From positions 606,420 through 670,419 of the forward strand of contig JAHLKD010000015.1 in assembly GCA_025526935.1 (NCBI GenBank): a DNA stretch of 64,000 bases. The letters are read 5' to 3'. The stretch comes from Cladochytrium replicatum. Its lineage: Eukaryota > Chytridiomycota > Chytridiomycetes > Cladochytriales > Cladochytriaceae. Numbering within the stretch: the stretch's first letter is position 1; each line of letters starts with the position of its first letter. Made by a program: the position numbers and the translations under genes. The notes under the pieces are model-generated. The model saw nothing but the letters and a program-made list of their open reading frames with translations, made no database searches and was not told the DNA's origin. This document shows positions 1 to 64,000 of this stretch, piece after piece.

Positions 1-520
1 GTCTGTGTGATCAACATTGGGTTGTTTCAATATTTTGGTTGTTTTAAACACCCCTCAATTATTTTAATTTTTTTTTGTTCCATGCTGCCTTCGAAAAAAC
101 CCTGTCCCTCAATTCAGCATTTGATGATACATTGTTCAACTTCAGAAATCTCCTGGGCCTCGCCTCCTCTGTTTGTCTTCTGGCTTTATCATAGCTATGT
201 TTGTTTTCTTTTGGTTTTTTGGCTGACTTCGTTGGTGGGTTTGAACCTGATGAACTTTTTTTTAATTTTAGGGCTTAGTGGCTAACTCTCTCTATCTTAT
301 TACAAGTGTTTTTGCGTAATAGCATGGATTACTCGAAAGGGCCGATCTAAAGATGATTGCTGTTTCTCGTCAACTTTGGCTGTGTGTGATAACAATAATA
401 TTCAACTACCATACCCACAAGCCATGAACTTTCACCGTAGCAAATGTTTTTCTGTACAACTCAACAATACACCAGGAAAAAAATACCTCACATTCAACTT
501 TTCAGCCCTCATTTTCTTTT
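1..520. other. Left-edge stretch without a supportable gene
   Basis: AT-rich sequence with several T tracts. A 92-codon open frame at 7-285 (plus) has low-complexity Phe/Leu/Ser content and no recognisable motif. The 3' flank of the minus-strand gene ending at 521 must lie here. No RNA gene or repeat was seen. Confidence 0.5.
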
Positions 521-3500
521 TTACATCGACCCGTCCCGCACAAACTTTTGATTTTCAATGTTTTTCAAGGTTGCCCTGTTCCTCCACCGCGCAAAGTTAT
601 TCACCTCCAGCTTCCCCCGCTTGTGCGTCAAGATCGCCTGCAGGCTCCGCAAATCCTCGACCTCCGACAACGACCGTACCCCACCGGATCGCCCGTCGAT
701 GCTACACAGTGACGGCGTGGACCCTTCATCGTCGTTTTCGTCTTCGTCCTCCTCCCCATGCTCCAACCAGATGATTCTGTTTTCGTCGACCTGATCGCCA
801 CCACGTTCTGCCCAGGGCTTAGTCCTGACTTCCTTGTCACTGCGAGATGTCTGCAATGAGAGTCGGTGCTCCTGTGTTGTCCGAGACTTCGCGAGCTGAA
901 GCGATAGGGTGTTGTGCAAGCTCGAAGCCCTGGGGACGTGCCTGGACCCGGCGGGTCTGGAAAATTGAAAGTCATCGCTGTCGTCGCTTTCATTCTCATC
1001 GTGAACTTCAACTTCACCGAGCTGGTTCGTATGGTCCACACTGCCAATGTCTACCGCTTGGTCTCCACTGTGTTTGAGAACAGATTCGAAACGCAGAAAT
1101 TGAGGGACTTGTTGATCGCGACTCCCTTCTGCTGACTCGACTGGAACGATGTTGTCACCTGGACCGGTGTTGTGCAAAAGGTTGCTTTTCGCGCTCCGAG
1201 CCGGAAGCAGTGTCTCGGGAGAGTTGTTGCCCTTATGAGCATCACAAAGAAGACACGAAATATTGGAAGCTTCGTCGTTGTCGGCTGCTACTCTGTTGTG
1301 GTTTGGAGATAGTCCTGTGTTAAAAGGATGCACATTACTAGGCTGGCTGTGATTGATCTCAGGTAATTGAATGGGAGAACGTGTGTGGTCGCGTGGAGTC
1401 TTGGCAGAATGAAGGTTTCCGGCTGCTTGTGTAACGGACGTTACCGGCGCAACTTCAGAAGTGCAAGCGGGAAAATGGCTCGTCGTTGACCCACCCGCCC
1501 AGCTTTCAGGATCAAGATGATGATCATTGTGATTGAGCTCGCCAGTCTCACACGGTGGTTCGTTTTCATTCCAATCTACGTGCTCACTTTTGCCAATGTC
1601 CGTTGCATCGATTCTTCCGACAGAGATAGCGGGCTGATCAGACGAATCAATACTTGGATAGATTGGTGAGGCACTCCCAGAGTTAGTGTTGCCGCGTACA
1701 AGTAATGGATCATTATTTGTCGTGTCACGTCCAGAGAGCATTTCCTCGATTAAACCTTCTCCACGAGCAATTGGAGCATAGGACCTGCTGGATACCGAAA
1801 AGTTTTGTGTATCGCCAATTTGCAACAAACTGATGTGGAGCGGTGGAGATGAGATTTGTAAGGGCGACCATGACGCTTTCAAGTTCAACTTAGGTGATGT
1901 TTCGCAGTGCTGAACGTCTTCAGAATTTTTTAGTGGTGTAGTTTGCTGAGGAATCGGTGGGGGATATGAAGATGTGTTCCCGGACGTTTGATCTGTTTTG
2001 TCTGCGTGTGCTTCGCCATTGGGCACCTGTTGATCGCCATTGGGCACCTGTTGAGCGATTCGCGATATGCTTTCATTCGTGTCTTCAGGAGGAGACGGGG
2101 AAGCTTCATCATCTTGCGGAGCATGATCATTAGCATCTCCTCTTCCATTCTCAGTCGATTCGCCACATTTGCTTCTTTCACGGCCGTCTGGCGATGAGCT
2201 GACCAGCGTGGTAGTTGTGACCGGTGCAGCTTTTGATCTTGGTTCCCAGGCTGTTCCTGTCCAAACCCAGATATCTACATCATTACTCGCTCGAGCTTTC
2301 TTTGATGCAGCAATTGCGGCAGCTAGAGCTGGAGGAGCCGATGGCGGTCTTCGAATCGGCTCAGGTGGCACTTCTATGCCTGCATACGCTACTGGTCAGA
2401 ATGTCACGATGAATAGTAGGGACAGACACGTACTCAAAAACGTTGCAGATTTGGCCATCGAGAAATTACGCAGAGATGCCTCACCTGAAGGCTTCTTCTC
2501 ATCGATTCGGCTAATACTGGATATTGGTGCACCGCAATTGTCCCAAGGAATAACTCGCACAACTAAACGCCCACGCTGTGACCCATTGTGATCCAAAATG
2601 GTAATATAATCGTTTTCGAGATCAGTCAATGTTGCTGTTCCTATGAAGTCGCTCTGCTTTGGAGTCCACTCAGTCCAGATTCTGATTCGTATCGCCGATG
2701 GGTGTGAAGCAATCACTTGACAGCTGAAGTTCCAGACTGGATCTGTACTGCTTTTCACTGTATGGCTACGATGAAATGCTTCGTCGCAGTCACTTTCCAC
2801 GGTGAGGTACGGATTTGGGAAGGCAAGCTGAGGTTGATCATCGCTGGCCATGAATGGCGAGGCAAACGGTTGCGCGGGGTCGGAAACTAACGGAAGCTGG
2901 GTTGCTTGCTGTATAACAACAAGAAACTTGCTTGGGCTAGCTATCTCGGAATCTAAGGCGTATCTCGAGGCCATTCTCAAGGTACCAGGACTGGCGGGCG
3001 ATTCTGGCTTTGATGCCGATGGCTCTTCATCATATGCTTCGCCTCTTCCGGATGGCTCCACTCTTCGAAAAACAAAATATAGTTAGATTAATTGCTTCAA
3101 CTAGATCGCTTTCAAACCTGAAGCATGCATTTGATGTTCCACTGATGTCAGCAGTTAGGTATGGTTGTTGCACCTTTAAACTGACTTTTGGTTTTGCTTT
3201 GAGCTCGTGCATCGGTAGAATACTCACGCGGGCGTAAATCTTTGCCCCTTCCAAATCTGCTCTGTCGTCGCAAATCATCGGAAACCATCCTTCTGTTGCC
3301 TCATGGTCCTCCATCAAATCTCCTTTCCTTAGTCGATGCTTTGCTCCTTTCATTAAATCCCACAGATCCAGGAAGCAGCTCCCCGCAAGTTCAATGGATT
3401 CTTCGTTATCGCTTTCATTTGTGTCCACACCAAATCTGACTGGACTTCTACTTCGCTGCAGAGGAGCGACGGAAGCTAATCTTCTCCGCCGCCAAATATC

Positions 3501-6500
3501 CACCCTGAACTGCTCGTTTTTGAAACTGCTCTCCACGATGGGAAGCATATGAACGCGCTTTCGACAGTCGTAGTTGAGCTCCGCTTTGCACAACTTTAAT
3601 GTGTGCGTCAATTCCAATGGTGCGGCATGACTAACTAAGAACTCCCTTTGACAATTAATCTCAGAATTGCGCGTCCCAAGCAACCGAAATGCCTTCATAT
3701 CTTGATGATACTGCACAGGCAGAGAGAAGCGGACAAAAACGTCTTCACAGTATTTTTGTTCTTCTCTTTCCGCCGCTTCCAGCATAGCTTTGATTGTTGC
3801 ACTGTGGGCAACTGGATCATCACCAGTTTCCTTGGCTGTGCCAGCTAAGCTGCGGAGGGCATCTGCGACTGCGTTCTTCGCTTTTGGAATAATAATCGTT
3901 TCAATAGATATCCCCAGCTGGGCATACCAAGAGTCTTCGGGCAGTTTTGCTTTGAGCGCCTTCAATCGACGGGAGGCATTGCGAGCATCACGCTTTTCAT
4001 CCGCTGATTGTGATACAAATCGAATAGACGTTTCGATCGCCCCGAAATTGAAATCTGACGACGCATCATCGGGAAGACTCAGCGGTCGCCAGATCCTGTT
4101 AAGCCCTCTCCATCGACGGGTGACATCGGACAATGACAAGTTAAACTTTCCAATCAAGACGTCGTATCCTCCATCGGATCCTCTGCTTCTTGTATCGAAC
4201 CCGATATCGGCATGGGAGCACCGCCATGATAAACACGATGGTGAGCTTGAGGAAATGTTCCCATATACACGAGAATCCTCCAAAGAATTAGAAACCCTGT
4301 GCCAAACTTCACCAACCGCAAATCCTTTTCGGCTTTGCATCCAGTCAAGAATTTCCGAGTTGACACCTTTGAGTGAGATTACGACCGAGTGATTGAATTT
4401 AGGGCAGAAGGTTTGGGCGACCGTGGCCGTTCCAAATTCCGAACCGTCCACATCATTATCGTTAAGTCCATCGCTCACCACCACAGCGACTTCCCGTGGA
4501 AATAGTTGGAACCGTACATAAGGATTAAGACCCACCTCTTTTGCATACTCAAGCGGTGCTATTAGTGAGCAAGGATCACCTCTACGTTCACTCATGTAAT
4601 GATTTTGAGTGAAAGAATCGTCGTGGACGAAGTCTGCACGTTTCCAGCGCGTTTTTATTGCATCAAGCACACTATTGATTTCGTCTTCCCCACTTAATCC
4701 AACGGGATCCGGGTATTGCTGAGCTGGTCGAATTGATGTCAAAGAGGATATCTTCTCGATCGCTGCCTTAACGAGTGGTCTAAAACCAGCTCCCCGATGA
4801 ATAGTTATTTGGAATTCACATTCTCCACTCCAGTCCAAAGAAACGGTATCGATGTCCAAATCATCAAAATCATACTCTGAATCACTCTCCGTCTCCATTG
4901 GCGGGTCTTGAAGTTCCTCCGACTTTTGAATGGCGTCCGGAGCGGACTCTGTCTGAGTCCCACCATCAAGCACACAGCCTCGTCCTTTACCAGGCTCGGC
5001 ATAGGGACCTTTTCCCTCTTTGACAATATGGTTAACCTGCTCAAGGGTTCCAATTGCCATGGTTGCATTCATCCAACCCTTCGCGATACCAGAGAGTGGG
5101 TCCACAATAGGATACTCTGCTTCTGGCAAAACAACTGGCTCAGGGTCAGCAACTTTTTGGTGAGTATTCTGAGTTGCGATCTCCATTTCGATGGTCATCA
5201 AGTCGTAAAGGTGATATGACGGAAGTTTCGCCAGCCCGAGAAGCACCGGACGTGATTTAACGTGTTGATCTTCGGATGAATCCAATTCCTGAGAGGTTTC
5301 GTTGCGTCCTGGAGAGGAAGACGTGCCAGCTTCAAATTCCGATGCCCACACTTCGACAACGAGTGGCGATTTGAAAAGTTGAGTTGCAGCGTTGGTTGAC
5401 TTAAACAGCACCGGTACTGGCATGATATACTGAAATCCAAAGTTTGCAGCCGATTGATTGATATCTACATGCCCAGTCTCTGTGTTGACCGCTGAGTGAT
5501 AGGCTACAGGAGCGCTCTCGATTGTAAGTGGAGCAGCTGTTCTCAGTATTTCTTTCGAACGTTTGTGTGTTCGGTTTCTCTCATTGTCACGTCGTGCCTT
5601 CTCGGTACTGACGTTGAGCAAGCGGATTGTGAGGGAGATAGCGTAACGCTTTCCTGGGGCGGACACAAGATGTAGCGCTCGAGCTGATGAAATTTGAATC
5701 AAAAAGTACTTGGTTACCGAATGTGGGTGAGATTTGCCGACAACGTTGTCACGAATCTGGTCGGAAGGCTGTTCACTATTACCAGGGTCTTTGCTCTTTA
5801 TCGTCGGAGTTTCGTGTGTAATTTGAGTGGGAGAGTCAAGCAGCTCAACAGAAACGAATGCTTCCCCAACATGTCGTACGGCCAAGCGTTTTGTACCAAT
5901 GCTGACAGTGTCAACAGAGTTCCTTGAATGCTCGTATACGGATTTACTCCTGCCCGTTTCATCAAAAAGAGGGACCCGTCCACTCCATGCAAGTTGCGGC
6001 TTCAGCAAAATATCCAGACATTTCATCTGACCGATGGCAGTCCAAGCGTCCTGCTGTTTGAGCGGCTTCTTCCCCATTTCTGTCGTGTTTCTTCCAACAG
6101 GAAGCCGCCCGGCTTTGGCAACCAACTTCACCACAATTCGCGATTTTGCCCATGCATCGATACACGACACCGGGCTCATATCAAATCGCCATGGATATAT
6201 TCGACTACGATCGCTAAAACGGATAGTAATTCGTTGATCGGATCGCTCCTGGATGTCGTACCGGACGCCTCTCTGGGCGTTCCTCGGGACGCTCTCTTTT
6301 TCGCCCGAAAGTTCGAAATTGAACGGTGAAATGGGGGCATGAATTGCGGCCCCATTCTCTGTGACAAGCGAAGCATGCAGCTTAAATTTTGTGAATCCGA
6401 GCGGCAAACTTCCCACGTGAAGTTCAGCATGGCTGATGTCTATTTTCACAGAATGAACACGCCCAACTGCTGCAACAACATCTGCATGCAACTGAATTCC

Positions 6501-8110
6501 ATTCGTAAATCTTGCAGTGTAGAGCTGGGTTTGCTCTTGACCAATAGATGAAGACTTTTCCTCCCTTCCATTCGAATAATTTGTTCCGTGAAACACGCCC
6601 TTTTGGGACATGTCGCGTCGGTTTTGTATTCTTTCGCCGCCATTACTTTCATTCTCTTCAGGTATTTTGAATATTCGTTGAGTGAATGAAGGTGTTCGAA
6701 CGGCTTCACGAGCGAGAGAATCGTTCAACTCGAGCAGGTCTGCCAGCTCCTCCTCTCCCTCAGAGAGATTCCCCATGAGCATTTCCAAGCTGCCATTGTC
6801 AAGCTCATCGCAATCGCTCTCAAGATTCTCTGGATCAAAAGAAGTGCTTTGTTGTAATTGTGAAGCATTCTCCGTCCAGCTGTTACGCATTCCCGTATTT
6901 CGAAGTGACGATGCAGACGATTCGGTTTGAGATAACTTATCTGTGTCCGTTTTGTCCAATCTTGGAAAAGATGCAACTTGACTTGTTGTTGAGGGTATGG
7001 CAGGCTTCGCATCTTCATCACCCTCCAACGCTCCAACCAGCAACGAATGGAGCCGTTGTGCTTGCAAAAAGAGTTCGTCGACGTCTGGGGTATCTCGATC
7101 GACAGCCCGACTTCCTTTATCGCTCTTTGGAGAGTCTGAAAATTCTATTAGATCTAACCAATGACGTTTCACCGAAGTTGCTTACGTTTCTGGTTCGCGT
7201 GAACAGCTATATTTGTGCCTCTGTGAACATCCGAAGCTTGACCAACCGCCCTTTGCAGACCATCCGTATCCTCATCGTCAAGATCAAAGACCCTATTGTG
7301 CTCAAACTCATCAACGATTGCTCTGATATCTCCACGATTTCTCTGCTGCGCGATCATGATTTCCGGATCTCCATAATCACTATTGAAATTGCACGGATCT
7401 TCTTCCACTGTTACGTGAACATATGCAGCACCGATACATTGTCCGCTACCCTCATAGACGACAGGATATTTGGATACACAAACTCCTTTGCTTTCGAAAG
7501 TATTTGGAGACATATCCGTAAGCAGTTCGTTTGTTGGGATGTGGCAAACGATTCTGTCAGTTGTGGGAGATGCCAGTGTCCCCCGCATTTGATTCCGCCA
7601 TCTCCTTGTTGGGTACTGTAATGCCAGCGTGATTACTTTGGCGTCTTCCAAATAATGAGCCAATCTAGAATATGAGCCTCTTATTGGAAAGTGCACTGTG
7701 TTTGAGCGGTGAATAGACCTCCTATAAGTGAGTGGTATCGCCGATCCAGCATGAAAATGTGACTCGCAATCACCAGCCCACTCCAAAACACTTGATCGGA
7801 GATCTTTCAATCGGTTTTTTGAATAGAGGTACAATCCAGCGTCATTCACTCCCGGCAGTCGAACATGGACAAAGAGATTGTCTGATATTTTGAAACTGTG
7901 GATTTCGCTGGGAACTTCCTTCTCCGTAGCCCTCCCAATCAAAGATTCGATGAACCGACTGGAACTTCCCTTTCCCAATGTATCAGCAGGCTCCAGGCTG
8001 ATTCGCAAAACCTGAATATGAAGAAACGCTCGTATTGGTCCTCCTGCCTTTGGAGGAAGTGATGGGGCTGGATTGATACGCGGAAGCGCCGAAGATTCTC
8101 GGTCCGACAT
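521..8110 (-). CDS. C2CD3: C2CD3-like centriolar multi-C2-domain protein
   Basis: Four exons on the minus strand give about 2,480 residues, close to vertebrate C2CD3 (about 2,350). I place introns at 7187-7137, 3117-3063 and about 2434-2376 from GT/AG signals and phase. The N-terminal part (LPPKAGG-IRAFLHIQV, later NTVHFPIRG and ALQYPT) matches the C2CD3 N-terminal C2 region. Further C2 domains follow: one with GLNPYVRFQLFP, one with VFVRFSLPVQYHQD ending near CFLDLWDLM, and one in exon 3 with KFLVVIQQATQLPL, PNPYLTVESDCDEAFHRS and DPVWNFS. The C-terminal 600 residues are Ser/Asp-rich and disordered. In animals C2CD3 sits at the distal centriole and is needed for distal appendages and ciliogenesis; by inference it serves the zoospore basal body here. 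Start chosen at 8110, where the C2CD3-like N-terminus begins. It is divergent from the CSN1-HDAC gene. Confidence 0.8.
2014..2055. repeat. 21-bp tandem duplication inside C2CD3 exon 4
   Basis: Two copies of a 21-bp unit beginning CGCCATTGGG, differing only at the last base, encode a doubled QQVPNG motif in the disordered C-terminal region. It keeps frame. Confidence 0.85.
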
Positions 8111-8213
8111 CTACAGAAATGATCTGTCAAATATGGCAATTTCATAGCAGACACATTAGCCAACCTCGGCGTTACTCGATTTGGGTGTGCTGCGCCACTC
8201 AAAGTCAACAAAC
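8111..8213. promoter_or_regulatory. Bidirectional promoter, C2CD3 / CSN1-HDAC
   Basis: Only 103 bp separate the two divergent start codons (8110 minus, 8214 plus), so both genes must initiate from this interval or inside each other's 5' ends. No TATA box stands out. Shared control is inferred from spacing alone. Confidence 0.55.
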
Positions 8214-9526
8214 ATGGACCTAAAGTCTTACATGTCGAACTATCAAGGTAAAAAACCACACAGCGTGTCTGGTGAGCTAATACAGTGCATAAATCAGGTC
8301 CAGGGAGGATAAAGCGCCTCCTGCTAATTGCAGCAAGCTGTCAGGCACTAGAATTGGACGCATATCTCTCAGCTTTGGCAGAAGTTAAGAATACCTTGAA
8401 TGCAGACCTTTACAAAGAAGTCTTGTCCCAAGCCAGCCTGTCTTCTCATGCTCAGCTGAAGGAAGAGGTATTTGACGTTGAATGGTCAACGTTGGCAAAA
8501 CAGCAACATGAATCAACTGTTCGTAAGCTCGAAGGAGAGCTGTTGAGGGCTCAAGAAGCAGGAGAAAAGAGAATTGTCAGAGTAGGATGATGCTTTGCAG
8601 TCAAGATATCTCACCCTAAATTATTTGGAAGAATACTCTAACAGGACTTGGTGGACATTACTTTGAGCGCACTCAGTACAAGTGGGCACTCAAATATTTC
8701 GAAAGAAGTTTTGAATTTTGCACTTCTCAGGAGGAGATAGTTGACTCCTGTATTAATGTTGTAAAGGTAGAACTATTTTTGTCATTTGTATAAGTACTCA
8801 CATATTCTAAGGTACTGACAGTCATGGGCAACTTTTCGCAAATCAGTGAGTGGGTCAGCAAGGCTGGGGATTTATCCAGATATGATGCTGTCACATCTGG
8901 CAAACTTAAGTGCTGCTTGGGAATTCAGCATATGCTCAACCATGAGTATCTAAAGGCAGCAACAGAGTTTGTAAGTGTGAGCGGAAATGTAGGCAGCCAA
9001 TTCAACGAGGTAAAGACTTACAAGACTTTTGCATGAATTATTAATTGTAAGTTATGAGCAGGTTCTGTCAGAGTTGGATCTTGGGCTTTATTCAGGTTTA
9101 ACAATTTTGGCATCATTCAGTCATGATGGCATCAAGGGTTCTTTACTCAATCAGAAGGTCAGCCTGTCCATTTCTGCACACCCAAAACTCTTCTCAATTA
9201 TAGAGCAACTTTCAAACGGAAACTTCACACATTTGATAACATATCTCCAACTATTGCCAGTATGTGTAGTTTCTATTAAAGCTCTAGTGAACCAACCTGC
9301 TAACTTTTTGAATTAGGAAGAAATTGCGTTTGATATGTATTTAAGTGATCAGTTTGAGTTTCTGAGAAATGAGATAATGCGAAATGCTTTACTTCATTAT
9401 TTTTCTTCTGTTCATCAGTATGACATCCAGACTACTGCACTTGCATTCAATACAACTTCAGCAGTAATTGACCCAGATTTCAGATATTTTGTTGATGCTA
9501 GGCTTGTTTCAATCAATTCAACAATG
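8214..9526 (+). CDS. CSN1: COP9 signalosome subunit 1 (CSN1) PCI module, 5' half of a fusion gene
   Basis: CSN1 is the PCI-domain scaffold subunit of the COP9 signalosome, which removes Nedd8 from cullins. Exon 1 (8214-8247) joins exon 2 (from 8298) to give MDLKSYMSNYQGPGRIKRLL, matching the CSN1 signature of an aromatic-rich N-terminus followed by RIxRL. Further exons lie at about 8645-8766, 8812-9009, 9062-9259 and 9317-9526. They carry GHYFERTQYKWALKYFER, KLKCCLGIQ, LYSGLTILASF and the PCI winged-helix stretch IRNRAL-like RNEIMRNALLHYFSSVHQ followed by AFNTTSAVI. All junctions keep phase except exon 2/exon 3, which is off by one base. The helical tail that normally follows the winged helix is absent. 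Instead a 46-nt phase-0 intron with a perfect TACTAAT branch site (9527-9572) joins the frame directly to a histone deacetylase. If that intron is retained, CSN1 ends two codons later. Confidence 0.8.
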
Positions 9527-9572
9527 GTTTGTTAAATATTTTCTGAAAATGCAATACTAATATTGTTTGAAG

Positions 9573-12500
9573 GATGAATTGCCCCAAAAAAACGGAGCAA
9601 CAAATAATGATTTTACAGTACTCAACATGAACATTGGAGGTGGTTCTCATAATATTGAGGGGAGAAATAAGCCCACTAGTAACACTGGCTTAGTTTATGA
9701 CATTCGCATGTTATCGCATCGCAACATTCAAGATCCGCCAGATAGACCAGACCTTGCACATCCAGAGCGCCCGGCAAGAATATCAGCAGCATTTGGGTAC
9801 CTTTTCGAGAAAGGCATTGGTCAGGAGTGTGTCAGAATTGAGATACCAGCAACTGGAGCAACAGATGACATTTTGAAACTTGCACACACAGAGGAACATG
9901 TAAACTTTCTCAAGCAATATGAAGGTACAGAATTTTTCCCTTAAATGACAGTATATTCACTTCTTGCCTTGTCTAGATTGTGATGATTCTGAGCTATTAG
10001 AAAAGGCTTCAGATCTTCACCAGGATATCTTTTTCTCACATGACAGCATACTTGCTGCACGTGTTTCTTGTGGAGGTGTTCTAGAATTATGCAAAGCAGT
10101 CTGGAAAGGTGATGTCCAGAATGGGGTTGCTCTTGTGAGGTTTGTGCCTTAATCTTTGCATCTATGCTGACATTTATTAATATCACATTCAAGACCCCCA
10201 GGACACCATGCAGAGCATGATAAAGCATATGGATTTTGTTTTTTCAACAACGTTGCGGTAGCTGCACGATACCTTCAAAAATTCCATCAAGTGAAACGTA
10301 TACTGATTGTTGACTGGGATGTTCACCATGGTAAAAAACCAGTGCTTTATTCTTCTTTATATGTTTACATGTACACACAAAATTGTTCAGGAAATGGGAT
10401 CCAAAAGGAGTTTTACAATGATCCTAATGTCCTCTACATCTCCTTGCACCGCTACAAAGATTTCTTCCCAAATGATCCTGTTGCATACATGGACCATGTT
10501 GGAGGTGCTGAAGCAGAAGGACGGTTTGTTTCAACAAGCATACTTTATATTTAGGTTTCTTAGTCTCAGTATCAGGAATGTGAATATTCCATGGCCATGT
10601 GGTGGATTAAGAGATGCAGATTATTTGCATGCATTCCACAGAATTGTCATGCCTGTTGCAACTGAATTTCAACCTGATTTTGTCATCGTTGCATCTGGTT
10701 TTGACGCTGCTGAAGGCGATCCTCTGGGAGGTTGCCATATTTCGCCTGGAGGATATGCACATATGGCATATATGTTGAAATCGCTGGCAAAGGGAAAGCT
10801 TGTGTTAGCATTGGAGGTACAAAATGTTTGTGCTGAGCTAAAAATTTTCTGAATTGTTTGATGACTAGGGAGGATACTCGATTCATGCTGTAAAGACCAG
10901 CATCTACGAAGTGACGAGAATCTTACTCGGGCACCCTCCTCCGTTGCTGCCGTACAGGGCCAGCCATGAAGATTCAGAAAGTTCTTCAGATCACACCTAC
11001 AATTCAGAATCAGATAGGTCAGATTCTGATTCTAAGTCTGGTGATGAGCCTAATACAACTGGAGACGTGGTTAGCAATTCTCCTAATATAAATGATACGC
11101 CAATGGTAAACGGCACAGATCAGGCTCAAAGCTCTTCCAACATCCAGAACACTATTTTTGATGATGCAAGCTCAGATGAAGGAAGCTATGCCCCCAGCAG
11201 ATCACCAAAACAATCTAGTTCTTCATCAGACAACACCAGCACAGCATCTTCATCACAAAGCTCATCAGGTTTGACAATATACTTCGTACAATTCCCTTTC
11301 TGACAATTTTTGAAGCTGTAGATATGGTGCCTCAACCTGTTGCAATCAAAACAATCAATCAGGTTATTGAATATCATTCAAACTACTGGAAGTGTCTTTC
11401 GACACCATACTTCCACAAGCCAATGAGTGGTATGTTTGCTGAACAACTGTCAACTAGAAACACACAAAATGATGGTATTTTCAGTGAAGGATGCAGAGCG
11501 AACTATTTGCATTTCAGGTGTGTATAAACATAAATCTAAACACAAAATCGCAGGTTTAATCAATCACTCAGATTTGCTGGACTTCTACTATTCAAGGAGG
11601 TTGAAGACCATGGGTTTGACGGAAATCATGCTTCAATCTCATATCCAACAATTGTTTGGTGGTCGGATATCGTCTAAGTAAGGTTGGATATCTGTTGGAT
11701 ATATATTTATTGCTGAACATCTTCTGTCAGTCATGCAACCATCAGCGAAAGCAAAACCATTTGTATTTATGTCCATAATAGGTCAGTTACAAAAGGATAT
11801 CTAGAGACAGTTCTTGATATTTATTTTCAGCTGGAATGAAGTTAGGTACATTGGGATCAATTCTCAGGTTTTAAGATGCAAACTAATGTGTTTTCGCAAA
11901 GAGGGCGATTATCAGAGGAGCAAAACACCCTTTCTCCAGAATCTACATTCTTAGTAAGAGACCGACTTGTTCATACTTACATTGCCTCATTCCATTTCAA
12001 AACAGGTTGATGGGGTCACATCATATTTATACAAAATGACGCAAAACAACAATGTGGTCATTGACATTGATGTTGATTTGCTTTCAACCAAGAAGAAGAT
12101 ACAATCTTTCAGTAAAAGAGAGAAATCATCGAGACTCATGGTAATTTGTTGAAGCTTTCTAGTATGAATTAACCTCAAATTTTCTCGCTAAATTGCAGTA
12201 TATATCAATCCAGCTGCTCGTTCGGGTTCTTAAAACGTTGTGGGATAAAATTGTGTGGTATGTGTTGATTTTTGGTTTTATTTTTTCAATCCTCTTATAA
12301 ATACTAAGCAGCAATGCCGATGCCAAAGTGGTGTTTTTGGGTTCAGGGATCGGAGCATATTGTTTAATGAAGTTCCTGATATCAGGCAATCGATCTGAAG
12401 GTATGTTTGTGAATGCATTTGTTTTTCTTTATAAACATAAATCCAGGCATTATGAGCAGAGTGAACCGTGGGATTCTTGTGTTCCCATCAATTAGTGATT

Positions 12501-12799
12501 TGAAAGTGCACAGGAGTATGGATGGATGGTTTGTGAATGTAAGTATGATAGGCAATAGAGAGGTGTTCATACTAATACAGACATCCACCAGCATATAAGA
12601 TCATATATTCCTTCTAAGTTACCAATAAACACAAGACTGGGTGAAAGTTCTTTCTCTGGAGGTGAGTTCCGTGCCATTTTATCTTGCCATATTTTTATGT
12701 GTACATGGTGCAGGGTCAGGAACATCAATTTCCAGCATGATGATCACATTAGAAGACTCAATTCTGGACTATTTATTTGAGGAAACCCACAATGTGTGA
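9573..12799 (+). CDS. HDA1: Class II histone deacetylase (Hda1/Clr3 type) with Arb2 domain, 3' half of the fusion gene
   Basis: A zinc-dependent lysine deacetylase of the fungal Hda1/Clr3 group. Exons that I could phase: 9573-9924, 9977-10139, 10194-10330, 10391-10523, 10570-10816, 10869-11268, then from 11316. The catalytic domain starts at TGLVYDIRM. It contains the HPERPARI motif, [43 protein letters not shown] and LEGGYS, so the charge-relay His pair, zinc-binding Asp/His and the catalytic Tyr are all present. A Ser/Asp/Asn-rich insert of about 110 residues (about 10950-11265) separates the GGY segment from the C-terminal HSNYWKCL helix. From about 11.9 kb an Arb2 domain follows: [41 protein letters not shown] and the terminal [11 protein letters not shown]. 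Exons between 11.43 and 11.95 kb are uncertain. The first in-frame Met is at 9627, should the gene have its own start, but no promoter-sized gap exists upstream. Confidence 0.85.
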
Positions 12800-13162
12800 G
12801 GCTTTGCGTTCTGTTTGTATTTATGGACTAGTTGTCTCACCACGAACAAACTGGATTTCGGTCACAGTTTGTCTTGACTTATGCAAGCTCGTGATGTTCT
12901 GTTGATGATTTTGGATCGACATGTGCTTGGTCATCAAATAAAATTCTACTTCAAATAGTCGACTGCTCATTGTAGCGTCTTGAGTTCATGTTCTACTAAC
13001 AAAATGAGTCCCTCATTGCAGCAAACTGGTAATCATAGAGATTTGCAAGAAACATCATCGCCCCTCCTACAGCAGCAACAGCTGATGTTAGAAGTTGCGT
13101 AGCTTATTAGGTCATTGACGATACGAAAACAAGTACAGTCGATTCCCGACACTCGTGATACA
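12800..13162. other. 3' intergenic interval between convergent genes
   Basis: This contains the 3' ends of the HDAC gene (plus) and the methyltransferase gene (minus). No open frame of interest. Confidence 0.6.
12937..12942 (+). terminator. Polyadenylation signal AATAAA
   Basis: AATAAA lies 138 bp after the HDAC stop codon and before the convergent neighbour, a plausible cleavage signal. Assignment is by position only. Confidence 0.45.
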
Positions 13163-14064
13163 TTAATTAGGCGGTGAATCAGGACGCCTAGCGGTAAAGG
13201 ACAAGTAAACTGCATCGTCCACTCCCTTGATCTCTCCACGGAGCCCTTCGTCATCCACAATTACATCCACGAAACCAACGGCCTCAAAAAGGTCGTTGAG
13301 CGAATCCCTAGAATGACGCCAACGTTGGTTCGTGGCGCCAGGACGTTCCCACACCCCGGCGGTCTGTGCGCCAACACAGCTGCCGACAAAAAAGCCACCG
13401 GGTTTGAGCATGCCAAAGACACGTTTGACCACGTTTTCGCATTGCGTTCTGTCGAGCACGTGAAGCACCGCGGTGGCGATCACGGCATCCTGGTTCGAAA
13501 CGAGACTGTACTTTTCGAGGACGGAGTCACTGTATTCGGATGAAATCGTGACGGCCATGTCATCGAAAATCGTCCGCACTTTTGCAAGTGACGCTCCGGT
13601 TTCACGCAAGTCGTCCTGGAACAGTTTCTTCCCGAAGTTCCAGTACCCATTGGTGAGATCGATTGCGGTGAGATTTTCGGGCTTCGCGCCGTGCACGATC
13701 ATGGAGCGGATGTCAGTACCGAAGCAGCATCCTATTTCTGCGACGGAGATGTTGGAGCTGATACGGTCCAGCACTGGTTTGAATTTTGGATTGAGAGTGC
13801 CGCGGGGGTAGAGGAACATCATAGATTGGATGCATCTGGGAATAAAATATGTGTTTGACATTGCGGGAGACAAATGCAGTCAGTGGGTTACTTGTAGACA
13901 TGAAGCGAGGAACGGACTTCTTTCCACACAGTTATGACGTGGTTGCGCAACGCATTACGGTCCTGGATTCCAGTCCACTTCGATGTGAATTCCAGGCTCT
14001 CATCCGTAAGTACCGGATCAGCGTTATCCTCCCTGAACGACCATCCCAGCGCCTGTGTGCTCAT
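13163..14064 (-). CDS. Class I SAM-dependent methyltransferase
   Basis: Two exons: 14064-13892 and 13835-13163, with a 56-nt intron; the splice completes the codon for Lys in VYKCIQSMMFLYPRG. About 280 residues. The core shows motif I (VAEIGCCFGTDIRSMI), an acidic residue after beta-2 (LTAIDLTNG), a DAVIATAVLHVLD strand-4 segment and LKPGGFFVGS, the post-motif typical of small-molecule class I methyltransferases. The N-terminus WSFREDNADPVLT is not otherwise recognisable. Similar fungal proteins are annotated only as methyltransferase-domain proteins, so the substrate is unknown. It is convergent with the HDAC gene and shares orientation with the GST gene. Confidence 0.75.
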
Positions 14065-14562
14065 GATCTATAAAATTCTTCCCTTGAGATCACGTGATTG
14101 TGAGTCGTGGGAACCTGGCAGTTTATCCCTCATATGATCCACTTGAAATCTGAGAGCACATAAAGTACGTATACGCAACTTGCGCCTTTTCTGCTTCCAC
14201 CACTAAAGAACAGCAACGTTGCAATTTTGGTGGATAGGTTGATTGCGTTTGTGGACGTGGTATAAAGCAGGTCCAAGTCGCTCGATATCCAGAAACACAT
14301 GAATATTTATGCTCGCAGCACTTGGCCAATGTGCTTTAATCCGAATCGTGCATGTTTAGGTCTTCGGTCTTCCAGCATCCATTGTGCTCCAGCCCAAACC
14401 GTGTTTGTTTTAAGTCTTCCAGCATTCAAGTATATCGACCTCCCCCGAACTCAAATCGTTAATTGCGTCTCCAAAATCGTGGACTGGAGTCAATCAGACG
14501 CTCTGAGCATATCAATTGTTTTGTTATGGTAATACATTCTATTGCATTGATCAATCGCAATT
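14065..14562. other. Intergenic stretch without gene
   Basis: About 500 bp separate the methyltransferase start from the GST stop. Open frames here are short and without motifs. It should contain the methyltransferase promoter and the GST 3' UTR. Confidence 0.5.
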
Positions 14563-15402
14563 TCAAGTAAGGACAAAGAATTTTTCTTGAAGAGCATCGT
14601 GAAGGCGGCCAAACACACCGCCATGCCAGGTTTTGACCTCCTTCCACTCCTCTGCAGGCAAGCAGGAGTACATCATGTTCAGCCATCCCCCGATGATTAT
14701 GTCTGCATAGTTTGGCTGCTTCCCTTCCAAGAATGGTCCATCTTCATGAACAGATAAATAGTGAGCCAAGGATGCGAGAGATGACTTTGTCGACTCGTTG
14801 AGCTTTTCGCGAGCCTCTCCTTCGGACCGGAGAACATCCCAGGAGTCAAGGTGGGCACGTTTGGCCATCATGGCTTTAGTCGCATCCGCCGTTTCCGGGT
14901 TGAAAGGAAGGTACTGTGCACAGAGGCCAACGTTTCCAGAAAATGTCGCGTCAACGTGCAAATTGAACCTCGCGTAGTCGGCGTACTTTGATCCCGCGTT
15001 GGTGGTGATCGGGGCGAAGAAGACCGTGTCCTTGAACGGGCTGTCGTAATCCAGACCGGTCTTTGTGGAATCCGTCGGGAACAACCTTCCTGCGCCTAAG
15101 TCCGGGAAGTTGTCGTCGAGGTAGACTGCAATGTCGAATGAGTCACCGATGACTTTGCCCGAGACTGGATCGCGGACCATGGGGAGGGTGTAATAGTCAG
15201 AGCCGTCGTCAAGCTTGCGAGTTGCGGGGCAGCTCAGATTTTTTCGGACGGTGGGGATGTCGAGGATGTCGACCCAGGTTGTTGTGAACGGACGGTTCTT
15301 GAAGCTCAGGGTGTAGCGAGCCTTCGATGGGTTTGGAGCGTAAGATCGCGGCTTGAGAGCCGACAAGATGTCGTAGAATACGAGATCGGACGAGTCTGTC
15401 AT
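14563..15402 (-). CDS. Fungal glutathione S-transferase-like protein
   Basis: A single exon of 279 residues. The N-terminal thioredoxin-fold half contains NPSKARYTLSFKNRPFTTTWVDI, then YTLPMVRDPVSGKVIGDSFDIAVYLDDNFP, the region that in this fungal GST family carries the cis-proline and the Ser/Asp contacts to glutathione. The C-terminal helical half includes EGKQPNYADIIIGGWLNMMY, the usual N-capping box region. It belongs with the large GSTs (about 250-280 residues) common in basidiomycetes and chytrids, involved in detoxification or ether cleavage; the exact substrate cannot be told. It is divergent from the AlkB gene, 106 bp between starts. Confidence 0.8.
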   Translation of the reverse strand: MTDSSDLVFYDILSALKPRSYAPNPSKARYTLSFKNRPFTTTWVDILDIPTVRKNLSCPATRKLDDGSDYYTLPMVRDPVSGKVIGDSFDIAVYLDDNFPDLGAGRLFPTDSTKTGLDYDSPFKDTVFFAPITTNAGSKYADYARFNLHVDATFSGNVGLCAQYLPFNPETADATKAMMAKRAHLDSWDVLRSEGEAREKLNESTKSSLASLAHYLSVHEDGPFLEGKQPNYADIIIGGWLNMMYSCLPAEEWKEVKTWHGGVFGRLHDALQEKFFVLT

Positions 15403-15508
15403 TTGTAGGGTGGATCAGCGAGCCGAGTGTGATCCGCGAGGAAAAGGTGTAAAATTTATCTGTGGGACAGGTATTATTGAAACTGTATTTTACACAGCCA
15501 TTTTCAGA
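15403..15508. promoter_or_regulatory. Bidirectional promoter, GST / ALKBH8-like
   Basis: 106 bp lie between divergent start codons. No core-promoter motif is clear; the role is inferred from position. Confidence 0.5.
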
Positions 15509-16710
15509 ATGTCACTTTCAACCAAACTCGAAAAGAAACGCGCTGCTGCTTTACGCGTCGTCGCGTCGTTGGAGGCGATCGATATCAATGCGCTCATCGC
15601 TCAAGCTCGGCCTGCTCCAGTCTCTCCGCTGCTTCCTTTCCACCCCTCAAACTTCATCCCATCGAACACAATCGCGATCCTGAACATCGGGCAAGGCCAA
15701 AGCGGTTCGAAGCCATCCTCAGCTGATCCCACCGAGCTGAGCAACGTATTTAGCCATGGAAAATTGATCCTAGGGCTTGGAAAGCCATACGGTTTCGTGA
15801 AATTCAACACAGTTGAAGATGCGGTAGAGGTGATGAATAGGGTCGATTCGGTGCCGTGCGAGGGGCTGTCGAACAAGAAAATCTTGCTCCTTGCTTATAT
15901 TCGCAGCGTTCCGGGAGAGACAGGCTCCAGGGAGGAGGAGGCTGGAGGAGATGTTGTTCGGCCTGAGATGGATAAAGTGACAGCGGCTGTGCCTGGACTG
16001 GATGTGATGCTGAATTTTGTGAGTGAAGAGGAAGAGAAAGTACTTGTGAAGTTCGTGGACGACACCGAGGACGCGTGGAACCATTTGCGAGACAGGCGTG
16101 TGGTGAGCAATCCTTTCCCAAATTTGAAATAGTATTGACGGTTGATCCTTTCCCAACAGCAACACTATGGTTATATCTTCGGTAATTTTACCTCAAAAGC
16201 TTTTTCGCAGCCAAGGGCTGACATTTAAGGACAGATTATTCTAATCACGGTGCAATCATGACTCGGCCTTTCCCTCCATGGACCGAGTCGCTCCTCTCCA
16301 GATTCAACCATCACCGTCCACAAACACACTCCTTCAACCAACTCACCATCAACGAGTACCCTCCCGGAACCGGAATCGCACCGCACGTTGATGCACACAC
16401 GACATTCCACTCTCCGATCCTAATCATCTCACTCTCAAGCGACATCGTCATGGAGTTTGCGCGTGAAGGAAAGTCGACGCAGCATTTGCTGCTTCCACGA
16501 CGGTCTGCGTTGCTCATGAAGGCTGAGAGTCGGTGGAGCTGGACGCATGGGATCAGAGCGCGGAAGCTGGATGGTGTTGCGGGGAGGATATTGACGAGGG
16601 GCAGGAGGATCAGTTTGACGTTTAGGCGAGTTAGGCTGGTGAATGAGGAGGATGGAAGGATGTGTGAGTGCGGTGGTGATCCACTTTGTGATTTCCCAAC
16701 AAGTCAGTGA
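15509..16710 (+). CDS. ALKBH8: RRM plus AlkB 2-oxoglutarate/Fe(II) dioxygenase, ALKBH8-like
   Basis: Three exons: 15509-16102, 16160-16181 (only 22 nt) and 16235-16710. Joined, they read through RRVQHYGYIFDYSNHGA, which is the conserved entry into the AlkB domain of ALKBH8. An N-terminal RRM is visible (TIAILNIGQG, KPYGFVKFNTVEDAVEVMN). The dioxygenase core has LTINEYPPGTGIAPHVDAHTTF (HxD iron ligands), IVMEF, LPRRSALLMKAESRWSWTHGI (distal His) and RRISLTFRRVR (Arg contacts to 2-oxoglutarate). The C-terminus has a Cys cluster, CECGGDPLC, like the zinc-binding tail of the family. In animals ALKBH8 hydroxylates wobble uridine side chains of tRNA and also has a methyltransferase domain; that domain is absent here. 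Confidence 0.85.
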
Positions 16711-17777
16711 ACCCACAATTAACAAGTTGTATTCTATTGGAACGTCGAGAACTTGAGATCAGGCAAAGTATGAATTTCAGTGGGACACCATCGCAGACAC
16801 CACTCAATGCAGTATCCAGAAGCGACGTTTGAAGTGGCCGGAAACCAATCGCTCGTCTCTGAATGGGCCAAAAAAAGAGGTACAAGCTTCAGCGAACGAA
16901 TGTTGCAGATCACTCATGCCATATTTTAGTCAAAGAAGGTGGCACCCAAGCGTTATCTATCCGCTTTCCGAACGCATTCTCAGGATCCCTATGACAATCC
17001 ACTCCATTGCCCTACAGCCCACACTCCTCGTCGTGTCGTGTCGTGGTGGTGCATCTCGATCACAAAGGCCACACTGGCCTCGACAACACGGGTGTCCACA
17101 CGATCCGAATCCACTCCACAAATTCCCTTGCCGTCGAATAATCCATCGCCTTCAAACTGGAGTCCTAAGGAGCGGCCGGCGGTAGTGCGTGCACCGAGTT
17201 CCCAAAAAGCGTCACATAGTTTGCCCAGAAATACCGGAGCCACAAAATTGACGACAACGAGGCTGATTGCGCTTATGGGAAGGCCTGGAGGAAGTCGAAT
17301 TCAAGAAAAGTATCGGCCTTTCTGCGCTGGCTTGATCGGAAGGAGCCTCAGGCTCTGAGTTTGCACACACGAGTGTCGCTCTCAAAGTGCGGATGTCACA
17401 ACGGAGTTGTTTGAACCGATCGTAGAGGAGCGAGTATGCAACGATGAACGAATTCGTAGGAGTTTCATCGTTGCATTCCTTGGCAGCTGTTTCGTTTGTG
17501 TGGAAAGAAGGCGGATGCGGTCCTTAGGTGGTAAACTGTTCTGGAAGTATGGGGCGGCAACGTGTCGGCTGGGAGAATATGTGCAGAATTCTGGAGTAGC
17601 GGGGATTGTTGATATGCCCACTAGTGATGCCGAACGATTTCATGGATCGGCGTGTTTAAAAACAGATGTATCTCTTGTATTAGAACACCTTACGCATGCT
17701 CGCTACCATCATCAAAGCATCTCAAAACACGAAACACGAACGCGTGTTCCTTTCGCCACAAAATTTTAGAAGTTGCG
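16711..17777. other. Intergenic stretch with a degraded coding remnant
   Basis: No intact gene. Open frames at 16.8-17.3 kb lack motifs. The only coding-like signal is the remnant at 17407-17646 described separately. The promoter of the BSP-module gene should lie at its right end. Confidence 0.5.
17407..17646 (+). pseudogene. Remnant related to the BSP-module gene
   Basis: The translated stretch RRMRSLGGKLFWKYGAAT resembles RRSLGGRLFWKHATTT in the intact gene about 1 kb downstream. The nucleotide match extends over roughly 50 bp and then decays. It looks like the leftover of a tandem duplication. The upstream part of this frame shows no clear match, so the full extent is unknown. Confidence 0.35.
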
Positions 17778-20700
17778 ATGAGATTCGCCATGCCGTTTCC
17801 AAACCCGCCATTCGTGGTTACGGGCGACCAGGAGATTGTCGATCGATGGAGCTCTAAGTCAGGTAAGGCACAAAGAATAATATTCTGCTAATCACACTCA
17901 ACATTCACACCGTCAGAACAAGTCGGTGGTGCCGCTGCCTATCTCTCTTCCGCATCCCAGCGCATCATGAAGCTTCTCTACGACAACCCTCGTCACGTTC
18001 CCGTGAGTCACATCCCCCAGCGAATCGTTGTATTTCTGGGACCTCATGGTCATCCAACTGGTTTCGACGACATGGGTGTGTACACCATAACGATCCCATT
18101 CTCGCGCGTCAGTGAGATCGATGCGAGAATTGAGTTCGAGATTGGAATTCTGTGGGCTGCGGTCGTACAGGAACTGCCGAAATCCGAGTTCTTGAAAGGA
18201 GTGTCGCAGTATCTGTGTCAATCCGTAACGGATGATGACATTTATGACGATGTCAAAAGTATGACTTGGCGAAAATGTAACGCTGAAAAAATCTCGGAGT
18301 ATCTGAAATGGCTCGAATATCGCGAGCCGAATGCGTTGACGAGAGTTTATGCGATGGCGCACGAGCTTCGAAGCAATGGATCGGTGATTACACCGGAAAT
18401 ATTTGAAAATATCGTGGATGAGCAGTTGATGATCGGTAGTACGAGACGGTGGGAGGAGTTTGGGTTCAATTGTGATGCTTTACCAGTTCGGTGGAATTTG
18501 CCCGTTGTAAATTTCGACAGAACTGAAGAGGGGAGACGGTCTCTCGGAGGACGATTGTTTTGGAAGCACGCGACGACGACGGCGACTGGTGGGCCACAAC
18601 CTCCTGACGGTTGGCCAGACAGTATGGTCGATAACGACCTATATTTGCAGAGTCCGGATGGTTCAAAACGAGCCGAGCGGTGGCTGCGACGCATCGTCAA
18701 AGGCGTCCTCAAGCAACTCTACGCAGAACCATTCCATGTACCCCCCCAGTTCAGAGCCATCCGAATAGTGATTCGCCCCTTCGACGGCGTAGCTCACACC
18801 ACCGGCGATTTCCACAACAAGGAAATACACTTTTCCACGAATTACATCGCTTCTTTCCACAAGAATCATGGTGGCGAAGGAGAGGATTGCGATGGCGAGG
18901 ATTTGGAGACTCCGTCACTCGCAGAAGGGCTAGGAGAGGAGATCGATGGGGTGCTGTGGCACGAGATGGTGCATTGCGTGCAGTACAGTGGGAAAGGGAT
19001 CCCTGGTGGCATGGTCGAGGGGATCGCGGACTGGGTGAGGATTCGTGGCGGGTATGGGAGGGATTGGGAGAGGAAGCCCGGTAGGTCGTGGGACGGCGGC
19101 TATGGAACCACGGCTTTCTTCTTAATATGGATCGAGGATGAGTATGTGAACGAGCAAGGCGGAAGTGGAGGGCAAGTGCCTGCATGGAAGTCAATTGTTA
19201 GGACGATGAACTTGAAACTCAGAGCCCAAAAATGGGACGTCAAGTGGTTCGATGAGATAACTGGCAAGGATGTCCTTGCGCTGTGGTCGCTGTATCAGCA
19301 AAGCCTTGGAAACAAAAAGGCAAAGGAAAACGCAGAATTTATGGAGCTGGATGAGGAAGGATGGCCTCTGGCGAACGTCACGGTAGAGCTGAAGAATCCA
19401 AACAGCGAATGCGTAAAGATCTTGCTCCGGCACGCGCGAGACACCTTCCATCTACACCCCCGAAGCTCGCCATCCGGCTCACGCGACGCAGACCGCGCTC
19501 TTCTCGCTCGGCTCATCCACCACCTCTCTAAAGGCGTACAGAAGCAACTCTACCCAACACCGCTAGCAGACCACCCTCTCCGTCGTCTCCGCTTCATCGT
19601 CCGTCGCATGGACGGCGTCGCACACGTATCAGGCGACTACCCAAACAAAGAACTCCACGTCTCCGAACAGTACATCGAGGGCTTCCGACACCGGCACGAG
19701 CACAAAGGATCAGCGGCTGCAGACGAAGAGGTTTCGCATGAGATCAACGGTGTGCTTTCGCATGAGCTTGTGCATGCGTGGCAGTTCAACGGCAACGGGA
19801 CGGCGAGCGGCGGGTTGATTGAAGGTATTTCGGATTATGTGAGGTTAAAGATGGGGTATGGAGCGCGGCACTGGAAGCGAGAGGCTCAGAAGTGGGATCA
19901 GGGGTATGACCGGACCGCGTACTTTCTTGAGTGGATCGACGAACTTGCATTGAGGCAGACTCGGGAAGAAGACTTGGATGACGATGGGAGAAATATATCC
20001 CTGGTTCAACGAGTGAACCTCGCACTGCGCTACCGCGATTATCACGATCAGTTTGTGCCCCAACTTCTCGGGCTGTCGCACGATGGGCTCCGAAAACTGT
20101 GGTGGCAGTATCAGGATTCTGAGCGGTACCGATCAAGTCTGAATACTCCACCAGAACGTTTCGAGATCTGCATTGGAGACTCTGACGATGACAAGGTGGT
20201 CCTCGAGGCCGTGTGGAACGATCTGACGAGATCGGTGCCGAGTGCGCCAGTTGCACTTACTGCTACACGACTCCCTGCTGTGTCAGGGGCCGACGAAACC
20301 GGCAATCACAGTTCCCGGATCGGGGCAAATTACCTTCAAGCGATGGACGCAAAGGTTCGAAATGAAATAATTTCGACGATTCCTGGTTTCGCTTTCGTCG
20401 AGACAGATAGGATACGTTTGTGCGTCCACGAGACTTCACCGATCGCGTACATCGCACGCACCGAGATCGATGGCAAAACGACGTGGATTTTACACATTTC
20501 CACGCTCTATCTCAAGTACTATGCGCACCCCGAACGGATCGCGTGTGATGACGACGGATCGAACATTTCCGCCACGGAGCGAAGACTAGCGAGCGAGTTT
20601 GAGGGTATCGTTGTGCAGCTTCTCGCAACGATGCACTTCACCCGCGCGATTGGGGAGGCTCAAGCTGAGTCTGCTGGTGTTTATGTTCGAGTAAAGATGG

Positions 20701-20927
20701 GTATGAAGTCATTGTTGTGGACGCGGGAGTGGTTGAGAGTACGAGTTCTTGATGGATGGGACAGTGTGGACGATCCGACGGTATTGGGGAGCTTTTTCGC
20801 TTGGAGCAGGGATCGCTCGGGTTCAGAGAAGGTTTGGGGATGGTTGAGCTGTGGGGCCACCTCTGAATCTATGAAAAGCGAAATGGCAGACGCATGGGTA
20901 ATGTTTGCGCAAGACATGAGACTGTAA
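17778..20927 (+). CDS. Multi-module basic secretory protein (BSP) family metallopeptidase-like protein
   Basis: Two exons: 17778-17862 and 17917-20927 (54-nt intron), about 1,031 residues. Four modules of the plant/bacterial BSP peptidase family are visible. Module 1 (about residues 15-200) is degenerate and lacks HExxH. Module 2 (about 260-480) has FHNKEIHFS, the zinc motif HEMVH, GGMVEGIADWVRI and WDGGYGTTAFFLIW. Module 3 (about 530-750) has YPNKELHVS, HELVH, GGLIEGISDYVRLKMGYG and WDQGYDRTAYFLEWID. Module 4 (about 790-1030) keeps the fold (ESAGVYVRVKMG) but the HExxH position has become LLATMHFTR. Family members are thought to be zinc proteases, usually single-domain and secreted with roles in defence. 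No signal peptide is evident (MRFAMPFPNPPF). Hence two candidate active modules are flanked by two that look inactive. Confidence 0.8.
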
Positions 20928-23632
20928 TGAGCTTGTACTTTTTGCCATAAAACTATGCGTCATTCGAGTTTTCTTGAGGCAACCTTCACGAAGGAGTTGG
21001 GACTTCAGATGATGTCCTTGACCAGGTAATGATGATCAGTCACTTTGACCACGATTTCCGCACTAGTCTCGGCGCAACTACTGGAATAATTTTTCTTCTT
21101 CAATACCACATTGGTCGAAGCACTCGACGTTGGCTGGTGTGCATACAAATCTGCCCATCGGCCAAGAAGATTGGAGGTTCGGCCTCTGCTTTCTCATGGA
21201 CTCGATACAAGAGCACGAGATATCCCGCTCGAACTCGATGTGTTAGTGGTTTCTCGACAACGGGGGGCGGATACTTATCAAACCCTCGTAAGTCCACCAA
21301 AAATGGGATCTGAAGTTGTGATCAGGTTCTTTGTTGAACTTAACGTCCCATGATGTGAGAGGTAATCAATGGGCGGCATCCCGGCAAGCTTCCTTACTTT
21401 GTTAAGCCCTCAAGTAGCTCCCAACATAACAACTTTGTCTAGAGTATGAGACAGGAAGCGACTCCTTACCGAACTCACGATGTGCTGAGTGCGACAAAAC
21501 ATGATTGAAGAGGAGGAGAAGGAGCGTTTTTTGGAGTTGACAACAAGCTGGGCCGTCTCCGCTGCACTGCTTGGCACGATATTTTGCTACCTTGACGTGG
21601 TTTGTCAATCTTGGACGGCGAGAGTGGGCATTTGATGAAGCGGGTGGACTGGACGGTTTTGGGAGCTTTGTATCTGCAGAAGAACTTATCTGATGTGATC
21701 TTCGACAGCTCGCTGCAATTATGCCCTTACGGCGTTTAAACGAGATTTGAGTGGGATTCTGGTTGGTGAGATTAGAAGCCCAGTGTAGCGGTCAGGCGCA
21801 TTTGGAAGAATCTTGCAGAAAAGATGATCGAGTATGGAGTGGCGAGCCAAGAGTGACGTGAGTGATTTTCGTTGGCAGACGAGATGAGTGGAGGAGATTT
21901 TCTTTGAGTTTGTTTTCTTTGCGGATGTGTGTTTTATTTTAATTACAGAGTGCTTTTTATTGAGCTATGGACGCAAAGTTCTTTTTGCCTTCGTTTTATT
22001 TTACCACACTTTGTATTTGTTGATGTTGCTGGTGGAGTACCCAGATACACACAAACAAATCACCAGGAGTTCTACAGGCATCAGCCTGCTTGAAGATCAT
22101 CATCGCATCGAGCAGCAGTCGCAACGCCGGGATCCAATTCTTGGAGGCTATTTTTATCGAGAGTTGAGTGTTTGGTGGCAGAGGATTTGTGTCTGAAGAC
22201 GTTGTTTTGCGTCTCGAGAGAGTGCGTGCGATACTGGGATCGGTGTCCTTGTGCTTAGAGTCATTTGGAGTCGAACTGTGGTGCGAGTGCCGCTGATTTG
22301 GCGGAACTGGAGTTGAGAAATTCATCGAACGGTTTTGGAGGGTTGCAGCGTGTCGAGAAAATCGAGAAAAATTGGTGAATCTGTGGTCGTTGTCATTGGC
22401 GAGATCAGAATTGCGACAGACATACCAAGTTGGCGACTAGGGGAAAGCAGAACGTGCCGGGACGATGACGAGAACAGCAGAAAATCAACAAAGCATCGGA
22501 GTCTATTGCGCAATTGGGTGCGAACACTAATCCGTTAAGTTTCAATGCAGAATGGCTGGAGTGACCACAAGCCTATGCTTTGTCATTCTTTCGAATATAT
22601 AGGAAACACAGCCAACTGAGATACACTAAATTGCTTCTTCAATCTTATTACCCATTCCTTCTTGCACCCTACTTCCACTGCATGGGCGAAGTCATCGGTA
22701 GTCAAAGTCAGACATGGATGTAGCAGTGCATGATCTACTGCGGCAATGGAACCCACTTGTACAGCCCTTGGCAGCGAGAGACAAACTTTCCCCATTGAAG
22801 CTATCGAGCAGGTTCCATGGTGATTGTCCGAGACAGTTCCAAATTAGATCGATCAAAGCTTGAAACCTTAAGACCACCGGCTATGCTCTTCATTCCCAAA
22901 ATAACCCCTCGAGGTCTAAATCGAGACTTTAGATCCAGATATCACTCAAGAAAATGTGGAACTGTGACGAGTCGCTCTGCACCTGAACACAGTACGAACT
23001 TTGATAAAACCTGGAAACACCGAAAGCGTCCACCTGAGATGGCATACGGCCGTCAAGCATCCTTCGATTTGCATAGAACGTCTAATTCTGCAGCGTTCTG
23101 CTGCGGGAAGAGCTAGGGACTGATCATAGAGAAAACAGTGCAGAGGAAGTATTCATATGTACTTGGCTTTACTTATTTCTCCTGCTGTTTTTACAGCCTT
23201 TGGAAATCCTTGTCTTCGGGGCACAGACCGGAAGCAAAGCAGTGACTGCCGCCGCCAGCGCATTGTTGCAAGCGAATTTGATGTTGGGATGGACAGCTGG
23301 GTGGAACTTGATGAATCGGCATCGTATTCTGGTGGTAGCTCCTCAGCTCGAGTTGCGATGTTTGCGGATCTGTCGCCTCTGTCCCAAAGCTGATAACTCT
23401 ACTGCACTGCTGAATTCTGGCAGCACAGTCCAAACTGTCAAGAACGATAGCGCAGAATGGAGATCGGGTCTCGATGATGCCCGCATCGATTACTCCGTGC
23501 TGATAGCTGGTGCCAACGAGCGAAATGGCTGCCAAATATTGTGTGTTCGATTTTAATTTGACTTTCAAATTTTTCGCCGGCCATCCACTTAAAGAAACCT
23601 ATTTGCTTCAACTCCTGAACTGTTGAACATAG
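20928..23632. other. 2.7-kb stretch with no supportable gene
   Basis: Short open frames occur on both strands (for instance 21888-22196 plus, 22325-21996 minus, 23200-23556 plus with a mirror frame on minus). None shows a family motif or a chain of phased exons that I could follow. No RNA gene or tandem repeat was seen. It may hold a rapidly evolving or decayed gene. Confidence 0.45.
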
Positions 23633-24430
23633 TCAGCTCTTGAACGACAAAGGTTGACCTGCCCAGCTTTTAGCAGTCCCCGTACAAATACTCAAAGTGT
23701 CAGCCCACTTCTTTCCGAACTCGCGAGGTCCCTCAGCGACCAGATACGCCTGAAACTCATCTGCGTATTTATCTGGCTGATATCCTCGCAACCCCAACTC
23801 CTTTCCAACATCGACCCGAACCTGCGGAGGCAACGTACTCCACAGATCCTCGCACTTTGCTCTGTAAGTTGAATCGAGAAAGAAACGCGCATGGAGGTAT
23901 TCGTGATAGAGAGTCGTGGAGTCGCCGGACATGGCGCCGACAATATAGTTTGGTTGATCGAGTTCGTTCAATCGGGTGGCAACTAAATCATCAGTTGAGG
24001 TTGGTTGTGTGATTGCGTTCTCGGACAACGACGGCCCGATTCTGACCAGCTGGAGGATGTAGCTCTCTTGTATTGTCAATGCCGATTCGCCATCAGGCAT
24101 TGACGCGACCCAGTTGAGAAATGATTCGGTTGGAAAGTTGACACCTCTCAACGGTCCATTCAGCTCTCCGCCTTCGTAGTGAACATGCGGTCGACCAAGA
24201 CAAGATTTGAGAGAATTTGAGGAATCAAATTGCAGCACAAGCACCATTCCCCATTCAGTTCGAGTCCAGTCGACTTTCCGAAGCATCGTCTGTGGATCCC
24301 TGGATTGTTCTGAGTCATTGGGTCCGCTTTTGCTAGATTTCAGCGACTTCTGCAGCTCCTGGTACCGCTTTGAGCCTGGCTTTGGTGGTGGTTTTGCCTT
24401 CTGCTTCTTTGGGTGAAGTTCATCACTCAT
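23633..24430 (-). CDS. Hypothetical HExxH (gluzincin-like) protein
   Basis: A single exon of 265 residues starting at the ATG of MSDELHPKK. The N-terminus is Lys/Pro-rich. The C-terminal half contains TLYHEYLHARFFLDSTYR, an HExxH-type zinc motif, followed about 50 residues later by YADEFQAYLVAE, where the Glu could be the third ligand of a gluzincin. The family is not one I recognise by name. There is no signal peptide or membrane segment, so a cytosolic location is likely. A protease function is inferred from the motif only. It is unrelated in sequence to the BSP modules upstream. Confidence 0.65.
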   Translation of the reverse strand: MSDELHPKKQKAKPPPKPGSKRYQELQKSLKSSKSGPNDSEQSRDPQTMLRKVDWTRTEWGMVLVLQFDSSNSLKSCLGRPHVHYEGGELNGPLRGVNFPTESFLNWVASMPDGESALTIQESYILQLVRIGPSLSENAITQPTSTDDLVATRLNELDQPNYIVGAMSGDSTTLYHEYLHARFFLDSTYRAKCEDLWSTLPPQVRVDVGKELGLRGYQPDKYADEFQAYLVAEGPREFGKKWADTLSICTGTAKSWAGQPLSFKS

Positions 24431-24634
24431 CTGCAACTGCCGAAATGGCGCAGAATCCCAATGAAATAGTGAAATGTTTATTCCGTATTATTGAAAAACT
24501 AATTTAGTCCCCATCGTTGCCACCAAAATCAAAAGAATAAAAATAAGAAATTCAAGCGTTTGCTGAAAGGCGGCATTAATTAAGGCAAGAATTCAAGCCA
24601 CATAAAATAATGAAAAGCATCTCCTCGCTTTTTT

Positions 24635-27600
24635 CTACCGGATCTTCGGGCTCTCTCCCGCCAGCACGGTCGGGGCAACTTTCGCCATCAATACACGTAC
24701 AATGTCCGCATATTGCCACCCTCGCTCATACACCCTGCCGACATTCACCATCGTGGGAAGAATGAGGAATGTGCAAGCCCAGAATGTAAGAATCCCGTCA
24801 GTGCTATCCAAAATCAAGTTGATCAAGTGATCCTTCGAGCTGGGTGCCCCGACCATCCCGCCTGCTCGATCGGTTTGAGATTCAGACGTCGACCTCGCAG
24901 ACTGCTTTGGCTTATTCTTCAAATAAATACGTATGGCGGTGTTGTACGCAACGTGGAGAGCCTGGTACGCTATATCGCAGGCCGCTGAAATTACCCATGG
25001 ATGCTCAACAAAAGCAACTGGAGGGGCGGACATTGTAGGAGTGAACGGAAGATCACTGAGCTTTTGCAGTCCTGCGGCACTTTTCGTCAGCGAAAGGATG
25101 GGAGAGAACGGAATACTTCGGTGTTGGTGAGGAATGCGCAGATGAGTGTTCTTGTTTCCAAGTGGGACCAGTGGTACGCTGCTAGAGGTAGACACGCTTC
25201 CAAAGCGAATCGGTGCGGCGAGACCCGTCGCAGAATCGAGGAGCTCACGATCTGCAGTCCAAAATCCATCCCAATAGACACACCCGCAAACAGATTCGTC
25301 GCACATATGTGTGCCATCAAGTTCTGGTGGCACCATCGACGTCCGGAACTTCACAATGAATCCGTCGGCCGTGTACACGGACGCAACGAGGTACACTAAA
25401 GCTCGGAAAGCAAGTCGAATAACTGTTGCTGACTCAACTCGAGTTGGGCGCGACTCGTTTGACAATGGGTAGTACTCTGTAGAGCAGTGCGGAAATGTTT
25501 TTGATTTCCCGGCTTCTGCGTTTCTTCTCACATAATTTCCCTCGTCTTGCATTATGAGGAAAGTGTGCAGCTTCACTATCATCGAGAGGTAATGAATTGC
25601 GAGGCTGAATGCTCCATCAACTCCCACCCATGAGGTCGAATCTCTTCCGGTCCTGAATGGATTTGTGCGAACGACATTTGAGGCCGATGGAACAGCTTGT
25701 GAGCATTCAATGAAGTCTGCGAGAGAACGAAAAGCTCTTAGCCGTGGTGGAAGGGAATCATACCTGACAAATCAGTTTAGTCAGTATTTCCTTAGTGCAA
25801 TTCAAGGAAACGAAATCAATCCTTACCATCCGAGCAAAAGGGTATGCATACTGTGCAAATCGATCGGAGGTCCAATTGTCTTCGCCATTGAAAACTGAAG
25901 CGGATGAACTTGACGACCCTGAACGTTGATCACGATATTTGATTCCTGTCTCAGAAAAATTGACCCGACACCAGCACTCATCGCGTTATGGGTTCTTTCA
26001 TTCAATACGACATCCCGTAAAGCTCTGCAAATCAACGAAAGTTGCAAAAGGTAATCACTCGGATGCCTTGTCTGATACTGATCCCGGAACAAGGTAGCAA
26101 ACCGCTCCAATGCATGCAATGCATCGCGCCGACGCTCAACGGCTCCAGATGAGCTCGGTTTGCTCACTTTTGATTTCGAGTAGTTGCTGAAGTGATACAC
26201 GGTCGGGTAAAGGTTTTGAATGAGAAACTTGATCCATCTCGCACGTTCCAGTGGCGTGCTTTCAGAAGGAGTAAGTTCTTGTCGTCCTGATTGATTCATG
26301 CCATCTTCATCATCTGGATAGAGTTTCAGTGGACAGTCATTTGCTATCTCTGCATCCTCCCAGAACAGGTTGATGATCACATCCCACGTCTCTGCGTCTT
26401 GCTCCACGCACCACTCCAGGTAACTCAGCGAATCGACGGTGTTTCCGCAGCCCAGAAAAGTGGACGTTGTGGTTCGAGCGTCTGTAGAGTTTCCACCTTT
26501 GTCGACTCCGCTTGAAAGCCATTCGTCAACATCCTCTGGTTGCTCATTCTCAGTCAATGCTTCGATATGCTCCGCGTCGTAAAGTGAGCTCTTCATCTCA
26601 TGCATGCAGGAGACATAGTAATTCGGAAGAAGCAGGAATGGAAGTATTCGTCTCAGTTCACTCTCGGTGCCATTTGAACTACTGAAACGACGATCAATCC
26701 GCGAGTGTCTGCTCTTTAGAACGTGTGCATTTTCACTGGCTTTGCCTGAAAAGTCGAAGCTAAGTTCAAGTTGCAGTTGCGTATGATGAGGAAGCTATCT
26801 TACCCATCCATTCAAGTGATTTGTGACCAGCGTTTTGTGCAGCCTCCCACACTGCCAAAAGAACGTACGTCTGAATTCGAGAGATACTGTCCGTGCAGCT
26901 TTCCACAGTCTCTTCCGCGATATCGGCAAACCTTTTTGCAATGTAGGACAATTTCAGCTCCTTGACCTTCCCTTTAGACACGCAAGTATCGGGATTATTG
27001 CGGAGTGCCGGATGCATCGAAAATCTTCCAGAAACAGCATACATAGCATGCAATAGGCACTTCGGCACAATTGGGCCTATCTTTTTTGTCGAGTTCTTCC
27101 ATTTTCGAAGGAATGTGATCGGTTGAATGAGCCTTCTAAATGTTGGATGCACGTATGCAAAGTAGACAGCTATGAGATGGGCTGAAAGATCTGAATCAAC
27201 TTTTAATGAAGTCTCTGGTGCAACAGCCGCGTTTCTTTCTATGTGCGATTGACGATCTTTGTAGTCGGGTGTGAAAGCGCCAATTGCAGCGTTTGAAATG
27301 GGAGGCGCAAAGGAATCAGATTCCGCAATTGTTTGTACGGCCGAGTAGAGTCGGCGACGAGCGGAGGGCATGGTCTCGGAAAGGCGAAGCTCTTCCATAT
27401 CAACACTAGGACATGAAGATGGGGCGTTGGATAGGTTTGTTGGACTCTGTGACTCAGTTAATGATTGCTGTAAATGCTGGGGCCCCCAAAGCTGTTGGGC
27501 AGGAACAGCGGCTTCCATCGGTAAGTCCACGAGTGTTTCCTGTAGCTGGTTTGGGACTTGTGGGATGTGCAGATCGCAGCTTTGACCGACTGAAATTCTC

Positions 27601-29456
27601 AAGTTAAGTCCTTGTGAATCAGATTGGCCTTGCGACATCTGTAACGCTTTCGTCGTGTGCTGCTCTGCGTTTTGGGGGTTTGGGCCAGAGTTCTCCAAAT
27701 CGTGCATCCAGGACCCATTGGGTACTGAAAATGATTGATGCATCTGAATGTCACTGTGGTTGATTTGAGGAATAGGAAGCTCTTCCATGGGCTGCGGAGA
27801 TATCATGGTGGTTGTAGATCCCAAAGAATGACAGGACATTGCGATCATGTTGTGCTCCTGAATATTCGGCATCATATGAGTTTGATGGAGACTCTCCGCT
27901 GGTGAATGAACCAGCGGTCGATGAGAGTCGTTGGAGGAAGACTGTATAGGAAGCTGAAGCTCCGATGGTTTGGGAAGCCTGTGATTTTTTTGATAGAGCG
28001 ATTCTTCCACCGCTGTCTTTTGTCTCCCCTTTGACCTTTTTGACTTCCTCACGGTGTGGACGGTGGTTGTTTCTTCCAGACTTTCTGAAGGTATCACTCC
28101 ACGCCGATCTAGTTTTTCGATCAAATGCAATTGTGGTTTATCTTCATCTGTCGGCGAAATCACAGGTATCTCTCCGGAACTCTCTGACGACTTCGCAGTT
28201 TGTTCATCTTTTCTATGAGGCTCGCTCCGAGGCCGCGGATGGATCTGCACTGTAGTCACTTCAATCGAGCGTATTGTTGCCCCATTTTTCTTTTCGCCAT
28301 TTTCTTTTCGCTTGTTAGGATTTTTGCCATTTCGGTTATTTTTGTTCTGAGCGAGCGGCGACTCCATCGCAATAGAGACCGGAGATTCATGCGCAGAAAC
28401 ACGAGTTGAATATGTCAAGAGTCTTTCACTGCCCGGCACGTTCCCCAGACTTCGGCGGTTCTGTGATCCCAAGCTTCTGTGAACTTCCTGGAAGTTTATA
28501 TGAGGCACCTGACTAGCTGCAGGTGCTGGTGTTTTAGCAGGGTCATTGGGACTGGCTACACGATGCGTGCCAAAGCTTGAACAGTACTCGTTCCATGGCC
28601 ACTCTTTCCGCACAGGTGTGATCACACTGAAATCCTCGTCTCCACCCGGCCTGCCAGTGTCTTTTCCAGTCTGAATAACCAGTGACAAATCCTTCGGCCG
28701 AGCACGCTTCAGACTATGGGTCGAACCTGAGCGATCCATATCGTCTGTTCTAACTTCTCCTGTCGTTTCTCTTCCATCTTCAATGATCTGCGACACCTCA
28801 TTAATCCTTACGCGTTTAGCACTTGGAACGTGAGGCGAGTCGGTTTCCTCAGCGTTCATTTCGCTTCGGGCGGTGGTAGGCTGAGATGATGAATGACCTT
28901 TTGTGTTGGTATTGATCCATCTCGGCCTCCCTCGTGTTTTCCCGGGATGCTTAACGTGACCTACCGGTGTTACGGCACTGTCCTTCCGATGTGTTGACAT
29001 TGAACCTCCCGGTCGACCAGGGCGCCGAACGTATGTGCATGAAATCCCGCCCTCCACGCAACCGGAGCAGGATCCAGAAGCGATTTTGTTGCTGTGCAAA
29101 AGTGAACGACAAGAACAACATAAATCGATCTACCCTTACCATTTTAGCTGCAAAAGCAGGATGAGAAAACAATCAATAGAAGATGTTGCTACAGTTCTCA
29201 CCTTTGCATAGTAGCACGTATCACAAGGTTTGAGACGGCTCAGAGCGGACAGTCGCCTCTTTGAACTCAATTGAGAGTCTGTCTGAGAACCTTCGTCATC
29301 GGGTGATGCACCGCCGTCCGATGAGAAGCTGTCGTCTGTCCTGTAGTTGAGGCTCTTCCTCCCTCGCAACCGCGTTGATTTTGCTCGTTCTGTCCAGCCC
29401 TCCCGATCACTGTCGCTGGGAAACAAATTCGGATCGTACTCGTCGTCGAAAGGCAT
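24635..29456 (-). CDS. Zn2Cys6 fungal transcription factor with middle homology domain
   Basis: About 1,480 residues. Exon 1 (29456-29202) ends in KPCDTCYYAK. A microexon of 8 nt (29147-29140) and exon 3 (from 29091) then complete the zinc cluster as CDTCYYAKLKC then CSGCVEGGISC, the exact C-x2-C-x6-C / C-x2-C-x6-C pattern. A basic linker follows (YVRRPGRPGG), then about 500 residues of Ser/Gln/Pro-rich disordered sequence. The fungal_trans regulatory domain begins near AVYFAYVHPTFRRLIQP and continues LLHAMYAVSGRFS and IQTYVLLAVWEAAQNAG. Later introns lie near 26800-26750 and 25825-25765; they join LEWMG to KASENAHVLKSRHSR and HTLLLGW to YDSLPPRL. The C-terminus ends GESPKIR. It is a nuclear DNA-binding regulator; target genes are unknown. 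Confidence 0.8.
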
Positions 29457-29799
29457 AATCTACGCGCACAGTCCTCTTTGAAGCTAAATCTTCAGTGCGT
29501 CCCGCTCTCTTTTGTGTTCCGCCGGTCTGGTCCCTTCTGGGTCTTTGCCGCGGAGAGGCGTGTGCAGCAACGCGTTGGTCACATGGGAGTCTGGGTTTGA
29601 AAAAAAGAACGAAAACCAAGGAATTATGGATAGTATTTTAATGGATTACTAAGATGCTGTGTTGTTACATCGTGCTACTGTTTTCAGATAGTGGGGGAAA
29701 GGGGCAGAACTAATGAATAAATGTGTGTCAGTTGACTCAGATTCGATAAAACTGTAGGTAACCTCCGCTCCATGAGATCAGGCCAAAAACAAAATGTTG
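29457..29799. other. Intergenic interval
   Basis: About 340 bp between the CADG gene stop and the transcription factor start. It should contain the transcription factor promoter. Nothing else seen. Confidence 0.5.
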
Positions 29800-31581
29800 T
29801 TAGTTTACAAAAGCGGGTCGATTCCCGTAGCCGAGCGGTGTCCGATCCTTCGACTGAAATGAGTCCGGAACCCATTCGTGCAAATAGAAATCATACAGTT
29901 GACTTATCCGTGAACTTCTCGACGACACTGTGTCACTGATGGGCTCGTCTTCACTCATGCTCTGGAAAGCTTCAAAATGCACGCCCGAACCCGACGACGC
30001 GTCCGTCTCGGTTGGGCTGATCGTCGGGCTTTTGTCTCTCAGTGTCATCAGGCTCGCCCTGTTTGGAAGAAAAAACGGAGGTGCCAGGCGAGGCGGTGGA
30101 CTGTTGCGCAGGTCCACGTCCACCATTCCGTCAACCATGATCCGCGAGTCCCGCGAAGGTGAGATGTGGATGCTGTCCCGCTGAAGCTCCACAGCGCTCC
30201 TACCTCTTCCATAAGCCCTCTCAGTTTCTTCTCGTACGGAATCAACCCATCGAATTGTCTGATTCTGACGCGTAGACGTACTAAGAATTCCGTTTCCCAG
30301 TTTGTTTGAATGCCGCCCATCAACATCATTACTATTGCCCAATCCAGACATTGTAGTTGCCCTCTTTCCGGCGGCGAACAGTGACGCAGGTAAAGGAGGA
30401 AGCGCAGACATTCGAGGTGGAGTGAGCTCCTCATGCTTTGTCATCGGATACTTTCGACGCTTCTTGGCAAAGCACAACCATCCCACACAAATGCCAATCA
30501 GGATCAAGGACAGAAAAACTCCAAGACAAATGGCCAGAGGAAGGACGTACGGTGCCGGTGCTGTCGATGTCGAGCTGATCGGCTTACCCGAGTCTGTTTG
30601 CTCTCCATTTACTTTTGTCTGTGTCGTTTCCGTATGTGGAGCTGTCGAAGCTGAGTATTGCGTTGGGTCTGATGCTGGAGGCTGTATTGATGTCGAGGCC
30701 GGTGGTTGTGCGTCGTTCGTTGGTATGGTGAGTGATGAATCTGTGGTGAACGTTGCGTTGAATACGACGGGTAAGGGTGGCTCGGGTACAGAGGTTACAT
30801 TGATCTGAATCCTGCCCATGGATCCTTGTGGATCCATAGCGATCAACAAGAAGGATGTGATGCCCTCGACAACCGGGACGCCACTGAACGACAAGTTTCT
30901 GGAATCAAAAGAGAGCCAAGGCGCAAGCTTTGAATCTTTTGACCTGCCCCTTGAATCAAATATGGCTCTGTACTTTAACGGATCACCGTCCTCATCCTGA
31001 ATCGTCCACGTCGGAAGGGAAAATTCATAGGGTACACCAACAGTCGCTGAAGGTGCGTCTCTCCCAATAACATCACGAAGTAAAATCCCTCGAAGAACGT
31101 TGCCTGTCGCGTTGGCGGGTGTTGGCGGGTGGTTTCCGTCGATGTTGATGCAGAGATACATTGTGACCATCGGTGGCCCCCGGAACATACGAGGATACCG
31201 GGGTCTCGGTTGTGATCTATTTTCATTGGATATTGTATTTGATGCTGTGGTGGAGCGATATCCAGCAATGTAGATGCGTGTAGAGGCTGCAGAGAGATTG
31301 CCATTACGTATCGGCAATCCAACGAGATCCCATGTCGTTAAATCAAATGAAAGCCATGATGGTATTCGAGCGAGACCATCAATTGCTGTAAACCTCACTT
31401 CGTCGACCTGGTCTCGCAATCCTCTCAGGTTGACAACAAATTGTTGACCGCTGAGCACGTCGAACGTTTGAGCTTGCATTTGTTTCCTACGCGTTGAATT
31501 AGAGGAAAAGATCAAGATTAAATGATTTGAGGACCATCCTACCAGGGCTTTTTGCTTTTCTGTCGATGGGGACGAGATCAT
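29800..31581 (-). CDS. Axl2-like CADG-domain single-pass membrane protein
   Basis: 593 residues read as one open frame. Two cadherin-like (dystroglycan-type, CADG) repeats are visible: one ends with IPSWLSFDLTTWDLVGLPI, the second with APWLSFDSRNLSFSGVPVVEG and FLLIAMDPQG, the W-L-x-F-D...G-x-P signature. A Ser/Thr/Pro-rich stalk follows, then the membrane segment VLPLAICLGVFLSLILIGICV at about residue 350, a basic stop-transfer KKRRK, and a cytoplasmic tail of about 220 residues. This matches the layout of yeast Axl2 (bud-site polarity) and its fungal relatives. No convincing signal peptide is present in the first 40 residues, so a short upstream exon may be missing or the start may be wrong. 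Confidence 0.7.
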   Translation of the reverse strand: MISSPSTEKQKALVGWSSNHLILIFSSNSTRRKQMQAQTFDVLSGQQFVVNLRGLRDQVDEVRFTAIDGLARIPSWLSFDLTTWDLVGLPIRNGNLSAASTRIYIAGYRSTTASNTISNENRSQPRPRYPRMFRGPPMVTMYLCINIDGNHPPTPANATGNVLRGILLRDVIGRDAPSATVGVPYEFSLPTWTIQDEDGDPLKYRAIFDSRGRSKDSKLAPWLSFDSRNLSFSGVPVVEGITSFLLIAMDPQGSMGRIQINVTSVPEPPLPVVFNATFTTDSSLTIPTNDAQPPASTSIQPPASDPTQYSASTAPHTETTQTKVNGEQTDSGKPISSTSTAPAPYVLPLAICLGVFLSLILIGICVGWLCFAKKRRKYPMTKHEELTPPRMSALPPLPASLFAAGKRATTMSGLGNSNDVDGRHSNKLGNGILSTSTRQNQTIRWVDSVREETERAYGRGRSAVELQRDSIHISPSRDSRIMVDGMVDVDLRNSPPPRLAPPFFLPNRASLMTLRDKSPTISPTETDASSGSGVHFEAFQSMSEDEPISDTVSSRSSRISQLYDFYLHEWVPDSFQSKDRTPLGYGNRPAFVN

Positions 31582-31946
31582 AGAGCTAGCAAGTGGACAT
31601 GGGAGGAGACGCGTCGGTGGCAGCGGAGCGCGTTTGTTTTGCGATTTTAGAAAAGAAAGTAACGAGAGAGAACACCTAAATGTTCTTAAGACAGCTTCAT
31701 TACTGTGAAAATGAATCAGATACCTAACCAGTTCATTTGGTTTATTGCCTTTCTTTGTGGATTTGCCAAACTACACGTGACCACGACCTAAATCTTCCAA
31801 CTTTATCCGCGACATCCATTGAAAATCAGGACGTTGACTACGTCACAGCGTTGTTGTCACCAGTGATTCGTAGATAAAAGTCATATTCGGAAGCTTGCTG
31901 TTCGAAACTGATAGCATATCATTCATCAAGAGTCAAGTCAAGAAGG
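31582..31946. other. Divergent intergenic region, CADG gene / EF-hand gene
   Basis: 365 bp between divergent starts, likely containing both promoters. No motif is called. Confidence 0.5.
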
Positions 31947-32875
31947 ATGGGAAACACCCACGCTCGCGAGGATCAGGACTTAAAGAGCGAGTCACACTGT
32001 GAGTTTAAAGGGAATTTTAGTCATGTGTTATATTTTTGACTCCCTGACGATACTCTGGAGGCCTATGATCCCCCGTTGTCACTTCAGCCTCGTTGCCAAT
32101 TCCAACTAATGTTCATTGCCATTCTCTTTCAGTTTCCGACCATGAGATCAAGAAGCTGCGCACAGAGTTCTCAAAAGTCGCAGATGAAGAGCACACTATC
32201 ACAAAGGAGCAATTCAAGCATGTACGTTCACCAAAGTTTGACCTTCTCCGGTTATGCTAACATTTTGAACTCTACATTTACACAGACGCTTTTGAACCAT
32301 GTCCAGTGCTGGTCTGCGGGCGCACAGTATCTATTTCTCGAAAGGCTCTTTGATGCATTCGATCTGGACGGAAACCACAAGATTGACTTTCGGGAATTCA
32401 CTCATGGATTGAGCGCATTCATGAAGGGCACCCCAGAGGAAAAGCTCGAACGTGCGCCAAACGTGAGATGGTTGTTTATTGTCCTAAAGCTTAAAGGGTC
32501 GTTTTTAGTTTCGTTTCGATTGTATGATATCGACAAGAGCGGCAGCATAGAACCCAAGGAGCTGATCAGAATCATGAGCCAGATGGTAATTTCCCACTCC
32601 GCCCTCGTTTCCAATTCTAACGCCCACCTTTGCACAGTACTCTGCTTTCTACAACGAAGATCAAACAGAAAAAATTCGAGGAATAGTTACACAGATCTTT
32701 GAGGATTTGGACATCAATGGGGACGGATCACTGGTAAAGTGTGCCGCCTTGCTCTAGTTCAGCATGTTTAATCTCCCTTGGGCGGTAGTCACTGACGGAA
32801 TACAAGTTGATGGCACTCAAAGAGCCAATGATCATCGACTTTTTGGAACAGTTCTTGATTGTGCCAGACAAATAA
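31947..32875 (+). CDS. N-myristoylated EF-hand calcium sensor (calcineurin B-like / NCS type)
   Basis: Six exons: 31947-31998, 32133-32221, 32286-32451, 32509-32585, 32638-32733 and 32789-32875; all phases agree, giving about 188 residues. The N-terminus MGNTHARE has the Gly2 and small-residue pattern of an N-myristoylation site. EF-hand 1 is degenerate (KVADEEHTITKEQF). The next three are canonical: DLDGNHKIDFREF, DIDKSGSIEPKEL and DINGDGSLSLTEY. The C-terminus ends ALKEPMIIDFLEQFLIVPDK. The layout fits calcineurin B, plant CBL and neuronal calcium sensor proteins; the C-terminal motif is nearest to CBL-like sensors. It probably couples calcium to a membrane-bound phosphatase or kinase. Confidence 0.8.
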
Positions 32876-33114
32876 AGAGTATGTCGAGTTTGGGAGTTTC
32901 GGAATATATTGTTCTTTACCAATGGCACACGATTAACGTTTAACCTTTTCTATTGAACATCTGTGCATCAGCTGCATGAAAAAGTTTCACGACAAAGTCA
33001 GTGTAGATAGTTAAGCGACATTAAGGATGACAAACGTCATCCAAAACAGAGTAGGTTAGAGCATTTCCCGCAAAAGCATAATCAGCACGATGGAATAGCA
33101 GGGAGTCGGCTCGT

Positions 33115-34347
33115 TCAGGCCTCCAAAACCATGATGTATTGTGGCAGGTCAGGAATACCGCGGACCACCTCGACCTGGGAAAGCTTTCCAGTGTCCCAGT
33201 CGATCTTGACCACCTCTATCGCGTGGGAATCCTGCAGTCCTACCAAAAGCAAGTCTTCAAAGATCGTAAAGTGCCTCGGCGTATGTCCGGCCAAGAAGTA
33301 TCGATCGGCAAGGTCCAGAATCGACCCGCTGTCCTTGTCTAACCGGTACACGTTCACGAAATCCGATCCGCGCTGCGATATAAACAGAAACTTTCCGTCC
33401 TTCGACACCTCGATTCCGGACGCGGTGATTTCAGACTTTGATCCTGCAGCCGGTTTCTTTTCGACGGCAGAATCAAAGATCGGCACGGCGTCACCGACTT
33501 TCTCGAATCTATCGCGTGATGGAGAGAGCTTAAATGTTTGCACGGTCAACGAGAGCTCGTTGACATTGTACACAATGTCTTTGTGGATTGGGTTGAATGC
33601 CAAGTGTCTGGGACCAGCGCCGGGATCCGCTTTCACAATGGACACAGACTCGAGAAGTTCAGAGTCTTTTTCGGCTTCCGGGTGGAACTTGTACACCCTG
33701 ATGGCGTCGCATCCAAGATCCACAACATATGCGAACTCCCCACCAGCTTCCTCACCATCACGAGGAGGGCTCCAGTTGAACTGGTGCGGATGCGATGCGT
33801 CCTGGCGCGGCTTCTGAGGACCTGCGTCGTCGGCGGGATACTTTTCGAAAACTTTCGGTTTCGGATCACTTTCGGTCCCTTTCGAGGCGATGAGTCTGCC
33901 GGATGAAGGGTCGAAGCCGTACAATACTATGTTGTTGCCGTTGTACACGGCCGATCCAACGTATTTTTGGCCATGTGGGTGGAAGGATATGTGGCATGGG
34001 TGAGTACCGAGCACGGGCACGGTGTTGACTTCGGACAATGCGATGGAGTCGTTTGAACTGTTCAAAGCGAAGGATGTCAGGCGACCGGCATCGAGTTCGT
34101 TGCAGACGACGATATGGCGCTTTCCGTCACGCGAAACGAGCTGCAGATACGTTGGGTTTGGGGTCTCCACAGTCTTGACAAATGAGAGGTATGGTTGCGC
34201 AGTAGGTGTGAAGCGGTAGATGTGGATGCTGGCAGGGAGCAAAGGAGTTTGCATCAGATACTGAAAAACACTCGGTCGATGCTCTTACCCGGATCCCCAA
34301 ACTCCGACGAGTACAAACAAGTTGCCGGTGTTCGCTGCTACCGTCAT
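33115..34347 (-). CDS. Lactonase-fold seven-bladed beta-propeller (6-phosphogluconolactonase-like)
   Basis: Two exons, 34347-34289 and 34228-33115, with a 60-nt intron; joined they give LVGVWGSGIHIYRFTPTAQP, about 390 residues. The repeats FHPHGQKYVGSAVYNGNNIVLY, DASHPHQFNWSP, DPGAGPRHLAFNPIHKDIVYNVNEL and ASGIEVSKDGKFLFISQRGSDFVNVY are typical of the lactonase / carboxy-muconate cyclase propeller family, where the GPRHxxF and HPHQ-type motifs line the central channel. No signal peptide. The substrate is unknown; bacterial relatives hydrolyse 6-phosphogluconolactone, fungal ones cyclise or open muconate lactones. Confidence 0.8.
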
Positions 34348-34474
34348 GAAAGGTTTTCACGCTTCAGGTCGATTTTTGGAATAATGCAAAATAAGTGGCC
34401 GCATAACCTCTAATGCAATAATTGCCTGAAGGTGGACCGTTTGAAAAAGAAAAACAGTTATTTATGTCACCATT

Positions 34475-35902
34475 TTAATTGTTCTTTTGTCGCTTCCCAT
34501 CTCTCTTTCCTCCCCGTCCAAATTCCTTGTTTTTCTCTCCTCCTTTATGTTTAAATCCTCCACGTTCCCTTCCATTGTTTCCGTTATCCCTCCGCTGAAC
34601 AAACTTTTTGTTCTTCGGTGCTCTTTTCAAAGTGGACTCGACGTCCTCGGGATCTGTGTCACCGATCGAAACCTTGACAACTGGTTTTGAACCAGCCGTG
34701 GCGTCTTCTTCATCTCCTCCAACATCTGTTTCAAAACCGTCCGTATCGTCCGCTTCAACGTCTTCAATCGAGCGTTTGGCGTTTGGCCGGAACGGTGCTG
34801 CGTCCTTCTTTCTGTATGTAACCTTTGTTGAGGTCAAACATGTCACTCGAGCGTCGCAGTTGTACTCGCCGATCGGATCCAGTAAAATGTTTGTGTTTGC
34901 GCTGATGGTTGTAGCTGGGTTTGGCATTGATTCTGATGACTCAGGCAATCGCGACCTTTCGATGCAAGATAAAAGATCCCATACTCTAATCGCACCGTCT
35001 GACGAGCACGTAATTAATGCCACCGCAGGGGGGTTTGATGGTTCTTCAGCTGAAAGGGGCATGATAGAAAGGTCTTTGATCCGACTTGCATGCCCAGAGT
35101 TCCATCGGGCAAGAGGCTTGCCCTTAATGTCCCACAGTGTGATCATTCGATCCTCACCACCAGTTACGATCAGCTCCACCACTGCACCTTCGCCGGGGCC
35201 CTTAAGCGACACGAATTCGAACGAGTTGATTCGTCCAACTCCTTCCAATGTCGCCGAATCATCGCCGCTATCCACACGGAACACTTCAATTGTTCGATCG
35301 GCCCCGACCGCATAAATGTTTGCGTTTCCGGTTCCCCAGCGAACTCTGTCAGGTACAGAGGCTGTCTTAAGTTTGCTCGCGTATGCGCATGTTCCAGTTG
35401 AGAGGTTCCAGCACTTTAGCAAACGGTCCTTTCCTACAGACAAGGCAAGCTTGCCGGTCGGATGTACTGCGAGCCCAGTAACAGCGCTTTTGTGTCCAGT
35501 GAGTGTCTTGAGGACAGTCCAGTCGTGTGTACGTACGATCGCAATATCTCCTTCCTCTCCAGCAGTGATGAGATGTTCGGTGCGGAAATAAGCGAGCTGT
35601 GTCACAGCACCTTTGTGGTGCCCCAACGACCCAATCTCACGCTTTGTACGCAAATCGTAAACTTTGATGGTCTCGTCCGTCGAGCCTGTTGCAAGATATG
35701 TACGACGACTTTGGGAAGCAGAGCTTTTCGGGGGCGATGCTGCGATGGATTTGATGCACGACAAGTGAGCGGGGAAGATGAATACGGGTTCCAATGTGCA
35801 AATCAGAGAGCCATTTTCCGAGTGCGAGACGAAAGCATTTAGGCCGTACAGGATGCGCTCGTAGGTCCCCGCCAGCACGACAAACGACGGGTCGTTCTCC
35901 AT
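34475..35902 (-). CDS. MAK11: MAK11 / PAK1IP1 WD40 protein, 60S ribosome biogenesis
   Basis: 475 residues from the Met at 35902. The open frame extends upstream to 36004, but the conserved N-terminus FVVLAGTYERILYGLNAF starts just after this Met, so the shorter start is preferred. WD repeats include LATGSTDETIKVYDLRTKREIGSLGHHKGAVTQL, LITAGEEGDIAIV, LTGHKSAVTGLAVHPTGKLALSVGKDRLLKCWNL and ITCSSDGAIRVWDLL. The C-terminus is Lys/Arg/Gly-rich, typical of nucleolar proteins. MAK11 joins early pre-60S particles in the nucleolus; the human homologue also binds PAK1. It is divergent from TFIIS. Confidence 0.85.
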   Translation of the reverse strand: MENDPSFVVLAGTYERILYGLNAFVSHSENGSLICTLEPVFIFPAHLSCIKSIAASPPKSSASQSRRTYLATGSTDETIKVYDLRTKREIGSLGHHKGAVTQLAYFRTEHLITAGEEGDIAIVRTHDWTVLKTLTGHKSAVTGLAVHPTGKLALSVGKDRLLKCWNLSTGTCAYASKLKTASVPDRVRWGTGNANIYAVGADRTIEVFRVDSGDDSATLEGVGRINSFEFVSLKGPGEGAVVELIVTGGEDRMITLWDIKGKPLARWNSGHASRIKDLSIMPLSAEEPSNPPAVALITCSSDGAIRVWDLLSCIERSRLPESSESMPNPATTISANTNILLDPIGEYNCDARVTCLTSTKVTYRKKDAAPFRPNAKRSIEDVEADDTDGFETDVGGDEEDATAGSKPVVKVSIGDTDPEDVESTLKRAPKNKKFVQRRDNGNNGRERGGFKHKGGEKNKEFGRGGKRDGKRQKNN

Positions 35903-36015
35903 ACGCAATACGAATCCTGTCACAAACTTTTCAGCGACGAGTGGCGTGGCTAGGGCAGAACACCAAAAACTTGCGAACGAACCAGTTGGTAGTGTATTCG
36001 ACACGGTTGCTGATA
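35903..36015. promoter_or_regulatory. Bidirectional promoter, MAK11 / TFIIS
   Basis: 113 bp lie between the divergent start codons, assuming the shorter MAK11 start. This pairs a ribosome-biogenesis gene with an elongation factor; co-regulation is inferred. Confidence 0.5.
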
Positions 36016-37695
36016 ATGTCGGGGAATGTCAACGCGAAGAAGGAGCTGCTGGATGTGAAGAATCAGCTGGGAAAGGCACTCTCCGCATCAGACGATGGCG
36101 TATGTACTTGACTGGGAAGAAACCACTCGACTGTTTGTTGATATCTTCTCACATTGGCAGCTCGTGAAGGATATTCTCCAGAAGTGTATGGCTATAAAAC
36201 CAACTTATGAAATGCTCAAGGTGAGCAATTGGAGCGCACCCGTTCACTTGTGGTTTGGGGATCTGTTTTGATGTTGGATCATATCAAGCTGTGTTGTTGT
36301 GAGGCTTTGGATTGGACAGTTGTGGAGAGCTATCTTTGAGCAGTGATGGGAAGGAAGGAGCGAACTATTGAATGCAAATAATAACAAATATTTGTGCTCT
36401 CAGAGAAGATGGGGTTAATAGGTGCACACTGTCTCAGCCTGCTTGATAACCGCACTCAGTGACAATCTTCTTGACGCTCGCTCGATCGTCGAAAGCGCGT
36501 GTTTGATCTCACTTTATTCGCCCTCGTGTATTGGGGAACGTACAATCGCAAAGATTTCATGCTAATTTCATCATCTTGTTCCAGGATACAAAATGTGGAG
36601 TTTTTGTCAACAACGTTCGTAAAAACGACGACATTTCCACGGCCACCAAAAACCTCGCTCGGGACGTGGTAGAAAAGTGGAAGAAGGACGTTGCGCAAGA
36701 CAGCAACGGCAACGCAAACTCAACCACAAACACCAAGACTGGCTTAGCCATCGCACCACCTCGCCGCAACAGTTCCATGAGCGCTGGAACCCGTGAGCTT
36801 CAACTAGTGTTTTAATTTGCTTCATTGGCTCAGACTGCATCCTTTCTCAGCACAGTCGTGGAATGACAAACCGTCACCACAATCTGCGTCGACACCGACA
36901 ACTCCTGCTGCAGACGCACCAGGGCCACGTACATTGGAATCCGATAATCTTCACCCAAAGCTTATTGGTGTGCGTATGCGCGATGGTTTCATCTCGCTGT
37001 TGTATAAGTCTATGGCTACTGGGTCGACATCTGGTTTGTTGCTGTTTGCATTTCTTCAAGCAAGGGCGTTAACTTCATTGTGGCAGATGGCCAAGGGATC
37101 TTGGATGTCGTTCGTGGGATCGAGTATGGTGTGTTTGATTTCAACAAGGGTAAAGACAAGGAATACCAGGCTCACATGCGATCAGTCATTACGGCATTGA
37201 AGACTAACCGTGAGCTGGCTCAAGAGCTCATTGACAATCAGCGCTCGGCGGAGTCGGTTGCCCAAATGAGCTCAGAGGTGACTTTTACCATCTGTGTTGC
37301 TACCGTGTCACTTTAAGCTCACAACTTGCATTTTTGTTGTGAACAGGACATGATGTCAAAAGAAAAGCGCGAAGCGAAAGAGAAAGCTCTCAAGGAAGCG
37401 CTCAATGAAGCACAGGCTGCCAACACAGAGAGCGCAGAAACAGATATCTTCAAGTGTGGAAAATGTGGAAAGCGAAGGACTACGTACACTCAGAAGCAAA
37501 CGCGAAGTGCTGATGAGCCGATGGTATTATGGAAAGCTGGTGTGCTTGTGGCCCATTCACTCACTTTCTTTCGCATCCAGACAACCTTTGTCGTTTGCAA
37601 GGAATGCGGAAATCGCTGGAAGGTAATTATGCGGACCTGCACGTGCCCACATTATCCTGATATTGACTTCGTTTTTTCATCACAAGTTTTCGTGA
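36016..37695 (+). CDS. DST1: Transcription elongation factor TFIIS
   Basis: TFIIS rescues arrested RNA polymerase II by stimulating transcript cleavage. The N-terminal LW domain is spread over several exons ([14 protein letters not shown], then [16 protein letters not shown], then [16 protein letters not shown] and [12 protein letters not shown]). The central domain has [18 protein letters not shown] and [20 protein letters not shown]. The zinc ribbon is [25 protein letters not shown] joined to [14 protein letters not shown]. It contains the RSADEPMT loop whose Asp-Glu enters the polymerase active site, and four Cys. The last exon is just TTT TCG TGA (37687-37695), giving WKFS instead of the usual WKFC. 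About eight exons; the middle ones near 36.8-37.1 kb are approximate. Confidence 0.85.
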
Positions 37696-37785
37696 AACAC
37701 CCTTGTTATTGACAGACTATTTTATGGACAATTTCTGTAAATTTATCTCGGGCATCGATTTTCCTGCCAAAGCAAGGCAACTTAA

Positions 37786-37791
37786 AATAAA
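37786..37791 (+). terminator. Polyadenylation signal AATAAA
   Basis: AATAAA lies 91 bp beyond the TFIIS stop and about 110 bp before the LIM gene start, consistent with the TFIIS 3' end. Confidence 0.45.
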
Positions 37792-37899
37792 AGCACTGCG
37801 ACCAAAAGAAAACTTGTAGCATCCGCCAGCATCCCCGACGTGGTCAGCTGAATGCAACCTGATTGGGGGGCCGAATCGACGTGAAGGAACTCGTTAGCA

Positions 37900-39834
37900 A
37901 TGGGATTTTGTCAGAAATGTGGAGAAATTGTCCGGAATACCTCAGGGATCTGCGAAGCATGCAAGACCACTTCGGTCGAATCTGCCGCTAGGTCGTTCGT
38001 TTGTTTGAAGGAAGATGCGTGAGGAAACTAATCAACATCCATGCAGTGGCATGACAGCATCTGGAAATCAAGGAGACGGATACTCCAATAAGTACTTATC
38101 CTCTGGTTTGAATGCAGGAGTGGAAAAGGGAATTCGAAGGATGCTCGGTGAAGATCCTGGTGTAAAGGAGGAGTGCATTGACTGCGGACGGAAGCTTGAG
38201 AAGGTGGGAAAGCCTGATCAACTGTGCGGTGTTGACACTTTCATAAGGAGTCGGAAGTCTTCGTTGGTCCTTCTGAAAAGGGTGGTCATGTTTACTGGTA
38301 ACGAGCACTAAACAAAGCTGAGCTCATGTGTGATCGTTACATCCAGCGAGCCCTGTTATTCAGGGCACTTCAAGAAAGGGGATTGCCAGGCATGCCGGAA
38401 ACCAGTTTTAGGGCTTGGAAGGGAGTACGTTCAGCAAGAAGGGAAGTTTTGGCACAAGGTATGCAGATTTGAGGAAATGCTGCTTGGTCTCATCGATCTC
38501 TAGGATTGCTTTAACGGCGGAAAAGCATGCAAGGGTACACTAGCGAGAACAAAACACATGTTTGGTTTGACATAGACTTTTTAAAGGATGTTCAAAAGTC
38601 ATTTTTGGCTCAGCGATTGAGGCCCTGGGAAGTTATTATCACCCCGCATGTTTTGTTTGCATCAATTGCCAAAATCCTATCAACGGCACGTTTCTGGATC
38701 ACAACTCCTTTCCATGCTGTCGCACGTGCTATGACTACATCCAAAAATCCAAAACTTCCCCCGCTGGACCAAATTATGTGACCGCCACCAGGTCACCTTC
38801 AGGGTCGAAAGGTCCGTCTGAAATCGACGCGGCACACGCTGAGAACATTAGAAAATTCGGCGATCGTCTTCGGTTGTCAAAGGAAGATGCAGGTGTGACA
38901 TGTGCTGGGTGTGGGAAAGCCATTGAGGGTGGAACTGTCGCAAAGTTGGGCGAAGAACGACTTTATCATTCCGATTGTCTCAAATGTAGCGAGTGCAATA
39001 AACCGGTGAAAGAAAAGTACGTTATGGAAAAAGGTAACGTCTTCCATCCAGAGGTACGTCGAAACTATGGAGAACAGTAGCGATCATTAACGACAAGCAG
39101 TGCCGTGTGACAGTCAGCTCTGCAACCCTTGCATGTTCGAAATGCTCAAAACCTATTACTGCGAAGTTCCTTAAAGTCGATGATGCTGTCTGGCATCAAG
39201 AGGTATGCCCGCATTTAACTTAATGCCTCGATCCGTGACCATCTTGATAAGTGCTTCACATGCGCTGACTGCAATAAGTCCCTATCAAACGAAGGGTTCT
39301 CCACTACTTCAGATGGATCGAATGTCTGTGATATTTGTCTCAAAGCGAGAAATGTTGGCCAACCTAAAACAGCACCAGGTTGGACTTACAATCAACGAAC
39401 TGGATTAAAGGTGACCTCCAGTATGATATAAATTGAAAAATGCTTAAGGCAGTATAGGAATTGCGTGGTGCAGGTGGTGTAAAGCTGGGTGAACAGGCTG
39501 GCTTGAAAGCATTGGGAGCAAAGTCTGTATGCCCAGCGTGCGAAAAGACGGTGTACATGGCAGAAGAGGTGAGTCATACAGATCGTTAGAGAAACAGCGT
39601 ATAATCTCGATGATCTCTTCGCAGGTTCCGGGTCCCATGGGTAGCAAATGGCATCGAGCCTGTCTTAGGTGCAAGGGATGTCGATCTCAACTTGACAGCC
39701 ATGCAAAGTTGCGCGACAACATGCCATACTGCCGCAACTGCTTTGTATGTTTGAACTCACTCAAAGTCTCATCGCTGATGTTCTTTTGGAACTAGTCAAC
39801 ATCTGCAACAATAGCATCTTCGGTCAAAGTGTGA
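37900..39834 (+). CDS. Fungal multi-LIM-domain protein
   Basis: The N-terminus MGFCQKCGEIVRNTSGICEACKTT is a short zinc-ribbon-like module. After a Gly/Ser-rich linker and ECIDCGRKLEKVGKPDQLC, LIM modules follow: CQACRKPVLGLGREYVQQ with FWHKDCFNC; GVTCAGCGKAIEGGTVAKLGEERLYHSDCLKCSECNKPV; ACSKCSKPITAKF with a VWHQE segment and CFTCADCNKSL; and VCPACEKTVYMAEEVPGPMGSKWHRACLRCKGC ending MPYCRNCF. The last splice (39736-39795 region) gives a 12-residue tail ending SSVKV before TGA. LIM domains bind protein partners, often in actin or polarity signalling. Exon edges in the middle are approximate; the first intron is best placed at 37992-38046 (55 nt). Confidence 0.7.
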
Positions 39835-40595
39835 AAGATTATGTATATGCCATATGTACGAGGAAGAAATATAAATACAGACTCTAAATTGGGCGGAAGA
39901 GAGATTGCCGAAAATGGAGTTTGCAAAAAGCGGGAGAGGAGCCAACGAGAAACAATCACAGGAGTTGCTTAAGTTGTTTGATGTTTCGAGAGTTTCTAAG
40001 TCTCTCCTCCCTCATTTTTTGCAGTGACATTCTGTCAATGAGAACGGCATGATTAGCAACGTTACAGTTATAACAACCATTTCACATACGGAGCGGATGA
40101 GTTTGCGGAAGGATTTCTCCATTGGACGAACATGCAGTACAGCCAATACATCAGCGGAAGAAGGTGCAAGGCAATCAAGAATCGTAGAAGCCTGAATGGT
40201 CCAAGGATTGGTGAGTTTCGAAAAGAAACCAAACACAAATGCCGCTCACCCCCAACCCACAGTTTTTGGTTCGATGTGCGCATCGTGTTCTTCCGTAAAC
40301 GAGTCACTCTCCTCCTGTACGACATCGACTGGCGGGACAGCCGCCGCGGCTGCAACTCCGACGACCAACGCTCGAATCCACAAGGCAACACCCATCACTA
40401 AGCCACAGGAAGGATCTCAAATTTTTAAACAAGGAAAATCAAGGAATGCCACACATTGATCTTGTGCTTTTATTTTAAAGTGTTATAAAATCAATGGAAC
40501 TGTTTGATAGATACAACCAATCACAGCTCGTAAATCTAACCCGATCGCTCGACAGTTTTTCAGACTCGGAATAGCCCCCAATTTTTCGCGACCAT
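39835..40595. other. Intergenic stretch, possible short spliced gene not resolved
   Basis: Coding-like pieces are visible on plus (frames near 39914-39980, 40050-40190 and 40255-40457, the last Ser/Thr/Ala-rich), but no combination of canonical splice sites kept a single frame. No family motif. It also carries the promoter of the coiled-coil gene at 40596. Confidence 0.35.
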
Positions 40596-43500
40596 ATGAG
40601 TTTTACTTCCCAAATCCGCTCGCTCCCTGAGTTTGGAGCTGCATCTTCGTTCAAAAATCTTCGTGATCATCGCCGGGCGATTTCAGATTCCGAAAATGTG
40701 ACACAGGACACAAAACAACCGTGGAGGTTCCGGTATTCGTCCTCGACTGCATCCTCCCCACGGATCAGAAGGCGATCACACCTTTTGGTCGATTCCGGAC
40801 GAATTCTTGCAGCACCTCATTGCACCACTCCGAAAGGCCGCTCAGTGATTATGGTGGGACCGCGTGTGTGTGAGGCAGAAGCGAGGATGGCTCTCGATGA
40901 CATATCATGGTCAAGTGGGAAAGAAAAAGATTCACCACGACGAAGATCACCGTCTGAGTACGACCTTCCAGCTGGATTAACTGCGCGATCAAAGTCGGAA
41001 TCTCTATCACCCACTCTCCCACGCTCAAAAGACTGGCGTTCGGGAGAGGGAAGGTTCGTTGGGGGAAAGCCGACGCCGGACACATACTCTACTCTTATGT
41101 CAGAGGCTGGATCACTTGGGCTGAACGAGACAACCTATGAACAGCAATCCAAAAGGTCACGAACATCAACTATCAACTCAACATCAGCCATCAATGATGG
41201 TGCGAATGAAGTTGACTTCAAAATTTCGGGTGGTGTGAAGATAACCCGAACCCAGCGATTGCGCAAACTGGCACTTGATAAGAAATCAGCCGCGATGGCA
41301 GCTTCGGCTGCACCTGAACCTCGCATCCCTAAAAGGGTAAATCTAAGCAACTCTCGGACGAATAGTGGAAGGAATACACCGATTTGGGCACGTCGGCCCA
41401 TTTCTCCAGCCAGCGTGAGGAAACCCTCTGTGAGAATATCTCTCCCGCGCTCACGACAGCCGAGCATGCAAAACGCACATTCAACTGCCGCTTTCATGTC
41501 CACCATTCGACTACACAATCCGCCAATAGGTTTTCAGAAAAAACCTTCGAGCCCTGTTGGAAAGTCACACAGATCTACCATCGATGTAGAGAGCCCACGT
41601 ACCGTCGTCGGCACACCAATGAGCGCGGTCCCTGACCCCGAAACGTTCCTTGAGAAACTACGCAGACGTTCCGGTAGCCAAAAGGCGTGGGAACCATCGG
41701 ATCACAATGATGATTGCAGTGGACAATATTCGTCATCTTCAGAGGAAACCAAACGAAGGTCAAACAAGGTGAGACACTCCATACTCAAGAAACCTAACCG
41801 AAGAGATGCAAAGCGATTTCGATTTGGGAATGAGAGAAGAAGTAGCAGGAAAAATGAGAGCTCTTCATCGTCAAGCGATTATGTGGATGATCATCTCGAC
41901 AAGCGTAAGCGAAAGATGTTTATGCAGAAGGAGACAATTTCGTCGAGCCATTTTCAAGAGATTGCAACTGTTCTCACCCACCTTCTAGACGAGGTTAAAA
42001 CGTTGTCTGCTTACAGGAAACTTATGACAGCAGAACTGGACGACTTGAGACAGCAACAGTCGAAAAGCACAGTGTGGAAAGATTTGGAAGAGGTTAGATC
42101 ACAGCTTCGCCAGCTCAATGCTTTCGGGGAATCACAAAAGAAGTCCGCGAGAGAAATCAACAAATTGAGCGTAATAACGAGCGGCCAGGAGACGGTGGTG
42201 AATGATCTGGGAAATCGAATGGATGCTATTGAGAAGGAGATCGTGGCTCTTAAACAAACCGTCAAAACTATTGGGAAGCGTGGTCAGGGGACAAACTCCG
42301 ATGTCTTGCTCTTTGGTGACAGTCTGAAGGACGCTCTAGACGCAGAAATCTATGCCATGAGGATGGAGGTTGATGGTGTGACGAAAATGTACAAAGGAAT
42401 GATACAAATGACGGTTTCGAAAGAAGAGATGTCAAGGGCGTTGGACAGCGGGCTCAAGTCACTGAAGAGCGAGCTAGAGTCGTTGGCTAGGGATCAGAAA
42501 CAGGATCACCGCCAGTATAGCCTTGAGGTGCACACTGCGATTGAGTCGCTTAAAGTAGAATTCACTTCACTTATGGAAGAGTGCAACAGTGTAGGCAACA
42601 TGTACAAACGAATGGAGAAGACTGTACAAAAGGTCGAAAAGAATCAGGATGATTTGCTCGCCGATGGATTGCTGGGATTTGTGGGGCAGCTGGATGCGGA
42701 ATTGAAATCCGTGAAACAGGACATTGGGACCCTTAACATAACATGCAAAACATTCGAAAGATCCTTATCAAGGCGTTCGTCTGGGATGACATTAGAAGCG
42801 TTCAGCTCTATAAATTCAACAGTCAGCTCCCTATCTGCTGAAGTAAATGCTATCAAGACCGAATTGAGCGCAGTCTCAAAGTCACACAAGTCTGTTGAAC
42901 GCTCCGTCCAGAAGAAAGAAAAGCAGCAGTTACAAGGGTCAGAACAGGCTTTGGACTCTCTTGAAATTGACTTAGGGAAGGTTAAGCAAGAAGTAGCATC
43001 TTTGCAAAAGAACTCCAAACTACTCGAGAACGCATATTTAGAAACGGACGGGGAAGTCGCAACACTGAAGCAAGATATTTCTGCAGTTTTGAAAACACAG
43101 AGAAGCTTTGAAAAATCGCTGAAACGAAGGATCTGTCAGCAGATTTCTCCCGGCACCGCAGAAGCATTCGAAGGTCTCGCCGATGCTTTGAGTGGAGAAA
43201 TGAAAGCACTGCATGAGGAGATGGATAACATCACTCAGGCTCATGCTGCACTAGAAAGATCAATTCGCCAACTTGGACAACAGAATCAGCCCGTAGCGCC
43301 CGACATGAGCTCCATCAGTCGCAATCTAGAGACGCTGGATTGCAAAGTGAATGCGCTTGATCAAGACTTTGAAGTCCTGAAGCATTCCAACAGAACAATT
43401 GAGAGTCGAGTTCAACGTCTTGCACAGGGGACTCGAGATATCAGTGCCGCAGATGCGACAAGCGGAGATATCGAGGAGATGCAACAAGAAATCATTAGCT

Positions 43501-46037
43501 TGTCGAGAACTTGCCAAAAGCTGGAGAGATCATTCCAGAATGTTGAGAAGCAGCTGCAACGAGGAAGTGGTGATTCGATCAACTTGAACAATGCTTTTCG
43601 AGAGCTCAATGTTTCGGTTACTTCTCTCAAGCATGAGGTTTCAGCAACCCAACGGACGTGCAACCAGCTCGAGAAACGTATACGAGAAAGGCATACAAGC
43701 ACATCAATTGAAAATACGAAAGATGTTGATTCTCAGCTGAGCGTAATTCGCTCTGACATTGAAACCATTCGAAATGAGTGCGGAGAGATTGCCCTGGTTA
43801 TGGTCGGTCATGAGCAGGAAGGTGGTGACGGGCTTGTTGGGCAGTTAGCTTCTTTGAGTGCCGATTTGAATGCAATTAAGAAGCAATCTTCACACACTCA
43901 AGTTGCGCAAAAACACATTGACGAAGAGATTGCGTATCTTCGAGCTACTTTGCTTGAGCTCGAAGACAGTCGCAGTAAAGATATGAAGGAACTACTTTCT
44001 GCATGGGAGAATCACAAGGCGGTGATTGAGGCCCAAATAATACGCCTTTGCGAAGAGATAGAGATCAGATGCCCTGTTGTTGCGGGAGCGGAGTCACGAC
44101 ATAGCAGAGCGGCGTCATCACAAGGCTCGGTGATGCCAAAGATCCTGCTCACTAACTCGTCTGCGGAGTTCCAAACAATACTACTTGACAAAGCAAGACA
44201 GATGAGTTTGCAAGAGGAAGGAAAGGCAGTACATCCGTCGAGAATCATCTCAAGCTCTCGTGGTGTCGCTGATCGGTCACAATCAACGCTTACAAAAGTC
44301 GCCGAACAAGCTGTTTCAAAATCGGTAAATATTAAACTATTATTCATCTAAGTTTTATTGATCTGTAGAAATCAGATAAGTCAGACGTTAGTGAAGCGGA
44401 AAACTGAATCAGCCGAGAAACTGCGAATGCATAGTCCTCCACCGCCATCAACGTCTGGAGAGTCCGATGTTTCGGCCTCAATCGGCCACCAACGAAGCCG
44501 GTTTGGATCAGCAGAAGCAGCTTTAACAAAGGGAGAGGGCCATGCCTCTGAGGTACGGCGCTGGAGGAGCGCAACGACAGCTTTTAGTACTCAGAGGGAC
44601 CACTCTCCTTCCGGTTCCTCCGTCAACACGCGTGGAGACTCCATACCAACGAAACTCGGCCAATTAATTGATCAATTGAAACACTCAAGAGAGAGTCAGG
44701 AGAGGAACGATCAACAACCTACAGCGATTCACGATCATTCGTTGGGAAAGGGCAGCAATAGTGTGAAGGGAAGCCGGCGCGACGTGTCGGCGGCTGTTTC
44801 GGCCAAAAATAATCTGAATTCGAGAGCTACTTCTGTTTCGCCAGTCGCTGAACAAACAACATCAATTCCACCGTTCTCAGCACGGAAAGCCTTACTGGAC
44901 AGCATTTCGGGAAGTGAAGCCAAGCAAGAGGGAACAGAGCGTACAGCGGAAAGGTCCTCTGCAGTCAGGCGTCCGTCACTTACCGGTGCACATTCGCTCA
45001 GCGCTCTGTTGACCACTGATCGACGAGCGTCTCCAAAGTTGAAAGTTGCGTCGTCTTCGTTAGGATTATCTTCCTCCAGTCCAAAATCCACCGCATCTCC
45101 AGCAAGTAATTCATCAATGACAGCGACTCTTGGCAACAGCTCCACGGGCAATCGGCCTTCAGTAATCGAAACTCGAAAAGACCCGAATGCCCGTTCAATT
45201 ACTTTGGAAACGAACAGCGCAACAAGGAAGGCTGTGGTCAGTAAAGAGGGAGGAGAAGGGAAAGTGTGCGGCAGCTCTCCGAATGTCAGCTCGAGTGATC
45301 GTTTCGAACGTAGAATAGAGCTTTTGGGTGACAGCAGCGGAAAGAATCGGAAAGTGGTTGGAAGTACTCTGGATTTTAGGATCAACCGAACTCCAATCAA
45401 TACCATAACACCACTCACGATCAACACATCAAATCGAGCTTCCCCTGTTGAAAAGTCACACATTTCGCATGAAGATCGAGTGGCTTCCGTTCTCAGCAGC
45501 ACCCGAAACATCTCCCAGGCAAGCAAATCCAATATTAAAGAAGAACAGCCGTCTCCAAGCTCCATCGCTGCTCACCGAACGGTCAACCATTCAGAATCGA
45601 TGAACCCGCGGGTAGCCGGCGCAGTCTCTCAGAAGGTGTTGGGAAGCACGCCAAACATCCGAGCCTCGCTCGGACTTCCGAGTAAGACAGACCGTACTGT
45701 AGCTCGCAGCTCGATGGATATGACGGGAAAGCGAGAGTGGAATGGGTCAGGTTCCGGAAGATCAGGTGGGGATCGCCAAACACGCAGTGTTAGTCCGACT
45801 GGAAAGGAATCTGTGGCATCGAGTCGGTCAGCCTCGAGCTCTGCATATGTTAATCAAGACGTTTTGAATCAAGCTGCCGATCGCGGGGCCTCAAATTCGG
45901 GAGAGGATGTCGGACGAAGGACGAGCACAGCGCCTAGATCAAGTGGGGCGGGATCAAAATCGTTACTGAGGAAAGCGATCGAGACAAGTGTGGGTCGGAG
46001 TCGGAGTGTGAGCGGCAGCAGTGCGAGTAACTGCTAG
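40596..46037 (+). CDS. Large Ser-rich coiled-coil protein of unknown function
   Basis: About 1,805 residues in two exons. Residues 1-430 are Ser/Arg-rich and disordered. Residues about 450-1,180 form long coiled coils made of a loosely repeated unit of 50-70 residues: a heptad segment with the core L-x-x-E-V-x-x-I/L-K-x-E followed by E-R/K-S motifs (TFERSLSRRSS, SVERSVQKK, SFEKSLKRR, ALERSIRQL, KLERSFQNV). The rest is again Ser-rich, ending SGSSASNC. The intron at about 44325 has a GTAAAT donor and two acceptors 7 nt apart. The upstream one ends the protein after 12 more residues; the downstream one opens a further 550 residues. No known domain is recognised. The architecture suggests a structural or cytoskeletal scaffold, which is inference. 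Confidence 0.65.
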
Positions 46038-46984
46038 TACGGGGCAACTTGCGGAGAGAAAAACATCGCAATCATATGTCATTCTCATTCGTTTTTCATT
46101 CTCACTCATATTTGTTGTTTGACGAGATCTGTGGAGAAACTCAATGATGTATTCCAGAGAAGTCGACATGCTAACAACAGTAAAACAAACGTCAAGGGAT
46201 TGGAAAACAGACATCTGAATACATCCGTCGCTCACGCAACACAAATATAGTCCCCCAAAGATTAGAACAAAATGATACAAATTAGGCCAAAAGATTAGGA
46301 GAAATCTTGGATCTCACAAGAAAACATCTGAAGGGTTGTTTCATGAGGATAAACAGGGGCCAAAAAATGAAGAACATATCTGCCTCAGAAATTCCAACGG
46401 AGATCATTAGAAAACAGTGAAGGAACCAAACTCGGGATTTTGCACAGAAATCGTTTGCAACACCTCAAATGGTTTTCAACAATCTCACCAAAAATAGGGA
46501 GACACTTGATTTTCGAAAACAAAAAAATGTCCTCATCAGAACGGGAGGCAAACTGCTGCAATAGATGCCCCTTTGACTCGCAGAAAGGAAACAATAAACG
46601 ATCCTGAACAACGAGATATAAATGGAAACTTTCCCCTCAACTTCTGGTACAGAAACCAATAGGAGGTGGTTTGTGGTGTACAGGTATATATACAGAACTG
46701 CTGGCTGTTCTACAGCCGACGAGATAGTCATCGCCGAGAAATAGTTCAAGGTGGCATGCAGAAATATTGAAAGGGGTCTCAAGAAAAGCAAACAAGAGGT
46801 TTGGGTTTCAACATCACACAAAATTACACACACTGAAAAATATTCAACAAGGTTCAAAAACAAAATCGGGGCGTGGGGGCCGTTCAGCGACACAAGGCGA
46901 TGCTCACGGTTGCTTGTGGCTGAGGGTCCAAAAACAACAGAGGTATTTTGTATTTCCTTTGGAACCGATATTCGTCTTTTTTTT
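46038..46984. other. Intergenic interval between convergent genes
   Basis: AT-rich 3' flanks of the coiled-coil gene (plus) and the poly-Q gene (minus). Open frames here have no motif. Confidence 0.5.
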
Positions 46985-49402
46985 TCAGCAATGTCCTCCG
47001 TCGTCGTCGAGACCCATGTCGCGCAAGCTTTGAATCAATCCGCTGTTGACGTAGTATGCCCTCGATCGCTGGGACTGGGGTGTCTGCGGCGGCGAGGTCA
47101 AGTTTGGCATCTGCGGTCCGTTTCTCCCAAAGAGATTCTGAGTTGCCCATCCGCCCCCATAACGTCCCGGATCGTAGCCTTGGTATGTCTGATATCCACC
47201 ATCAGGTCCGCGCTCGACGGGGGGCTTGCGAGCGTACGCGTAAGGGTCGGAGTTGGATTGTTGCTGATCCCAGTTTGGAGGCGTGGTGGTGCCGTTCCAG
47301 GGCGTCCCCGCGTTGTCGACAGTACTTGCAAAGAAGGGGTCGGTGGGCATCGGGTTGTTGAGAAGGTAAGACCTGGTCGCGACCATGGATTGGATGTACT
47401 CTCGTTGCTGTTGCTGGAGCAAAAGCTGCTGCTGCTGCTGTTGCTGGAGCAAAAGCTGCTGCTGCTGCTGCTGTTGCTCTTGCAGCTGTTCTTCACGCTG
47501 GCGCGCGAGGAATGCGAGACGCTGCTCGCGGCGTTGTTCGAGAATGTACGGGGCTTGGAGTTGCTCCTGAATTTGAGCCTGGCGAAGCGTCGGGGGCGGA
47601 GGCGGCGATTGCTGAGGGATCGCCATGGTATCCATACTCTGCGTACGATGAATTGACCCGCTCGACGGATCGAAACCCGAGTACTGGCCTGGGGCGGTGT
47701 ATGCCCTGGGTCTCGTAGTTTGCATGGGCTGGACAATCGCGTCGTTGTCATCTCGAACGCTGGGTCGGCTGGACCCGATCGCAGCTCGTGGACCGGTGGC
47801 ATTGTGAGTTCCAACAGCGTTGGGACGAGCACCGCGGAGGATTACACGCTCGCTTTCTTCGGTCAAACTAACTTGCTCCTTCGAAGCGGCTTCGGCGCCT
47901 GTAGTCTCCCTCACGACGGCTGCATTACGTTCGACAAGATCGGGGCGTACTTCGCGGGTCTCGGATGCGAGGAACACGCGGCAACAGTCCCTGTGCGAAT
48001 GGGTGAGAATGCTGCGGAGAGTGTGGTTCCAGTCGGAACGGAGTGCATTGAAAACCAACTTGGGCTTTGGAGGTTCGATGTACGCCGTGGTGGGTGTGCC
48101 AATCGATGCGCGGCGTGAGGCAGTCGAATTACGACCAAGGGAGTCGTACGCCGAGATCGTCGAGTCGCTGAGCTCATGATCGAGTGTCGGAGTACGGGAT
48201 AAAATTGCAGAGTCTTGGATTCCGTGGAACAAGGCGTAATCAGAAAACAGGCCCAACTCTTCACTGATATGATAAAGCCCTGATAAATCTCCAAGATCAA
48301 TTTCGATTCCTCGCTCAATCAACGCATGCACACGAAGCCCTTCGTAGTCCTCTGCATGATCCGAATTCTCTGTATGAAAAGAATCACGGCGCTGAGTCAA
48401 GATCGAAGGTGCTACCGATGAGCCTCGACGCGAGGAGAGCGACGGGGTGGCCGTTGTGAGGCCAGAAGATTGAGGTATCTTGTAGCGGAGATATATGTAC
48501 CTCGTCCGCTCGTTCGCACGACCGCGGATGCTCATTGGATCTCTAAGCTCCTTGACAGTGCCAAGATCTCCATCTTCCAAAACTTTCTTCACTGCATCCA
48601 TCGTGAATCCATCACATGTTCTCGATTCGGAGGCGATCGCGACTATGAGACCAAGTTTATCCTTTGAATGCGGGATGAGCCATTGCTCAAAGAAGTCGTT
48701 AAATCCGTTCGAAAAGTGCCACCAAGGCAGCGCACGGCCGGCGTTGGTGTGTTTATAGTGGGCGTCGATGTCAAGGTCCGACATAAAGATACAGTCATGA
48801 GTGAGAAAGATATTCACAATGTCGTCGACGAGAGAGTCTTCAGTGATTTGGAAAGACAAAATGGGATACGGGGAGGAGTCCTGAGATGACTTTTGCATGG
48901 CATCGTTGGTATGAGAAATGGACGGCCGGCGCACCCCAGGCTGAGGGTCAGCTCCAGAGCTCCTACGAGAAAAAGGTCCAGAGCCATTGGAAAGAATGGA
49001 GTGCCGCCGTCCTCCGGAATCCTGAGTCAATTGCTGCAACCTGCCAGGAGCAAGCGAATCTGCAGAGACCATGGACTGCAATCTTCCCGCGTGACGTGCA
49101 TCAGCGGGAGTGCCATGTCGAGCTCTGCCGGTTGAAGCATCTCCATTCAGCAACTGAGGAAGAGACGCTCTCGTGGGAAGGCGGGCGTCCCTTCCAAGCG
49201 GGGGCTGAGCACCGGAGGGGATGGGGGAGTGGAGCAGAGCGGGGTGCGACTTTGCTTTGTGGATCTGGAAAGAAGCCGCGTCGATAGAGGATTGGTTCTG
49301 GATGAGCCACGGAGACGAGGACGGGTCTGGAGACTGCTGGGCCAAGTTCGCCCAAGGATTCGACAGGACGGCAGGCGGGTACGCAGAGCGGTCTGGCAGC
49401 AT
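46985..49402 (-). CDS. Hypothetical poly-Q protein
   Basis: 805 residues in one exon. The N-terminal 180 residues are Ser/Pro/Gln-rich. Residues about 185-310 are a compact, ordered-looking segment (ILSFQITEDSLVDDIVNIFLTHDCIFMSDL, LPWWHFSNGFNDFFEQWLI, then TRYIYLRYKIP) that resembles no domain I can name. Two more ordered patches follow (IDLGDLSGLYHISEELGLFSDYALFHGI and LVFNALRSDWNHTLRSILTHSHRDCCRVFL). The C-terminal quarter holds a Gln/Leu tract coded by CAG/CTG-type repeats at about 47405-47495 and a Gly/Tyr/Pro-rich tail. It may be a transcription or RNA-related scaffold; no function is claimed. Confidence 0.7.
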   Translation of the reverse strand: MLPDRSAYPPAVLSNPWANLAQQSPDPSSSPWLIQNQSSIDAASFQIHKAKSHPALLHSPIPSGAQPPLGRDARLPTRASLPQLLNGDASTGRARHGTPADARHAGRLQSMVSADSLAPGRLQQLTQDSGGRRHSILSNGSGPFSRRSSGADPQPGVRRPSISHTNDAMQKSSQDSSPYPILSFQITEDSLVDDIVNIFLTHDCIFMSDLDIDAHYKHTNAGRALPWWHFSNGFNDFFEQWLIPHSKDKLGLIVAIASESRTCDGFTMDAVKKVLEDGDLGTVKELRDPMSIRGRANERTRYIYLRYKIPQSSGLTTATPSLSSRRGSSVAPSILTQRRDSFHTENSDHAEDYEGLRVHALIERGIEIDLGDLSGLYHISEELGLFSDYALFHGIQDSAILSRTPTLDHELSDSTISAYDSLGRNSTASRRASIGTPTTAYIEPPKPKLVFNALRSDWNHTLRSILTHSHRDCCRVFLASETREVRPDLVERNAAVVRETTGAEAASKEQVSLTEESERVILRGARPNAVGTHNATGPRAAIGSSRPSVRDDNDAIVQPMQTTRPRAYTAPGQYSGFDPSSGSIHRTQSMDTMAIPQQSPPPPPTLRQAQIQEQLQAPYILEQRREQRLAFLARQREEQLQEQQQQQQQLLLQQQQQQQLLLQQQQREYIQSMVATRSYLLNNPMPTDPFFASTVDNAGTPWNGTTTPPNWDQQQSNSDPYAYARKPPVERGPDGGYQTYQGYDPGRYGGGWATQNLFGRNGPQMPNLTSPPQTPQSQRSRAYYVNSGLIQSLRDMGLDDDGGHC

Positions 49403-49666
49403 TAATTGAGAATGAGGAGCTAAACAGATAAGATAGCAGAGACTTTAGTCAGCCACGAAAGTCAAAAGAAAAGGTAGGCAGTAGTCACTCACAGACTAGC
49501 TAGCAGCACAGAATTGACAGCGGGCAGCACCAGTGAGTTACTTTGAAACAGGTACGGTTCTAAAGTAAAATGTAGCGGCTATTAATAAACAAACAGCAGT
49601 TCAGCAGTTCAGCGGTCGAAGTCAGAAACGCAACGCGTTTCACGTCGCACAAGGTAGCATTATCGG

Positions 49667-51273
49667 TGTCTCCAAAACCCAGTCAGTTTGTGACGAAATT
49701 TGGTGCCCGTCATAAACACATTTGTGACATGGTTGGTACGGGTAACAAACGAATCTGTCCTCCAAAACACCCTCGTTACAAGGAGGTCTAAATAATTTAA
49801 TATATCCAACTTTGGCACCAAACCGATCCGTGCAGTTCATTATTTGTGCAACTGTGTTGGAAGAGGATGAACATAAAGAGCAGTTGAAGCTGGCTAATGC
49901 GTCCCTCCTTCTTTACCGAGTGCGATCATCTTTACGGAATCGAATCGCCTGCTGTCTCAGGCACTACACCATCCGACAGCCTATGGTACAAGTTTTATGA
50001 ATGTGCCGATGACGGGTCGTTTATGTACGTGGTCTTATTTACAGGAGTCGCATTTGATGAGCTTCTTGAAAGGTATGGAGAATACAGAATGATTCCATAT
50101 TTCAACTCTTTCACAGGTTTTCTTTGTTTTACATTGTGAAATCCAGGGCGGCCATCACGGATGTTAGACAAGAGCGCAGTACCCATTATTTTGCGCAATA
50201 GGTTTTTCTCTTGGGTTTGAGAACTTTTTATGCTATTGCTTGATTTATGTTTTGGGCAGTCATACGGTTTATTTTCTTTATTGTCATATTTTAATGTTCA
50301 CGTTTGTGTGTGGGAATATTTTGTGCGGAGTGAGAGTGCAGTGGAACAAACCAATAAATAACTCACACACCGCAGTCTTCCTGGTTGGGCAATCCCAGCC
50401 TTGATGTGTATCAGCGACAGAGTGCTTGTGTGCAAAAAGGGAATTTCGCTTTATCATCACCCCATATTCAAATAGACCAGTAGACAGAACCTGGAGCTGT
50501 TGTGCTAGCTACATTACAGCTAAAAACGCCCTACTGCTGCTAGGAGAAGCCCTTGGTTTTAAGAGTCATCAGCGGACAAAACAGAATGCGCTTTACAATA
50601 GGTGGCTTCACTCTGTTTTTGTCACAGGGACACTCTGCGTTGATGTCGATGGGACAATTATTTGGGCAAAATTGAACTGCACAGGCTCACAGAATGATGG
50701 CAAACTTCACAGGGTCTGCAGGAGAAGCTCATCATTCACTGCTGACTTTACTGGAATTGTCTTGTGTGTGCGGACACTGCGTTTCCGGTCAGTGGAGCGC
50801 TCATCAACAAAATCATAACACCCTTGAAGAAAAATGATGTCCAGCGTTATCCTCAGCATTTACGAGATGCCATTTTCTCCCTCCGTTCTTCATCCCGTTT
50901 GCATTGTTCTGCATCCTCCCGTCGCCATTTTTCTGATTGCTGCATCTGCAATGCAAGGAGGGCCAAAAGATCACTGGACTTTGACTTTCCAGTTTGATTC
51001 TCCAATATATCTCCAACTCTGTTCAGGGAAATATCAAGATGACATCGATTCGTGCACACTCCAAGATAAAAGGTCAGAAGGATCCACTGTCAAGGAGCGG
51101 GGTGTGGAGGCAGAGCTGGAGGAAGTCGGTCATCTGTGGGGTTGGGATTGATTAACACGCTGTGACGCATTTGGTTCAGACAGCCACAACAAATGTGTGA
51201 CGTGGTTTAACCCCGACACAAGTTGACGTTTCTGTCTGGACAAAAGGTGTCACAAACGGAGTTTTGGAGGACA
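49667..51273. mobile_element. Decayed DNA transposon with imperfect terminal inverted repeats
   Basis: The left end (49667-49694) and the reverse complement of the right end (51249-51273) share TGTC(C)TCCAAAAC..C...GTTTGTGAC, with a few mismatches and gaps. A partial extra copy (TGTCCTCCAAAAC) is at 49756. The interior holds a broken DDE transposase (separate entry). Boundaries are tentative and no target-site duplication was established. Confidence 0.45.
50426..50997 (+). pseudogene. Broken DDE_Tnp_4-type transposase
   Basis: Fragments in two frames: VDVDGTIIWAKLNCTGSQND, the first catalytic Asp region plus the G-S-x-x-D segment, and CADTAFPVSGALINKIITPLK, the second Asp region typical of Harbinger-like transposases in oomycetes and chytrids. 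A frameshift near 50750 separates them. The N-terminal part and the final Glu region are unclear. It is non-functional as it stands. Confidence 0.55.
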
Positions 51274-52024
51274 TGCATTCCATCTGGCATATCACAATTT
51301 GCTAACTATCAAATAAACAAAATAACTAACCCTTCGTGCAGTGTGACTCTGCAGAAAATTTTCACATCTGTGAATATTGTTTGCTTCAGGCAACTCCTTG
51401 TGTTACACGCTTATTCGCAAAGCACAATTTTCTTGCTTCATTGCAACTCTCTGTGCGCAATTGCTGTTTTTCAGTAGGTGCCCACATCCGTGTCGCTTGC
51501 CGGACACTCCCTCGCCTTTTTTTTAGTGTCAAAGGACACTACTGATCTGCTGGATTATTCCGATCTTGATCACATTCCGAACTCAGTCAATTCTATCGCT
51601 GATTCCACTCCCTCTGCGCCTGTTATCTGTCCCATAAACAAAAGACTTTGAAATTTTTGGATGTGTTACTCTGGACGGAATCGGTCTCTTTTTTTTGGTG
51701 AGACATTAATACAGGTGACTGATATCAGCTAGGTGACCATACTATATGTGTGACCAAGCTGCTTGCCTATCGCACGCTCCCCGCCCACGCTAGCATGTGA
51801 TATCCTTGTCATCTAGTACTGCCACAGGATAACACCCCATTGGATTTCCCGAGGTAGTCTGCCACTGCCTGCAGAGGGAAAGCTGTTTCGCCAAAGTTGC
51901 CCAGGTGCTGCCCCTGACCTCTGCAGGGTCCAGTAATTCAGGGGAAAATTGAACCTGTGTTGTCCAGGTTAAGAAACATTCTCAATCCCACTGGGCCAAG
52001 CCATTGACAAAGACTTAAGACTTA
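51274..52024. other. Intergenic sequence between decayed transposons
   Basis: No coding signal. It probably includes the left end of the Harbinger-like element, but I could not place a terminal repeat. Confidence 0.4.
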
Positions 52025-52676
52025 TTGACACATTGTGTTGGACGGCCTCTGTCCCGCATAAAACATACTTTGAAAGTTGCTGCCTCAACATCGCGGACAT
52101 ACCGTACTTGGTCAAACGAAGAGCAGGATGCTCTACTTGACCTCATGGGCAAATTTGCCTATAACGGAGCGTCATGGTATGCAAACTTCCAAAACACTGG
52201 AGCAAAAGAGAAGGGAACAACAAAGGTTGACAGGAGGAGCAAGAAAAAGGTTGATAGAGGAGCTTTTGGAGAAGTTCCGTGCCATCACAAGTATCATCCA
52301 GAATTAGAGGATGGCGATGGCGATAAAGACTCGGCACCGACCACACCGGCTGTAGAAAAAGAAGAAGACAGAATCTGAGATGAGTTCTACTACAGCATCG
52401 GCAGGGTCTACTAAACGTTGTAAGTTTAGCACCACATCGGAGTTCAAGCAGAGGCGTCACGACAAATTGGCTGCAGCTTCTGCAAGATTTGAAGTCGACA
52501 AGCAGCGAATAGAGAGTGAGGAGCATCGCAAAAAGGAGCGTGTAGAGAGTGAGGAACATTGCTGGGACAAAGAATTTGCGTTGCACAGAAGTGAGCTTGA
52601 CCTCAAAAATCGGAACTTGAACTTCGCAAAGCAGGAGCTTGAAATTGACTCAGTGAATCAACCGAGCAAACTTTGA
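52025..52676 (+). pseudogene. Harbinger-associated Myb/SANT-like protein, decayed
   Basis: The first frame has TYRTWSNEEQDALLDLMGKFAYNGASWYANFQNT, a Myb/SANT-like helix-turn-helix of the kind carried as the second gene of PIF/Harbinger transposons. A shifted frame continues with ARKRLIEELLEKFRAI, so at least one frameshift has occurred. A Lys/Glu-rich tail at 52380-52676 may be its C-terminus. It is convergent with the transposase remnant. Confidence 0.55.
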
Positions 52677-52989
52677 TGTTGCGATTGCAGTTAAAGAAGG
52701 CACAGAGATATGGAGGGTACGAAGAGGGGGTTGGGTGCAACAACTGTTAAGATTATTGCAATGTGTGGTTTTGCTTTATGTGATTAGTTAATAAAATGGT
52801 AAAGTGATGGTGTTGTTCTCAAATACATTTTCGTCTGGTTCATTCTATGATGTCCATGTTACGCTCCCATTCCATCCTTACCCAGGTACTCTTGGCTTCA
52901 GAATTTGTCCGGCTTGAACATTAACTTGGTCCCTCACATCTTGCTGCTCATTCTCTTCATTGTCATCCCACCTTGGATCGTTCAAGTCC

Positions 52990-53772
52990 CTAATTGATAT
53001 ATTGTAGAGGATAACACAAGCTTAAGCCTATAGACAAGCAAGATTGTGCAGACGAGCAGACTTGATATTGATCCTCATTCCACACAAAGATTGGAAGCAT
53101 CCCTTTAGCCTGCCAAATGCATACTCAACTTTAATTCGAGCCCCCAAAATTGCACTGTTGAATCACTCTTTGGTCGGTGTCAATCGACGTCCAGGAGGTT
53201 GCTTTTAGACTGGAATGATAGTGTTTGAGAGTGTACATCCGCTGTCCACAAGCAGATACTCTTGTCCAGCAAAGTGTTTTGAAGGCGACTGAGCGAGATC
53301 TGAATTTGCAAAAACTCTGGAGTCGCGTGCTGAGCCAGTGAACCAAACAGAGAGGTGGCTAATTCTGTCTTGATGATCGCAAACTCCAAGTGTGTTCAAT
53401 GAGTATTAGTGCTTCTGATTCCAGTACTCTTCACTTTGCTTACAAGGGCGTTGATATGTGCACCCCATCTATGTAGCCAAGACATTCACAAAAGCCATGC
53501 TTGTTCCTGATTGCCGCTTTGCGTTCGATTTTGTCAGGCCTGTTCAGGGACTCTGACTCCAGAGCAGTAGGTGCAACAATTACCCGTCGAGTGTAGAGAC
53601 TCACAGTCCCTTCCCCTATGCCCCAAACATCAGCAATGTCGAAGATTGATGCTCTGTTTCCATTGCATCCCAAATGGTACAAGCTAACAGCAAGTTGAAA
53701 CTCCACAGATCTCTGCTCTTGCGGATATCCATGGCTTTTCAAAAAGATTGGATGATCCTTGATTTTGCTCAC
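52990..53772 (-). pseudogene. PIF/Harbinger transposase, decayed
   Basis: Reading minus: SVEFQLAVSLYHLGCNG, FDIADVWGIGEGTVSLYTRRV (helix-turn-helix) and FCECLGYIDGVHI (first Asp) lie in one frame. Then, after an interruption near 53440-53400, come GSARDSRVFANSD and YLLVDSGCTLSNTIIP (second Asp), and after in-frame stops ARIKVEYAFGRLKG (Glu). The DDE triad can be located but frameshifts and stops break the gene. Confidence 0.65.
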
Positions 53773-54215
53773 TATCCTATCGAAACGTGGGTTTTGTAAC
53801 TCGAAGCTTCTGCAGAAAACGATGCCACTTCATTTGCATGACTCTGGCAAAGAATGTCTCCCTGAAATTGTCAACGTCAAACTTGTGAACGTTATGATAC
53901 CGACGACTAATGGCCTCCTCCAGTAAGCTCTCGCAAAAATTAAATCTTGCTCATAGCATTCGTGCTTCTCTTTGGTTTCAGGTCATCTGAGATGGCATCG
54001 ATGAATTGCACTCGAAAAAAAACTCTTGAATTCGACCCAGCTCACAAATGGTTCGCTGCCGCTCTGAATAGCGGGGCATGGCAAGTCTAACTAATTCGAT
54101 TGTTGCTCAAACACTATGGATTAATAGGTGGCCTAGAATTTCATCGAACTCAGATGTGTGGGCTTGACCACCGGTTGATGCGTTAATTCTGTTACATGGA
54201 ATTATTATTTCATAA
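53773..54215. other. Right flank of the Harbinger remnant
   Basis: Probably the upstream part of the decayed transposase and the element's end. No gene and no clear terminal inverted repeat. Confidence 0.4.
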
Positions 54216-56231
54216 TTAATTATTGGAAGTTGCTGGTCTCGAACTCGGGTCAAAGTTGCTGGTCTCGGGTCGTTTGGTTATCGCGTTGAAATATGCGGCA
54301 CGGAACCGATGTTGTGCGGGTGAGTCGTGCACGGTGGTTGCTCGTTCGCGGGTTTCAATTGCTTTTCGGACTTCTACTAACTTCTCCATCGTAATCAGCC
54401 GTCTACTCCACTTTCCAAAACTCTGGTTGCTGTTCGACACCAATCGCAGTCGCGGATGGATCGGAACATCGTCAGGTGTGTATCTGGTTCAAAAAAGATC
54501 TCTATCAAATGAAATTGCGTATGAATTGTGCGCCTACTCTTCTGTTATTGTGGGAAGCCAGTAAACCAGTCGTCCACCAGGAACAAGATGTTCGGCAGCA
54601 AAATCCAGTAGATCCAGCAACACGTTCTGCAACTCGTACGGTACGGTTTGGGGATACCGGGGCTCCCCATTTCTATCAACGTAAAGATGAGTAACGCGTT
54701 TACCTTGTTGGGAAACATCTACGTACACTTTCATTGGCGGGAGTGAGATCTTGCCTTCGACTGATCCAATTTTTTTTGCTCCTGCCCGTACTCCATATGG
54801 CGGCTGTAGTAATCCGATGAGACCAACAAATTGAGTATATCCGAGAGCTTCACACATACATCGGATACAATCGCATCCCATATCGTTTGAGATCTCCATG
54901 GATGATGTGCTGTTTGACACGCTGTTCAATAACTCTAGAGTTACGTGTATCAATTTCTCATTTTTACCCATGTCGCAGACCACCGTGTCTAGGACGCGTC
55001 CATGTAGCCTGTACTGATCGATATTCACAGAAATCCCTCCGTTGAATTCTGAAGCCAGCGGTTAAATTTTTTCTGCAACCAATATATCTTTGATTGCAAC
55101 CTTTTCCTCTAATCTGTCGCCCATCTATGTCTGATCCCATGGTGAACGCTCCAAAATGAGAACAGGTGAACAGAAAGCTCCCTACTCGGATAAATTAATT
55201 ATCAGAACAAGTCAGTCAGTCATCTCCGTGTAAACAGCTTACCGGTGCCAACGAAAGGATCAAAGACAAAAGATCCTGGCCTTGCCTTTGTGAATAATTT
55301 TCGCTAAATCAATAACAACTGACAAATCTTCACAGTTAACATTACCAGAGCCTGATTCGCCATGATCAATGATAGTTCTGCATCCATTGTCGTGGTGCCA
55401 AGATACTTTCGTTTCTTTACGTCATAATCTCCCACAATGGTGCGGTTTCCTTCCGCAACATGCACTCCAAAGAAATATCGTTTCGCACTCTCAGGCTCTG
55501 GGGCCTTTGGCTTCTGTGACAGCCATTCGATGCCATAGTCTTCAAAGAGAGTAAGGATCACGTCAGGGTTTTTGAGATCAACGGGTCCAGAGAAGGGGAG
55601 GAAAGAGAAGCGGTTGATCCGGGCCACCTGGTCTTTGGTTTGGAGAGTGCGTCCGTACGCTTCGACGTGAAATTTGAAACTACTGTTCACATATGGTTGC
55701 TTTTCACAGAACGGAACAAATTAGAGCTCCTCTATACTCAAAATAAATGGGCGGACCTACGTGTTTGTCAGTAAGGGATCGAACTGTGGATAAGAGGTCA
55801 TCCGTTGTATTCTCTGTGCACCAGAATTCACTGATCGACCTATTGCAATTCTAAGTTATGCAGAATGTAACCCATTGAGGTGGACGCACTTGACTAAGAT
55901 GGATCGTCTAACAAGGTTCTTGGCATCTTCGACGGTCGGCAACTCAATTACGACAAATGGGCTCTGATGCGACGACACAATGAGTCAATGCAGCCAAAAC
56001 AATAATAGTTTAGGATGTGAACCATTCATACATCGTCAGAGTAACCCGCCGTGTCGTATTTGAGCTCGACATTCTCCAAAACCGCGAGCGACTCGAGTTC
56101 TGCCCATCGCACACCAAAATCACCGTCAGCCATCAACACCATCATGCATCAACGTCAACATTAACGTCAATGTACATACCTGGCATGCGAAACTCGACAT
56201 GGAACTGAGCGAAATGCACCACAAACTTCAT
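54216..56231 (-). CDS. TRM11: tRNA (guanine10-N2)-methyltransferase catalytic subunit TRM11
   Basis: TRM11 with TRM112 makes m2G10 in tRNA. Start at 56231 (MKFVVHFAQFHVEFRMP). Later exons give ADGDFGVRWAELESLAVLENVELKYD (56132-56031), SPFVVIELPTVEDAKNLVRRSI, FKFHVEAYGR with FSFLPFSGPVDLKNPDVIL, KKRKYLGTTTMDAELSLIMANQAL, SFVFDPFVGTG (SAM motif I), HFGAFTMGSDIDGRQIRGKG, and the catalytic motif. Unspliced, the last would read QPPY. Removing introns at about 54980-54935 and 54873-54818 gives HHPWRSQTIWDAIVSD joined to PPYGVRAGAKKIG, the expected DPPY. A further splice leads through DDVPIHPRLRLVSNSNQSFGKWSRRLITMEK to the stop. About nine exons; no sign of decay. Confidence 0.85.
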
Positions 56232-56306
56232 ATTTTTTTTTCTTGGTATAAGTTTGTTTCGGTTTCGTGGCTTTTCTTTGGCTACGCGATCTCACATTCT
56301 CAAAAA
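56232..56306. promoter_or_regulatory. 75-bp bidirectional promoter, TRM11 / RBM25
   Basis: The start codons of TRM11 (minus) and RBM25 (plus) are 75 bp apart, so transcripts must have very short or overlapping 5' UTRs. It contains an A/T-rich stretch next to the TRM11 start. Confidence 0.5.
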
Positions 56307-58601
56307 ATGAACCCGTACTCCCACCAATACCGTAAGGCGGTTGGATAACATGAGTATCAGACCCCTGACTGTTTAGTACTTCCATAGCTCCGTACGGTGC
56401 ACCTCAGCAATACCCGCCAGTGAATCAATATGCCGCACCGCCGTATATGGGTGGGGGAATGCCAGGAATGCAGATGCCCTACGGCGCACCACCGCAACTC
56501 TATGGCGCGAATCCCTATGCTCCCGCTCCAGGCATGTTTGCTCCCGACGGGCAGCAATACCCGCGGCCTTACCGTCCCCGCAATCAGCCTCCAACCGCAG
56601 TTGTGGCAACTTCGACAGGAACGACTCCGACGGTTGATGACAAGCTCACTACCGTGTTCGTTACGTCCATCACGGAAGGGACGACCGATGAGTGGATGGA
56701 GAAGATCCTTGGGACGTGTGGGGCGGTGAAAAGCTGGAAGAGGATGACAGACGCGCAGGGTAAACCGAAAGCGTTTGGATTCTGTGTATATGAGGACGCG
56801 GTTGCGGCGCTGAGGGCTTTGAAAGTATTGGGAGGTGAAGGCGCTGTACAGAAACAGTGGGGTCGGAAGGAAGGTGAGGGCGTCGAAGTACCTCACCTCA
56901 CTGGAGGTACGACGAAACGATTAAAGGTGAAAAATGCGACGATTTGTCCATCAAATATTTTGCGGCTGACTTGATGTTTTCAGCTCAACGCGGATGAGGC
57001 TGCTCGCAAGTACATTCAGGATTTCACAAGCAGCGAGGTAACGGCACAGCACGCTGGTACGATTCAATCAAATAGCTAATGATCCCGTTCTTCTTTGTTC
57101 ATCCAGGACATTGCTCAGGATAAAGCGGCACTCGATGAAGTCCTCAAAGTATTATCTTCCATGAAAAATTCGCAGGCCGAGTCGTTTCTCTCCTCCATAA
57201 CCGCACCTGCTCCCAACGATTCGTCCGTATACACTGACCCCGCACCACCCGATCCAAACGGTGAACTCGGTCCTGAGCTTCCTCCAGAACAACGTCAATT
57301 CATTTCTCAGCAGATCTCGCAGTTCCGTGAACGCGCAGCACAAAAGGAGCGCGAGAAGAGGGAGCGTGAGGAGAGGGAGGAGGAGCAGAGGCGGAGAGCA
57401 TCTGAGTGGGAGAGAGAGCGTGATCATGCGAGAGCAAGCCATGCTGCAGCTGCAAGCACGGCTGCGAATGGATGGAAAGATAGTTCAGCAGCTGTGACGA
57501 GGAGGAAGAGAGAAGAGCCTGAGATTGACGATGAGGAGGAAGAAAAGAGGAGGCAGGAGCGAAGGAATAGGGAGATGATCCAGGCTTTTAAGGAGGTGAG
57601 ATTGATGTTGGATTAGTTTAACTGAATGATTTCTTGATATATTTTGTGTTTAGAGAGAGAAGAAATGGGAAGTGCGGGAGCAAGCAAGGCTGAGGAAGAT
57701 TGAGATGGAAGAACGAAAAGATGAAGATGATGAACGAAGACGAAAGGACTTGGACTCTCTTGACAAACGATACCGAGAGTACGATGACGATGTCGAAGCT
57801 GAGCGCGGCGAAGAGGAATTTTACAGGGACAGGTAACTCGTAGATTTTTAAATTCAGATTCCTATCTCAAGCAATCAATTATCAGGCAACGATGGTGGAG
57901 TAGACGACAACAGTTCTTGCAGCGGGAGCTCCAATGGGAGGATCGCGACCGTCAGCTTGAGCGTGAGGAGCTGGCGAATCGTGCGTCTTCCGTTCAGGAT
58001 CAGCGCTCGGCTGGAACGGGAGTTCAATCGGTCAATCAAGATTCCGTTGACCGTTTGCTCGACAAGTTGTCATCTGAAGGTGATGTAAATCAAAGACATC
58101 AACAGCAGCAACAACAGCAGCAGAGTATAATGGTGGTTGGGCGGATTATGACTGCTGAAGAGCGTGCGAAGGCTGTTCAGGGACTTATTGGAATGTTGCC
58201 AGCCGATAAAGAAGGCTTGTGGGGCTGGAATGTCAGATGGGATTTCCTGGACGATGTAAGTGAGGAGCAGAACTGTTGTGACAAAGCTGATTTGAGTGCC
58301 TTGTAGAACGTACTATCGAATGTTCTGAAGCCCTTCATCGGGAAGAAGGTCGCCGAATACCTGGGAGAAGAAGAACCAGAGCTGATTTCGTTCTGTATTG
58401 AGCTCGTCAGGTCGAGAAAGGGACCCGAACATGTATTATCGGAGCTTCAAATGGTATGTTGACCGACTAGTTAATCCACTACGAACCTAATCACATGCAC
58501 GTTGTATGTAGGCACTGGATGAAGAGGCGGAGATTTTCGTCCTAAAGTTGTGGCGGAAACTAATTTTTGAGACGGAAGCGAGAGCCCGAGGATATATGTG
58601 A
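56307..58601 (+). CDS. RBM25: RBM25 / Snu71-like splicing factor (RRM, RE-rich, PWI)
   Basis: U1 snRNP-associated splicing regulator. Exon 1 (56307-56331) joins at an acceptor near 56391 to give HQYPPYGAPQQYPPVNQYAAP, a Pro/Tyr/Gly-rich start. The RRM runs from TTVFVTSITEGTTDEWMEKIL to AFGFCVYEDAVAALRAL. A long Glu/Arg charged helix follows (QREREKREREEREEEQRR and similar). A short Gln tract lies at about 58099-58125. The C-terminus is a PWI domain: LPADKEGLWGWNVRWDFLDD, VLSNVLKPFIGKKVAEYLGEEEPELISFC and EEAEIFVLKLWRKLIFE. About eight exons with introns near 50-60 nt. Length is near 650 residues, shorter than human RBM25 (843). Confidence 0.85.
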
Positions 58602-58983
58602 TGCGAATGTGAATATAAATCGAACCTGGTGCCAGGTCCACATCGCTTTGCATTGACGTACATTTCTCGTATTAGTTGAGAACCAATCATGCAACCACAT
58701 GGCACAACACTATAAACCATCAACAAATTATAAAACACCGGATGAGATAGGAAACAATAATGAGAATGGGAGGGGGTACTGCACTAACCCTAACTAAACC
58801 TATTTCCAACAAATGGCAAAAGAGAAATATGTCCGCAGCGATCTGTAGGTGCTGGCAATAGATGGGAATAAACCTGTAGGGCATTCAAACGAAAGAACCA
58901 ATAGTGTCATTTTTCTTCGGCTTGATGCTCCGACTGTCAAATGTATCATATCCATTTTCGATTCTTGTCTCCAAGTGGATCAT
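58602..58983. other. Intergenic interval between convergent genes
   Basis: 3' flanks of RBM25 (plus) and the DUF4050-like gene (minus). No gene seen. Confidence 0.5.
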
Positions 58984-59803
58984 TTACTGTGGTTGATCAG
59001 CCTGATCAGGCATTGGTGGTGCCCACAGTCCTTCTCTTTTCCAGCCATGTACCTTAAACAAACGTCAGCAAATAACTCATAGTTTGCGACAATAATCCAT
59101 ATACCAGGACTGTTGAAACGAATGCCAGCGGCACAGGTTTTGCGAATCGGCGACCATTGACCAATCCATCGTAAATCGCATCAAAATGTGTTTCGTCCAC
59201 CTGAGCTAATGCAGGGTTGCTTTTGTACGATGGTTGGGTGGTGTACGGATCATACGGCGTGTGTCCCTCCGTCCACTTTTCTCTTTGACTCAACCAATGG
59301 AGATAACCAATATTAGTCCTATCGTCTTGCAGTGGAGCTACAGAGGTCGGAGATGGACGTGGGTACGGTGGTGATTGGAGCGCGTGAATGAGAGAAACTG
59401 TGAACGAAGATGCATCAAACGGAGACGCAGGGCTGCGTGGGTTGTGGTCTGTTGGTATCGAGAAGGATCGGTATGAAGATGGAGAGAGAGAGGCGAGAGA
59501 AGTAGAAGGAAAATGGACTGAGCCCAGGGCGGAGTCAGAGTGGTTGATTGGGCGCCGTGGTGTCCCGAGATGCTTGTCTAGAGGATCATCGTCTTCGTCA
59601 GTCAGAGCGCCAAGGGAAGCAGCTGAGCGGTCGAGAAAATTGCCAGACGGGGAGGCAGAGTGCAGAAAGTCTGGAAGGTCCGAAGTGCCGTGAGCCGAGT
59701 GGTTCCGCGGTCTCGGCAACGGGCGGGTCTGCAGGTCCGGGATGTGCCGTGGGGTCGACGATTGGAGGTGGAGCGGGTCGAGCGAATCCATTCCAGAGAA
59801 CAC
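58984..59803 (-). CDS. DUF4050 / Gag1-like clamp protein
   Basis: Two exons: 59803 to about 59105, and a short last exon about 59055-58984, joining FVSTVL to VHGWKREGLWAPPMPDQAD before TAA. About 255 residues. The N-terminal 150 residues are Ser/Pro-rich. The conserved part is NIGYLHWLSQREKWTEGH, then DETHFDAIYDGLVNGRRFAKPVPLAFV and the W-x-x-E-G-L-W end, which is the pattern of the fungal DUF4050 family. The function of that family is poorly known; I assign it on motif layout only. Confidence 0.6.
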
Positions 59804-59908
59804 GGAGGGATCTCTTATTTTTTAAAATAAAAATGGAAAATACGGAAATAGAATATCGAAAACCTGTACATGTATGTAATGCAGAAAGTGTCTCTAGCTT
59901 GGAGTAAT

Positions 59909-61660
59909 CTACGACCACCGCCCATTGCCCCAAACAATCTGCGACTGAGGTGTAATCTCGGAGTCCTGGCAAGTCACTACCGCTGGCAACACTGTGATCA
60001 AACTCATCGCACCCTGCTGCCGCCTTGCTCCAACTCCGCCATTACGTGAACTTTCCAAAATGAGTGCCGCCTGACTCGATTGATTTGCACCCTTCGAGAT
60101 CAACAGGTTCAATAAGTCGGACCGCTTAGCCAAATCGACCGAGACATAATGATCAATCTCTTCAACTGTACCGCCGGCCCGTATGTAAGCATCTATGAGT
60201 ACGCTCACGCTCATGGTCTCATCTGAATGCACCTGTCTCCACACCAACTTATCACGGTGGGGAGCCCGCTCGGGTTTCAGCATCATCTTCAAAATGGCAG
60301 CCTTCCGTGCTTTCAAGTCTGCAACGTTCTTCTCGAGTATCTCAACTACTCGACTGATCACATCACCGACCCCTGACAGGGGATACAGCTGTTCGTTGGA
60401 CGCAATTGCAACCAATTCATCTAATTCCCAGCTGTCATCGAGGTCCAGCAATCGTCCCAACAGAGCACACTTGTCCGAACATTCTACCCATCGGCTGTTC
60501 AGCAGGGTTGCGACAACTCGGGCAGGGTTCGACGACCGGAGTGGCTGTATCCGAGCGAGTCGCAAGCACATATCGTACACGTTCGACAGAGGCATTTCCG
60601 TAGTCAGATCAGGGGCAGTCAGCCACAACAACCCAAGCTCGTTTTCAGGTAGGGAATCTTTCGTGGGAAGAAGTTTCTCGAAAATTTCTGCGTGACACCC
60701 AGCAAGCGACCCTTCGAGCCCAGCAGATCTTATTCTCCACGCATGCACTCGATATCTGTCCCGGGCAAGTGCATTCTCGGCAACGCTGCTCTCCGCAAGC
60801 TCCAGTTCTTGCAATATCACGAGAACCGATTCCTCTTCTCCTCTTAAGGCGGCACTGCGCATAGCTAATTCCAAAATTCCGGTACGAATGTCCCAAATCT
60901 GCCCCAATGTGCGAGCGCTCGGCGAGCCTGTGTAACCGAAAACAAAATGTACAAGCACGCGAAGCACGGCTGGGCATTTGACAACGGTGGGGAGCATATC
61001 TCTGTCGATTGGGAAGCTCAAGGTCAAAAGCCCATCTTCTCCGTGAACCCTGACCCATAATTCCAAGAGCTTCAGGACCAATACCTCATCACCGAATTGC
61101 ACAATCAATCGCAAGGTCTGAGGAAAAACAGTACGAGAAAATGATCGCGGGCAGGGTTCGGTAGTTCCCGTTCCCATGACATCGTATGTGTCGAGAAGAA
61201 GCTTCAGGATTCGTCGCTTTGAGAAGTCCAAAGGATCAGGCCTTCCTGTTCGATGAACCGCATGATCGAGGATTGTCAGGGGTTCGTTTTGATGTCGCTC
61301 GCTAACTTGGCGAGTGGGATGTACAGAACACTTGACACAGAGACAAGAGAGTATATCAATAATATGCGTTTGCGTTTCCAGAATAAAATGAACAAGAGGC
61401 GTGAAGTTGTTGTTGACAGCAAAGCGAAGGGCATTCTCTGGCCGGGGATACGGGAGACTTTGCGGTGGTTGCGATCCGGTCCACCAAACTCCCCAGTTAG
61501 CATTCTGACAAGAAAGAAACCAGAGGTACAGCGACGAGCGGTGCAATGCGAGATCTTTGCATGCGCAGGTCAGTGTTGCGAACGCATGCGGGTCGAGGTA
61601 GCGCACGACACCATGTACGACAGGGCCAATCGCTTGGGGGAAGGTTGCGACGGACAGCAT
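59909..61660 (-). CDS. F-box-like protein with helical-repeat body
   Basis: 583 residues, one exon. The N-terminus VVRYLDPHAFATLTCACKDLALHRSSLYLW resembles an F-box (cyclin-F-type L-P/L-D-P-x-x-L motif), which would bind Skp1 in an SCF ubiquitin ligase. The body contains ankyrin-like helices (ALRFAVNNNFTPLVHFILE, ILDHAVH, KRRILKLLLDTYD), but no clear consensus repeat array. No close family is recognised. The minisatellite described next begins about 80 bp upstream of its start codon, inside the presumed promoter. Confidence 0.55.
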   Translation of the reverse strand: MLSVATFPQAIGPVVHGVVRYLDPHAFATLTCACKDLALHRSSLYLWFLSCQNANWGVWWTGSQPPQSLPYPRPENALRFAVNNNFTPLVHFILETQTHIIDILSCLCVKCSVHPTRQVSERHQNEPLTILDHAVHRTGRPDPLDFSKRRILKLLLDTYDVMGTGTTEPCPRSFSRTVFPQTLRLIVQFGDEVLVLKLLELWVRVHGEDGLLTLSFPIDRDMLPTVVKCPAVLRVLVHFVFGYTGSPSARTLGQIWDIRTGILELAMRSAALRGEEESVLVILQELELAESSVAENALARDRYRVHAWRIRSAGLEGSLAGCHAEIFEKLLPTKDSLPENELGLLWLTAPDLTTEMPLSNVYDMCLRLARIQPLRSSNPARVVATLLNSRWVECSDKCALLGRLLDLDDSWELDELVAIASNEQLYPLSGVGDVISRVVEILEKNVADLKARKAAILKMMLKPERAPHRDKLVWRQVHSDETMSVSVLIDAYIRAGGTVEEIDHYVSVDLAKRSDLLNLLISKGANQSSQAALILESSRNGGVGARRQQGAMSLITVLPAVVTCQDSEITPQSQIVWGNGRWS

Positions 61661-61736
61661 GTGGCGATGTCAGCCACGGACAAGTTTGGAAAAATATATT
61701 ACCTAAATTCTTGAAAAAGTAGGCACTATCCTTTTA

Positions 61737-62099
61737 ACAGTTATTCCAAGCCGGAATGTTAATAACATTCGGACGGACCGTCCGACGCGAATTTATTAAA
61801 TGCGGACGGACCGTCCACCTAACAGTTATTCCAAGCCGGAATGTTAATACCATTCGGACGGACCGTCCGACGCGAATTTATTAAATGCGGACGGACCGTC
61901 CACCTCGAATTTATCAGCCACGGACGGACCGTCCAACCCGTTTTTATTTGGCGCGGACGGACCGTCCAACCCGTTTTTATTTGGCGCGGACGGACCGTCC
62001 AACGCGTTTTTATTTGGCGCGGACGGACCGTCCAACGCGTTTTTATTTGGCGCGGACGGACCGTCCAACCCATTTTTATTAACCATGGACGGACCTTCC
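61737..62099. repeat. 33-bp minisatellite of 13-bp dyads
   Basis: Nine perfect copies of GGACGGACCGTCC (six-base arms around a central A) start at 61771, 61804, 61856, 61889, 61922, 61955, 61988, 62021 and 62054; a tenth at 62087 has one mismatch. Spacing is exactly 33 bp from 61889 on. The first two dyads and flanking sequence from about 61737 are duplicated as a block of about 85 bp at about 61821. The linkers are A/T-rich (TTTTTATTTGG). Confidence 0.9.
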
Positions 62100-62344
62100 A
62101 GATGCAATTTATTCGGCTTCAACTGTAATTCATGCTACCTCAATCTCTCTTGTAGCTGGTTTTTTCACTAAGTCTTTTCATTTCATGGGCCCAGCGATGC
62201 TGTAGGGGCGAGACTCCTCTGATTTCGTGGGCTGGAGCATGCTGCTGGAGTAGAGAACTGATTCTTTGTATTTGATTGTCCAAAATCTCCACCAACCTTT
62301 CACCGCGATAACAAGCTTCTCAGCCACAACGGGAGATATCCTTG

Positions 62345-62956
62345 TCAGGAAACCAGAGGCAAGGCCAGACCACAGGGTCTTCCTGCTATAGATAGGGGAT
62401 CCCACCTCCCGCTCCCTGTCCATACCACAGCTTCTCGAGGGTATTTCCAAACAGCGAAGTCCAGAAAGTGGCATCCATGATCTGAGAAAGTTTCGGACAG
62501 CAGAGTAACATCTTCTTGAAGCTGAAAAAGACCACGGCAAATTCGAGCAAGCTCTGTAAACTTTTCCGTATTTTGTAGATATAGGAAGAGAAGGGACTTC
62601 ATCGCGTATGCTGCATGACAATGGGTGGATGTGGCACGAAGTAGGCAATCTTTTTCAAGTAAAGGCACGGAAGTTCCCTCCTGTACGTTAAAAGACGGAC
62701 CAATTTAGCCTGAACCGCGAACCAATTCAGACTCAGTCAACTCAGACGGCGCAATGTCCGAGGAAGATGGATAGGGTCTGACATGGATTGCATCTGCACA
62801 GTGTAGAAGTTGATTTGGGTTCGGGTGAATGTAGAGGAAACACGGCAGTTTCAATGTGGAGTAGCTGTTCTTCTGTCCTTGCTCTTGCACCCGTATGTGT
62901 TCCAACACGTCACTGAGCCATGTGGCTTGGCTTTTTTCGAGGTCCGTACCTCGCAA
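62345..62956 (-). CDS. Hypothetical protein, partial, at least two exons
   Basis: Two pieces join in phase. 62956 to about 62746 encodes TWLSDVLEHIRVQEQ, LKLPCFLYIHPNPNQLLHCADAIHVRPYPSSSD and SELTESEL. After an intron of about 42 nt, EGTSVPLLEKDCLLRATSTHCHAAYAMKSLLFLYLQNTEKFTELARICRGLFQLQEDV follows. The second piece looks like folded helical protein. The true start and the 3' end are not found, and I recognise no family. It could be a gene fragment stranded among repeats. Confidence 0.35.
62938..62953. repeat. 16-bp dyad CGAGGTCCGTACCTCG, copy 1
   Basis: Inverted repeat with six-base arms around CCGT. An identical copy lies 171 bp downstream. Confidence 0.7.
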
Positions 62957-63108
62957 ACTTTGGAGTTGGTTTCCGGCTCAACCGTACCCGTCCGCCTCTG
63001 GCACTCCTTACAACGCTAATAGAGGATGTGCACCGCTATTGGTGTGCCAAGTTTGGCAAGCTGCCAACAGATGCACAACGATTCCACTTTGAGGGTCACG
63101 TGCATTTG

Positions 63109-63124
63109 CGAGGTCCGTACCTCG
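63109..63124. repeat. 16-bp dyad CGAGGTCCGTACCTCG, copy 2
   Basis: Identical to 62938-62953 but in different flanks, about 50 bp from the tRNA-like sequence. Confidence 0.7.
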
Positions 63125-63172
63125 ACAACCGCCACACGACTGATCGCAATCAATTACTAATCACAGTTAATC

Positions 63173-63244
63173 GCTCTATCAGGGGTTCGAACCTGCGTCC
63201 TTTTGCTTACAGCGCTGCGCCATAACCAATTGAGCTAATAGAGC
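63173..63244 (-). tRNA. tRNA-like sequence, degenerate (tRNA pseudogene or SINE head)
   Basis: 72 nt on minus. The acceptor stem pairs perfectly (GCTCTAT with ATAGAGC). The A box TAGCTCAATTGG and B box GGTTCGAACC match the pol III internal promoter consensus. The D stem is weak, the anticodon stem pairs at only one or two positions around CTGTAAG, and the T stem lacks three of five pairs. The anticodon would be GTA (Tyr) or TGT (Thr) depending on register. Not a convincing functional tRNA. Confidence 0.55.
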
Positions 63245-63389
63245 TGATCAAAACTTTTAGGTTTCTTGCTTCTATTTCGGCATATAAGTCGCACACTCCA
63301 TCACCATCTTGTGAGGCCATTTGGTTTTGTGTTTTGTTATGCATTGTATGTTCAAAATAAATATTGTTAACAAAAAAATTGGCCCTAAT

Positions 63390-64000
63390 TGCCATTGATT
63401 ATTTTGTGACATTTCAATTGTCTATTGCAATCTATGAATTGTTCACGTTCCTTTATTTATTGTTCATTGTTCATCATTAACAATCGATTTCTATTTTTCC
63501 TCCATCAACATTAACTATTGACTTCTATTCTTCCTCCTCTATCGTATACTCCTTAATGTTCTTGCACAATTGCCCATCATTATTTTGTACGATTTCAATC
63601 GTCTATTGTAATCTATGAATTGTTCATCTTCCTATGTTAATTGTTCATTGTTCATCATTAACTATTGACTTCTATTCTTCCTCCATTATCTTTAATTTCG
63701 TAAACTGCCTATCATATACTCCTTAATGTTCCTTCTCAATTGCCAATCATTATTTTGTACGATTTCAATCGTCTAGTAATCTATGAATTGTTCATCTTCC
63801 TATGTTAATTGTTCATTGTTCATCATTAACTATTGACTTCTATTCTTCCTCCAGTATCTTTAATTTCGTAAACTGCCTATCATATACTCCTTAATGTTCC
63901 TTCTCAATTGCCAATCATTATTTTGTACGATTTTGATTGTCTATTGTAATCTATGAATTGTTCACCTTCCTAGGTTAATTGTTCATTGTTCATCATTAAC
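63390..64000. repeat. AT-rich satellite, unit about 170-180 bp
   Basis: The landmark CTATGAATTGTTCA recurs at 63432, 63613, 63781 and 63951, i.e. steps of about 181, 168 and 170 bp. Within each unit a shorter motif (TTGTTCATTGTTCATCATTAAC) follows. The array continues past the window edge. No coding signal. Confidence 0.85.

Follow-up and report, generated by a model that had tools for sequence, protein, structure and literature searches.

The plus strand at 8214-12799 of the window (the whole 64,000-nt stretch of Cladochytrium replicatum DNA that was analyzed) reads as 24 exons encoding a single protein of 1132 residues. The gene model was assembled by hand, guided by splice signals and by homology. 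Its product begins with a CSN1-like part (residues 1-353), which a linker of 37 residues joins to a complete Hda1-type deacetylase followed by an Arb2 domain. The frame is open throughout all 24 exons, with a TGA stop ending at 12799, and every one of the 23 introns is of the GT-AG type, with lengths of 36-60 nt. The 36-nt intron at 11518-11553, which is in frame and contains no stop, is the least certain; if it were exonic, the protein would gain 12 residues and the question of fusion would be unaffected. The start, junction intron, and stop given in the original prediction were recovered exactly in this model (Table 1).

Table 1. Features of the CSN1-deacetylase locus, in window coordinates
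Feature	Coordinates	Strand	Details or basis
CSN1-like part	8214-9526	+	exons 8214-8247, 8298-8581, 8632-8766, 8812-9009, 9062-9259, 9317-9526; 353 aa
Junction intron, 46 nt, GTTTGT...TACTAAT...AAG, phase 0	9527-9572	+	splice score, random-spacer test
TAA in CSN1 frame within junction intron	9533-9535	+	would end a CSN1-only product (...NSTMVC) upon retention
Linker, 37 aa, with Met at 9627	9573-9683	+	no Pfam match up to E 10
Class II Hda1-type histone deacetylase domain (Pfam residues 416-713), then acidic Ser-rich stretch	9684-11268	+	Pfam, motifs
C-terminal part: Arb2-like domain (residues 920-1056), many short exons, stop codon	11322-12799	+	Pfam
AATAAA, candidate poly(A) signal	12937-12942	+	beyond final stop
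103-nt divergent spacer, C2CD3-like gene (minus strand, ATG 8110) / fused gene	8111-8213	.	predicted starts

By homology, the N-terminal part is CSN1-derived, because seven of the nine distinct sequences that it matched in the PDB are CSN1 (best E 6.5e-38, up to 133.9 bits). The other two are another PCI chain (E 1.5e-5, 27.4 bits) and a designed repeat protein (E 2.4e-4). Its likeness to COP9 signalosome subunit 1 (CSN1/GPS1; PDB 6r6h, 4d10, 4lct) comprises the RPN7 helical domain, found by Pfam at residues 71-242 (E 4.1e-23, 82.4 bits, cut-off 29.6), and homology that is collinear over residues 1-348, with 104 of 347 aligned residues identical to human CSN1. The 26S proteasome lid subunit Rpn7, described as a paralogue of CSN1 (PMC12848000), shares the Pfam domain RPN7. 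As a point of difference, the lone PCI chain matched that is not named CSN1 (8amz_R, labelled only 'PCI domain-containing protein') reached 27 bits versus 134 for CSN1. An NCBIfam scan of the CSN1 part gave no match, and a search of viral contigs returned two pattern matches for this part and no relative.

The C-terminal part resembles the class II histone deacetylases Hda1 and Clr3 (PDB 6z6f for Hda1, 5ikk for Clr3), from which the predicted protein differs by its CSN1-derived N-terminal module. Among the best 60 of 138 PDB matches, HDAC6, Hda1, and Clr3 stand at the head, together with other class II enzymes. The deacetylase domain is complete (Hist_deacetyl, E 1.8e-90, passing the curated cut-off), and its motifs, including LEGGY, are intact; we take these motifs, LEGGY among them, to have catalytic roles. 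The Arb2-like domain also exceeds its threshold (E 3.5e-11, 43.2 bits, cut-off 26.6), and in yeast Hda1 the ARB2 domain is reported to bind histones as a dimer (PMC5036196). For the deacetylase part, viral contigs yielded three pattern matches and no relative, while prokaryote genomes yielded 79 pattern matches and 27 loci, all bacterial and with 29-37% identity; these bacterial loci are uninformative on the fusion question.

The CSN1 homology breaks off 77 residues before the human C-terminus, at residue 414 of 491, and 42 codons separate its end (residue 348) from TGLVYD at the start of the deacetylase (residue 391, position 9684). Given that the homology stops so early and that so few codons precede the deacetylase, the CSN1 tail is judged absent from this locus whether the genes are fused or not, as had been predicted. 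The further proposal that the deacetylase takes the place of the tail helix was not supported: 37 linker residues come before it, for which Pfam gave nothing up to E 10, and the CSN1 alignment does not reach into them. The PCI winged helix at the end of the CSN1 homology is also weak. PCI was not listed up to E 10 in a Pfam scan of the whole 353-residue part, and in a 97-residue test it reached 13.3 bits (cut-off 22; profile positions 5-53 of 84). The corresponding human stretch, with the identical end point, scored 55.1 bits (profile 2-69), so that the winged helix here seems to have decayed besides being cut. Nevertheless, two observations count against a simple contrast in which the arm was kept and the PCI was lost. 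RPN7 also falls far below its human counterpart (85.2 versus 213.6 bits), and identity to human CSN1 is similar in the PCI stretch, which holds the last aligned residues (26/97), and elsewhere (78/250, by subtraction). An AlphaFold model of the last CSN1 exon alone (pLDDT 60.1, pTM 0.31) was set aside.

The two parts meet at the junction intron. Six CSN1-like exons run from the ATG at 8214, and the last ends in phase 0 at 9526 (ATG|GTTTGT). Within the intron, the branch A of TACTAAT lies 12 nt ahead of the last base, and the 3' end is AAG. The exon from 9573 begins in phase 0 and stays open into TGLVYDIRM, whose first base is 9684, which bears out, at the level of sequence, the earlier reading of CSN1 joined in frame through a predicted intron to an Hda1-type deacetylase with Arb2. 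Introns were scored with donor and acceptor models trained on the other 22 introns, a small and hand-built set, together with a fixed branch-site matrix from general knowledge; the null was first-order. The junction intron scored 19.63 and ranked second of 23 when the other 22 were scored leave-one-out, whereas under in-sample scoring 5 of those 22 equaled or exceeded it. Donors matching the junction score arose four times per 200,000 nt of Markov-1 sequence trained on the locus. Across the whole window, 13 donor-acceptor pairs reached this score (10 on the plus strand and 3 on the minus strand), and seven of the plus-strand pairs, with six donors, belong to this gene, the junction included.

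Retention of the junction intron had been proposed as a switch between fused and free CSN1. A stop in the CSN1 frame does lie within the intron, but such a stop is ordinary here: 13 of the 23 introns, the junction intron among them, carry an in-frame stop upon retention, and retention of eight more shifts the frame, leaving two (at 10331 and 11518) that stay open. The switch was rejected on this ground.

Because the junction intron is strong, the CSN1 tail is missing, and neither AATAAA nor ATTAAA was found in 9400-9700, the sequence gives good support for one spliced gene, and a fused mRNA and protein probably exist in some form. We propose that one gene, with one main mRNA spanning 8214-12799, encodes the fusion protein. 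Its CSN1-derived N-terminal module would consist of the helical part with the RPN7 domain plus a PCI remnant. The fusion may have arisen where CSN1 and HDA1 once stood in tandem: a deletion between them would have removed the tail and terminator of CSN1 as well as the promoter of HDA1, after which splicing over the junction would have made the fusion. A lone CSN1 ending at 9535 would be a truncated gene, whereas fusion by deletion would explain the loss of the tail.

As for function, the CSN1 arm of the fusion may serve as a docking module. In other organisms this arm makes contact with modules of cullin ligases, DDB1 among them, and here it would bring the deacetylase to ligases of the Cul4-DDB1 type on chromatin. 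Complex integrity is reported to depend on the central and C-terminal regions of CSN1 and not on its N-terminal domain (PMC2265268). By this comparison, the parts that appear weak or missing here are those reported to assemble, and the better-kept parts are those reported to dock. The favored reading, to which we give about even chances, combines the fusion with docking and sees in it an Hda1 enzyme equipped with a docking arm derived from CSN1, not a full signalosome subunit.

It has to be weighed against the possibility that the fusion is a genuine signalosome subunit, with its CSN1 part in the CSN ring and the deacetylase carried on the signalosome. The collinearity of the CSN1 homology over residues 1-348 is consistent with such a role, as is the promotion of silencing by both Csn1 and Clr3 in fission yeast. 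However, the fusion departs from signalosome CSN1 in its PCI, which falls below the Pfam cut-off, in its absent tail, and in its attached deacetylase, and the C-terminal regions of CSN1 are reported as necessary for complex integrity, the C-terminal bundle joining the subunits (PMC2265268, PMC12848000). Since the parts required appear weak or missing, the protein is less likely to be built stably into the signalosome ring, and we regard a genuine signalosome subunit as unlikely. The canonical incorporation envisaged in the original prediction is thus doubtful in view of the weak winged helix.

Alternatively, the fusion might be made with the CSN1 part as a neutral passenger, an N-terminal extension in decay on an otherwise ordinary Hda1. 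The weak PCI and an RPN7 score far below human (85 versus 214 bits) would fit such decay. All six CSN1 exons are nevertheless open and 104 of 347 residues are identical to the human protein, which points to constraint up to recent times. We regard a neutral passenger as quite improbable.

Two tightly packed tandem genes would require no fusion at all: CSN1 would end at the TAA at 9533-9535, HDA1 would start at the ATG at 9627, and the junction intron would be a product of chance or a rare read-through splice. This TAA starts seven bases past the exon end, and the methionine at 9627, the first in the deacetylase frame and with A at -3, is where an unfused HDA1 would most likely begin. That an unfused HDA1 would naturally start at this ATG was counted against the fusion. 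The distance from the CSN1-frame stop to this methionine is 91 nt. There is thus some room for a promoter, though little. The earlier argument that there is no such space is weak by itself, as the start codons predicted for divergent genes are separated by 103 nt at 8110/8214 and by 106 nt at 15402/15509. Such divergent spacers indicate that this genome manages with short spacers, and the fact that spacers of ~100 nt do hold divergent starts in the window was likewise counted against the fusion. A terminator plus a promoter inside 91 nt would be tighter still than these, and the single tandem pair measured (WD40/lactonase) is spaced by ~220 nt, from the stop at 34475 to the first ATG at 34254.

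The chance explanation for the intron was addressed with a random-spacer test, in which the real CSN1 exon and HDA start were kept and the 100 nt between them were randomized, using sequence from the flanking spacers and the remaining introns. In 5 of 20,000 such spacers, an open intron that joined the frames scored at least as high as the junction. At lower thresholds, 31 of 20,000 spacers gave a frame-joining intron scoring at least 16.8 (approximately the median of real introns), and 755 of 20,000 gave one scoring at least as high as the poorest real intron. Two genes would have to produce by chance a joining intron this good, would lack AATAAA and ATTAAA from 9400-9700, and would still leave a CSN1 that is missing both the tail and the last part of the winged helix. 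On this evidence, separate tandem genes are distinctly unlikely.

The composition of the locus bears less strongly on this choice. GC3 is 0.397 in the CSN1 part and 0.374 in the HDA part, compared with 0.502-0.648 in five other ORFs; this shared low GC3 is a weak argument for one unit, because the C2CD3-like left neighbor is also low (0.414 and 0.445). An assembly or sequencing artefact joining two loci is a very remote prospect: the GC content of the region is below that of most of the window, but the composition is common to both parts and a good in-phase intron at the joint would be unlikely in an artefact. In tblastn searches of the window with the CSN1 and HDA parts, this locus alone was found, once a pair of weak HDA matches (E 0.11 and 0.21) had been disregarded. 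Rfam and tRNA scans of the window returned none. A Fungal_trans domain is present elsewhere in the window, and together with the C2CD3-like neighbor it would be in keeping with a flagellated fungus.

In the literature, a CSN1-HDAC fusion was not found in titles or abstract beginnings among the open-licence matches listed, which is no proof of absence. Fungal annotation is reported to over-estimate domain gains about two-fold (PMC10158824), which counts against the fusion. A fusion that occurs in nature offers a 'Rosetta stone' hint of two proteins working together. Fission-yeast genetics ties Csn1 and Csn2, and not the catalytic Csn5, to silencing via Cul4-Ddb1, and Clr3 also takes part in silencing. 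Heterochromatin is reported to be harmed by deletion of Csn1 or Csn2 and not of Csn5 or Csn7, with the csn1/csn2 effect arising at least partly via Ddb1-dependent control of Epe1 (PMC4210515). In one silencing context, csn1, cdt2, and ddb1 are reported as the strongest hits, and Clr3 as generally needed for silencing in fission yeast (PMC9154106).

More tentatively, an Hda1-type deacetylase may have captured a CSN1 arm for targeting, with the CSN1 scaffold function given up or moved to another gene, so that one polypeptide would couple Cul4-DDB1 docking to histone deacetylation. The weak PCI winged helix, at 13.3 bits against 55.1 in the human control, is new beyond the earlier reading. With a CSN1-HDAC fusion, a direct physical link would become testable, and docking by CSN1 would be set apart from its role as a scaffold. 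If this reading is true, the fusion would place a deacetylase where Cul4-DDB1 ligases work, and the coupling within one polypeptide would be a hard-wired form of silencing functions that are split over separate proteins in fission yeast.

Within the C-terminal part of the predicted CSN1-HDAC fusion gene, the 36-nt candidate intron listed in the table is shorter than every one of the gene's other 22 introns, and the segment may be exonic or alternatively spliced.

Features in the window
Feature	Position	Strand	Basis
Chain of four ORFs	521-8110	-	Pfam domains in two segments
Candidate intron, 36 nt, C-terminal part of fusion gene	11518-11553	+	in-frame, stop-free
ORF with 2OG-Fe(II) oxygenase domain	16222-16710	+	domain match
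ORF, 1011 aa	17892-20927	+	domain match to BSP (peptidase of plants and bacteria), E 7.1e-78
Two long ORFs, 1258 and 561 aa	40575-46037	+	

Elsewhere in the window, the oxygenase-domain ORF belongs to a locus at 15509-16710 (+), possibly an ALKBH8-like gene, whose predicted start and the one predicted for a divergent GST gene are 106 nt apart; the ORF preceding it in this locus had no Pfam match and reads like an RRM. The two long ORFs share a frame and are separated by one stop codon; the first yielded only weak coiled-coil-type matches, and the domain search returned none for the second. In the last kilobase (63001-64000), GC content falls to 35%, with a GC skew of about -0.24 and an AT skew of about -0.23.

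To the left of the fusion gene, the four-ORF chain is probably a single C2CD3-like gene: the segment at 7169-8110 (-) has the N-terminal C2 domain of C2CD3 (E 2e-8), and the one at 2396-3082 (-) has another C2 domain (E 6e-8). C2CD3 is a centriole/basal-body protein, and a gene of this kind hints at a flagellated organism.
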